The notes under the pieces were generated by a model. It saw only the letters and a program-made list of their open reading frames with translations. It was not told the origin of the DNA and did no database searches. Shown here piece after piece: positions 1 through 39,435 of a DNA stretch of 39,435 nucleotides (the first letter of the stretch is position 1; every line of letters begins with the position of its first letter). Source of the DNA: a virus; the IMG/VR virus record IMGVR_UViG_3300020221_000044, positions 1 through 39,435 of that record; one strand, 5' to 3'. The translations under genes were made by a program, and so were the position numbers.

Positions 1-2
1 GC

Positions 3-1973
3 GTGCAGGATCCCTACACCAATCACATGATACCCGGCATCGCCGCCAGCCCCCACACCGCGCTGGGTAGCGAAGAGGGAGAATCCGACAGGGGAGTAGC
101 ACAGAAATACGGAACCAATGAAGTGCCAGCCACAGAGGTCAACAGAACCACGTGGACTGTGGCCAGCAATGAAGAAAAATTTGATAAATTGAAAAAACCT
201 ATTCATCCGTTCGCCGACACCCTGAAGAGTCAGGGACTTATAACAGACAACGTGCGTGGCACCACAACCAGCTCGGCAAGGAGAGAAAGTCCAAGCGCGG
301 TATTCGGTATCAGCACCCCCGGAAGAATAGACAGCGAGCGTAAAAAGAAATTCAAGTTGGGACCCACAGACGCTAATCCTCCAAGATCTGTGGTGAGAGC
401 AGCAGGCCACACGTTTGTTATGGATGATGGAGATGCCGCAGGCCAAAATCAATTGATAAGATTGAGGACAGGTTCAGGACATCAACTGCTGATGCACGAT
501 ACCAAGGGAGTGGTGTACCTAGCCAATGGGTCCGGCAATGTGTGGATGGAATTCAGTGCTGATGGCAGCATAGACATTTACTCCGGAGGCGCCGTGGCGT
601 TGCGGGCGGTGAAAGATATCAACCTCCACAGCGATAGCAATATAAACATGTTCGCAAAGGGGCAGATCAAAATGAGCGCCCTACAGAAGTTGGTTTTGGA
701 TGGTGGCATGATACAGACCTACTCCGACACCGACACACAGATACAGTCGGGAGGTTCTTTCACCAACAAAGCTATAGATGGTTCGATCATATCCTATGCG
801 GGCATGGCCCAACTGCACATGGCCACCGGTCCACATCATCTAACTGGTGAAGAGGTGCATTTCAACACTACCTATACCAATCCAAACATGATATCGACAT
901 ATGAAAGAACAAAATATTATGATGAAAGTGGTACGGGCACATTGAGAGAGGACGTGCCAGAAGTGGACCTTTCACGTAAAGGTGGTGAGGCCATACTGCA
1001 GTGGACGCCAACGGGCAACGTGTCCATGTCCGGAATGCGCGTACCAACGCACGAACCATGGTTTGCACATAATGACATTGTGACCACGTTCAATGGCACA
1101 GAGGACGACACCGATGCAGACGTGCCAGGCACCCCCGGACACGTCGCACAAATGAATAGGAACAATCCCGATGAAAACATTAGAAGGCTCCAGCAAGCAG
1201 CAGACCTTTCAGTGCATATAAAAAAATTAGACATACCCGTGACAGACGTCAAGGCCTTGACGCAGGCCGTGGAAAACTTTTATAACACTTACACTGATAG
1301 ATTTCCTTCAACGGTGAAACAAGCTGCATCGTCTCTGGGCCAGGCAGCCAGCTCTACCATACAGCAGACTGTGCAGTCTATTACAAGCGGAACATTAAAT
1401 GCATTGTCGCAGCAGGTGTTTGTAAATCAGGCAGGAGTGCTTTTCACGCAAGGAAACCTAGGACAGGCAGTGACTGGATCGGTCACATCTGTGCTGAATG
1501 ATCTGAGCACAGGCAAGGGAGTGTTCGCCACAGCAGGCAACTTGTTGTCTGCAGGTAACGTGTTGCCTGGAGTTCAGGGATTGGCCAATCAGGCACTTGG
1601 AGGAGTGGCCAAGAGTTTCAATGCGCTGGGTGGAGTGCCTGGAGGTCTGGGCAATCTACAGAATTTTGCCAACACGTCTCTTGGTGGTCTTGGCAACTTG
1701 GCTACCAAAGGCATTGGCAACTTGTCGGGCGTGGCAAATCAAGCCATAGGAAAAGTGGCAGGTAATGTTCTAGGCAAAGCAGGCAATGTTCTAGGCAAAG
1801 TAAATAATGTTGCAGGAGGATTAGGTATAGCTAATGACATCTACAAGGGAGTGATGGGAAAAAACATCACATCAGTGACGCAAATTAAAAGCGTGGTGGG
1901 AATGGTGGGCAATCAGATCACTTCCAGGATAGCCAGCGTGGGCAGGAGTATAGGTAAGATTTTTGGATTTTAA
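3..1973 (+). CDS. gp5-like baseplate hub / tail needle protein, 5'-truncated
   Basis: The frame is open to the window edge, so the N-terminus is missing and the GTG at position 3 is probably not the real start. Residues about 128-236 have the short, glycine-punctuated beta-strand pattern of the gp5/VgrG needle stalk (for example GHTFVMDDGD, then a series of GSG, NGSG and ADGSIDIYSGG turns), which trimerises into the beta-helical spike that pierces the outer membrane. No lysozyme active site is visible in the part seen. Residues about 410-656 are a long Ala/Gly/Leu/Asn/Val tail with heptad-like AGNVLGK repeats, unlike T4 gp5. The gp25-like gene starts 3 nt after the stop, consistent with a baseplate operon. 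The family call is fairly secure; the role of the low-complexity tail is unknown. Confidence 0.75.
   Translation: MQDPYTNHMIPGIAASPHTALGSEEGESDRGVAQKYGTNEVPATEVNRTTWTVASNEEKFDKLKKPIHPFADTLKSQGLITDNVRGTTTSSARRESPSAVFGISTPGRIDSERKKKFKLGPTDANPPRSVVRAAGHTFVMDDGDAAGQNQLIRLRTGSGHQLLMHDTKGVVYLANGSGNVWMEFSADGSIDIYSGGAVALRAVKDINLHSDSNINMFAKGQIKMSALQKLVLDGGMIQTYSDTDTQIQSGGSFTNKAIDGSIISYAGMAQLHMATGPHHLTGEEVHFNTTYTNPNMISTYERTKYYDESGTGTLREDVPEVDLSRKGGEAILQWTPTGNVSMSGMRVPTHEPWFAHNDIVTTFNGTEDDTDADVPGTPGHVAQMNRNNPDENIRRLQQAADLSVHIKKLDIPVTDVKALTQAVENFYNTYTDRFPSTVKQAASSLGQAASSTIQQTVQSITSGTLNALSQQVFVNQAGVLFTQGNLGQAVTGSVTSVLNDLSTGKGVFATAGNLLSAGNVLPGVQGLANQALGGVAKSFNALGGVPGGLGNLQNFANTSLGGLGNLATKGIGNLSGVANQAIGKVAGNVLGKAGNVLGKVNNVAGGLGIANDIYKGVMGKNITSVTQIKSVVGMVGNQITSRIASVGRSIGKIFGF
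1758..1799 (+). repeat. 21-bp tandem repeat inside the hub gene
   Basis: Two adjacent 21-bp units (1758-1778 and 1779-1799) differ at one base and encode the heptapeptide AGNVLGK twice. A decayed third unit follows (VNNVAGG). The repeat keeps the reading frame and sits in a longer Gly/Asn/Leu-rich section of the C-terminal tail. Confidence 0.85.
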
Positions 1974-1975
1974 CG

Positions 1976-2386
1976 ATGGGCGAAAACGATAAAAGTAATA
2001 ACATAGCAGGTGGGCAGCAGACGTTTAGAGGGTTCAGCTCGCGGGCCGATAAAACCAATTATAAATTGTATGATTTTGCATTGATCAAACAAGATCTGAT
2101 CAATCGATTGAGTGTGAGAAAGGGCGAGCGTGTGGAAAATCCCGAATTCGGAACCATAATCTATGACCTGCTGTTCGAACCATTGACCGACGTGATCAAA
2201 CAGGCAGTGGCGGACGACATCGCACAAAATCTAAATGCGGATCCAAGATTAAGCACCAGCGAGATATTGGTAAGTGAGTCAGACCACGGCATATCGGTGC
2301 AGGCCACCATTACCTACGTACCCTACAACATCACTGAGAAACTCACCTTTAGTTTTGACGAAAACAGCGCTTTGCGCCTTTCTTAA
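1976..2386 (+). CDS. 25: gp25-like baseplate wedge subunit
   Basis: The 136-residue product matches the GPW/gp25 family in length and pattern. It has an N-terminal segment leading to DLINRLSVRKGERVENPEFG, then IYDLLFEPLTD, then an amphipathic helix and a C-terminal beta-hairpin (VQATITYVPYN...EKLTFSFDEN). gp25 is the sheath-proximal wedge protein that starts sheath assembly in T4, and it is related to components of other contractile injection systems. The ATG lies 3 nt after the hub stop and has no clear Shine-Dalgarno, so it probably relies on coupling. gp6 follows after 43 nt. Identification is confident from family pattern and gene order. Confidence 0.9.
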   Translation: MGENDKSNNIAGGQQTFRGFSSRADKTNYKLYDFALIKQDLINRLSVRKGERVENPEFGTIIYDLLFEPLTDVIKQAVADDIAQNLNADPRLSTSEILVSESDHGISVQATITYVPYNITEKLTFSFDENSALRLS

Positions 2387-2406
2387 TCTACGCACATTAT
2401 ACAATC

Positions 2407-2414
2407 AATAAATA
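2407..2414 (+). promoter_or_regulatory. late-promoter-like AATAAATA box upstream of gp6
   Basis: AATAAATA resembles the T4 late promoter TATAAATA read by a gp55-type sigma. It lies 15 nt before the gp6 ATG in one of the few intergenic gaps of the structural block. The same octamer lies just before the starts at 19919 and 27206. Functional assignment is inference. Confidence 0.4.
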
Positions 2415-2415
2415 T

Positions 2416-2433
2416 CCATAGTTTAAACTATGG
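2416..2433. promoter_or_regulatory. 18-bp perfect palindrome over the gp6 start codon
   Basis: CCATAGTTTAAACTATGG is its own reverse complement over all 18 bases and contains the gp6 ATG (2430-2432). It could be a protein-binding operator, or as RNA a short hairpin hiding the start codon. No Shine-Dalgarno precedes this ATG. Confidence 0.5.
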
Positions 2434-5400
2434 CCATCACTGACAGACAAAATCGCTTGCTTGTAGCCGAAGATTGGCGCAAAATTTACACTGCTTTTCA
2501 ACAGGCAGATTTCAAATCTTACGACTTTGAAACACTGCGAAGGACCATGGTGGCCTATCTCAGGGAAAATTATCCAGATGACTTCAATGATTTCGTGGAG
2601 AGCTCAGAGTATGTGGCGCTGATAGATCTCATAGCCTACATTGCTCAGAGTCTGAGTTTTCGAGTGGATCTGAATGCAAGAGAAAATTTTTTAGAAACCG
2701 CGGAGAGAAGGAACAGCATTCTTAGACTGGCAAGATTGATCAATTACAATGCCAAGAGAAATTTATCAGCGTCTGGACTGTTGAAAATAGCTTCGGTATC
2801 TACGTCAGAAGACATCAAGGACAGCAGTGGAAATAGTTTGATTAATACCACAATCGTCTGGAATGATCCTTCAAATACAAATTATCGAGAACAATTTATC
2901 ACAGTGTTGAATGCCGCCAATGTGGAAGGACAGAGATTTGGTAAACCAAAGGAGAGTGATTCTATCGGAGGTATCCCCACAGAAGTTTATACATTGAATT
3001 CCAACAACACCGATGTGCCGGTATTTGAATTCAACAGGTCGATAAGCGGTATCAATAGACAGTTTGAGATAATGCCGTGCTCTATATCCCGGGCAGAATC
3101 TATTTACGAGCCGGCACCTATCCCCGGCACAGGTTTCACATATCTGTATAGAATAGATGGAGCAGGTGATACCAGTCCCAACACAGGATTTTTTGTTTTA
3201 TTCAAGCAGGGTTCCCTAGGCAGCACAGAATTTTCAATAGTCCAACCAACCACAAATTACGTTCAACCCATCACGATCAACAACATCAACAACACTGACC
3301 TTTGGTTATACCAGCTGGATGATTTCGGACAAATAACAAAATTATGGACCAAGGTGCCAGACCTATCGGGCAGTAACGTTATCTATAACAGTTTGAAGGC
3401 CAACGTGAGAGACATCTACAATGTTGTTACCAAGAACAACGACAATGTTGATCTAGTGTTTGGGGATGGAAATTTTTCTAACATTCCTTTGGGCACTTTC
3501 CGAGCGTACTACAGGACCAGTGACAATGCCAAATATTCTATACAGTCAGCAGACATGCAAGGGATTACTTTCGTGGTGCCTTATCTGGACAAGTCGGGTG
3601 GACAACAAGCACTCACCGTTACCTGCTCATTGCAACAGTCAGTTTATAATTCTGCAGCATCAGAATCAAATGACAGCATCAAGACCAAAGCATCTCAGGC
3701 GTACTACGCACAGAACAGAATGATCACCGCAGAGGATTACAACGTGGTGCCACAGTCAATTTCCCAAGAAATCATCAAGATCAAAGCAAGCAATAGGACC
3801 GCCAGCGGGGTCAGCAGGTCACGAGAGATTATTGATCCAACAGGTGCTTACAGCAACGTGTCTGTGTTCGCAGATGACGGGATATTGTACAGGGAGGAAA
3901 CCAAGCCACAATTCACATTCTCGTTCACCAACAGGAATGAAATCCTAGATATCATTGATAGATCCATTGAAGCAAAATTAAAAGAAGCATACTCTAGACA
4001 ATTTTTTTATTTTAAATATGGAACCAAGGATTTGAGCACCCTGTCAGCCAGCTGGGTCAGCACCACCACAGGCACCAACACCAATACAGGATATTTCCAA
4101 GCAGCCGGACCGCTGACTGTGGGTGACTATTCCACAAGCAACTTGAAATATGTCAAGGTTGGGTCCCTGGTCAAATTCACCTCTCCGGACACGAGAGAAT
4201 TTTTAAATGGAAAATTAGTCACACTGGGCACAGATTTAGCAAAAAACAGAGCTTGGGCAAAAATAGCAGGAGTGGTACTGGATGGTGCCAATCAGGGAGA
4301 AGGTAATCTGGAGAATGGTACCGGACCAATCACACTGAATGATGTGATTCCAAACAACGCAGTGATCAGCGCTGTGTTTCCCCCATTTACTACCATATAC
4401 GATACAGACTTAAAAAGAGACATTATAGATAGGATAGAAGCCTATGAAGAATTCGCACTGAGATTTGATGAAGAGGATTCTTTGTGGAGGGTCATAACAG
4501 CAGCGAATCTGAGCGTAAGTGATATTTTTTCTCTAGACAATGCAGGCAACACATCACAAAATAATTTAGATGCCAGCTGGTGGTTCAAATTCACCACAGA
4601 TGGCAGCACATACACAGTGACGTACAGAGCATTGAATTATATCTTCGAGAGCGCGCAAAATAACAAATTTTATTTTGATAAAACCGACAAAGTGTATGAC
4701 TACATCACAGGAAAAACTGTCAAGGATGTGGTAAAATTGTTGAAATCCAACACTGTGCCCAGCACCGGATTTGGAATTGGATACCCAATCGATTGGCAGA
4801 TTGTGGACACGGTGGAGGAGGCAGACGGATATCAGGACAATAGAAAAGTAAAAGTTGGATTCTATGATGACGATGATGACGGAGTGGTGGACAATCCAGA
4901 TATTTTTGATATTGTTGTGGAGCCCAACACCAGTGTTAGCACCAAATTTGTATTTTTTGAAAAATATATAGGCTACAACAGCATCGAGAGATTTAGACCA
5001 TATGACGCCAGCAATTTTGTTGTGGCCCAATACGAATCTTCTATCGTGTTGCCCGGCACTTATAGCAATGGACAACTGTTTTATTTCTATGATGTCAACG
5101 AAGACGTTGTTAAAAAATTTGATGCTGCATCGATTACCTTGGTGACAACCACAGACTACATTGCGCGAAAAGGCAGAAGCAATATAGAATTCCTCTATAA
5201 GCACACTGCCAGTCAGAACACAAGGATAGATCCTGCACAAACCAATATCATGGATATCTATATTTTGGAGAGAACTTACGACCAGTTATTTAGAACTTGG
5301 CTCACCCAAGGTGGAGAAAAACCTGTGCCTTCGACTTCAGACCAATTGAGAATCAGTTATGCTGCTGGGTTAAACTCAATCAAAGCACTGTCAGATCAAA

Positions 5401-5942
5401 TAGTATTCCATCCGGTGAAATACAAAGTGTTGTTCGGTAAACAAGCAGATGAGCAATTTCAAGCCACATTCAAAGTGGTCAAGAATTCATCAACCAATGT
5501 GACCAACGCCGTGGTCAAAACTCGTGTGATTAAAGCCATCAACGAATTTTTCGCACTGGACAAGTTTGATTTTGGCGATACTTTTTATTTTACAGAGCTC
5601 GCGGCCTATGTTCACAGTCAACTTGAAACTGATCTGCTGACAGTGGTTATAGTTCCAAATCAGATCGGACAGGGATTTGGTTCATTGTTCCAGATCAGCG
5701 GAGCATCAGATGAAATTTTTGTCAATGGAGCCACAGTTGATGACGTGGCAATTATTGATGCTATCGGAGCCAATCAATTACTAGCCAGCGGCAACGTGGT
5801 CACAAACACGACAGGATTGACGACCAGCACGAGATCGTCTTCTGCGGTATCATCTGTAACAAGTTCTGTGGTAGGCACAGGCACTTCTAGCAGCGGCAGC
5901 ACTGGTGGCGGCGGTAGCGGAGGCGGCGGCGGGGGGTACTAA
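2430..5942 (+). CDS. 6: gp6-like baseplate wedge subunit (baseplate J family)
   Basis: The 1,170-residue protein opens with the segment typical of marine T4-like gp6: an N-terminal helix, SYDFETLRRTMVAYLRENYP, then ALIDLIAYIAQSLSFRVDLN and ENFLETAERRNSILRLARLI. gp6 dimers form the inter-wedge ring of the baseplate. It is longer than T4 gp6 (about 660 residues), with beta-rich insertions in the middle. The C-terminal part (KALSDQIVFHPVKYKVLFG onward) resembles baseplate J-like proteins. The last about 55 residues are a Thr/Ser run ending in a poly-glycine tail and Tyr, probably a flexible extension. The start overlaps an 18-bp palindrome. The next gene begins 2 nt after the stop. Confidence 0.88.
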   Translation: MAITDRQNRLLVAEDWRKIYTAFQQADFKSYDFETLRRTMVAYLRENYPDDFNDFVESSEYVALIDLIAYIAQSLSFRVDLNARENFLETAERRNSILRLARLINYNAKRNLSASGLLKIASVSTSEDIKDSSGNSLINTTIVWNDPSNTNYREQFITVLNAANVEGQRFGKPKESDSIGGIPTEVYTLNSNNTDVPVFEFNRSISGINRQFEIMPCSISRAESIYEPAPIPGTGFTYLYRIDGAGDTSPNTGFFVLFKQGSLGSTEFSIVQPTTNYVQPITINNINNTDLWLYQLDDFGQITKLWTKVPDLSGSNVIYNSLKANVRDIYNVVTKNNDNVDLVFGDGNFSNIPLGTFRAYYRTSDNAKYSIQSADMQGITFVVPYLDKSGGQQALTVTCSLQQSVYNSAASESNDSIKTKASQAYYAQNRMITAEDYNVVPQSISQEIIKIKASNRTASGVSRSREIIDPTGAYSNVSVFADDGILYREETKPQFTFSFTNRNEILDIIDRSIEAKLKEAYSRQFFYFKYGTKDLSTLSASWVSTTTGTNTNTGYFQAAGPLTVGDYSTSNLKYVKVGSLVKFTSPDTREFLNGKLVTLGTDLAKNRAWAKIAGVVLDGANQGEGNLENGTGPITLNDVIPNNAVISAVFPPFTTIYDTDLKRDIIDRIEAYEEFALRFDEEDSLWRVITAANLSVSDIFSLDNAGNTSQNNLDASWWFKFTTDGSTYTVTYRALNYIFESAQNNKFYFDKTDKVYDYITGKTVKDVVKLLKSNTVPSTGFGIGYPIDWQIVDTVEEADGYQDNRKVKVGFYDDDDDGVVDNPDIFDIVVEPNTSVSTKFVFFEKYIGYNSIERFRPYDASNFVVAQYESSIVLPGTYSNGQLFYFYDVNEDVVKKFDAASITLVTTTDYIARKGRSNIEFLYKHTASQNTRIDPAQTNIMDIYILERTYDQLFRTWLTQGGEKPVPSTSDQLRISYAAGLNSIKALSDQIVFHPVKYKVLFGKQADEQFQATFKVVKNSSTNVTNAVVKTRVIKAINEFFALDKFDFGDTFYFTELAAYVHSQLETDLLTVVIVPNQIGQGFGSLFQISGASDEIFVNGATVDDVAIIDAIGANQLLASGNVVTNTTGLTTSTRSSSAVSSVTSSVVGTGTSSSGSTGGGGSGGGGGGY

Positions 5943-5944
5943 TA

Positions 5945-8900
5945 ATGGCGGACAGACCTCTAGACAGCCAATCAAACTATGATGTGATCACCAACGAAAA
6001 TGGTGTGACCCTTAGAAGGTCAGTAGCACATCTACCCACTTTTTTCAGAACAGATGTTAACGAACGTTTCCTAAGTGCCACACTGGACCAACTGATTCAA
6101 CCAGGCAAGTTAGTCAGATTGGACGGATATGTAGGTAGAAGGAATTCTTATACCAGGTCAATCACAGATAAATTTATTGAATCGGGCATTGAAGACAGAG
6201 ACAGTTATCAATTAGAGCCCACTGTAACCTACACAGACAAAGACACCTCTTCCATCAATCCAGAAGATCAAGTGAAGTTTACTGCCACCTATGATGATTA
6301 CATCAATCAATTGAAATTCTTTGGCGGTGATGCAAGCAATCATGACAGACTTAATAAAGAAAAAATTTATTCTTGGGATCCAGCCATAGATTTTGACAAG
6401 TTGATAAACTACAGGGAATACTATTGGATGCCTGAAGGACCAAATCCCATATTAATCGCCAGCAGCGGAACCAACGCAGTGTCCGAAATCAATGTGACAC
6501 ACGGCGCACAATCCGCATATCTTTTTGGCACATATCCGGGAAGCAATAATCCGTCGATCACGCTATACAGAGGCAACACGTATAAGTTCATATTTGACAC
6601 TCATGGTCATCCTTTCTACATAATGACCGAGCCATTCAAAACTGGCGTAGCAGAGGACGGCAGCACATCGGTGATATACAGCACGGGGGTCTCAGGAAAC
6701 GGCATTGAGGAAGGCACGCTAACTTTCACGGTGCCCACAAGTGCTCCTGATGTGCTATACTACCAGTGCGGTAATCACCAGGCTATGCAGGGCGTATTCA
6801 CCATAAGAACTATAGGCGTAGCAACCAAGATAGATGTGGATCATGAGATCATAGGAACAAAAAACTATACTTTGAAATCAGGGACCAAATTATCAAATGG
6901 TATGAAAGTGAGATTTGAGAACAATGTTGCCAATTCCGCCTATGCCAACAAAGAATTTTATGTTGAGGGGGTGGGCACATCTATCACGCTCACTGACACT
7001 GCCAATATGATTGTGACAGGACCTTACACAGAAGAGTCCACAGAACCATATGACGCCGTTCCCTATGCCGACAGGCCTTACTCGATCAGTTTTTATAGAC
7101 CAGTAAAGCCCGATTACATAACGATCAAGAGAGACAGCATCGATGGCAACGCCTGGAGCAGATACAACAGATGGTTCCACAGAGCAGTGATAGAGGCCAC
7201 TGCTGCAGCCAATGGTTACACACCTGTGCTGCTAGAAACAGACAGAGCCAAAAGGCCCATCATAGAATTTGATTCTGGATTATCTCTGTTCAATCACGGA
7301 ACCACTGCCAAGAGATCGGTGACGTTGATAGACACAGTGACTACGGATGTGTTTTCTAAAATGGTCAATACCACAGGATACATTGTGGATGGGGTGCCAC
7401 TAGTGGATGGTATGAGACTGTTAATCACCGCAGACACAGATCCTCTAGTTAACAATAGAATTTATTTGGTAAATTTTGTCAAGGTTCAGGGGTCAGCAGT
7501 GACCACTCTGAGACTGTCCGAAGGGTCAGACGCTTTGCCTTTGGACGGAGATGCAGTATCAGTGGAAATGGGGGCTGTCAATCAGGCAAAAACTTTTTAT
7601 TACAGCACCAGTGAAAAGGCATGGATAGAGGGACAATCAAAAATGGATGTGAATCAACCACCCCTGTTCGCACTGTTTGATGAGAATCATAAAGCATTCA
7701 ACAATGATGATGCGTATCCAAATTCCACTTTCACAGGATCTAGACTGTTTGAATACAAGATCAGTCCAACGTCCACAGTAGATCCTGTGCTGGGACTACA
7801 AATAAAATATTACACAGTAAAAAATTTGAGCGACATTGTATTCACTTCTGATTTCGCCACAGCATCTTTTCAATATAATATAGACGATAAGTCTTATACA
7901 AAAAATTTTAACACGGGACACGCACATCAAAATCTTTCCAGAGACAGACATGTCAACAGATGTGGATGGATAGAGAGAACAGAGGAGAGCAAGCAGAGAG
8001 TCACTAGATTATTTTCGGTTGATAAAAATGAATTGAAGTTATTTCCTGTGGACGTGTTTGAAAACAGCAAATCGTTATCTGATTTATCCGTGACGGTGGA
8101 TGTGAACCACGTCACTCAAAATTTAGGCACAGATTACACCCTGGTAGACGGATTGACCTACAAATATGTGAAATTTGCGAAAAACCTAAAGGTAGATGAT
8201 CTAATCAAATTGAGTTGTTACAGTTCAGCAAAAAAAATTGCCGGCAAAGGCATATATGAAATACCGGAAAACATAGCAGTAAATCCGTTCAACGCACAAT
8301 TGAAAGATTTTACATACGGACAGATATTGAATCATTTACACGACATCAATGAAAAAAATGTGGAGATGATCGGCAAAACTCCCGGAAGCAGCAATCTCAG
8401 AGACATAGGCAACGTGAGATTACAGGGAGGCACAATAATTCAACATGGCGCTGCTTTGCCGCAGGCGATGTTTTTATTGATAGATCAAAACGCCAACGCT
8501 ATTAAGTCGATAGAATACTGTAACTCTGAATATACAAAATTCAAAGAAACGTTTCTAGCAAACAAGTCGGGATCACTGCATGAGGGTTCTATCGCAAGTA
8601 GAGTAGACGAAATAATCAAAAATATTTCTGAAAATAAGAATGTAAGTTTTCCTTTCTATTACGATGACATGATAGGGCATGGAGAAAATCTCTCAGTGAG
8701 AAAATACACAGTGCAAGATCCTGAAGAAATAGAGTATGCCATCGATTCACAATTTGATACGACTACAGCGAGCAAAAGAGCGGTCTACATATACCTCAAT
8801 GATCAAATATTGCTGTTGGGGTATGACTATAATTTCAGTGCCGAAACAGATGGTGTTACCATAACCGCCACGTTAGCTGCTGGAGATATTATCACCATCA

Positions 8901-11900
8901 AAGATTACGCAAGCACTGTGGGCAGCTTCGTGCCTCCCACACCAACCAAATTGGGAATTTATCCAAAATTCAAACCTGAAAAAATCATAGACAATACCTA
9001 TAGAACATCCGTGAACGTGATTGTGGGGCATGACGGCAGCAGAACTATTGCCTTTGGTGATTATCGAGACGATCTTTTACTAGAGCTGGAAAAAAGAATT
9101 TACAACAATTGCAAAACTTCATTCAACACAGATTTATTGTCCGAAGATGATGTGAGACCAGGGGTGTTTAGAACCACAGAATACAACAACAGCGAAATTG
9201 ACAAAATATTGAGCTTAGATTTTTATGCTTGGGCAGGACAAAATGGCATAGAATATCAAAACAATTTACACTACGACGAAAACGATTTTTTCACTTTTAA
9301 TTACAGCAAAAATAAAAATATTAAAAACGGAGAGAAGTTACCTGGATACTGGAGAGGCATATACAAATATTTCTATGACACGGATAGACCACACACACAT
9401 CCTTGGGAAATGTTGGGCCACAGTGAAAGACCTTCCTGGTGGGTAGGCACATATGGACCGGCACCTTATACTTCGGGCAATGAATTATTGTGGAATGATC
9501 TGGCAGCAGGCTATGACACAGGATTGAAGAAAACTGTCGAAAAATACAAGAGATCTGGGCTGTCTGGCTATATCCCAGTGGATGCCAATGGTAATTTAAA
9601 ATCGCCTGTCGCCATTGGCTTGATAGATCAATATCAAAATCTTGGAATAAAAGAACGTTGGAAGTTCGGAGATCAAGGACCTAGCGAAACGGCATGGCGC
9701 AGAAGCAGCCAATATCCTTTCAGCGTGATGAAGTTATTGGCACTCACCAAACCAGCCAAATTCTTTGGATATTTCTTAGACAATAGTAGATTAGGAAAAA
9801 ATGTGGCAGGAAATTATGTCAATACCAAGACACAAGTAGCACCCACGCTGGCATCTTCCACATACTATTTGGATACCACGGGCGGATCCACGCCAAGTAT
9901 CACAGCTGGGTATCAGCCGTTCATTGTCAACTATTTGATCAAATGCGGGCTAGATCCTGCCGCTTTCTTTTACGACAAAATGAAAAATCTTAATGTGCAA
10001 TTGGCATACAAATTGGGAGGATTCACAGATAAACAAAATTTGAAAATTTTGACGGACAGCGTGAGCCCAGGCTCCACTTCCGGATCCCAATTCATTCCAG
10101 ACGAAAACTACAAAGTTGCATTTAGGGTCAGTAACCCTGTAAGGGATTACGATTATTCTGGGGTGTTGGTGGAATTGAATTCAAATGTTACCAGCGATGG
10201 CAGCACTCTTGAAGGAGGATACAAGATCATTGGATACAACAATATAAAACCTTATTTCAGGATTCTTAAACCCGTAGAGAATAACAATTTACACTCGATC
10301 TCCATTGGCAACAGCAGTGCAATCATCTACAATGATTACAGTGAGAACGAGACTGTTGTTCCTTATGGCACTGTATTCAATACCACGCAACAGGTGATCA
10401 ATTTCTTGGTAGGCTATGGAAAATATCTAGAATCTCAAGGATTTGTCTTTGATAACTTCAGCAATGAAATAGGAGAGATAAACAACTGGGAAACTTCGGC
10501 CAAGGAATTCCTTTACTGGACCAGGCAAAGTTGGGCGGCAGGTTCGGCCATAACATTGAGCCCGGGAGCTGCGGGATTCGTGCTTAAGACCAGCAACAGT
10601 GTGATCAGCAAATTTCAAAATACATTGGGGCAATACTCTGTGTTGGATTCTGGCGGCCGCGCGATAGGAACTCAATATATTTCAACCAAACGCATCGGCA
10701 ATAAATTTTCTATTTCTATGAAAAATACGGAAGAGGGCATCTATAACATTTCAATGTGTGCCGTGCAGAAAGAACAGATTCTACTTTTTGACAACATCAC
10801 GGTGTTCTCCGACATCATATTTGAACTGGTTACAGGATTCCGCCAGCAGAGATTGAAACTAGTGGGATGGAAAACCGCTGACTGGAACGGGGATTATTAT
10901 TCTCCAGGATTTGTATTTGATGAAGCCAAGGTGGACAGATGGGTGGCAAACAGGGATTACCAAATAGGAAACACAGTTGAGTATCTCAATGGATTCTATA
11001 CAGCCAAACAGAACCACAATTCTGGCCTGAAATTTGAGTTTGAGAGATGGACTAAAAAAAAAGCCAAACCATCTGCCCAACTGATACCTAACTTTGATTA
11101 TAAAATTTCTCAGTTCAATGATTTCTATAATTTGGAAACCAACAACTTTGACGAGACCCAACAGAAATTGGCACAGCATTTGACAGGATATCAATCTCGG
11201 CCCTATCTGGAAAACCTCTTCTTGAACGATGTTTCTCAATATAAATTCTATCAAGGATTCATCAGGGAGAAGGGCACGCTGAACGCTATAGACAGATTGG
11301 TCAAGGCCAAATTTTATGGAGAGGACATCAATATAAATGCTTATTCGGAATGGATGATAAAGGTTGGAGAATTTGGAAATCTAGACGGCAGCAAATCGAT
11401 ACAATTGATACTGCCCGATAATAATTTCACCAGCAACGCTCAAAGCATTGAATTGTTGAATGATGATAATGACGCAGAAGATTACGCGAGATCACTTTCC
11501 ATAATCAGTGATAATTTTTACTCCAAGCCATTGGAGTACTCAGCTTCCAACACATTTTCTAAATATGATTATTCCCAGCAGGGATATGACAGAGATTTTG
11601 TGCAAAAATACAAAACTGCAGGCTATGTGAGAATCACAGATGCGCAACACACCGCGTTCAACGTATCAGATATATTGAATCTAGATGTCAACAGGATCAA
11701 CAACAAGGACCTAATATGGATAGCAAAAAAATCCAACAATGATTGGGACGTGCAGAGGATCACTTACACGGGACTAAACCTTATCACAATAAAACCAGTC
11801 AACAACAATACACAAGTAATTTTGGGATTCAACGGGGTGCACAAGTTGACAGCCGACCAATACATAGCCATAAACAACAGCCAGTTCCCTAATATGAATA

Positions 11901-14173
11901 AGGTGTATCAGGTGAGACTAATTGTAGATGCCACTTCTGTCTTGGTGGATTTCGCCAATGCCACCACAATCAGCGGATCTTTCACAGTCAGGGACGAATC
12001 CACGGTGGCAACATATGGAAACCTGTATCGTTTCATCAGTGTGAGATTGGCCTCGCTTGACACAGTCAATGAGGTGTTGCCATACGATGAATACAAAATC
12101 GCGGACACTGTAAATGAAAAGCCCGGAGATAAAATTTTTGTGGACAATGTGGGATCTCAGTGGAAAATTTATGAAAAAGTGGATCCTTATGTGATCAAAA
12201 GAATAGCGTCTTCTGATGTTGCAGACAATCAGGAGTTTGGTTATAAAACAGTTGCCAGGTCCGATGGGAAATTTATCGCAATATCTGCGCCCGGCGATAG
12301 GGGAGGAACATCTCAAGGGTTCGTGAATTTCTTCAGCAGACTTGACAATCAGGCAGGATCGGTGTTCACACTTATAAACAGTCGCACAATGAGCGACAGC
12401 ACCACCGGTACCGGTAGGCTGGGTGAGAGTTTGAGCATCAGCACCGATGAAAATTTTATAGTGGCGGGGGCTCCGTATGCCAATATTTTAGCATCAGATG
12501 GCAGCACAAGACGCAACAACAGCGGGTTAATAAAATTATTCATTTGGAATCCTATAACAAAAGCATACGATGAATTCACAACCATAACCCCAGCAGATGA
12601 CGGCACAGAAAATATAAATTTTGGTTGGTCGCATGCACTGGCGGAACCCACCGCGGACAGCGATGCCAGTGTGAGACAGAAATATCTTTTGGTCGGAGCT
12701 CCCGGATATGCCAGCGACACAGGAATAGTTTATCTATACACTTATACCCCCGTGGAAGACAGCACATTTGCCGCATGGACGCAGGACAACAGTGTGGTCA
12801 GCAGCCAGGCAGACACAAATAAAAGATTTGGCCATAGGATGGCCATCAACGACAACGGTGACATACTTGCGGTGTCTTCAGTGAGCCCAGATGATGCTGG
12901 CATGGTGGAGATCTTCGTAAGGAATAGTCCGGACAGTGTTGACAGCACCACGTTAGGATTCACTCATGTGCAGACCTTCAAGGGGACGTCGTCTCAAGAT
13001 AGCACACTCAACACAGCGTTTGGAGAGAGTCTGTCCATGAGCAAAGATGGAAGGACATTAGTGATCTCCGCTCCCGGTAAAGATAATTCATCACAAGCGG
13101 ATGCTGGCGCAGTATATGTTTACAAATGGAACATGGACGGTTCAACCAACACTTACACATTACACCAAACGATACAGTCCCCAGAAACTGCCACCAACAT
13201 GCGGTTCGGTTCCACAGTACACATCAATCATAATGCTGACAGATTGGTCATAGGAGCAGAAAAATTTGCAAACAGTCGCACACAAAAATTTGACAGTGGA
13301 TCGACCACATTTGATTTACAAGACACTAACATAGTGGATGTCAACATAGGATCTGGAGGAGTTTTCACTGCAACCAAATACAACAGCAATTTTATATTGG
13401 ATGGCAAATTGATCACGGATAATGTGTCGGCCAATGACGATTTTGGTAGAGCTGTGTGGGTGATCGATAACACCGTATTTGTGGGAGCGCCTGGAGATGA
13501 TTCGAAATATTCAAACGATTCTACTAGCGTAAATGATGGCATGGTAGCTGTTTTTGACTTGCAAAAGCAGGGATCATACAGCTGGAAAGTGTTACAACAA
13601 GAAGAGTCTTTGATCGATGACAGATTGATAGATTCAGCTTTCGTATTTGATCGAGCAGCACAAAAAATTAAATCTTACATAGATTATTTTGATCCGATCA
13701 AGGGCAGGATACTGGGCATTGCGGATAGAGAGATCAATTACAAGACCGAATGGGATCCAGCAGTTTACAACATAGGCACAAATAGTGTCACGGTGAAACC
13801 AGACATGAGTTGGGCCGAAGAGCACGTGGGAGAAGTTTGGTGGGATCTCAGCAAGGCCCGATGGATATGGTATGAACAGGGCAACCAGGAATACAGAACT
13901 AAAAATTGGGGCAAACTCTTTCCTGGCAGCACGATTGATTTGTATGAATGGGTAGAGTCCACTCTATTGCCATCCGCGTGGAGTCAGCAGGCTGATAGCG
14001 CACTGGGATTAAGTCGAAAGATATCGGGGCAGCCTTTGTACCCAGACGACACGGTGCTGACTGTGAGACAAAAATATGATTCTCGTTTGGATGGTTTTAT
14101 AATTACTATTATTACTGGGTCAAAAATAGTGTTTACCTGCCTGACAGTGCCAAGAGTGTGGTCACCAGGGTGA
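5945..14173 (+). CDS. Giant gp7-like baseplate wedge protein, N-terminal part (frame 1)
   Basis: This frame encodes 2,742 residues. The N-terminus (AHLPTFFRTDVNERFLSATL, then KLINYREYYWMPEGP) and later segments (ERWKFGDQGPSETAWRRSS, FYQGFIREKGTLNAIDRL) match the very large baseplate proteins that follow gp6 in marine T4-like phages, in the gp7 position. Embedded domains: a cupredoxin-like beta domain at residues about 190-290 with H220/H222, C275, H278 and M281; and seven FG-GAP-like repeats at about 2095-2540, suggesting a complete beta-propeller. After the propeller, the frame ends in a short tail unlike the rest (IITIITGSKIVFTCLTVPRV). The expected continuation is in the next frame, so the gene most likely carries a one-base frameshift near 14095-14098. 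The exact role beyond baseplate structure is inferred. Confidence 0.8.
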   Translation: MADRPLDSQSNYDVITNENGVTLRRSVAHLPTFFRTDVNERFLSATLDQLIQPGKLVRLDGYVGRRNSYTRSITDKFIESGIEDRDSYQLEPTVTYTDKDTSSINPEDQVKFTATYDDYINQLKFFGGDASNHDRLNKEKIYSWDPAIDFDKLINYREYYWMPEGPNPILIASSGTNAVSEINVTHGAQSAYLFGTYPGSNNPSITLYRGNTYKFIFDTHGHPFYIMTEPFKTGVAEDGSTSVIYSTGVSGNGIEEGTLTFTVPTSAPDVLYYQCGNHQAMQGVFTIRTIGVATKIDVDHEIIGTKNYTLKSGTKLSNGMKVRFENNVANSAYANKEFYVEGVGTSITLTDTANMIVTGPYTEESTEPYDAVPYADRPYSISFYRPVKPDYITIKRDSIDGNAWSRYNRWFHRAVIEATAAANGYTPVLLETDRAKRPIIEFDSGLSLFNHGTTAKRSVTLIDTVTTDVFSKMVNTTGYIVDGVPLVDGMRLLITADTDPLVNNRIYLVNFVKVQGSAVTTLRLSEGSDALPLDGDAVSVEMGAVNQAKTFYYSTSEKAWIEGQSKMDVNQPPLFALFDENHKAFNNDDAYPNSTFTGSRLFEYKISPTSTVDPVLGLQIKYYTVKNLSDIVFTSDFATASFQYNIDDKSYTKNFNTGHAHQNLSRDRHVNRCGWIERTEESKQRVTRLFSVDKNELKLFPVDVFENSKSLSDLSVTVDVNHVTQNLGTDYTLVDGLTYKYVKFAKNLKVDDLIKLSCYSSAKKIAGKGIYEIPENIAVNPFNAQLKDFTYGQILNHLHDINEKNVEMIGKTPGSSNLRDIGNVRLQGGTIIQHGAALPQAMFLLIDQNANAIKSIEYCNSEYTKFKETFLANKSGSLHEGSIASRVDEIIKNISENKNVSFPFYYDDMIGHGENLSVRKYTVQDPEEIEYAIDSQFDTTTASKRAVYIYLNDQILLLGYDYNFSAETDGVTITATLAAGDIITIKDYASTVGSFVPPTPTKLGIYPKFKPEKIIDNTYRTSVNVIVGHDGSRTIAFGDYRDDLLLELEKRIYNNCKTSFNTDLLSEDDVRPGVFRTTEYNNSEIDKILSLDFYAWAGQNGIEYQNNLHYDENDFFTFNYSKNKNIKNGEKLPGYWRGIYKYFYDTDRPHTHPWEMLGHSERPSWWVGTYGPAPYTSGNELLWNDLAAGYDTGLKKTVEKYKRSGLSGYIPVDANGNLKSPVAIGLIDQYQNLGIKERWKFGDQGPSETAWRRSSQYPFSVMKLLALTKPAKFFGYFLDNSRLGKNVAGNYVNTKTQVAPTLASSTYYLDTTGGSTPSITAGYQPFIVNYLIKCGLDPAAFFYDKMKNLNVQLAYKLGGFTDKQNLKILTDSVSPGSTSGSQFIPDENYKVAFRVSNPVRDYDYSGVLVELNSNVTSDGSTLEGGYKIIGYNNIKPYFRILKPVENNNLHSISIGNSSAIIYNDYSENETVVPYGTVFNTTQQVINFLVGYGKYLESQGFVFDNFSNEIGEINNWETSAKEFLYWTRQSWAAGSAITLSPGAAGFVLKTSNSVISKFQNTLGQYSVLDSGGRAIGTQYISTKRIGNKFSISMKNTEEGIYNISMCAVQKEQILLFDNITVFSDIIFELVTGFRQQRLKLVGWKTADWNGDYYSPGFVFDEAKVDRWVANRDYQIGNTVEYLNGFYTAKQNHNSGLKFEFERWTKKKAKPSAQLIPNFDYKISQFNDFYNLETNNFDETQQKLAQHLTGYQSRPYLENLFLNDVSQYKFYQGFIREKGTLNAIDRLVKAKFYGEDININAYSEWMIKVGEFGNLDGSKSIQLILPDNNFTSNAQSIELLNDDNDAEDYARSLSIISDNFYSKPLEYSASNTFSKYDYSQQGYDRDFVQKYKTAGYVRITDAQHTAFNVSDILNLDVNRINNKDLIWIAKKSNNDWDVQRITYTGLNLITIKPVNNNTQVILGFNGVHKLTADQYIAINNSQFPNMNKVYQVRLIVDATSVLVDFANATTISGSFTVRDESTVATYGNLYRFISVRLASLDTVNEVLPYDEYKIADTVNEKPGDKIFVDNVGSQWKIYEKVDPYVIKRIASSDVADNQEFGYKTVARSDGKFIAISAPGDRGGTSQGFVNFFSRLDNQAGSVFTLINSRTMSDSTTGTGRLGESLSISTDENFIVAGAPYANILASDGSTRRNNSGLIKLFIWNPITKAYDEFTTITPADDGTENINFGWSHALAEPTADSDASVRQKYLLVGAPGYASDTGIVYLYTYTPVEDSTFAAWTQDNSVVSSQADTNKRFGHRMAINDNGDILAVSSVSPDDAGMVEIFVRNSPDSVDSTTLGFTHVQTFKGTSSQDSTLNTAFGESLSMSKDGRTLVISAPGKDNSSQADAGAVYVYKWNMDGSTNTYTLHQTIQSPETATNMRFGSTVHINHNADRLVIGAEKFANSRTQKFDSGSTTFDLQDTNIVDVNIGSGGVFTATKYNSNFILDGKLITDNVSANDDFGRAVWVIDNTVFVGAPGDDSKYSNDSTSVNDGMVAVFDLQKQGSYSWKVLQQEESLIDDRLIDSAFVFDRAAQKIKSYIDYFDPIKGRILGIADREINYKTEWDPAVYNIGTNSVTVKPDMSWAEEHVGEVWWDLSKARWIWYEQGNQEYRTKNWGKLFPGSTIDLYEWVESTLLPSAWSQQADSALGLSRKISGQPLYPDDTVLTVRQKYDSRLDGFIITIITGSKIVFTCLTVPRVWSPG
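14080..14173 (+). other. Frameshift junction in the giant baseplate gene
   Basis: Both frames are open only between the frame-2 stop at 14077-14079 and the frame-1 stop at 14171-14173. Frame 1 reads sensibly to KYDSRLDGF. Frame 2 then reads YNYYYYWVKNSVYLPDSAK and continues into the next coding region. Joining them needs one extra T in the four-T run 14095-14098, or a -1 slip there. The upstream heptamer (T GGT TTT) is not a canonical slippery site. A homopolymer error or a true one-base deletion is the likeliest cause; joined, the protein would be about 4,654 residues. Confidence 0.75.
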
Positions 14174-17100
14174 ACACCACGGGTTACATTTCCAATATCA
14201 TAACCAATCCCAAAGGGTCAGGCATCAGGCATTTTGCGGTGTCAGATCAAAACAAATTGATTGCATTCAATATGAAAAATGACATCACCACCGACAACAC
14301 TGTGTTGAACATCACTTATAAAGATACGGTGGAAGAAGGTGATGCGCATTATGTTTGGAAATTGATTAAAGAAGGTGATAAGGACGATGCGCCCAATGCA
14401 CAGATTGAGAGAAAATGGTGGGATAGCTTGATCGGTTCTGACGAATCAGGCAACGAAGTGCCAGATATCTCGTTGTCTATAAATCAAAGATACGGCAACA
14501 AAATCAGACCAAGACAGAGCTGGTATGTGGATCGATTTGATGCGCTGAAAGAGATTATTGATTATACAAATTCAATATTGGCAAAGAATCAAATGGCCAA
14601 CAACATAAGATACAAAAATCTTAATTCATCAGAGCCTGAACCAACTGCCATATCAGGTGAGTGGGATAGCACTGTGGACACCTATGACGATTTGACCTAT
14701 ATTGATACCAGAGACATCAGCGGCACCACCAACGTGCTGGTCAAAAATGATCAAAAATTTAGCAAAGGTTTTTGGGCCATCTATAATTGGAACGGTGCCG
14801 AATGGATAAGAACCAAGTTACAAACATTCAAAACCAGTGCTTATTATTCCGTGATTGATTGGTATGATGTTTCATTTGATGCAAATGCTGCAATAGAGAA
14901 ACAGCTGAATTTTCAGTATGAATTGGATGGATTGACATTAGGGAATGGCAAGTATGTAAAGATTTTAACAGCCGATACAGGAGGTTGGAAGATATTCGAG
15001 AGCACATCAGACGGTTTCAAAAATATCGCCACGCAAAATGGCACCATTAAATTAAAAACTTCTCTGTATGACTATACTATCGACAATAAGGGATTTGACG
15101 GGGAGGATGCCTTTGACATCAATTTCTTTGACACAGAACCAAAGATAGAACTGAGAAAAATTCTCACAGCCCTGAGAGATGATCTATTGATAGGGGACCT
15201 TAAAATAGAATACAACAACATTTTCTTTATCGGGCTAAGAAAAGTACTAGAGCAACAGAAATATGTTGATTGGCTATCAAAAACGTCATTCATCAATGTA
15301 TCCAATATTTTAAGAGAGCTAGATCAAAGAAAAAGCTATAGGGTCAACACGGAAAATTATGTGGAAGAATACATCAATGAGGTCAAACCATACCATACCA
15401 AAATCAGAGAATATAGATTGGGCTACACCGGGCTTGACATTGAGGATGGGATATATTCAGATTTTGATTTGCCCGCTTTCTATGACGGAGATGAGATTAG
15501 AAATGTGGACATAGTGAACGACATAGCTGTGCTCAGCACATACCCTTATCGTTTTTGGAGGGACAATTATAAAAAATATGTGGATAGTATCACAGTGATG
15601 TATGGTGGCAGCGGATATTTGACTCCCCCCACAGTGACATTGGTAGGGGGAACCACGAAGACGGTCGGACCATTCACGGTGTTGGGAACCAGCACCCAGG
15701 GTGCTTCTTCGGGCCAATTTGGATATTTTTATCCTCTGTACACTGCGCAAGTTGATGCAAATATTGCTGATTCCCAAGCAGGGGGAAATGGAACTAGTCA
15801 CCTATTAAAATTCAGTGAATTTTCGAGTATTGATTTCTATATGCCGAACACAGGGCAAAATGTTGCCAAGGTGGATAGACCCGCGGGATATGAAGTTTAC
15901 ACATTGAGCGATGTGACACAGGCCACAGCTAGAGCAGTGATCAGCGGAGGCGCTGTGTCTAGAATTGTGGTATTGACGAATGGAAAAAATTACACTTCAA
16001 CACCTAGAGTGATCATTACAGGTGGAGGATTGAACGGCAACACTCCGTTAGATTCCGCCAGGGCCTATGCAAATCTTAGAAATGATCTAGTAAGGGATAT
16101 CAGCACCACAATCAAATTTGACCGTGTTCAATCTACGGCCACAATACTGCCATGGGCCAGCAACAAGACTTATGCTTTTAATGATCTTATTAGATATGAT
16201 AATAAACTTTATAAAGTTATTACAACGTACACCAGCACAGAAGATTTTGACGAAGGATTGTCAAAGCTCTTGGCACTAAGGGGAGACGAGCCATACATCA
16301 CAGCGGCAGAAAGAACGCTAGGATTGTATGCTCCTACAGCGGGCATGCCGGGCAATGAGCTTTCCCAGTTGATGACTGGAGTAGATTATGGTGGCGTCAT
16401 GGTGACAGGATTGGCCTTTGATGATGGACAGGGTTGGGACAGATCTCCATGGTATAACTTGCCATGGGATGGATTTGGTCTGAGCAGAGTAAAAGTATTC
16501 TATGGTGATGGCACCACTATCAACTTTTCTTTTGATTTTGCTCCATTGCCAACTGACGTGTACACAGTTTATTTCACCGACATCAGCGATTCCTCGGCCC
16601 AATACCCTGTCGCCATGTCTAACGTTAACAGAGTGAGACAGAGAACTCAGGTTCTGAGGGGGGATGGCACCACCAAAACATTCACCATCTTGGGAGATGA
16701 TGGTAATCCAGCTCCTGCGAACACGGTCATCGAATTGATACCCTTTGATGACGACGGAGTGTTGACACCTACCGATGACAAAACGCTGGATTCCTTGATC
16801 AGCGGTGGACTGTTCAAATCAGCGCTGGGAGTATCGCCCACAGATATACTTGTGGAAGGTGACGCTTTCATCACACCGGAAACCAGCTACGCCCCAGAAG
16901 AAAATCTACCCGGCAGCATATTTGACTCTGTGGATATCCGAGTCTACACAGCGCCCACCTCGGGAGTGCCGTTCATCATAGTGAAAAACTACATAGGGGA
17001 CGGATCAGTCACTGTGTTCCCAATCGGGCAACTGGCGGGCACACAGGCATCTGTGGTTGTTTCACTTGATGGCGCAACACAGACTTTGAACTCAGAATAC

Positions 17101-19908
17101 ACGGTAGACACACAAAACAAAACAGTGACATTTGCAGCGGCACCGTCGGCAGGCAGTAAAATTTCAATTAAAAGTTTTGCCATATCTGGCAGCAACTATA
17201 TGGTCCTAGACACATTTGTGGGTGACGGTTCCACGCATTCATTCATTACCAAGAGCAGAGAAACCTATCAATTAGACAGCTCACTCAGCCAATTGTTTGT
17301 CACAGTGGATGGTGTGCCCACAACAGATTACAGCTACACGGTGAGTGGCAGGAACATCACCGTGCATCTACACACGGGGGATGGATCTACCGCCAATCCT
17401 CCAGCAGCTGGGACCAGCGTGCAGATAGCATCGTTCAATCAGCCACCAGGCAGCGGCAGGGCCTATGCTGAAATAAGGTCACAAGAGATAGTGTATGATG
17501 GCAGCACTAGTGATTACACATTGTCATATCCTCCGGGATCAATAGGTCCTTTTTCAAGTTTGACTTTGTTAGAACATAATGGAAAAGTGCTGAGAGGACC
17601 CGACAACACTTATTATTTGGGTGATGGAAGCAGCAATACTTTTTCATTCGCTGGCTATGCAGGATCTACTCAAGACGACAGTACCTCTGGATACGTGGAC
17701 GTAAAATTTGGGGAGCAAACTGGCATTCTAAATACACCTATATCAATAGATTCATGGCCTGTTCATCCAGCAGCAGAATATAATGGTGTTTGGTACCTGG
17801 CGGTCACGCGAGAGGAAGTGTCAGGAGAATTGGCCACCGCCAAGTACTCTTTAGTGCATAATAATACACAGGCCTTTGTGAGCATGTCATCAATCACCAA
17901 AACAGGAATAGCGGAGCATATCACAGTTGACGCAATTATTGATAATACATCGTCCCCCCACATTCTATCGATACAAGGAACAGGTAGCTCCGTACTAAAC
18001 TCTGTCTCTTGGTACAGAATAGGATTGGGGGCAAACACAGTGGGAACTTCAGGTACTCAAGTAGTTACACTAGTATTGCCATATCTAGATTCCGTAACAG
18101 TGCCGCTAGAGTCTCCAGGATGGGATAAAAATATTTACAGAGGCGCCAAGTATTTTATCACAGTTGAATCAATAGGAATTTCTCCCGTAGAAAGAAGTAA
18201 CATGGAGGTGCTAATGGTGCACGATGGAACGAATGCCTATGCCACCGTGTATAATGTGGTTCGCACGACAGCCACAGACATGGTAACTGTATCAGTGGAT
18301 ATCAATGCAGGACAAGCTAGATTGTTGCTGGCATCTAATCTATATGAATGTAGTGTCAAGGCCTATAGAATATTACTTGGAGAGGCAGATGTTAACGATG
18401 GAACTAATTTTAGAGGCACCACGTCAATTTCTAGTAATCAAACGACCATAGACACTTTCCAAACTTCTGATTACATCGGAGCCCACTATCTAGTGACTGC
18501 ATACAATGCCAGCGAAGGATCTGCGTCCATGTCAGAAGTAACTTTAATAGTGGGTGGCTCATCTGTGTTCACCAACACCGCGCCTCATCTAAGCACCAAG
18601 TCGTCGGACCAAGTGTCGTTCACAGGGTCGATAACAGGAAACGTCACATCATTAGTTGCCAGCGCTACGTCGGGATCTGGCACTATCGTGAGCGTATATA
18701 GATTTGGATTGTTGCGTAATCCGGCCCAGGCAGAGATCGATCCTACCAAGGTCAGAGTATATCTAAATGGGATCAAGCAAGATCAATTCACAGATTATGT
18801 TGTCAACATTGATACAGCATCTGTCACATTCAACGTTGCCCCAGCCAGCTCAGATCTGATTGCCATATCAACGGTGGTGGGAACACACTATCATGATAGT
18901 AATGATCAAATAATTCTGCAGCCCGACAACATGGCTGTGGACGGCATCGCTATATCGCAAGGGGACATAATAACAGCTACCACATTCAACAACGCGGTTG
19001 GCATGAACCAACGCAGAGAAACTTTTAAAGGAAACAGTGCGGGAGAGTTCTATCTATTTGGTACGCCGTTGAACAATGACTACGTGTTTGTTTGGCTGAA
19101 TGGAGAAAATCTGATACAAGGTTTTGATTGGACATTGGCGGGAAATGAAATCACGATCAGCAGAACATTGCAGGACAATGACAGGATAGACGTGATGTAT
19201 TTCGTGACAGAAGGCAACAACTTCTCAACAGGATTCAGAATATTCAAAGACATGCTCAACAGAACGTTCTACAAGAGAATCAGCCAGACCAACACAACGA
19301 AGCTGGCAGCCGCTCTATTATTGAACGACAAAACAATCACAGTGGTGAACGGCAGTGTGTTGAAATCCACAGATGGCAGCACGCTATTGCCTGGGGTGAT
19401 CTTTATAGGCCATGAGAGAATAGAATATCTCTACAAAGACGGCAATGTACTATCCAATATCAGAAGGGGTACCCTGGGAACGTCGATAAAAAATCATAGT
19501 GTCGGAGCAGAAGTGGTGGACGCATCTGGACAGCAGACAGTGCCTTATGCCGATACGATATACACCAAGAAACACATCGCGGATGGATCGACCACAGCAT
19601 TCATCTCGTCGCAGCCCGTGAGCAGTGTGAACGAGGTTGATATCTTCGTAGGCGGAACAAGATTGCCAGCTGTGGGCGAGGACGGCAGCACAGCGAACTA
19701 CACAGTGAACGCATGGGATGGCAGCTCCGCCAACGTGATATTGAGCGAGCAACCTGCTGCAGGTACTGAAGTGAAAATTATACAAAAACGCGGGCAAACA
19801 TGGTATAACAGAGGAGAAAGCACTGCCGCTGATGGTAAAGGATTGGGAAAATCCAACACAGCACAGGCCAAATTCATAGCGGGAGAACCAACAAATGCGC
19901 CTGAATAA
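14158..19908 (+). CDS. Giant baseplate protein, C-terminal part (frame 2)
   Basis: The frame encodes up to 1,916 residues from a GTG that has no Shine-Dalgarno. It is open upstream to 14080, so it is better read as the continuation of the preceding gene than as a separate one. Residues about 350-420 hold a block characteristic of marine phage baseplate proteins (YVDWLSKTSFINVSNILREL, YVEEYINEVKPYHTKIREY). The remaining two thirds is modular: about seven units starting with G-D-G-(S/T) and an aromatic, followed by beta strands and a DYTV...VTFxxAP turn (DNA near 16500, 16650, 16990, 17215, 17495, 17620 and 19576). These look like repeated beta-sandwich fibre modules. The end (GVIFIGHERIEYLYK, NIRRGTLGTSIKNHSVG) is also typical of marine phage fibre-like proteins. 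The next gene overlaps by 14 nt or follows by 10 nt, depending on its start. Confidence 0.75.
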   Translation: MVTRVNTTGYISNIITNPKGSGIRHFAVSDQNKLIAFNMKNDITTDNTVLNITYKDTVEEGDAHYVWKLIKEGDKDDAPNAQIERKWWDSLIGSDESGNEVPDISLSINQRYGNKIRPRQSWYVDRFDALKEIIDYTNSILAKNQMANNIRYKNLNSSEPEPTAISGEWDSTVDTYDDLTYIDTRDISGTTNVLVKNDQKFSKGFWAIYNWNGAEWIRTKLQTFKTSAYYSVIDWYDVSFDANAAIEKQLNFQYELDGLTLGNGKYVKILTADTGGWKIFESTSDGFKNIATQNGTIKLKTSLYDYTIDNKGFDGEDAFDINFFDTEPKIELRKILTALRDDLLIGDLKIEYNNIFFIGLRKVLEQQKYVDWLSKTSFINVSNILRELDQRKSYRVNTENYVEEYINEVKPYHTKIREYRLGYTGLDIEDGIYSDFDLPAFYDGDEIRNVDIVNDIAVLSTYPYRFWRDNYKKYVDSITVMYGGSGYLTPPTVTLVGGTTKTVGPFTVLGTSTQGASSGQFGYFYPLYTAQVDANIADSQAGGNGTSHLLKFSEFSSIDFYMPNTGQNVAKVDRPAGYEVYTLSDVTQATARAVISGGAVSRIVVLTNGKNYTSTPRVIITGGGLNGNTPLDSARAYANLRNDLVRDISTTIKFDRVQSTATILPWASNKTYAFNDLIRYDNKLYKVITTYTSTEDFDEGLSKLLALRGDEPYITAAERTLGLYAPTAGMPGNELSQLMTGVDYGGVMVTGLAFDDGQGWDRSPWYNLPWDGFGLSRVKVFYGDGTTINFSFDFAPLPTDVYTVYFTDISDSSAQYPVAMSNVNRVRQRTQVLRGDGTTKTFTILGDDGNPAPANTVIELIPFDDDGVLTPTDDKTLDSLISGGLFKSALGVSPTDILVEGDAFITPETSYAPEENLPGSIFDSVDIRVYTAPTSGVPFIIVKNYIGDGSVTVFPIGQLAGTQASVVVSLDGATQTLNSEYTVDTQNKTVTFAAAPSAGSKISIKSFAISGSNYMVLDTFVGDGSTHSFITKSRETYQLDSSLSQLFVTVDGVPTTDYSYTVSGRNITVHLHTGDGSTANPPAAGTSVQIASFNQPPGSGRAYAEIRSQEIVYDGSTSDYTLSYPPGSIGPFSSLTLLEHNGKVLRGPDNTYYLGDGSSNTFSFAGYAGSTQDDSTSGYVDVKFGEQTGILNTPISIDSWPVHPAAEYNGVWYLAVTREEVSGELATAKYSLVHNNTQAFVSMSSITKTGIAEHITVDAIIDNTSSPHILSIQGTGSSVLNSVSWYRIGLGANTVGTSGTQVVTLVLPYLDSVTVPLESPGWDKNIYRGAKYFITVESIGISPVERSNMEVLMVHDGTNAYATVYNVVRTTATDMVTVSVDINAGQARLLLASNLYECSVKAYRILLGEADVNDGTNFRGTTSISSNQTTIDTFQTSDYIGAHYLVTAYNASEGSASMSEVTLIVGGSSVFTNTAPHLSTKSSDQVSFTGSITGNVTSLVASATSGSGTIVSVYRFGLLRNPAQAEIDPTKVRVYLNGIKQDQFTDYVVNIDTASVTFNVAPASSDLIAISTVVGTHYHDSNDQIILQPDNMAVDGIAISQGDIITATTFNNAVGMNQRRETFKGNSAGEFYLFGTPLNNDYVFVWLNGENLIQGFDWTLAGNEITISRTLQDNDRIDVMYFVTEGNNFSTGFRIFKDMLNRTFYKRISQTNTTKLAAALLLNDKTITVVNGSVLKSTDGSTLLPGVIFIGHERIEYLYKDGNVLSNIRRGTLGTSIKNHSVGAEVVDASGQQTVPYADTIYTKKHIADGSTTAFISSQPVSSVNEVDIFVGGTRLPAVGEDGSTANYTVNAWDGSSANVILSEQPAAGTEVKIIQKRGQTWYNRGESTAADGKGLGKSNTAQAKFIAGEPTNAPE

Positions 19909-20584
19909 ATATAACGAAATGACAGAACAAGCAAAACAAGACTCTATCAACGAAAAACAAATGAAAGAATCCAAACCACAGGACAATTCAGGAATAAAAG
20001 TAGAAGGACATATCAAAATATGGGATCCTGCCACAGGTGAAGTCATTGTGGACAAAAGAAATGCCATACACTACGAGAACATGAGCATAGCACTGGCCAA
20101 CAGTTTAGCCCACAAGACCACAGGATTCATTCATGAGATGGCTTTTGGCAACGGCGGAACCACAGTGGATCCCACCGGCATTATAACATATCTTACTCCC
20201 AACACATCTGGAAGCAACGCTACTCTATACAATCAAACATATTACAAAGTGGTGGATGATAATTCATCATCTAACAAAGATACCACGAGAAATAAAATGG
20301 AAGTGAGGCATACCGCGGGAAACAAATACACAGACATCGTCGTTACCTGCACGCTGGACTACGGTGAACCAGCCGGACAATCAGCATTTGACAACACCAC
20401 GGATTTCAATGGTTCCTACGTGTTTGATGAGCTGGGATTGAAATCATGGGAGGGCACGGAGAACGGAAGCACCAATAAATTATTGACACATGTGATATTC
20501 CATCCTGTGCAGAAGAGCTTGAACAGATTGATACAGATAGATTATACGTTGAGGATACAGTCATTAACAACATTTACGGAATAA
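19895..20584 (+). CDS. Conserved baseplate/tail structural protein of marine T4-like phages
   Basis: The product is 229 residues from the first ATG, which has GGAG 9 nt upstream inside the previous gene, or 221 residues from the ATG at 19919. After a Lys/Gln-rich N-terminus it has GHIKIWDPATGEVIVDKRN, then MSIALANSLAHKTTGFIHEMAFGNGG and a VDPTGIITYLTPN strand, then a beta-rich C-terminus. This arrangement, as I recall it, recurs beside the baseplate and fibre genes of cyanophages and pelagiphages. A gp8-like wedge or fibre-connecting role is possible, but I cannot assign a T4 gene. No catalytic motif is visible. Confidence 0.65.
   Translation: MRLNKYNEMTEQAKQDSINEKQMKESKPQDNSGIKVEGHIKIWDPATGEVIVDKRNAIHYENMSIALANSLAHKTTGFIHEMAFGNGGTTVDPTGIITYLTPNTSGSNATLYNQTYYKVVDDNSSSNKDTTRNKMEVRHTAGNKYTDIVVTCTLDYGEPAGQSAFDNTTDFNGSYVFDELGLKSWEGTENGSTNKLLTHVIFHPVQKSLNRLIQIDYTLRIQSLTTFTE
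19904..19911 (+). promoter_or_regulatory. late-promoter-like AATAAATA box before 19919
   Basis: The octamer AATAAATA ends 7 nt before the ATG at 19919. If it acts like a T4-type late promoter, transcription would begin almost on that ATG. This favours 19919 as the start on the transcript it would drive, while the ATG at 19895 has a GGAG ribosome site for read-through mRNA. Confidence 0.35.
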
Positions 20585-20589
20585 TTTAG

Positions 20590-21813
20590 ATGCCATACAC
20601 AGTAAACAAAACAAGCGTCACAGAATCACCCAATCAATACACGGTGCAAGATTCCGTTTTGAACACCCAAACAGACATAGCATTGATAGGAAAAGGATAC
20701 GCCGGTTATGGCGAGATAGTGGCAGAAAATTTTTTACATATACTAGAAAATTTCAGCAGCGACACCGCCCCTCCGAAACCCATCAAGGGGCAGTTATGGT
20801 ACGACTCACAAACGCAAAAACTTAAAGTTTTCACGGGTACTTCTTTCCAACCAGTGGGTGGGGCCAACTACACGGCCTCATCTCCCGTAGGTTTGTCGGC
20901 TGGGGATCTATGGTTCAGTTCTTCATCCCAACAATTATATGTGAACAATGGTGGAGAGAACATATTAGTTGGACCACCAGCAACCACTGACAGCGGATTT
21001 TCTTTTGAAACTATATTGTCATCCACAGATGCCTCAAAAAATATAACCAAATTAAAAAACAACAACGTGCTGATAGCTATCATAAGCGATGATCAATTCA
21101 CTCCCAAAATTGATATATCGGGATTCCCTGTAATCAAGAAGGGTATAACATTAACAGAAGACATAGCAGGGGTGTCATTCGCCGGTACCGCATCCAGTGC
21201 CAGCAGCCTATTAGGCATAGATCCTAACAATTTTTATCAAAAAATAGGTGGTAATCTTACCGGGAGGGTGAACATCAAGACTGATTTGGGACTGGTGATA
21301 GGTGCCGACGATGACTTTAAAATTGCAGTGGAATCAACAGGCAACGTCTCCATAACCAATAGCACAGACAACGCGGATCTTAGTTTCATAATCAAGGACG
21401 GTGGTATCGTAACCACAGTGATGACCATAGATGGGCCCACCTCGCGAGTGGGTATTGGTACAGTGTCTCCTTCAACAAAATTAGACGTAAGTGGCACGGT
21501 GAATGCCACTGCCTTCACAGGACCGATCACGGGAGTGATCACCACCAACAGTATCGAAGTTACCGACGCTGGAAACATCACATTTGATGGCACCATAGAT
21601 GACAGCAACGGAACTGTGTTGACGGCGGCTGAACCCACAGGAAATAACACGATCACTTTGCCCAACAGATCGGGCACAGTGCTTACCACCGGTGATACAG
21701 GCGCCAATGCCTCCATCAGTGGTAACATGTTCAAAAGCAAGGTCACATTGACCATTTTGGACTCAAGCGGCGCAGTATTAACCACACTGTATGCTCCGGG
21801 ATCTGACACCTAG
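20590..21813 (+). CDS. Tail-fibre-like structural protein, paralogue 1
   Basis: The 407-residue protein shares its first about 130 residues with the products at 27206 and 31282. The shared signature is VNKT, then TDIALIGKGYAGYGE, ENFLHILENF, IKGQLWYDSQTQKLKVF and GDLWF...QLYV. This block is probably the shared baseplate- or fibre-attachment domain. The middle is beta-rich. The C-terminal half has the VGIGTVSPSTKLDVSGTVNA motif common in fibre shafts and ends in strand repeats (NTITLPNRSGTVLTTGD). No autocleavage or chaperone domain is seen. It starts 5 nt after the previous stop without a clear ribosome site. A structural role in the fibre or baseplate periphery is well supported; the receptor is unknown. 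Confidence 0.75.
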   Translation: MPYTVNKTSVTESPNQYTVQDSVLNTQTDIALIGKGYAGYGEIVAENFLHILENFSSDTAPPKPIKGQLWYDSQTQKLKVFTGTSFQPVGGANYTASSPVGLSAGDLWFSSSSQQLYVNNGGENILVGPPATTDSGFSFETILSSTDASKNITKLKNNNVLIAIISDDQFTPKIDISGFPVIKKGITLTEDIAGVSFAGTASSASSLLGIDPNNFYQKIGGNLTGRVNIKTDLGLVIGADDDFKIAVESTGNVSITNSTDNADLSFIIKDGGIVTTVMTIDGPTSRVGIGTVSPSTKLDVSGTVNATAFTGPITGVITTNSIEVTDAGNITFDGTIDDSNGTVLTAAEPTGNNTITLPNRSGTVLTTGDTGANASISGNMFKSKVTLTILDSSGAVLTTLYAPGSDT

Positions 21814-21822
21814 TTTTTTATG

Positions 21823-21851
21823 TTGACAATTTTTTATTATTCTTTTAGTAT
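21823..21851 (+). promoter_or_regulatory. Sigma70-like promoter TTGACA-17-TAGTAT
   Basis: A perfect -35 hexamer TTGACA (21823-21828) is followed after 17 nt by TAGTAT (21846-21851, 4 of 6 consensus bases). The predicted start is near 21858, giving a leader of about 10 nt with AGGA at 21860-21863 before the ATG at 21868. It lies in an AT-rich 54-nt gap. Confidence 0.5.
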
Positions 21852-21867
21852 TTTAAAATAGGATCAC

Positions 21868-22845
21868 ATGGCTGTTAGAACTCCATTATACTTTGACGAT
21901 ACATCACCAGTATCCACTCCCATCTTGAAAGAGATGTCTGCGGGACAGATCAACGAGATCAAAAATGCTTTCAAGCAGTTGTATTTCCAATCTCCTTCGG
22001 TGAGATTAGATGTAGTTCCAGGCGGTGGTGGCAACATGGCATTGCCTGACAGCAGTCTAATGACAGATACCAGATTGGTGGCGGGAGCTTATGCCACAAA
22101 TCCCACTGCTTTCCCAGGAGAGGAAACAACGCAGGAACCACAGATACAGACGGTGGGATATAATAGATTGGATCAAGTGATAGAATCGGTGTCCGAGCCA
22201 ATCAATACCAATAGCATACAATATCCCATATACTATTATACGGACGGATCCTCACAACCAGTTTTAAGATCAATGACGTTGCAGGATATGTATGACACTT
22301 TCGCAGAGCTGGTTGTCACCGACGATCTTTCCGTGGGAGGTGCTGTGTACACAGTATCGACCAGCACGACAGAAGCAGGATACACAGAAGTCAGTGGAGA
22401 TCAAACACCGATCTTTTTAGACACCAGGGCCAATCCAGCGGGCTACAATGCAGGTGAAATTCCAGAAACTGAAGATTCAACAACCACAGAAGAAGTACAA
22501 AATTATTATCTACATAAAAAAAATTACACTACACCTGCCCCTCAAGCACCGTCCAGATTAACTGCGTCAGGCAATATCATTACTCCAACCACAGCAACCT
22601 GGAACACCATCTTCCAATCTATCATACGTTACATGGTGGCCAATGTTGAAGGATATAGGTTGCGTTATTCTATCAATGGCACCGGCTCCACCTGTGGCAC
22701 TGTGATGACAGACACTAGGTTAGAAGGAGGCGCCGGAGTTTATGCGACCAAGTTCGAAAACGCTGATGATTACAGAGCACAAGAATTCCCAGATGGTTCC
22801 AGCACCGTAATAAGCACATACGAATTGAAAGTAAACCAGATATAA
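21868..22845 (+). CDS. Uncharacterised late structural protein with DTR-motif repeats
   Basis: The 325-residue protein begins MAVRTPLYFDDTSPVSTPILKEMSAGQ in two short blocks, a type of N-terminus I associate with virion proteins in the fibre region of marine T4-like phages. It carries three related segments around the tripeptide DTR: MTDTRLVAGAYATNPTAF, FLDTRANPAGYNAGEIPE and MTDTRLEGGAGVYATKFE, suggesting internal duplication. There is no signal peptide or membrane segment, and no enzyme motif. It lies between a fibre paralogue and a small protein, behind its own promoter-like sequence. A structural or fibre-accessory role is inferred from context only. Confidence 0.6.
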   Translation: MAVRTPLYFDDTSPVSTPILKEMSAGQINEIKNAFKQLYFQSPSVRLDVVPGGGGNMALPDSSLMTDTRLVAGAYATNPTAFPGEETTQEPQIQTVGYNRLDQVIESVSEPINTNSIQYPIYYYTDGSSQPVLRSMTLQDMYDTFAELVVTDDLSVGGAVYTVSTSTTEAGYTEVSGDQTPIFLDTRANPAGYNAGEIPETEDSTTTEEVQNYYLHKKNYTTPAPQAPSRLTASGNIITPTTATWNTIFQSIIRYMVANVEGYRLRYSINGTGSTCGTVMTDTRLEGGAGVYATKFENADDYRAQEFPDGSSTVISTYELKVNQI

Positions 22846-22847
22846 TA

Positions 22848-23336
22848 ATGATATTAGAGAATGGTAGATTCACCTATGCTGTGTATGCCAGTAGCAAACA
22901 GAATCTAATTTTTGCCACCTGGTACAGCGAAGATACGAAAAAGCACAATGAGATTGCTGTCAAGACCGATCTAGACAATAATATTTACAAGAAACTATTG
23001 GAGACATTCACCCCGGATGAAATCTATCAAATGACAGACCAAAAGAGGAAATTGAACAGCCAGACTTTTGAGATTTACGTGAAAGATATTGCTTTAAAAT
23101 ATGGCTTGGTCTATGATCCCTTGATACATAATCCTCAGGAAAAATTAACAGTGGACAATCTGTTTAATCCGCCCACCGGAGACGTGGGCACTGATTTATT
23201 GTTCAATTTAAAATTAAAAATATTTGATCTTCCAGAGGTGATACGATCCGAAAATACGGAATTGAAGAAAAAACTACGAGAAGTGAAAACTCCCCTAGAA
23301 TCTCTCTATATAGCAGGAAAATTCTTATACGAATAG
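22848..23336 (+). CDS. Small uncharacterised phage protein
   Basis: The 162-residue product is not assigned to a named family. It opens with beta strands (GRFTYAVYASSKQNLIFATWY), then helices rich in Lys/Asp/Glu, including FTPDEIYQMTDQKRK and a C-terminal segment (SENTELKKKLREVKT) that could form a short coiled coil. It starts 2 nt after the previous stop, so it is probably co-translated with the structural protein. Its 3' end overlaps the end of the converging minus-strand gene by 12 nt. The protein looks cytoplasmic and soluble; a role in virion assembly is only a guess from position. Confidence 0.55.
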   Translation: MILENGRFTYAVYASSKQNLIFATWYSEDTKKHNEIAVKTDLDNNIYKKLLETFTPDEIYQMTDQKRKLNSQTFEIYVKDIALKYGLVYDPLIHNPQEKLTVDNLFNPPTGDVGTDLLFNLKLKIFDLPEVIRSENTELKKKLREVKTPLESLYIAGKFLYE

Positions 23337-24020
23337 ATTATATTTCTCCCACTGATGTGGATGGTTGCTCATGTGGGTAAAGTGTACAAATTTGATATCA
23401 GGATAAAATTCATTACCCAAGAACATGTAAGGATTCCCCGTCACTTCGCTATATTTTTTATTAAGATTAGCCACGGTATGCCTAGAATAAGGTTTGGGCC
23501 TGGCCTCCATCCTACAAAACCAACTGTCAGGCAGCGTGATTAATTTTAGTTTTTCTTTTACGCTGTCTTCGATAAAATGTTGTTCGCCATTGACGGGACC
23601 GCTGGTAAATCCTTCTTCTATATATTTTTTCTGCCAATGTTCCGGACGGCTCATAAACTTGTCATAGATGTAATTGCAATCACGAGGATAATATTTGTAA
23701 AATCCCCCATTGATGTTGAATCTATTTTTTTCTCCTGTCTTGTCTCTCCACCAACCCGGAGCAGCGAGAAATTCTCCTGGGTTAACAGGATATTCAAATA
23801 TTTTCTTGTAATCATTAATAAGCAACACGTCGATATCCATGACACAAATGGGTTCATCCTGTGTGAGAGTCATGCCATACATCTTGTTCCATTGCAACTT
23901 AATGTTATCAGCCATGGGTGCTCTGATCCAATGAAACTCATATTCGGGCAATCTGGATTCTAGATAAGTTTCATATTCTGGACCATATCTGTTGCCTATC
24001 CTGACAGCAATTATCTTCAT
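23325..24020 (-). CDS. Glycosyltransferase-like protein (GT-A fold), end of minus-strand island
   Basis: Starting at the ATG at 24020 gives 231 residues, and that ATG overlaps the upstream stop as ATGA, so I prefer it to a start 21 nt further out. The N-terminus MKIIAVRIGNRYG is a first GT-A strand. D62-I63-D64 in CVMDIDVLLIND is the metal- and nucleotide-sugar-binding DxD motif. A later GFYKYYPRD...RPEHWQKKY region and C-terminal histidines (FVHFTHMSNHPHQW) could complete the metal site, as in other GT-A enzymes. Expected activity is transfer of a sugar from a nucleotide donor; donor and acceptor are unknown. It is the last gene of the island and overlaps a plus-strand gene tail to tail. Confidence 0.65.
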   Translation of the reverse strand: MKIIAVRIGNRYGPEYETYLESRLPEYEFHWIRAPMADNIKLQWNKMYGMTLTQDEPICVMDIDVLLINDYKKIFEYPVNPGEFLAAPGWWRDKTGEKNRFNINGGFYKYYPRDCNYIYDKFMSRPEHWQKKYIEEGFTSGPVNGEQHFIEDSVKEKLKLITLPDSWFCRMEARPKPYSRHTVANLNKKYSEVTGNPYMFLGNEFYPDIKFVHFTHMSNHPHQWEKYNLFV

Positions 24021-24697
24021 TGCCAATAATCCTTGATCCATGAATCAACTTCGTCCTGTTTAGGACCGTTGTTCAATATACACACCTCATAATCGGGCCT
24101 CAGTTTTTCCGGGGTCGTGTCCTTGCCATATTTGGCTCCCTTCCAGTAGGAATAAGCAATGCCAGTGGGCAATAGATCTATCTGCACAGGTTCATGATAT
24201 AGATAGCGATCTATGCCTCGATATTTGAACAGTATCATGTCTTTGTTTTTTTGGAAATAATTATAGATCTCGTCACCTTGATTGTCCTGCCATTTCATTA
24301 TGGATGAATTATATTGTGTGGGATATTTGTTTTCTGGTTTGGCTTTTTTGTGTGGCAACAAGAAACCTTCTTTCCATTGTGAATATAGAATGGACACAGT
24401 TCTTGTTTTAACTGAAAGTAATCTCTCCATTGGCTGCAGAATTATAACATCCAGATCAAAAAAAATGTTGGTATCCCGCCTGAATAATTTGAACAGCTCC
24501 AGTTTGGGCCAATATTGCGTCAAATCAGTCTGCATCGGAATAATTTTGATGGATGGATTAATGTCTTTGCTGTTTTCGGTGTAACAATAAAATGTGAATG
24601 GATGACCACAAATATTTTTTTGTACCATGTTGAACAGCTTGTTCACGAATTGCGCAGAGTATTTTTCACCCCATTTGACACACATTACGTTGATCAT
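24017..24697 (-). CDS. Glycosyltransferase-like protein (GT-A fold)
   Basis: From the ATG at 24697 (ATGA overlap with the upstream stop) the product has 226 residues; an ATG 18 nt earlier is possible but less likely. MINVMCVKWGEKYS is the first strand and loop. D81-L82-D83 in NIFFDLDVIIL is a clear DxD motif, preceded by PKLELFKLF, a spacing common in phage and capsule GT-A transferases. The C-terminus keeps LLPTGIAYSYWKGAKYG and ends next to the coupled gene. It probably acts with the neighbouring transferase on the same glycan, since the two are translationally coupled. The specific sugar is unknown. Confidence 0.7.
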   Translation of the reverse strand: MINVMCVKWGEKYSAQFVNKLFNMVQKNICGHPFTFYCYTENSKDINPSIKIIPMQTDLTQYWPKLELFKLFRRDTNIFFDLDVIILQPMERLLSVKTRTVSILYSQWKEGFLLPHKKAKPENKYPTQYNSSIMKWQDNQGDEIYNYFQKNKDMILFKYRGIDRYLYHEPVQIDLLPTGIAYSYWKGAKYGKDTTPEKLRPDYEVCILNNGPKQDEVDSWIKDYWQ

Positions 24698-25263
24698 ACG
24701 ATTTGATACTCCCATCTTGTGTGCTGATCTATCTGTTTAACGAATTCTTCATCATTTAATTGCCATACCGTCTGATCTGCTCCCCTGTAAAAAACATCTT
24801 TAATCTTTTTTATCACGCCCTGCCTAGACAGCAGGTTGGCCCAGATGCCATTGACTTTCTGCATGCTGGCCTCACACTTGTTGGATGATGTGATGTAATA
24901 TCTGCCATCTTTGGGAAGAGCATTTAATGTCACAGGAATAAAAATTTGAGAACAGATATTTTGATGTTTTGTGATGCCTTCCTTGGTCCTCACGTGTTTG
25001 ATGGGCAATAGTTCTGTCAATACGCAAGTCCTCACGCAAATTCTATAACTGTTTTCTCCCATCACATCGTCGAAATCATGCACAGCGGTTGAACCAACAG
25101 GTTGATTTTTATAAAACAATATCCACAAATCAAAATATCTCTGTCTATCGAAGGAATCGATCAATCTTTTTTGTGATGCGTTGTTGAAAAATCCTTTTTC
25201 TTGGCATCGCTGGTAAAAGAAAGACAAGTCGAGATCATTATTATATTTTTTTATTTCATACAT
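24694..25263 (-). CDS. GNAT-like N-acyltransferase candidate
   Basis: The 189-residue protein resembles a family of marine-phage proteins with a GNAT-like layout. It has an N-terminal helix region (FFYQRCQEKGFFNNASQKR), a strand pair WILFYKNQPVGSTAVHDFDD typical of GNAT beta2-beta3, then RICVRTCVLTELLP and a C-terminal segment with RYYITSSN. The usual acetyl-CoA-binding RxxGxG/A motif is not obvious, so enzyme activity is uncertain. A TATAAT lies 10 nt upstream (25274-25279) without a good -35. The gene sits between a QueC-like gene and two glycosyltransferases, so acylation of an amino sugar would fit. That is inference. Confidence 0.5.
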   Translation of the reverse strand: MYEIKKYNNDLDLSFFYQRCQEKGFFNNASQKRLIDSFDRQRYFDLWILFYKNQPVGSTAVHDFDDVMGENSYRICVRTCVLTELLPIKHVRTKEGITKHQNICSQIFIPVTLNALPKDGRYYITSSNKCEASMQKVNGIWANLLSRQGVIKKIKDVFYRGADQTVWQLNDEEFVKQIDQHTRWEYQIV

Positions 25264-25273
25264 CGCACTAGGT

Positions 25274-25279
25274 ATTATA
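25274..25279 (-). promoter_or_regulatory. Possible -10 box (TATAAT) before the GNAT-like gene
   Basis: On the minus strand TATAAT is followed by 10 nt and then the ATG at 25263. No convincing -35 hexamer lies 16-18 nt upstream. It falls in the 29-nt gap between the QueC-like and GNAT-like genes, the only gap inside the island. Confidence 0.25.
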
Positions 25280-25292
25280 TAATTTTTGATGT

Positions 25293-26099
25293 TTAATTAA
25301 AAGTGTATTTTGTCAAATCAGTTACTGAACTGTTTTTGAAAGCCAATTTCCTATGATGACAATTGCTACAGATGCCACAATTACCAAGATCAACGTCACA
25401 GCTAGTTGATTGATAGAGCATTGATAATTCATTTAATTTATCGTAAAGGTCAATCACGTCAGATGTGGTCAAGTTTCGAAAAGGTCTTACTGACATCTCA
25501 TAATCATTCTTGATTTGTTCATAATCGATATCTTTCAATACACCGTAAATTTTTCCATTGTTCTTGAACACGTGTTCGAACAACTCAGGGTATCTCACTG
25601 AATTTTTTTCCAGCCATGGTTTCAATTTGTCATTGGTGATACGGCCTCTGTGCCAGCCACTTGCCTTCAACATATCCATGCTCTGCTCATGTATCTTGTT
25701 GTAGCCGGCCAGGATGTATTTCATCTTGCCTTTGTATTTCTGCAACAAAAAATTTTTAAATTCTAAAGAGGCATCTGTGTGCTTCTTATAGATTTTTGAA
25801 TCCACTGTGAGTGTATGCACTGCTCTAAACCTTTCAATCCCCTGGGCGAACTTTCTTTTTACAATCTCGAGTTTATCATCGTCCTTATCTTGCGGTAATG
25901 TTCCATCGAAAGAAATTAATTTATCGTTGATGAAAACGACACGTTCCAATCCGTATATTTCTCTAGCTATCACGCACAACAATGTTGATTCAATATCCGC
26001 TTCATATATGACGCCAATTTTTTCGTCTGGAGAGATCTTTGGAAATTCTTCTAGATCAAATCTAGTTTTATTTTTACCTAACAGGTAGAATTTATTCAT
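25293..26099 (-). CDS. QueC-like protein with degenerate PP-loop
   Basis: From the ATG at 26099 (AAAGG 6 nt upstream, 8-nt overlap with the preceding gene) the product has 268 residues. The C-terminus has C234, C241, C244 and C247 in TSCDVDLGNCGICSNCHHRK followed by LAF, the zinc-binding signature of QueC (7-cyano-7-deazaguanine synthase; usual spacing C-x8-C-x2-C-x2-C, here C-x6). VRPFRNLTTSDVIDLYDKL before it fits the family layout. The ATP-binding loop, normally SGGxDS, reads EADIES at residues 33-38 (VIYEADIESTLLCVIA), so the pyrophosphatase chemistry is probably lost or changed. It could be a scaffold, a binding protein or a new activity. No other queuosine gene is nearby. Confidence 0.6.
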   Translation of the reverse strand: MNKFYLLGKNKTRFDLEEFPKISPDEKIGVIYEADIESTLLCVIAREIYGLERVVFINDKLISFDGTLPQDKDDDKLEIVKRKFAQGIERFRAVHTLTVDSKIYKKHTDASLEFKNFLLQKYKGKMKYILAGYNKIHEQSMDMLKASGWHRGRITNDKLKPWLEKNSVRYPELFEHVFKNNGKIYGVLKDIDYEQIKNDYEMSVRPFRNLTTSDVIDLYDKLNELSMLYQSTSCDVDLGNCGICSNCHHRKLAFKNSSVTDLTKYTFN

Positions 26100-27105
26100 G
26101 GTCAACCTTTTCCTTATAATGCCACAAAGTTTTTTGTGGTATCTTTATACCATCAGCCTCAATCACGTGTATCTGCGAACCAGTGCATCTTTGGTGACAA
26201 ATAGATTTGTCATTCTTGTACATGGCTGCCAACCAATCTTGAAACACTGGGTCATTCAATATTTCAAAAATACCACGCTGGTGCAGTGATATTGAATATT
26301 TATCTTTGGATATCGCCCAGCTGTTCACTTTGTTAAATGCGGAGGCAGTCCAACAACATGGGAACAGTCTGCCCCAGGAATCAACATAAATTTCTTTCCT
26401 TTGCTTGTGCAGGCAGATCAATGCGCCCTTGTGCTGCATGAAGTCGATGTCAAATCTGTCTGCTGTGGGAGGATATATTTTTTTTGTTTTATTGTCTCCG
26501 TCGCGATACACAAATGGTTTATCAAAGTCTTTGAATCTCGCGGAAATTTTTAAAACGAAATCTCGAAAACCCATTTCCTTGGCCATGGATTCAGCTGCCT
26601 CCACCTGATGCTCATTGTGGAAGAATGGTATGAAGAACCATTTGGCATTGGCTCCTGTCTGTATGAAGGCTGCAGCATTGCTCATCAGTTTTTGCCATTG
26701 TACTCCAACCCTATAGATATGATTCGTGTCCTCCAGGCCGTCTATATGCCACTCCACAAATGAGTGAGGGGTCCGAGCATAGATGCGACCTAACTTTTGC
26801 CAAAAATCAGTGCTGCGTACTCCACCGTTGGTGCTTAAAGTAATTTGGATATTTGAATTGTGCTCCAAAACGTATTCGTGTATCTGCAACAGATCATGAG
26901 CTATTGCAGGATCCCCATAATTGCCACAAAATTTTATTTTTTTTAATCTACCAATGAATCTTTTGGGAAAAAATTTAACAAAATCTACATAGGATATTTC
27001 GTCCTGATTGTCAAGTATTATTGGGTTATTAGTCCTGGAGCACATGGGGCATTTTGCATTGCAACGGCTTGTGATCTCAACATGGACTGAATCTATTTGG
27101 TGCAT
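26092..27105 (-). CDS. Radical SAM / SPASM-domain protein
   Basis: From the ATG at 27105 the protein has 337 residues. C15-x3-C19-x2-C22 (CNAKCPMC) binds the catalytic [4Fe-4S] cluster and S-adenosylmethionine. FCGNYGDP stands in for the GGEP strand, and LSTNGG is a typical later strand. The C-terminal third has SPASM-type cysteines (GALICLHKQRKEIYVDSWG, LFPCCW, CHQRC) expected to hold auxiliary clusters. The family includes peptide-modifying and sugar- or alcohol-oxidising enzymes; the substrate here is unknown. An ATG at 27120 would add MYNSR, but it lies inside the promoter spacer. The 27105 start would be the first base of the mRNA. First gene of the minus-strand island. Confidence 0.8.
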   Translation of the reverse strand: MHQIDSVHVEITSRCNAKCPMCSRTNNPIILDNQDEISYVDFVKFFPKRFIGRLKKIKFCGNYGDPAIAHDLLQIHEYVLEHNSNIQITLSTNGGVRSTDFWQKLGRIYARTPHSFVEWHIDGLEDTNHIYRVGVQWQKLMSNAAAFIQTGANAKWFFIPFFHNEHQVEAAESMAKEMGFRDFVLKISARFKDFDKPFVYRDGDNKTKKIYPPTADRFDIDFMQHKGALICLHKQRKEIYVDSWGRLFPCCWTASAFNKVNSWAISKDKYSISLHQRGIFEILNDPVFQDWLAAMYKNDKSICHQRCTGSQIHVIEADGIKIPQKTLWHYKEKVDHE

Positions 27106-27111
27106 TCTGCT

Positions 27112-27140
27112 ATTATACATATGTTTATGGCCAATATCAA
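27112..27140 (-). promoter_or_regulatory. Near-consensus sigma70 promoter TTGATA-17-TATAAT for the minus-strand island
   Basis: On the minus strand the -35 TTGATA (27135-27140) and a perfect -10 TATAAT (27112-27117) are separated by exactly 17 nt. Six bases then separate the -10 from the ATG at 27105, so the predicted +1 is the A of that ATG and the mRNA would be leaderless. Confidence 0.75.
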
Positions 27141-27191
27141 GCTAGTTGTTCATTCTCATGAAAAGCACTGAAAACGTTATTTGGCTGCTGA

Positions 27192-27199
27192 AATAAATA
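27192..27199 (+). promoter_or_regulatory. late-promoter-like AATAAATA box before fibre paralogue 2
   Basis: The octamer lies 6 nt before the ATG at 27206, in the 100-nt divergent gap shared with the minus-strand island promoter. If used like a T4 late promoter, transcription would begin at or beside the start codon, consistent with the absence of a Shine-Dalgarno. Confidence 0.45.
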
Positions 27200-27205
27200 C
27201 AAGAT

Positions 27206-28726
27206 ATGGCATACATCGTAAACAAAACAGACGGGTCACAGTTAGTTGTAATCACAGACGGCACCATAGATAATAGCACATCGCTGTTTCTGTTTGGCAA
27301 GAGTTATTCCGGATACGGCGAGTATCTTAATGAAAATTTAGTAAAATTATTAGAAAATTCAGCTGCCACGGCCAGTCCAGCTGCACCATTGCGGGGAGAA
27401 CTTTGGTTTGATACCAATACCAACCAATTGAAAGTGTATGACGGCACTGCGTTCAAGCCCACAGGGGGAGCCAAATCACAATCGGCCGAACCCACAGGAT
27501 TAACACCTGGTGATCTTTGGGTAGACAGCGATGACGAGCAATTATATTTCAGGACGAGTTCAAGCACCTGGCAACTGGTGGGACCAGTATTCACAAAAGG
27601 TCAAACTCTGTCAGGATGGAAGATAGAGACCATCCCCGACAGTTTTGGAAGCAATAGGGTTATCAGCAGCATGTTCAATGGCAACACCAGAGTGGCAATC
27701 TTGAGCACTGCGACTTTCACTCCTGCATCACCACCTACCGGATTCCCAGAAATTTATGCTGGTATAACGATGAGCAGCACATTGGGTGCCACTTTTGCTG
27801 GTACGACTACGACAGCTGCCAACCTAAACACCTCGTCAAGCTCCAATCCATCAGCCACAGTGATAGCCGGCGGCAACATCATGAGAAAAGACGTTTCGCA
27901 GACCATGGCGGGCGTGTTGACGATTTCCTCAGACAGCGGTTTAAGAATTGGTGCAGGCAACGATCTACAACTGACGGTATCAGGTATTGACTCTGTAATT
28001 TCCAACATCTCCCAAGATGGTGACATAGACTTACAGGTCAACAGCGGCGGATCCACGATCTCACCGATCAAGATCGACGCGGCCAATGCCAGAGTGGGTA
28101 TATTCACATCCTCGCCTTCGGTACCATTCGAAGTCACTGGCGACGTAAGAATAGTGGGAAATCTAAGCGTATCTGGGGAATATAACACTACATCTTCGGT
28201 CAATGTGTTGATTGATGACGTGTTCGTGAAATTGAACAACGGCAACGCTTCCAATCTTGACGCGGGCATAATAGTAGAGAGAGATTCTGGAAGAGAAGCA
28301 AAACTTTTTTATAACGCAAGCGCTGGTCATTGGGTAGCAGGCGTAAGCGAGACCGGATCATATTCGCAACTGATAAGGGCAGATGACGCCACTACAGACG
28401 GTAATGCCAACAAAGGAAAAATATTGAAAACAACAGGTGCAGGTAATGTCATAGTAACAAGCATGAATTTAGGCACAGTAGGAACAAATCTATTGGATTC
28501 CGCTACGTCTGTGACAGAATCGCCAAATTTCAGCAGCACCGCCGTGCCATCAAAGGCGCAGGTTACTGAATCTATCACTAGATGGGGAGGCAGTTATATC
28601 AGTGTAGATGGCACGCTTGGAACGCCATTAGGCAACACCATTGCTGGTAGACGCTATGTTGAAACCAGCACGCCAACCAGCGGGCAAGGAAGCAACGGGG
28701 ATCTTTGGTTTGTAAGGGAGCCTTAA
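27206..28726 (+). CDS. Tail-fibre-like structural protein, paralogue 2
   Basis: The 506-residue product starts with the same attachment-type domain as the products at 20590 and 31282: VNKTDGSQLVVITDGT, LFLFGKSYSGYGEYLNENL, LRGELWFDTNTNQLKVYDG, GDLWVDSDDEQLYF. The central part is fibre-like (RVGIFTSSPSVPFEVTGDVR, GDVRIVGNLSVSGEY, VFVKLNNGNASNLDAGIIVE). It ends in GQGSNGDLWFVREP, another LWF strand, with no autoprocessing domain. It is the first plus-strand gene after the minus-strand island, and the next gene starts 4 nt after its stop. Structural fibre role is well supported; receptor specificity cannot be read. Confidence 0.75.
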   Translation: MAYIVNKTDGSQLVVITDGTIDNSTSLFLFGKSYSGYGEYLNENLVKLLENSAATASPAAPLRGELWFDTNTNQLKVYDGTAFKPTGGAKSQSAEPTGLTPGDLWVDSDDEQLYFRTSSSTWQLVGPVFTKGQTLSGWKIETIPDSFGSNRVISSMFNGNTRVAILSTATFTPASPPTGFPEIYAGITMSSTLGATFAGTTTTAANLNTSSSSNPSATVIAGGNIMRKDVSQTMAGVLTISSDSGLRIGAGNDLQLTVSGIDSVISNISQDGDIDLQVNSGGSTISPIKIDAANARVGIFTSSPSVPFEVTGDVRIVGNLSVSGEYNTTSSVNVLIDDVFVKLNNGNASNLDAGIIVERDSGREAKLFYNASAGHWVAGVSETGSYSQLIRADDATTDGNANKGKILKTTGAGNVIVTSMNLGTVGTNLLDSATSVTESPNFSSTAVPSKAQVTESITRWGGSYISVDGTLGTPLGNTIAGRRYVETSTPTSGQGSNGDLWFVREP

Positions 28727-28730
28727 TTCC

Positions 28731-30236
28731 ATGCCTTACTCAGTATCAAGCACACCAACAGAAGACACATACACATTCACCTATGATGGATTAAAATGGA
28801 CTGCCACCATACCCGCGGGAGCCCAGTTCCTACAAATATTTTTGTGGGGAGGTGGTGGCGGAGGTGGGTCGCAGGAGACTTCTGGCTCCAGCGGAGTGGG
28901 CGCAGGCGGAGTCTACACACTACACAACACCATTGATTTGCGACCTCGCGTGGGAGAGATAATCACGCTGGCAGTGGGTGGAGGTGGCGGAGGTGGATCC
29001 AGCGGTGGAGGCGCAGCGGGTGGTTTCAATGGCAAAAGTTTAACAGGATTTTCAGGCGGCGAGGGTGGTAACTCGGGACCCAGTGGATCGTCCGGCTCTG
29101 GTGGCGGCGGTGGTGGGGCAACAATTATACGTTTCGACAGCACCAATATCGCGATAGCAGCAGGTGGTGGCGCGGGTGCCGGTGGGGGTTCAAGCAGCCA
29201 AGGCGCGTCAGGCATCACAACCAATGATCCCACAGCTGGCTCTCCATTGACCAGGGGGGAAAACGGCACACCTCACAACGGTGACGGTGGAGGTGGAGGC
29301 GGTGGCGGAGGTGGACTTGCTGGAGGCAAGGGCGGAGACAGTAATGACAACGACGTCGGTGGCACGGGAGGGTTCTCGGGCACATCTCTAGTTCCAGCTG
29401 GAGGCAGCACCACGGTTGCCACTGGCCAAAATCCCGCGGGTACGTCGGGTGGCGCTGGGCGTGGTGGAAATCAAGGAAACGCTGGCACGAATGGCAAGGC
29501 AATTTTAGTGTTTACGGTAAGTGCAAAGACCAAAGTAAAAATTGATAATGCATGGAAAACCATCACACAGATCAAATTCAAAAGGGACGGCATATGGAAG
29601 GATATTAGGGCTGCCTATGTGAAAATAAATGGAGTATGGAAAGCTGTGTTCAACAAAGGATTGAATTGGCAATCTACCACAGCAGGTTTTGGAGACTCCA
29701 CAGGCAATCCATATTCAGGCACTCCAGGCAATCCCCCACCTCCTGCAAGTGGTGGTGGAGGTGGTGGTGGTGGATGCAAAATTATTTGTACCAAGTTGTA
29801 TGAATTGGGCTATCTATCAGAAGATATTTACAAAGCAGATCAGCTATTCGGAAAATGGCTGCGTCAGTCAGATCCCCATGCCTACTATGGTTATTTGAAA
29901 TGGGCCAGGGTGGTGGTCGACTGGATGAGCAGCGAAGGACCTCAATGTATGTTCTGGATAAAAGACAAGACAGTGCGGAACCAAAAACAAAAAGAGATGG
30001 CAACCAGATGGGCCAGGAGAATAGCCACTCCATGGGCTGAACATATGGCCTACAAGATGGGTGTATTAAGACAGGACAATAGGGCCGGCAGATGGATAAT
30101 GAACATAGGTATCACAGTCAGCAGATTGTTGGGCAGATTCGTTAAACACACCGATCAGCCTTCCAAGAATGTTGCGATAGGTTATGCCATGTGGGCAATG
30201 TTTGGATTGTTATACATGATAGCAGGAGTGAAATAA
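28731..30236 (+). CDS. Glycine-rich tail fibre / adhesin with C-terminal ICT module
   Basis: The 501-residue protein begins with a beta strand (WTATIPAGAQFLQIFLWG), then about 220 residues dominated by glycine runs, as in the polyglycine-sandwich tips of T4-like adhesins and other glycine-rich fibre domains. Residues about 268-313 contain repeated W-K strands (DNAWKTI, DGIWKDI, NGVWKAV), a repeat common in phage receptor-binding proteins. A Pro/Gly linker (about 333-348) leads to a helical C-terminal module (349-501) starting CKIICTKLYELGYLSEDIY, which is shared with the next protein. Its tail ends in a hydrophobic stretch (YAMWAMFGLLYMIAGVK). AAGGGAG lies 10 nt upstream of the ATG. It probably contacts the host surface. 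Confidence 0.7.
   Translation: MPYSVSSTPTEDTYTFTYDGLKWTATIPAGAQFLQIFLWGGGGGGGSQETSGSSGVGAGGVYTLHNTIDLRPRVGEIITLAVGGGGGGGSSGGGAAGGFNGKSLTGFSGGEGGNSGPSGSSGSGGGGGGATIIRFDSTNIAIAAGGGAGAGGGSSSQGASGITTNDPTAGSPLTRGENGTPHNGDGGGGGGGGGGLAGGKGGDSNDNDVGGTGGFSGTSLVPAGGSTTVATGQNPAGTSGGAGRGGNQGNAGTNGKAILVFTVSAKTKVKIDNAWKTITQIKFKRDGIWKDIRAAYVKINGVWKAVFNKGLNWQSTTAGFGDSTGNPYSGTPGNPPPPASGGGGGGGGCKIICTKLYELGYLSEDIYKADQLFGKWLRQSDPHAYYGYLKWARVVVDWMSSEGPQCMFWIKDKTVRNQKQKEMATRWARRIATPWAEHMAYKMGVLRQDNRAGRWIMNIGITVSRLLGRFVKHTDQPSKNVAIGYAMWAMFGLLYMIAGVK
29287..29340 (+). repeat. GGN-rich low-complexity tract inside the adhesin gene
   Basis: A run of GGT/GGA/GGC codons encodes one of several poly-glycine stretches; others lie near 28849-28870, 28976-29010, 29100-29120 and 29749-29773. 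Such tracts are prone to slippage and recombination, a plausible way for a receptor-binding tip to vary. Confidence 0.7.
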
Positions 30237-31078
30237 TGGGAATAAGCGTTGAAGAATATTTGGCAAAGAAACAGGCATGCGAAGATTGCATCACGCACGG
30301 TGATGAGGATCACTGCAAAACAACCTTGCTCAGCAGGGAGGACAACTGTTTGATATACAACATGGTATGGGCGTACCACATACCAAACCGCGAAAAGCAT
30401 GTATCATTCACTCGAGATGAGCAAAACAGAATGTCAACGGCCGCTATGGCAGAGGCACATCTGTTCATGGCATTGCGAGACAAGCTCAAAGAGAGCATAG
30501 TTGTGGAATATTACCAAAGAGCGCAAAGCATAGTGACGCAGATAAAAGGCATTCACCAGAATGATCGCTTGATCTGGGCAGGATATTACAATAGATTCAT
30601 GCCAAAGATATTACAACATCTGAGAGCTGGACGCGATTCTGATGCCATGGCGGAAATTTGGTTAATGGTGGAGACTCTGGAATACACCAATGGAAGAGTC
30701 ATATGCACCTGGCTCAAAAACAATGGCCTGTTCTCAGCAGAAGATCTTGCAATTGACACCCAATTCAGTGTAAAATATTTGAGTGACAGCACCAAAATAG
30801 GTTATTGGTTGTGGGCCTGTCCTATGGTGGCATTTATGGAAAAGCACTGCAAAAGAAAGACCAATTCTTGGCTGGTACGAGCAGTCAGGATACTGGCTCA
30901 ATCAAGAGCAGACGAGATAGCCTACCAGGTGGGCAAAAAGACTAAAGGCAACATCATGGGGAAAACAGTGAGAATACTAGGAGAGGGCGCCTGCTTCATG
31001 CTGGGTACCCTGGCTAGGCCCTTTTTGGGAAAAAAATTTAACAATTGGCTCAATATCTACGCCGCAAAACAAGGATAA
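30236..31078 (+). CDS. Protein sharing the adhesin C-terminal module; uncharacterised
   Basis: The ATG at 30236 overlaps the adhesin stop (TAATG) and has AGGAG 8 nt upstream, so this start is firm; it gives 280 residues. The N-terminus is Cys/His-rich (ACEDCITHGDEDHCKTT), possibly metal-binding. Residues about 156-262 align by eye with the C-terminal module of the adhesin: VICTWLKNNGLFSAEDLAID against IICTKLYELGYLSEDIYKAD, then W-A-x-x-V-x-x-M and a basic A-x-x-x-A-Y-x-x-G helix. The genes are translationally coupled, so the two products probably interact or are assembled together, perhaps as adhesin and chaperone or as paired fibre-tip subunits. That is inference; no named family is recognised. 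Confidence 0.55.
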   Translation: MGISVEEYLAKKQACEDCITHGDEDHCKTTLLSREDNCLIYNMVWAYHIPNREKHVSFTRDEQNRMSTAAMAEAHLFMALRDKLKESIVVEYYQRAQSIVTQIKGIHQNDRLIWAGYYNRFMPKILQHLRAGRDSDAMAEIWLMVETLEYTNGRVICTWLKNNGLFSAEDLAIDTQFSVKYLSDSTKIGYWLWACPMVAFMEKHCKRKTNSWLVRAVRILAQSRADEIAYQVGKKTKGNIMGKTVRILGEGACFMLGTLARPFLGKKFNNWLNIYAAKQG

Positions 31079-31097
31079 TTAATAAGGAGAAATAAAA

Positions 31098-31277
31098 ATG
31101 GCCATCACGAAACAACAAGTAGCTGACTATATCAACGCAAATTATCAAAGCAGTTTGACTGCTGATGATCTTGTGAAAATTGATCAGGCATTGACACCTG
31201 AATTGGCAGCTATCTTGATCAAGCTACTGGGAGATGTTAGCTTTTTGGTGCATGTAAGGGACAACGAAAGCAATTAA
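31098..31277 (+). CDS. Small conserved-looking protein, 59 residues
   Basis: A short reading frame (MAITKQQVADYINANYQSS...) has a very strong ribosome site, AAGGAG at 31084-31089, 8 nt before the ATG. The product is acidic and mostly helical, ending FLVHVRDNESN. It fills most of the gap between the gene at 30236 and the third fibre paralogue, which begins 4 nt after its stop. Its strong translation signal and snug fit argue it is real. Possible roles are a virion decoration protein or a fibre chaperone; nothing in the sequence decides. Confidence 0.65.
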   Translation: MAITKQQVADYINANYQSSLTADDLVKIDQALTPELAAILIKLLGDVSFLVHVRDNESN

Positions 31278-31281
31278 AAAT

Positions 31282-32895
31282 ATGTCTTACACCATAAACA
31301 AGACCGACGGGACCAAACTAGTTGTGCTGAAGGATGGCACAGTCAATATCACAAGCACCGATATCGCATTGTTTGGCAGAGGCTATGCGGGTTTTGGTGA
31401 AAGGCTTAATGAAAACTTTGTAAAGGTATTAGAAAATTTTGCCAACACGACACCACCTCCGAGAAAAATCAAAGGACAGCTCTGGTATGACGCACTGACC
31501 AATCAAATCAAAGTTTGGAACGGAAAAACATTCAAACCCGTGGGCAGCAGCACAGTGGGTGCGACCAGACCCACCAACATCAATGCTGGAGACATGTGGT
31601 TCGACACAGGCAATGGTCAGTTGTATGTGTATTCGGGAACGGGATGGCAGCTGATCGGACCAACCACAGTGTCGGGAACTGGAGTCACCCAGGTGGTCCC
31701 AGACAGTGTGCGTGACAACGTGGGAGTTTTTAAATCTTTTTTAAAATTATTAGTTGACGATCAAATCGTAGCCATAGTTGCTAGGGAACAGTTCACTCCA
31801 CTGACCGCAATCACGGGATTCACCACAATCCAAAAAGGCATAACCATGAACTCCACCAGCATAGCGGGAGCCAAATTCGTTGGAACCGCAACCAATTCAG
31901 AACTGTTTGGTGGATTATCAGTCAATGATTTTTTAAAATCCAGCGAAGCAGAAACCACGAACTATCAATTTACCGTAGCTTCTGATGACGGCTTGCTGGT
32001 AGGAAATAGCTCAGATGCATTGTTGGGAATCACAGGCGGCAACAACGTGCTTTTAAAAAATAACACTGTTGGTGGAAACATATTATTCAAAGTGAATAAG
32101 AGCGGTGATGATGTCACTGCGATGTCCATAAGCGGATTGACTGGCCATGTCAGCGTGCCTAACCTCACAGTGGCTGGCACACTGACAGTCACAGGAACTC
32201 AGGTGATCTTGGAGACACAGACACTGTCCATAGAAGACAATATAATAGAATTGAACAGAAATATTTCCACTGCTGCTGCCATGCCAAATTATTCTGGATT
32301 GAAAGTAAAAAGGAGTGATGTTGCAGGTGGCACTAATGAGAATTTATATTGGGTTTGGGATGAAACTTTTGCAGATGACGGCACTACACTTCACGGTAAT
32401 GCCGGTGGAGCATGGACCGCTTTCAGAGATCAAGGTGAGATTGCCTCTCCCATTTTGGTGGACATCAGGGCCAATGTGGTTCATGCGACTTCTACTGCAG
32501 CCCAGTATGCTGATATAGCAGAGCGTTATGCCACAGACGTGCCGCTGGAATCAGGTGATGTGGTGATATTGGGCGGGTCAAAAGAGATAACAAAATGCAA
32601 TCAGGAATTGGATCACAGAGTTTTTGGGGTAGTGTCTGAAAATCCAGCGTTTTTAATGAACAAGGATGCTGGTAATAACGACAGCCATCCCATGATTGCC
32701 CTCAAAGGTAGGGCCAGGGTGAAGGTTATTGGAAGCGGTATGGCAGGAGATCGCATCGTGTCCAGTCATATTCCTGGTGTTGCCAGGGTGGCTGTGCTTA
32801 ATGAATGCACTGCATTTAACGTGCTGGGTAGGCTGCTCAGTGATAAATATAATGCGCTATTAAGTTTAACAGAATGTGTAATAGGAGTCAAATAG
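31282..32895 (+). CDS. Tail-fibre protein paralogue 3, with C-terminal processing-type domain
   Basis: The 537-residue protein carries the shared N-terminal block (INKTDGTKLVVLKDGTVN, TDIALFGRGYAGFGERLNEN, KGQLWYDALTNQIKVW, GDMWFDTGNGQLYVY). A middle region VAGTLTVTGTQ then SIEDNIIELNRN is a fibre-shaft motif. The C-terminal about 130 residues (YADIAERYATDVPLESGDVV, VFGVVSENPAFLMN, LKGRARVKVIGSGMAGDRIV) resemble the C-terminal domains of marine phage fibres and the autoproteolytic peptidase G2/IMC-type chaperone domains of tailspikes. Cleavage itself is not shown. Only this paralogue has the domain. The next gene starts 1 nt after the stop. Confidence 0.75.
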   Translation: MSYTINKTDGTKLVVLKDGTVNITSTDIALFGRGYAGFGERLNENFVKVLENFANTTPPPRKIKGQLWYDALTNQIKVWNGKTFKPVGSSTVGATRPTNINAGDMWFDTGNGQLYVYSGTGWQLIGPTTVSGTGVTQVVPDSVRDNVGVFKSFLKLLVDDQIVAIVAREQFTPLTAITGFTTIQKGITMNSTSIAGAKFVGTATNSELFGGLSVNDFLKSSEAETTNYQFTVASDDGLLVGNSSDALLGITGGNNVLLKNNTVGGNILFKVNKSGDDVTAMSISGLTGHVSVPNLTVAGTLTVTGTQVILETQTLSIEDNIIELNRNISTAAAMPNYSGLKVKRSDVAGGTNENLYWVWDETFADDGTTLHGNAGGAWTAFRDQGEIASPILVDIRANVVHATSTAAQYADIAERYATDVPLESGDVVILGGSKEITKCNQELDHRVFGVVSENPAFLMNKDAGNNDSHPMIALKGRARVKVIGSGMAGDRIVSSHIPGVARVAVLNECTAFNVLGRLLSDKYNALLSLTECVIGVK

Positions 32896-32896
32896 T

Positions 32897-33865
32897 ATGA
32901 GTTATGTGGCCGGTGATAAGATACTAGATCAAGAGTATAATAATTTTTTAAACAGTTCAGGTGCAGTTAAAGGAATCAACTACACATTTGGCACAGGAGC
33001 CCTTCAACATGGATTGGGGCAGACAGAATTGAGTTCAGTAACGGTAGGAGACACTATCACAGCCTCCCAATGGAACTCATTGTTTTCAGCCATGGACAAC
33101 GTGGCCAATCATGCCAATGACACTTTGACATCAACAGAGGCTAAATCAGCAGGAGATGTTATCGCTGTCAAAGCAGCTCTAGAGGCCGACCTAACGACAC
33201 TGGCAGCATCAGTGGCGAATGGATGTCCCAATGCCACAGCACTGAGCACGTCAGCAGCTCTGCAAACTTCAGCATCCGGCACCAGATATATAGGATCACA
33301 CGTAGTGGAACATTCTATCACATTCACCAATGCCAATCAGGCACGTTTTTTCTTCAACGCAGGCGGCAAGATACAGATCAACATCACTAGAACCGGCAAT
33401 GGCGGATCATCAGCTACATCCAAAGACGACTCAGTGGACCAATTGATCTCAGCACTGGGAGATTTCCGATTGAAATCACAGAATTCCTCAAGATCAGGCA
33501 CAGGAGAGACACTCACTGAGGATGGAACCAACGTTGGTTTCTACGAACTGACAACATCATATCAGACCATTATAGAATTAACACAAGATTCAGGCACATA
33601 CACCACCATGTTTTTCAAAGTGGAAGCCAAAGCCGATGCAGCAGCAGGTTCCGCCTCTGTGGTGACCATCAGGACTTCTATAGTGGATCCAGATTCAGGT
33701 GATAGCGAATTCACCGCTGGTAACACATCAGGTGTGGATCAATATGCCAACTTCATTGGCACAACCAACGTGGTACTGAAGACTGTGAATCCAACCACAG
33801 CAGAAGGTCTTGCCACGGTGTACACGCCAGACTCCACTGCAGTAGTATCAAATACCACGACATAA
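32897..33865 (+). CDS. Uncharacterised tail/fibre structural protein
   Basis: The 322-residue product has AGGAG 9 nt before its ATG. It begins MSYVAGDKILDQEYNNFLNS, followed by GTGALQHGLGQTEL and VTVGDTITASQWNSLFSAMD, an N-terminus that recurs, as I recall, in virion proteins of marine myoviruses. A helical Ala-rich middle (about 70-125) precedes a beta-rich, jelly-roll-like C-terminus (VVEHSITFTNANQARFFFNA, FKVEAKAD, VVTIRTSIVDPDSGD). No enzyme motif is present. It closes the plus-strand structural block, since a promoter and accessory genes follow. Virion role is inferred from position and fold. Confidence 0.6.
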   Translation: MSYVAGDKILDQEYNNFLNSSGAVKGINYTFGTGALQHGLGQTELSSVTVGDTITASQWNSLFSAMDNVANHANDTLTSTEAKSAGDVIAVKAALEADLTTLAASVANGCPNATALSTSAALQTSASGTRYIGSHVVEHSITFTNANQARFFFNAGGKIQINITRTGNGGSSATSKDDSVDQLISALGDFRLKSQNSSRSGTGETLTEDGTNVGFYELTTSYQTIIELTQDSGTYTTMFFKVEAKADAAAGSASVVTIRTSIVDPDSGDSEFTAGNTSGVDQYANFIGTTNVVLKTVNPTTAEGLATVYTPDSTAVVSNTTT

Positions 33866-33880
33866 AAACTTTTTACCAGC

Positions 33881-33909
33881 TTGATTTTTTCCATAATTAG
33901 CTGTACAAT
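33881..33909 (+). promoter_or_regulatory. Sigma70 promoter TTGATT-17-TACAAT for the second accessory cassette
   Basis: TTGATT (33881-33886) and TACAAT (33904-33909) are 17 nt apart. Six bases separate the -10 from the ATG at 33916, the same geometry as the minus-strand island promoter, so this mRNA is also predicted to begin on the start codon. No Shine-Dalgarno precedes that ATG. Confidence 0.7.
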
Positions 33910-33915
33910 ACAGAT

Positions 33916-34230
33916 ATGGATATTAAATCTTTGCGTGACCGATCTGACCTCAGCTTTGATATCGCTGTTGCCAAGAAGAATGCACTGGAACGAGCAAAAT
34001 CTCGTCAGATCGTAGCATACAACAATCATCTTTTTCATGCTGACGCCGACACCATTAATATTGTCAGTGTATTAAAACAACAGCACGACAGATTTTTCAT
34101 ACTGGATACCAATGATAATCCTTGCGAGATCACTGATCCACAAGGATTCTTAGATGTCTTGATACAGCGCAATCAAGAAGCACTCAATGAATATCATCAG
34201 TTGCACCAGCGATTGAAGAAAAAAATATAA
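33916..34230 (+). CDS. Small DUF4376-like protein (fibre-assembly type)
   Basis: The 104-residue protein has a helical N-terminus (AVAKKNALERAKSRQIVAYN), a short strand NHLFHADADTINIVSVLKQ, then FFILDTNDNPCEITDPQGFL and a final helix with LHQRLKKKI. This matches the layout of DUF4376 proteins, often found C-terminal to or beside tail-fibre and fibre-assembly proteins: helix, 'natural-substrate' strand, then a residue-counting helix ending in basic residues. It starts the second accessory cassette, and the glycosyltransferase follows after 2 nt. The similarity is recognised by pattern only and is moderate. A role linking fibres and the following enzymes is possible. Confidence 0.45.
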   Translation: MDIKSLRDRSDLSFDIAVAKKNALERAKSRQIVAYNNHLFHADADTINIVSVLKQQHDRFFILDTNDNPCEITDPQGFLDVLIQRNQEALNEYHQLHQRLKKKI

Positions 34231-34232
34231 AA

Positions 34233-34991
34233 ATGTCAGTGGGAGCATTAATCTACTGTTTCGATTCGGATCAATTGCAATATCATCGCGTTGCTAATTT
34301 TTGCATACGTCAGGTCAAAAGAAATCTAGGGCTGCCTGTCACAGTGGTGACCAATGAGGCCACGAGAAAAAACATACAGGAAGCAGATCGATTAGTACTT
34401 GTGGAAAATGCCCGAGGCAATAAGCGTTATTACAAGAACAGACCCATCCCATGGTACAATCTAGAGAGGGCCATGGCCTATGATCATTCTCCGTATGATA
34501 CCACCATACTTTTGGACGCTGATTATTTTGTCTATACCGGCAACTTATTATCATTCACTAACAGCAAATATGATTTTGTGTTGCATGATCGTGTGCATGA
34601 TCTCACCAACAGGGGGAGTTTCCTCTATGAGACAAAGAGCATGATACCCTTGGTATGGGCCACAGTGACTATCTTCAAGAAAACTTCCTTCTCCAGGAAA
34701 ATTTTTGATCTGATACAGCACATACAGCAGCATTATGATTATTTCTGTAACCTGTACAGGATAGAGTTTCGTAATTTTAGGAATGATTACGCCTTTGCAA
34801 TGGCGTTGCATCAGCTGAACGGATTCACAAAACAGTATTTCATACCATCCGCCATGGCCATGTTGCCCATGGACACGCAAATTTTAAAGATAGACGAGAC
34901 GGGATTGATATTCAAACACGACAAATATATGAATTTGATCTCGGATCAGGATGTGCATGTGCTTAACAAGGAGATACCTTTCAATGTCTAA
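34233..34991 (+). CDS. Glycosyltransferase-like protein (GT-A fold)
   Basis: The 252-residue product has a first strand GALIYCFDSDQLQYHRVANF and a donor-site strand with D95-A96-D97 in TTILLDADYFVY, the DxD motif of metal-dependent GT-A transferases. RPIPWYNLERAMAY upstream fits a loop that contacts the nucleotide. The rest (NDYAFAMALHQLNGF, YFIPSAMAMLPMDTQ) has the helix and strand pattern of these enzymes. Products of this type occur in marine T4-like phages without known substrate. It ends 8 nt inside the next gene, so the two are coupled. The call is supported by the motif and fold, not by a known family name. Confidence 0.65.
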   Translation: MSVGALIYCFDSDQLQYHRVANFCIRQVKRNLGLPVTVVTNEATRKNIQEADRLVLVENARGNKRYYKNRPIPWYNLERAMAYDHSPYDTTILLDADYFVYTGNLLSFTNSKYDFVLHDRVHDLTNRGSFLYETKSMIPLVWATVTIFKKTSFSRKIFDLIQHIQQHYDYFCNLYRIEFRNFRNDYAFAMALHQLNGFTKQYFIPSAMAMLPMDTQILKIDETGLIFKHDKYMNLISDQDVHVLNKEIPFNV

Positions 34992-35790
34992 GGGTTTTCT
35001 CTGGTTCGCCCAGAACAATGACAGCACAGATTATGCCAAACTGAGTGTCGCCCTGGCAAGATCAATCAAGAAAAATTGCAAGATTAATAATGTTTGCGTG
35101 ATTGTGGACGAGCATACAAAGATACAGAGCGAATATGTGGACTCGGTGATTGTTTTGAAACAGGATCACAGCCAAGATCAATCATTGAAATTTGCCAACG
35201 AACACAAAGCATTCAAACTATCACCATTCACCCATACCATAAAATTAGAAGCAGACATGCTGTTCACGCACAATGTCGACTGGTGGTGGAATCATCTGTG
35301 TCAGCATGACCTTGTGTTTGCCGTGAACTGTAGGAACTATCAAGACCAGATAATTAAAAAAACTCCTTATAGGAAATTGTTCCATCAAAATAATCTACCA
35401 GATGTTTACAACGGACTGACCTATTTTAGGCGCAGTGAAAGAGCCATGCAATTTTTTAAATTGTGCAAAGCCATTACTGATAATTGGACGCAGGTTCAGA
35501 ATGGGCTATTAATAAATTGCCATGAGCAATATCCCTCAACGGACATTGTGTATTCCCTCGCCTACAGGATCATGGATCCTCTCCAAATGCACTTGATAGA
35601 TTATCCGTGGTTTAAATTCATACATGGCAAGCCTGAAATAAATGGTGTGGCGAATGCTGTAGATCAATACAATTATCTCAATCCAGTTTTCATGGATGAC
35701 AGAATGTATGTGGGAGGACGTAGGTTCGACCGCATTTGGCATTACCATGATAAAAAAATGATAGATATTTTTCATGACAGAATTTTTTAA
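34984..35790 (+). CDS. Glycosyltransferase-like protein
   Basis: AAGGAG at 34968-34973 sets the start at 34984 (268 residues) rather than an in-frame ATG 33 nt upstream. MSKGFLWFAQNNDSTDYAKL begins the fold. E89-A90-D91 in IKLEADMLF occupies the DxD position of GT-A enzymes (an ExD variant). Later parts (DVYNGLTYFRRSERAMQFF, STDIVYSLAYRI) follow the family's pattern of a Gly-containing acceptor loop and Asp. A C-terminal IWHYHDKKMIDIFHD supplies histidines that could bind metal. The next small gene overlaps by 17 nt. A pair of coupled transferases suggests sequential sugar addition. Confidence 0.6.
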   Translation: MSKGFLWFAQNNDSTDYAKLSVALARSIKKNCKINNVCVIVDEHTKIQSEYVDSVIVLKQDHSQDQSLKFANEHKAFKLSPFTHTIKLEADMLFTHNVDWWWNHLCQHDLVFAVNCRNYQDQIIKKTPYRKLFHQNNLPDVYNGLTYFRRSERAMQFFKLCKAITDNWTQVQNGLLINCHEQYPSTDIVYSLAYRIMDPLQMHLIDYPWFKFIHGKPEINGVANAVDQYNYLNPVFMDDRMYVGGRRFDRIWHYHDKKMIDIFHDRIF

Positions 35791-36112
35791 AGCATTAGAT
35801 AGTTTCAAATCTGCACCGCCCGATAATAATTTCTATATGGAAGTTATCGAAACAGAGATAGTGTGTCTGCGTAGAGAAGCCAACAACAACACTGTGAAAA
35901 TTACGCAGGAGCAATATAAGTTTCTGTTAGAGAATGGCATCAATAATTTTATCTATGATGGTTCTATAGGAAAGAAACATAAAAAAAGAACTCACAGAAT
36001 ATTTTCCTTGCTGCGTAAAGACGAAAGAGGGTATAATCTTGAACGTAATGATCCCTATTGGCCTATCGAGGTAGTGGAAGGAGGTTACACATGGCGTACA
36101 CCGTCAGAATAA
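35774..36112 (+). CDS. Small uncharacterised protein between glycosyltransferases
   Basis: The 112-residue product overlaps the 5' gene by 17 nt and the next start by 22 nt. It has strand pairs FYMEVIETEIVCLRREANNN and TVKITQEQYKFLLENGINNF, then a basic stretch GKKHKKRTHRIFS. No known family is recognised. The layout of a strand, EQYK helix and NGI loop recurs in small phage proteins near fibre and modification genes, in my recollection. It could bind RNA or a partner enzyme through the basic region, but nothing visible proves it. Confidence 0.5.
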   Translation: MTEFFKALDSFKSAPPDNNFYMEVIETEIVCLRREANNNTVKITQEQYKFLLENGINNFIYDGSIGKKHKKRTHRIFSLLRKDERGYNLERNDPYWPIEVVEGGYTWRTPSE

Positions 36113-36987
36113 GTGACCTTGACTTTGTTTTCATCAGCTATCGCGAGCCCAACGCCGACGAGAACTACGCTGACCTGTTGAACATAGTGCCCTGGGCCAA
36201 GCGGGTGCATGGCGTTAAAGGATTTGACAACGCACACAAGGCCGCAGCCGAATGTGCAGAAACAGATTTTTTCATCAGCATAGATGGTGACAACAGGATA
36301 GATTCTACCTTTCTGTTGCAGACATTGGACTGGAGCAAGACCAATCCCGCTGCCGTGCATCGCTGGAGGGCGAGAAACATAATCAACGGACTAGTGTATG
36401 GCAATGGTGGACTGGTCGGATGGCCAAAGAAGACATGCCTAGGCATGAAAACACATGAGAATGCAGTGGATGAGCGATCCAAGATAGATTTCTGCTGGAC
36501 CGTGCCACACGAGAACCTGCACAATGTTTATTCAACAACACACATCAATCACACACCAGAACAGGCCTTCATAGCAGGATACAGGGAAGGGGTAAAAATG
36601 AGCCTAGATCGAGGACAGAAAGTTAATCCCAACGGCTTCATGGAGACAATAGAAACTGTAAATTTGAAAACTTTATTGATATGGATGAGCATCGGACAAG
36701 ATGTGGACAATGGCAAGTGGGCGATGCTGGGTGCTAGATGTGGTTGCTACATGGCCACATTGGATACCAACTATGACATCACGTTGGTAAGAGATTTAGA
36801 ATTTATGAGCGACAAGTTTTCTCGCATGATGTATGATATAGAATCTGATATGGCGTCATACGGAAACTCTTTGAGACAGCGCTTGGGGCTGCCTTTGGCG
36901 GACCTCGATGCGGCAGAGAGCAAATTCTATAAGTTCTGCCAACAACCACACAGGAACAAGGGAGTGCAAGATCGTGAAAGCAAGTGA
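36091..36987 (+). CDS. Glycosyltransferase family 2-like protein
   Basis: AAGGAGG at 36078-36084, 6 nt before the ATG at 36091, fixes this start (298 residues) over an upstream in-frame ATG. The N-terminal strand DFVFISYREPNADENYADLL and WAKRVHGVKGFDNAHKAAAE fit a GT2 (GT-A) fold, and D65-G66-D67 in FISIDGDNRID is the metal-binding motif. NGLVYGNGGLVGWPKKTCLG is a plausible acceptor loop. The C-terminal helical part (ITLVRDLEFMSDKFSRMMYD) is unlike the short GT-A proteins above, so it may have a different acceptor. The following radical-SAM gene starts 14 nt inside it. Confidence 0.65.
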   Translation: MAYTVRISDLDFVFISYREPNADENYADLLNIVPWAKRVHGVKGFDNAHKAAAECAETDFFISIDGDNRIDSTFLLQTLDWSKTNPAAVHRWRARNIINGLVYGNGGLVGWPKKTCLGMKTHENAVDERSKIDFCWTVPHENLHNVYSTTHINHTPEQAFIAGYREGVKMSLDRGQKVNPNGFMETIETVNLKTLLIWMSIGQDVDNGKWAMLGARCGCYMATLDTNYDITLVRDLEFMSDKFSRMMYDIESDMASYGNSLRQRLGLPLADLDAAESKFYKFCQQPHRNKGVQDRESK

Positions 36988-38353
36988 TTACAAACACAAT
37001 GCTGATAAGGCACAGAAGAAACTAGATAAAATTAGCCCAAGTTTCTGTCTAGCCAAATGGAATCAGGTGTCACTGCACCTGCCCACGGGACTGACCAATT
37101 CCTGCTACCATCCACCACTCCACGAAATAGATAGAGCAGCGTTGGCTCACAATCCTTCTGCTCTGCACAACACCGCACAGAAGATCTCAGAGAGACGAAA
37201 GATGATGGAGGGGCAAAGGCCCGAAGGATGTTCCTATTGCTGGAATATTGAAGACACCGGAGAGATGAGTGATCGTCATTATCGTAGTGGAGAACCCTGG
37301 GCCATGCAGGATTTCGAAAAGATAACACAGAACCCCTTCAACCCTGCGCACACACCTTCATATGTGGAAGTCAACTTCAACAATGCCTGCAACTTTAAAT
37401 GCAGCTATTGTTCCCCTCAGTTCAGCACCACGTGGGGCAAAGAGATAGATATCTATGGAGAATATCCAACCGAGCCCGCACACAACGCACCCGAACACTT
37501 CATGGGGCGCAGGAAACCAATACCCAACAGAGAAAATAATCCCTACGTGGAGGCGTTCTGGCGCTGGTGGCCGGAACTATACAAGAATTTAAAACATTTC
37601 CGCATGACCGGTGGTGAACCCATGATGGACAGCAACACATATCGGGTGTTTGATTACATTATCAATCATCCCAAACCCGATCTACATCTCAATGTGACAT
37701 CCAACATGTGTCCACCCAGAGACAAATTAAAGGATCAATACTTTGACGCTGTCAAGAGGATGTGCCTGGATGGGAGCATCGAGCACTTCATGCAGTTTGT
37801 GTCCGTGGATGCTCATGGATCTCGTGCCAACTACATACGACACGGCATGAATTACAATCAATTGATGGACAATGTGGATGAATTCCTCACACGCATACCT
37901 GGCCGTAACAGCGTGAGTTTCATTATAACTTACAACAATCTCAGTGTGACGTCCCTGGACAAATTGCTAATAAATATTCGTCAATTGAGGCAGAAACATT
38001 CCACAACCTATCAAAGGATATGGTTTGACATACCTTTGCTGCGCCAGCCGGCGTGGCAGCAGATCACTTTGCTTCCGCAAAGTTATCAGCGGATACATGA
38101 GCAAAACATTGAATATATGAGACAGCATCAAGAGAACACAGAACAGGACAACAAAGATTTTGCTGTGTTCAAGGACTTTGAGATACAAAAGATGCTGCGC
38201 AATCTCGCTTACTGGCGCAAGCACGCTGAAATAGACAAAGCGCAGAAAAAGAATTTTTACGCATTCTTCTCGGAGCATGATCGTCGACGAGGCACAAGTT
38301 TTGAAAACACGTTTCCTGAGATGAAGGAATTTTGGCAGGAGTGTAAAAGTTAA
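36974..38353 (+). CDS. Radical SAM 'twitch'-type protein, copy 1
   Basis: A GTG at 36974, with GGGAG upstream inside the preceding gene, gives 459 residues. The catalytic site is C139-x3-C143-x2-C146 (CNFKCSYC), with RMTGGEPMMD as the GGEP strand and LNVTSNM later. Before it lies an N-terminal block with conserved C25 (SPSFCLAKW), C44 (NSCYHPPLH), C86 and C89 (EGCSYCWNIED), which could hold an extra Fe-S cluster or zinc. The C-terminal helical part contains SFIITYNNLSVTSLDKLLIN. It is paralogous to the next gene. The family occurs widely in marine phages with no known reaction. Coupling with GT genes suggests sugar or fibre modification, but this is not shown. Confidence 0.75.
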   Translation: MKASDYKHNADKAQKKLDKISPSFCLAKWNQVSLHLPTGLTNSCYHPPLHEIDRAALAHNPSALHNTAQKISERRKMMEGQRPEGCSYCWNIEDTGEMSDRHYRSGEPWAMQDFEKITQNPFNPAHTPSYVEVNFNNACNFKCSYCSPQFSTTWGKEIDIYGEYPTEPAHNAPEHFMGRRKPIPNRENNPYVEAFWRWWPELYKNLKHFRMTGGEPMMDSNTYRVFDYIINHPKPDLHLNVTSNMCPPRDKLKDQYFDAVKRMCLDGSIEHFMQFVSVDAHGSRANYIRHGMNYNQLMDNVDEFLTRIPGRNSVSFIITYNNLSVTSLDKLLINIRQLRQKHSTTYQRIWFDIPLLRQPAWQQITLLPQSYQRIHEQNIEYMRQHQENTEQDNKDFAVFKDFEIQKMLRNLAYWRKHAEIDKAQKKNFYAFFSEHDRRRGTSFENTFPEMKEFWQECKS

Positions 38354-38361
38354 GGGATATC

Positions 38362-39435
38362 ATGAACGAGAACGCAGATCTGGAATATCGTAAACAAATA
38401 CTGGACTTATTGAGTCCTAGTTTCTGTGGAGCCAAATGGTACAACGCCACCATATGGTTGGGATCCGGCATGACTACCAGTTGCCATCATCCACCTGCAC
38501 ATCAAGTGGATGTGGAGAAATTACGACACAATCCAAGATTGTTGCACAACACTCCTCAGAAGAAACAAGATCGCGCTAAAATGATTGCCGGCGAGAGGCC
38601 CGCGGGCTGCGAATACTGCTGGAAGATAGAAGACATGGGCAGAGATGCCGTGAGCGATAGAGTTTACAAAAGCAAAATTTATCCAACGGCAGATCTGGAA
38701 CGGGCATTCAGCACTCCCATCACAGAGGACGTTAATCTTAAAACACTGGAGATTGCTTTCGACAGGACCTGTAATTTCGCCTGTTCCTATTGCAATCCTG
38801 CTTTCAGCACCACGTGGGTGAGAGATATAAAACAACATGGTCCTTATAAAAATTTGATATCAGATGGTAGGAATCATTTCACTCATCCTCATGATGGTGC
38901 GCAATTGTACAAAGACACAGAGGAAAATCCCTACGTTGAAGCTTTCTTTAGATGGTGGGAAACAGATCTGCACAAGACCTTGGACGAGCTGAGGATCACA
39001 GGTGGAGAGCCCATGATGAGTCCTTCCTTGTGGAGATTGTTGGATTGGTTTGAAACTCAGGGAGAACGTATCAATCCTAAAATGCGATTGGCCATTAACT
39101 CTAACCTAGTGCCCAAGGCAGAATTGTTTGCAAAGTTCATAGATAAATGTCGGAAAATAAAAAATCTACACATCTATACGTCCAATGAATCCACGTATGC
39201 CCATTCGGATTATATCAGAGACGGCATGGACTATTCTGGCTGGTATGGCAATTTTGCCAATATCATCAATCAGATCAGACCGGCCGGCCTTCACAACATG
39301 TGCACCATTAATGCACTGTGTCTTGAATCACTTCCCGAATTCCTAGATGTGATAGTAAGAAATAAATTAGATGCCAAGAGGGTGTATGGGGTCAATGTAA
39401 ATTTCACCTTGAACATACTGAGATTTCCTAGTTTC
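38362..39435 (+). CDS. Radical SAM 'twitch'-type protein, copy 2, truncated by window end
   Basis: The frame starts at ATG 38362, 8 nt after the previous stop, and stays open to the last base (358 residues seen). It repeats the plan of copy 1: C22 (SPSFCGAKW), C41 (TSCHHPPAH), C83 and C86 (AGCEYCWKIED), then C137-x3-C141-x2-C144 (CNFACSYC) and RITGGEPMM. Between the copies the N-terminal region is clearly homologous, while the parts after the radical-SAM core differ more. Two adjacent copies suggest related but distinct substrates or a heterodimer. The 3' end lies outside the window. Confidence 0.75.
   Translation, partial: MNENADLEYRKQILDLLSPSFCGAKWYNATIWLGSGMTTSCHHPPAHQVDVEKLRHNPRLLHNTPQKKQDRAKMIAGERPAGCEYCWKIEDMGRDAVSDRVYKSKIYPTADLERAFSTPITEDVNLKTLEIAFDRTCNFACSYCNPAFSTTWVRDIKQHGPYKNLISDGRNHFTHPHDGAQLYKDTEENPYVEAFFRWWETDLHKTLDELRITGGEPMMSPSLWRLLDWFETQGERINPKMRLAINSNLVPKAELFAKFIDKCRKIKNLHIYTSNESTYAHSDYIRDGMDYSGWYGNFANIINQIRPAGLHNMCTINALCLESLPEFLDVIVRNKLDAKRVYGVNVNFTLNILRFPSF

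Follow-up and report, generated by a model that had tools for sequence, protein, structure and literature searches.

Linkage of two predicted glycosyltransferases to a pair of tail-region genes in a marine T4-like phage suggests a putative kit for unusual sugar decoration

Pelagimyophages and cyanomyophages have been described as having a host recognition cluster (HRC), a hypervariable part of the structural region that lies between VrlC and the neck gene gp14 and holds fibres along with GT8 transferases and radical-SAM cassettes; the consulted sections of that paper interpret the GT8s of pelagimyophages as host-surface tools (PMC7029224). Mycobacteriophage virion proteins, in turn, are glycosylated (Freeman 2023, as cited in the consulted part of PMC12619734), which provides a precedent for virion decoration. 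There the glycans sit on capsid and tail tube, whereas for the locus described below we propose a fibre-region protein as the target, with radical-SAM, QueC-like and GNAT tailoring. Within the QueC family, Cap9 links the N-terminus of a protein to a nucleobase, and QatC has been proposed to act on such an N-terminus, according to the excerpted text of PMC13279940.

The stretch of DNA analysed here (the window) is the IMG/VR virus record IMGVR_UViG_3300020221_000044, 39,435 nt, from a marine T4-like phage. It shows features of an HRC, namely baseplate wedge genes upstream, three fibre-like paralogues, glycosyltransferases and variable content. All five minus-strand genes claimed in a preliminary description were found as open reading frames, at 23325-27120. 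The features of the region are listed below.

20590..21813, plus strand: TF1, fibre-like paralogue 1, bordering the island on the left (phrog_14394 virion structural, 1.2e-9)
21868..22845, plus strand: g8, 325-aa repeat protein of the structural region, proposed acceptor; homologue of Mosig_00097
22848..23336, plus strand: g9, 162-aa partner gene, linked to the glycosyltransferases; homologue Mosig_00095
23325..24041, minus strand: GTa, predicted GT8-like GT-A glycosyltransferase with DxD; likely start 24020
24017..24715, minus strand: GTb, predicted GT-A type glycosyltransferase with a DLD motif; likely start 24697
24694..25263, minus strand: GNAT, predicted GNAT-fold acyltransferase-like protein (best AlphaFold2 model and Foldseek)
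25293..26105, minus strand: QUEC, QueC-like/PP-loop protein; ATG start 26099
26092..27120, minus strand: RSAM, radical-SAM protein; alternative start 27102
27112..27140, minus strand: promoter-like TTGATA-17-TATAAT, overlapping the RSAM start
27193..27199, plus strand: ATAAATA, immediately upstream of TF2
27206..28726, plus strand: TF2, fibre-like paralogue 2, bordering the island on the right (PHROG search; similarity to TF1)

The tight junctions reported earlier hold when internal ATGs are taken as starts. RSAM and QUEC overlap by 8 nt (QUEC ATG at 26099), a 29-nt gap separates QUEC from GNAT, and ATGA joins GNAT to GTb (start 24697) as well as GTb to GTa (start 24020). GTa and the plus-strand g9 meet tail to tail with a 12-nt overlap. 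The cassette had been placed between fibre paralogues 1 and 2, which is correct as to its flanks (TF1 is 35–37% identical to TF2 and g18) but overlooked the plus-strand genes g8 and g9 between TF1 and the enzymes.

At this position, a comparison of gene content among relatives revealed a linked enzyme set and, in some of them, an empty site. TF1 was directly joined to TF2 in the nine relatives measured, with either a 10-bp gap (6 loci) or a 20-nt overlap (3 loci). The idea of a mobile accessory cassette is thus borne out for gain and loss, but not for an integrase, terminal repeats or a tRNA site: no repeats flank the island (21700-27400 holds short internal repeats only), no tRNA was found in the window and no integrase among the Pfam and PHROG matches. 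For this reason, we use "mobile" only for gain/loss and gene exchange. The enzymes do form a linked set; however, the unit that comes and goes is not the five of them, as it takes in g8 and g9.

Viewed from GTa, among 46 well-flanked loci of this gene in IMG/VR, both g8 and g9 are present in 41, one of them in 4 and neither in 1, and GTb lies within 6 kb in 45. A radical SAM gene accompanies GTa in 34 of these loci, a QueC-like gene in 19 and GNAT in 8; in nine, g8, g9 and GTb accompany GTa within 6 kb with both radical SAM and QUEC missing. Scattering of the genes in unrelated contexts was not observed for GTa and GTb; RSAM, QUEC and GNAT vary in presence.

Viewed from g9, in an IMG/VR search seeded with g9s taken from enzyme-bearing loci, 42 of 43 testable loci had GTa or GTb within 6 kb downstream, as did 25 of 26 clusters when g9 was grouped at 90% identity, and g8 lay upstream in 41 of 43. 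When 80 g6 loci were sampled, GTa and GTb were confined to the 5 with g8. One locus (L031) keeps QUEC, GNAT and g8 without the glycosyltransferases, RSAM and g9. The genes g8, g9, GTa and GTb make up the steady core; RSAM, QUEC and GNAT are variable. This distinction between a steady core and a swappable part is what separates the present picture from the published HRC, and the consulted sections of PMC7029224 mention neither a g8/g9 linkage nor a QueC-like gene. No description of the g8-g9-glycosyltransferase core was found in searches of an open-access library, and a search there for fibre-glycosylation phrases gave no phage paper among the matches listed, judged by title and abstract.

Many g6 loci without g8/g9 carry a g21-g26 block with radical-SAM genes, so the proximity of enzymes to fibres is not peculiar to g8/g9. 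By eye, three members of that block (g21, g22 and g24) resemble GT-A proteins; we do not count them as glycosyltransferases, as profile comparison with GTa and GTb gave nothing; Pfam and PHROGs held nothing useful for them either. As to g8 itself, its first and third thirds are related (hhalign 90%, 1.5e-6), and no family match was found in Pfam or PHROGs.

It is worth stressing that the same core is carried by an isolate, the SAR11/Pelagibacter phage Mosig (EXVC030M), on Pelagibacter ubique HTCC1062; its published culture contained two phages. In Mosig, g8, g9, GTa, GTb and RSAM all have homologues within Mosig_00082-00097, with the enzymes convergent with g8/g9 as in the window and 39% identity between the window g8 and Mosig_00097. 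The two loci differ in that Mosig has an epimerase gene between g8 and g9 and, by annotation, a larger enzyme set (nitroreductases, carbamoyltransferase, aminotransferase, methyltransferase). GNAT had no blastp match among 19 Mosig proteins compared, a set that left out Mosig_00073 (annotated N-acetyltransferase), and window o5 (1916 aa) and o4 had none to Mosig's annotated VrlC. Additionally, a near-identical longer record has further genes downstream, for carbamoyltransferase, NDP-sugar epimerase and DegT aminotransferase.

Where GTa has g9 nearby (39 loci), the enzymes lie opposite to g9's strand in 23 and on g9's strand in the other 16, and the linkage to g8/g9 persists on either strand. 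Expression on a different schedule from the virion genes, as had been proposed, is therefore not general. As to the promoter claimed for the cassette, TTGATA-17-TATAAT (27140-27112) ranks first among the 56 promoter-like matches found over 19.4 kb, and simulation of 3000 sequences of 111 nt produced an equally good one in 1 of them. However, it overlaps the start codons of RSAM if this gene begins at 27120; TATAAT would then be codons 2-3, so the match fits only the start at 27102, with an almost leaderless transcript. It is kept in some relatives, not all. The ATAAATA before TF2, which we take to resemble a T4 late promoter, is visible in L006-L012, L018 and L031, as far as their sequence was inspected.

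The folds assigned to the cassette proteins are predicted ones. The claim of two GT-A proteins held up, for GTa through predicted fold and DxD and for GTb through homology to GTa. The best AlphaFold2 model of GTa (pLDDT 75, pTM 0.79) was built on a shallow alignment of 14 sequences, the other four models having mean pLDDT 62, 57, 55 and 51; in Foldseek it resembled the GT-A enzymes LARGE1 (1.3e-6) and LgtC (3e-6) with TM ~0.5. GTa appears to share its predicted fold and DxD with GT8-type GT-A transferases (LgtC, GlyE, LARGE1), although identity to them is only ~12%; D69 and D71 are invariant in 14 sequences. GTb matches the phrog_1962 glycosyltransferase (1.3e-11), is related to GTa (hhalign 96.6%, 6e-10) and has D87, L88 and D89 invariant (n=14 sequences); a sequence search of the PDB gave no match.

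RSAM had been labelled radical SAM/SPASM. It carries the CxxxCxxC motif (C20, C24 and C27, invariant in 13 sequences), but its Pfam scores fall slightly below the cut-offs, with 27.2 bits against 29.5 for PF04055 Radical_SAM (5.2e-6) and 18.4 against 21.5 for SPASM (0.0027). The C-terminal cysteine set is short and SPASM-like, presumably with fewer cysteines than the full motif. SPASM/twitch peptide maturases are among the sub-threshold matches, NCBIfam N_Twi_rSAM was hit at 2e-12, below the family cut-off, and comparison of the RSAM profile with PDB sequences gave no match at 0.01. A weak PADLOC match to viperin (8e-5) was set aside, the shared radical-SAM core being its probable cause. In Campylobacter phage F379, a radical-SAM match lies within a run annotated as radical SAM, amidinotransferase and nucleotide-diphospho-sugar transferase, which is suggestive only.

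The GNAT-like label is upheld by predicted fold but not by sequence, as neither Pfam nor the PDB gave a sequence match. Its best AlphaFold2 model (pLDDT 80.5, pTM 0.79) comes from a shallow alignment of 7 sequences, with mean pLDDT 75, 57, 57 and 55 for the other four models, and in Foldseek it resembled the GNAT PaiA (E 4e-6, TM ~0.5). A GNAT fold is predicted on this model, and acyl-CoA transfer would be its putative activity. For the X1 protein, a suspected GNAT-like start was not borne out (identity 10–18%).

QUEC profile searches matched LarE over the PP-loop part (5e-7), QueC over the zinc part (2e-5) and Cap9 (0.016); the score against the QueC Pfam family PF06508 was 18.5, below the cut-off of 22. 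QUEC resembles the QueC family (QueC, Cap9, QatC; PF06508) in its PP-loop-type N-terminus and in four cysteines of the zinc type. Unlike that family, the window protein has EADIES instead of the SGGxDS phosphate loop, and its neighbours are glycosyltransferases and fibres. A motif survey of 24 sequences found SGGxDS kept in 4 and the four cysteines in 23; in the window the first cysteine spacer is 6, versus 8 in the C(x)8CxxCxxC of QueC. QUEC also differs from the neighbouring genes as a single gene, diverging or being exchanged alone. Because of the missing SGGxDS and this single-gene divergence, we regard it as QueC-like, not as a proven QueC. No tblastn match to QUEC was found in any phage record.

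As regards a bacterial origin, one scan of genome contigs gave seven relatives with 31–36% identity in marine proteobacterial MAGs (L034-L040), which lie, by eye, amid housekeeping genes and have no glycosyltransferase match. For this reason they are little informative on function, and a bacterial origin was not adopted. Several of them adjoin a methyltransferase-like ORF.

Distance coupling was analysed for 15 pairs of six genes, GNAT not included, in 14 of 15 phages (L024 was dropped for ambiguous RSAM paralogues). The distances of g8 and GTb remain coupled once the other genes are allowed for (partial Mantel r 0.45, uncorrected p 0.0005), whereas coupling of g8 to GTa is absent (r -0.19) and to QUEC weak (r 0.28, uncorrected p 0.02). 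The strongest coupling, between g9 and GTa (r 0.70), may be a mere effect of adjacency. Median distances were largest for QUEC (1.24) and g8 (0.78), the others being 0.20–0.40. Coevolution of QUEC with g8 was rejected on account of the weak partial correlation and clear counterexamples: between the window and L006, QUEC is distant and g8 close, and between L014 and L015 the opposite holds.

The linkage of the glycosyltransferases to two tail-region genes suggests a putative kit for unusual sugar decoration of a virion protein or of the host surface. A pathway for a modified sugar or surface group, as first proposed, is what two GT-A transferases with tailoring enzymes most naturally suggest, and the near-identical record adds sugar-type genes.

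We tentatively favour a decoration module that would act on g8, with swappable tailoring enzymes. The five enzymes would be the minus-strand half of this module, with g8, g9, GTa and GTb as its core. We infer that g8, a repeat protein expressed from the structural operon, is in the virion and is the glycan acceptor; GTa and GTb, as soluble GT8-like transferases, would assemble a short glycan on it, and g9 may be a partner required for this, as adaptor or chaperone. RSAM, QUEC and GNAT would be interchangeable enzymes that alter the sugar or its attachment. If QUEC does act here, the protein modification recently described for the QueC scaffold would be extended from bacterial defence to phage virions. 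Each lineage would then have its own decoration on a virion fibre, with effects on adsorption or protection. Persistence of the linkage across loci, across strands and in the isolate Mosig supports this module, as does the g8-GTb distance coupling. Against it stand the absent g8-GTa and weak g8-QUEC coupling, the locus L031, the enzymes beside fibres at loci without g8/g9 and the failure of g8 to match a family in Pfam or PHROGs.

As the main alternative, the enzymes might alter the host's LPS core or O-chain during infection and block superinfection, the fibres being linked to them via the same receptor; we consider this possible, if rather doubtful. The GTa model resembles LgtC, which is an LPS transferase, and the minus strand with its promoter-like site would permit early expression. 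Sugar-nucleotide-type enzymes in the near-identical record also agree with host remodelling, which likewise predicts fibre linkage to receptor-altering enzymes and is the reading given in the consulted sections of PMC7029224. However, the enzymes share g9's strand in those 16 loci, the cassette has no membrane-type enzyme, and general host modification needs no particular tie of GTa and GTb to g8 and g9. A simple hydropathy scan detected no membrane-like segment in any cassette protein (top 19-residue mean 1.38), which fits a cytoplasmic protein acceptor; LPS-core transferases are also soluble, though, so this absence does not discriminate. The steady linkage to one pair of fibre-region proteins offers a concrete alternative to the published reading, namely that the phage would decorate itself.

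An unlikely possibility is a modification system specific to the fibre, where a dedicated transferase pair would build a glycan for radical-SAM and QueC-like alteration, and tailoring genes swapped singly between lineages would give each tip a different non-host chemistry.

That the region is a hot spot of loosely associated HRC accessory genes with no single shared product seems quite improbable. The widely varying gene content and the lone behaviour of QUEC would suit it, but the glycosyltransferases stay with g9 in all but one of its clusters, and dN/dS is well under 1 for all five enzyme genes, wherever computable.

We give little credence to RiPP-like chemistry, in which RSAM, with QUEC, would modify a peptide or protein and the transferases would glycosylate the product, even though peptide maturases are among the sub-threshold RSAM matches and nucleobase-protein conjugation by Cap9, with the proposed QatC role, offers a parallel (excerpted text of PMC13279940). 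With no intergenic gap above 29 nt, there is no room for a separate precursor gene between the cassette genes, and the nine loci without radical SAM and QUEC also argue against it. Highly improbable is phage DNA modification, with the QueC-like protein and glycosyltransferases making or glycosylating a hypermodified base: QueC-type enzymes and glycosyltransferases have such roles in other phages, but no cassette protein matched FolE, QueD, QueE or DpdA, SGGxDS is lost in QUEC and the linkage is to tail-region genes.

Outside the island, further radical-SAM genes, absent from the preliminary description, are located at 36908-39435 on the plus strand.

The island between the fibre-like paralogues TF1 and TF2 is a real, non-random set: a glycosyltransferase pair tied to g8 and g9, together with variable tailoring genes. 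In an ORF check of this 39,435-base virus record from a T4-like phage (classified by its baseplate wedge PHROGs), the five minus-strand genes, namely RSAM (radical-SAM), QUEC (QueC-like), GNAT (predicted GNAT fold) and the GT-A-type GTb and GTa, were found where the preliminary description had placed them, and the junctions it quoted are correct when internal ATG starts are used. It had overlooked the plus-strand genes g8 and g9, which sit between TF1 and the cassette. The cassette has a G+C content of 38.3% vs 43.6% for the window, and a simple hydropathy scan revealed no membrane-like segment in its five proteins (top 19-residue mean 1.38).

Out of 57 g9 loci, 43 were testable (10 were too short and 4 lacked a g9 ORF of at least 70 aa). 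GTa or GTb lay within 6 kb downstream of g9 in 42 of these 43, the exception being L173, and g8 lay upstream in 41; these loci are mutually related, some come from one virus, and the g9 seed set was drawn from enzyme-bearing loci. At 90% g9 identity they form 26 clusters, 25 of them with glycosyltransferases. Relative to g9, the transferases were on the opposite strand in 32 loci, on the same strand in 8 and mixed in 2.

The reciprocal search with GTa (best 80 of 99 places, 79 loci, likewise related) found both g8 and g9 in 61 loci, one of them in 8 and neither in 10. When flanks of at least 6 kb on both sides were required, 46 loci remained, with corresponding counts of 41, 4 and 1. Within 6 kb of GTa, these 46 loci carried GTb in 45 cases (the GTa and GTb profiles match each other's sequences), g9 in 39, g8 in 36, any radical SAM gene in 34, QUEC in 19 and GNAT in 8; where g9 was present, it was on the opposite strand in 23 and on the same strand in 16.

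Because the glycosyltransferases are linked to a single protein pair whichever strand they are on, we slightly prefer decoration of the virion over remodelling of the host surface by the cassette enzymes; both readings predict the linkage. GT8s and radical-SAM cassettes are already described from a published host recognition cluster, whose glycosyltransferases were interpreted as modifying the host O-chain (PMC7029224). Tandem repeats of the TGYYTG type occur close to the C-terminus of four g8-like proteins (L020, L023, L043 and L050; in L050 the stretch is short), and the islands of these proteins also carry glycosyltransferases. This repeat stretch is a possible acceptor region. An imperfect 30-bp palindrome lies within g8 (22334–22363).

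A similar arrangement is present in an isolate, Pelagibacter phage Mosig (EXVC030M), the sole match to g8 in 50,697 phage records; g9 had no tblastn match in these records. Its order is a fibre-like gene (Mosig_00098), g8 (00097, 39% identity), an epimerase and g9 (00095, 30% over 119 aa). On the opposite strand to g8 and g9, genes 00082–00094 include homologues of GTb (00094), GTa (00092) and RSAM (00084), as well as genes annotated as carbamoyltransferase, aminotransferase and methyltransferase.

Searches seeded with QUEC, RSAM and GNAT yielded 2, 23 and 7 loci, several sharing contigs. Contigs 3300021091_005099 (113,993 bp) and 3300021093_000080 are 100% identical to the window genes where compared and are effectively the same virus. 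All five cassette genes, in unchanged order and site, occur in L006–L010 and L018; in L010, two additional ORFs separate GTa from g9. L011–L017 are without GNAT and have a 377–397-aa protein with a methyltransferase C-terminal part between GTb and GTa. L031 retains only QUEC and GNAT of the cassette, with g8 and without g9. More distant islands hold APS kinase, sulfotransferase, ketosynthase, rubrerythrin-like or Asp/Arg-hydroxylase-like genes. In L020 (5556–7307), adenylylsulphate kinase and sulfotransferase genes adjoin GTa and GTb; from this gene content, sulfation may be another tailoring step.

QUEC itself is variable. DNA identity between the window and L006 is 82–84% in the other four cassette genes vs 59% in QUEC, and the drop (25293–26105) has its edges at the gene ends, reflecting either a single-gene exchange or fast evolution. 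Of six genes compared across 14 phages, QUEC and g8 had the highest median distances. QUEC dN/dS of 0.14–0.36 (7 of 11 pairs computable) indicates that the gene is constrained. Among 24 QUEC sequences (near-duplicates included), SGGxDS is intact in 4 and the four cysteines are retained in 23. Cap9 attaches a nucleobase to the N-terminus of a protein, and a similar action is proposed for QatC (PMC13279940), whose defence is abolished when the SGGxDS serines are changed (PMC13329287, PMC13279940). Since QatC defence needs these serines, the window QUEC may, by analogy, have an altered Cap9/QatC-type chemistry or none.

The site also exists without an island. Among the matches listed for g6 (80 of 599 places), 75 loci had no island gene in the available stretch, some being incomplete, and 5 had island genes, all with g8; g9 of L080 and L081 was detected by profile. 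These counts are not usable as an island frequency, because the listed loci omit most of the window's nearest kin found with QUEC, RSAM or GNAT, which have the island. TF1 leads directly to TF2 in nine measured loci (a 10-bp gap in six, a 20-nt overlap in three), and apparently in further listed ones, vs a 5.4-kb stretch in the window. TF1 and TF2 of these loci are 44–59% identical to the window's, so the change between empty and filled site could be gain or loss, in either direction. In many of the 75, the g21–g26 block is present instead; having enzymes near fibres is therefore not particular to g8/g9. In the window this block comprises:

34233–39435, plus strand, second enzyme block, with radical-SAM genes after g21, g22 and g24
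36908–38353, plus strand, g25, radical-SAM
38362 onwards, plus strand, g26, radical-SAM

By eye g21, g22 and g24 look like GT-A proteins; profile comparison did not support this. Beyond the window end, a near-identical record (L147) encodes three more radical-SAM proteins, a cupin, a carbamoyltransferase (2e-53), an NDP-sugar-epimerase-type protein (7e-42) and a DegT aminotransferase (5e-61), so the window phage carries sugar-type enzymes.

The preliminary description had given the cassette its own promoter and a schedule apart from the virion genes. A 19.4-kb stretch yielded 56 sigma-70-like matches, against 45.4 expected (sd 7.7), and TTGATA-17-TATAAT ranks first among them. Of 3000 simulated sequences of 111 bases, one contained an equally good match. 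If RSAM starts at ATG 27120, TATAAT forms its codons 2–3, so a message from this motif could only be started near the second ATG, 27102. By eye, the motif is conserved in L004, L006, L007, L009, L010 and L018; L011 and L012 have TTGCTG as their first hexamer, and in L013, L014, L015 and L017 a TTGACA-17-TATAAT lies further upstream. Ahead of TF2 there is an ATAAATA late-like motif. Judging from these motifs, cassette expression could possibly differ in timing from the virion genes.

RSAM relatives L034–L040 are radical-SAM genes in marine proteobacterial MAGs, chromosomal-looking by eye; their neighbours are mostly a methyltransferase-like ORF, near pheS/pheT- and ilvE-like genes (also by eye). 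In Campylobacter phage F379 (L149), baseplate/tail lysozyme genes are followed by annotated radical SAM genes, in a run that also contains an amidinotransferase and a nucleotide-diphospho-sugar transferase.
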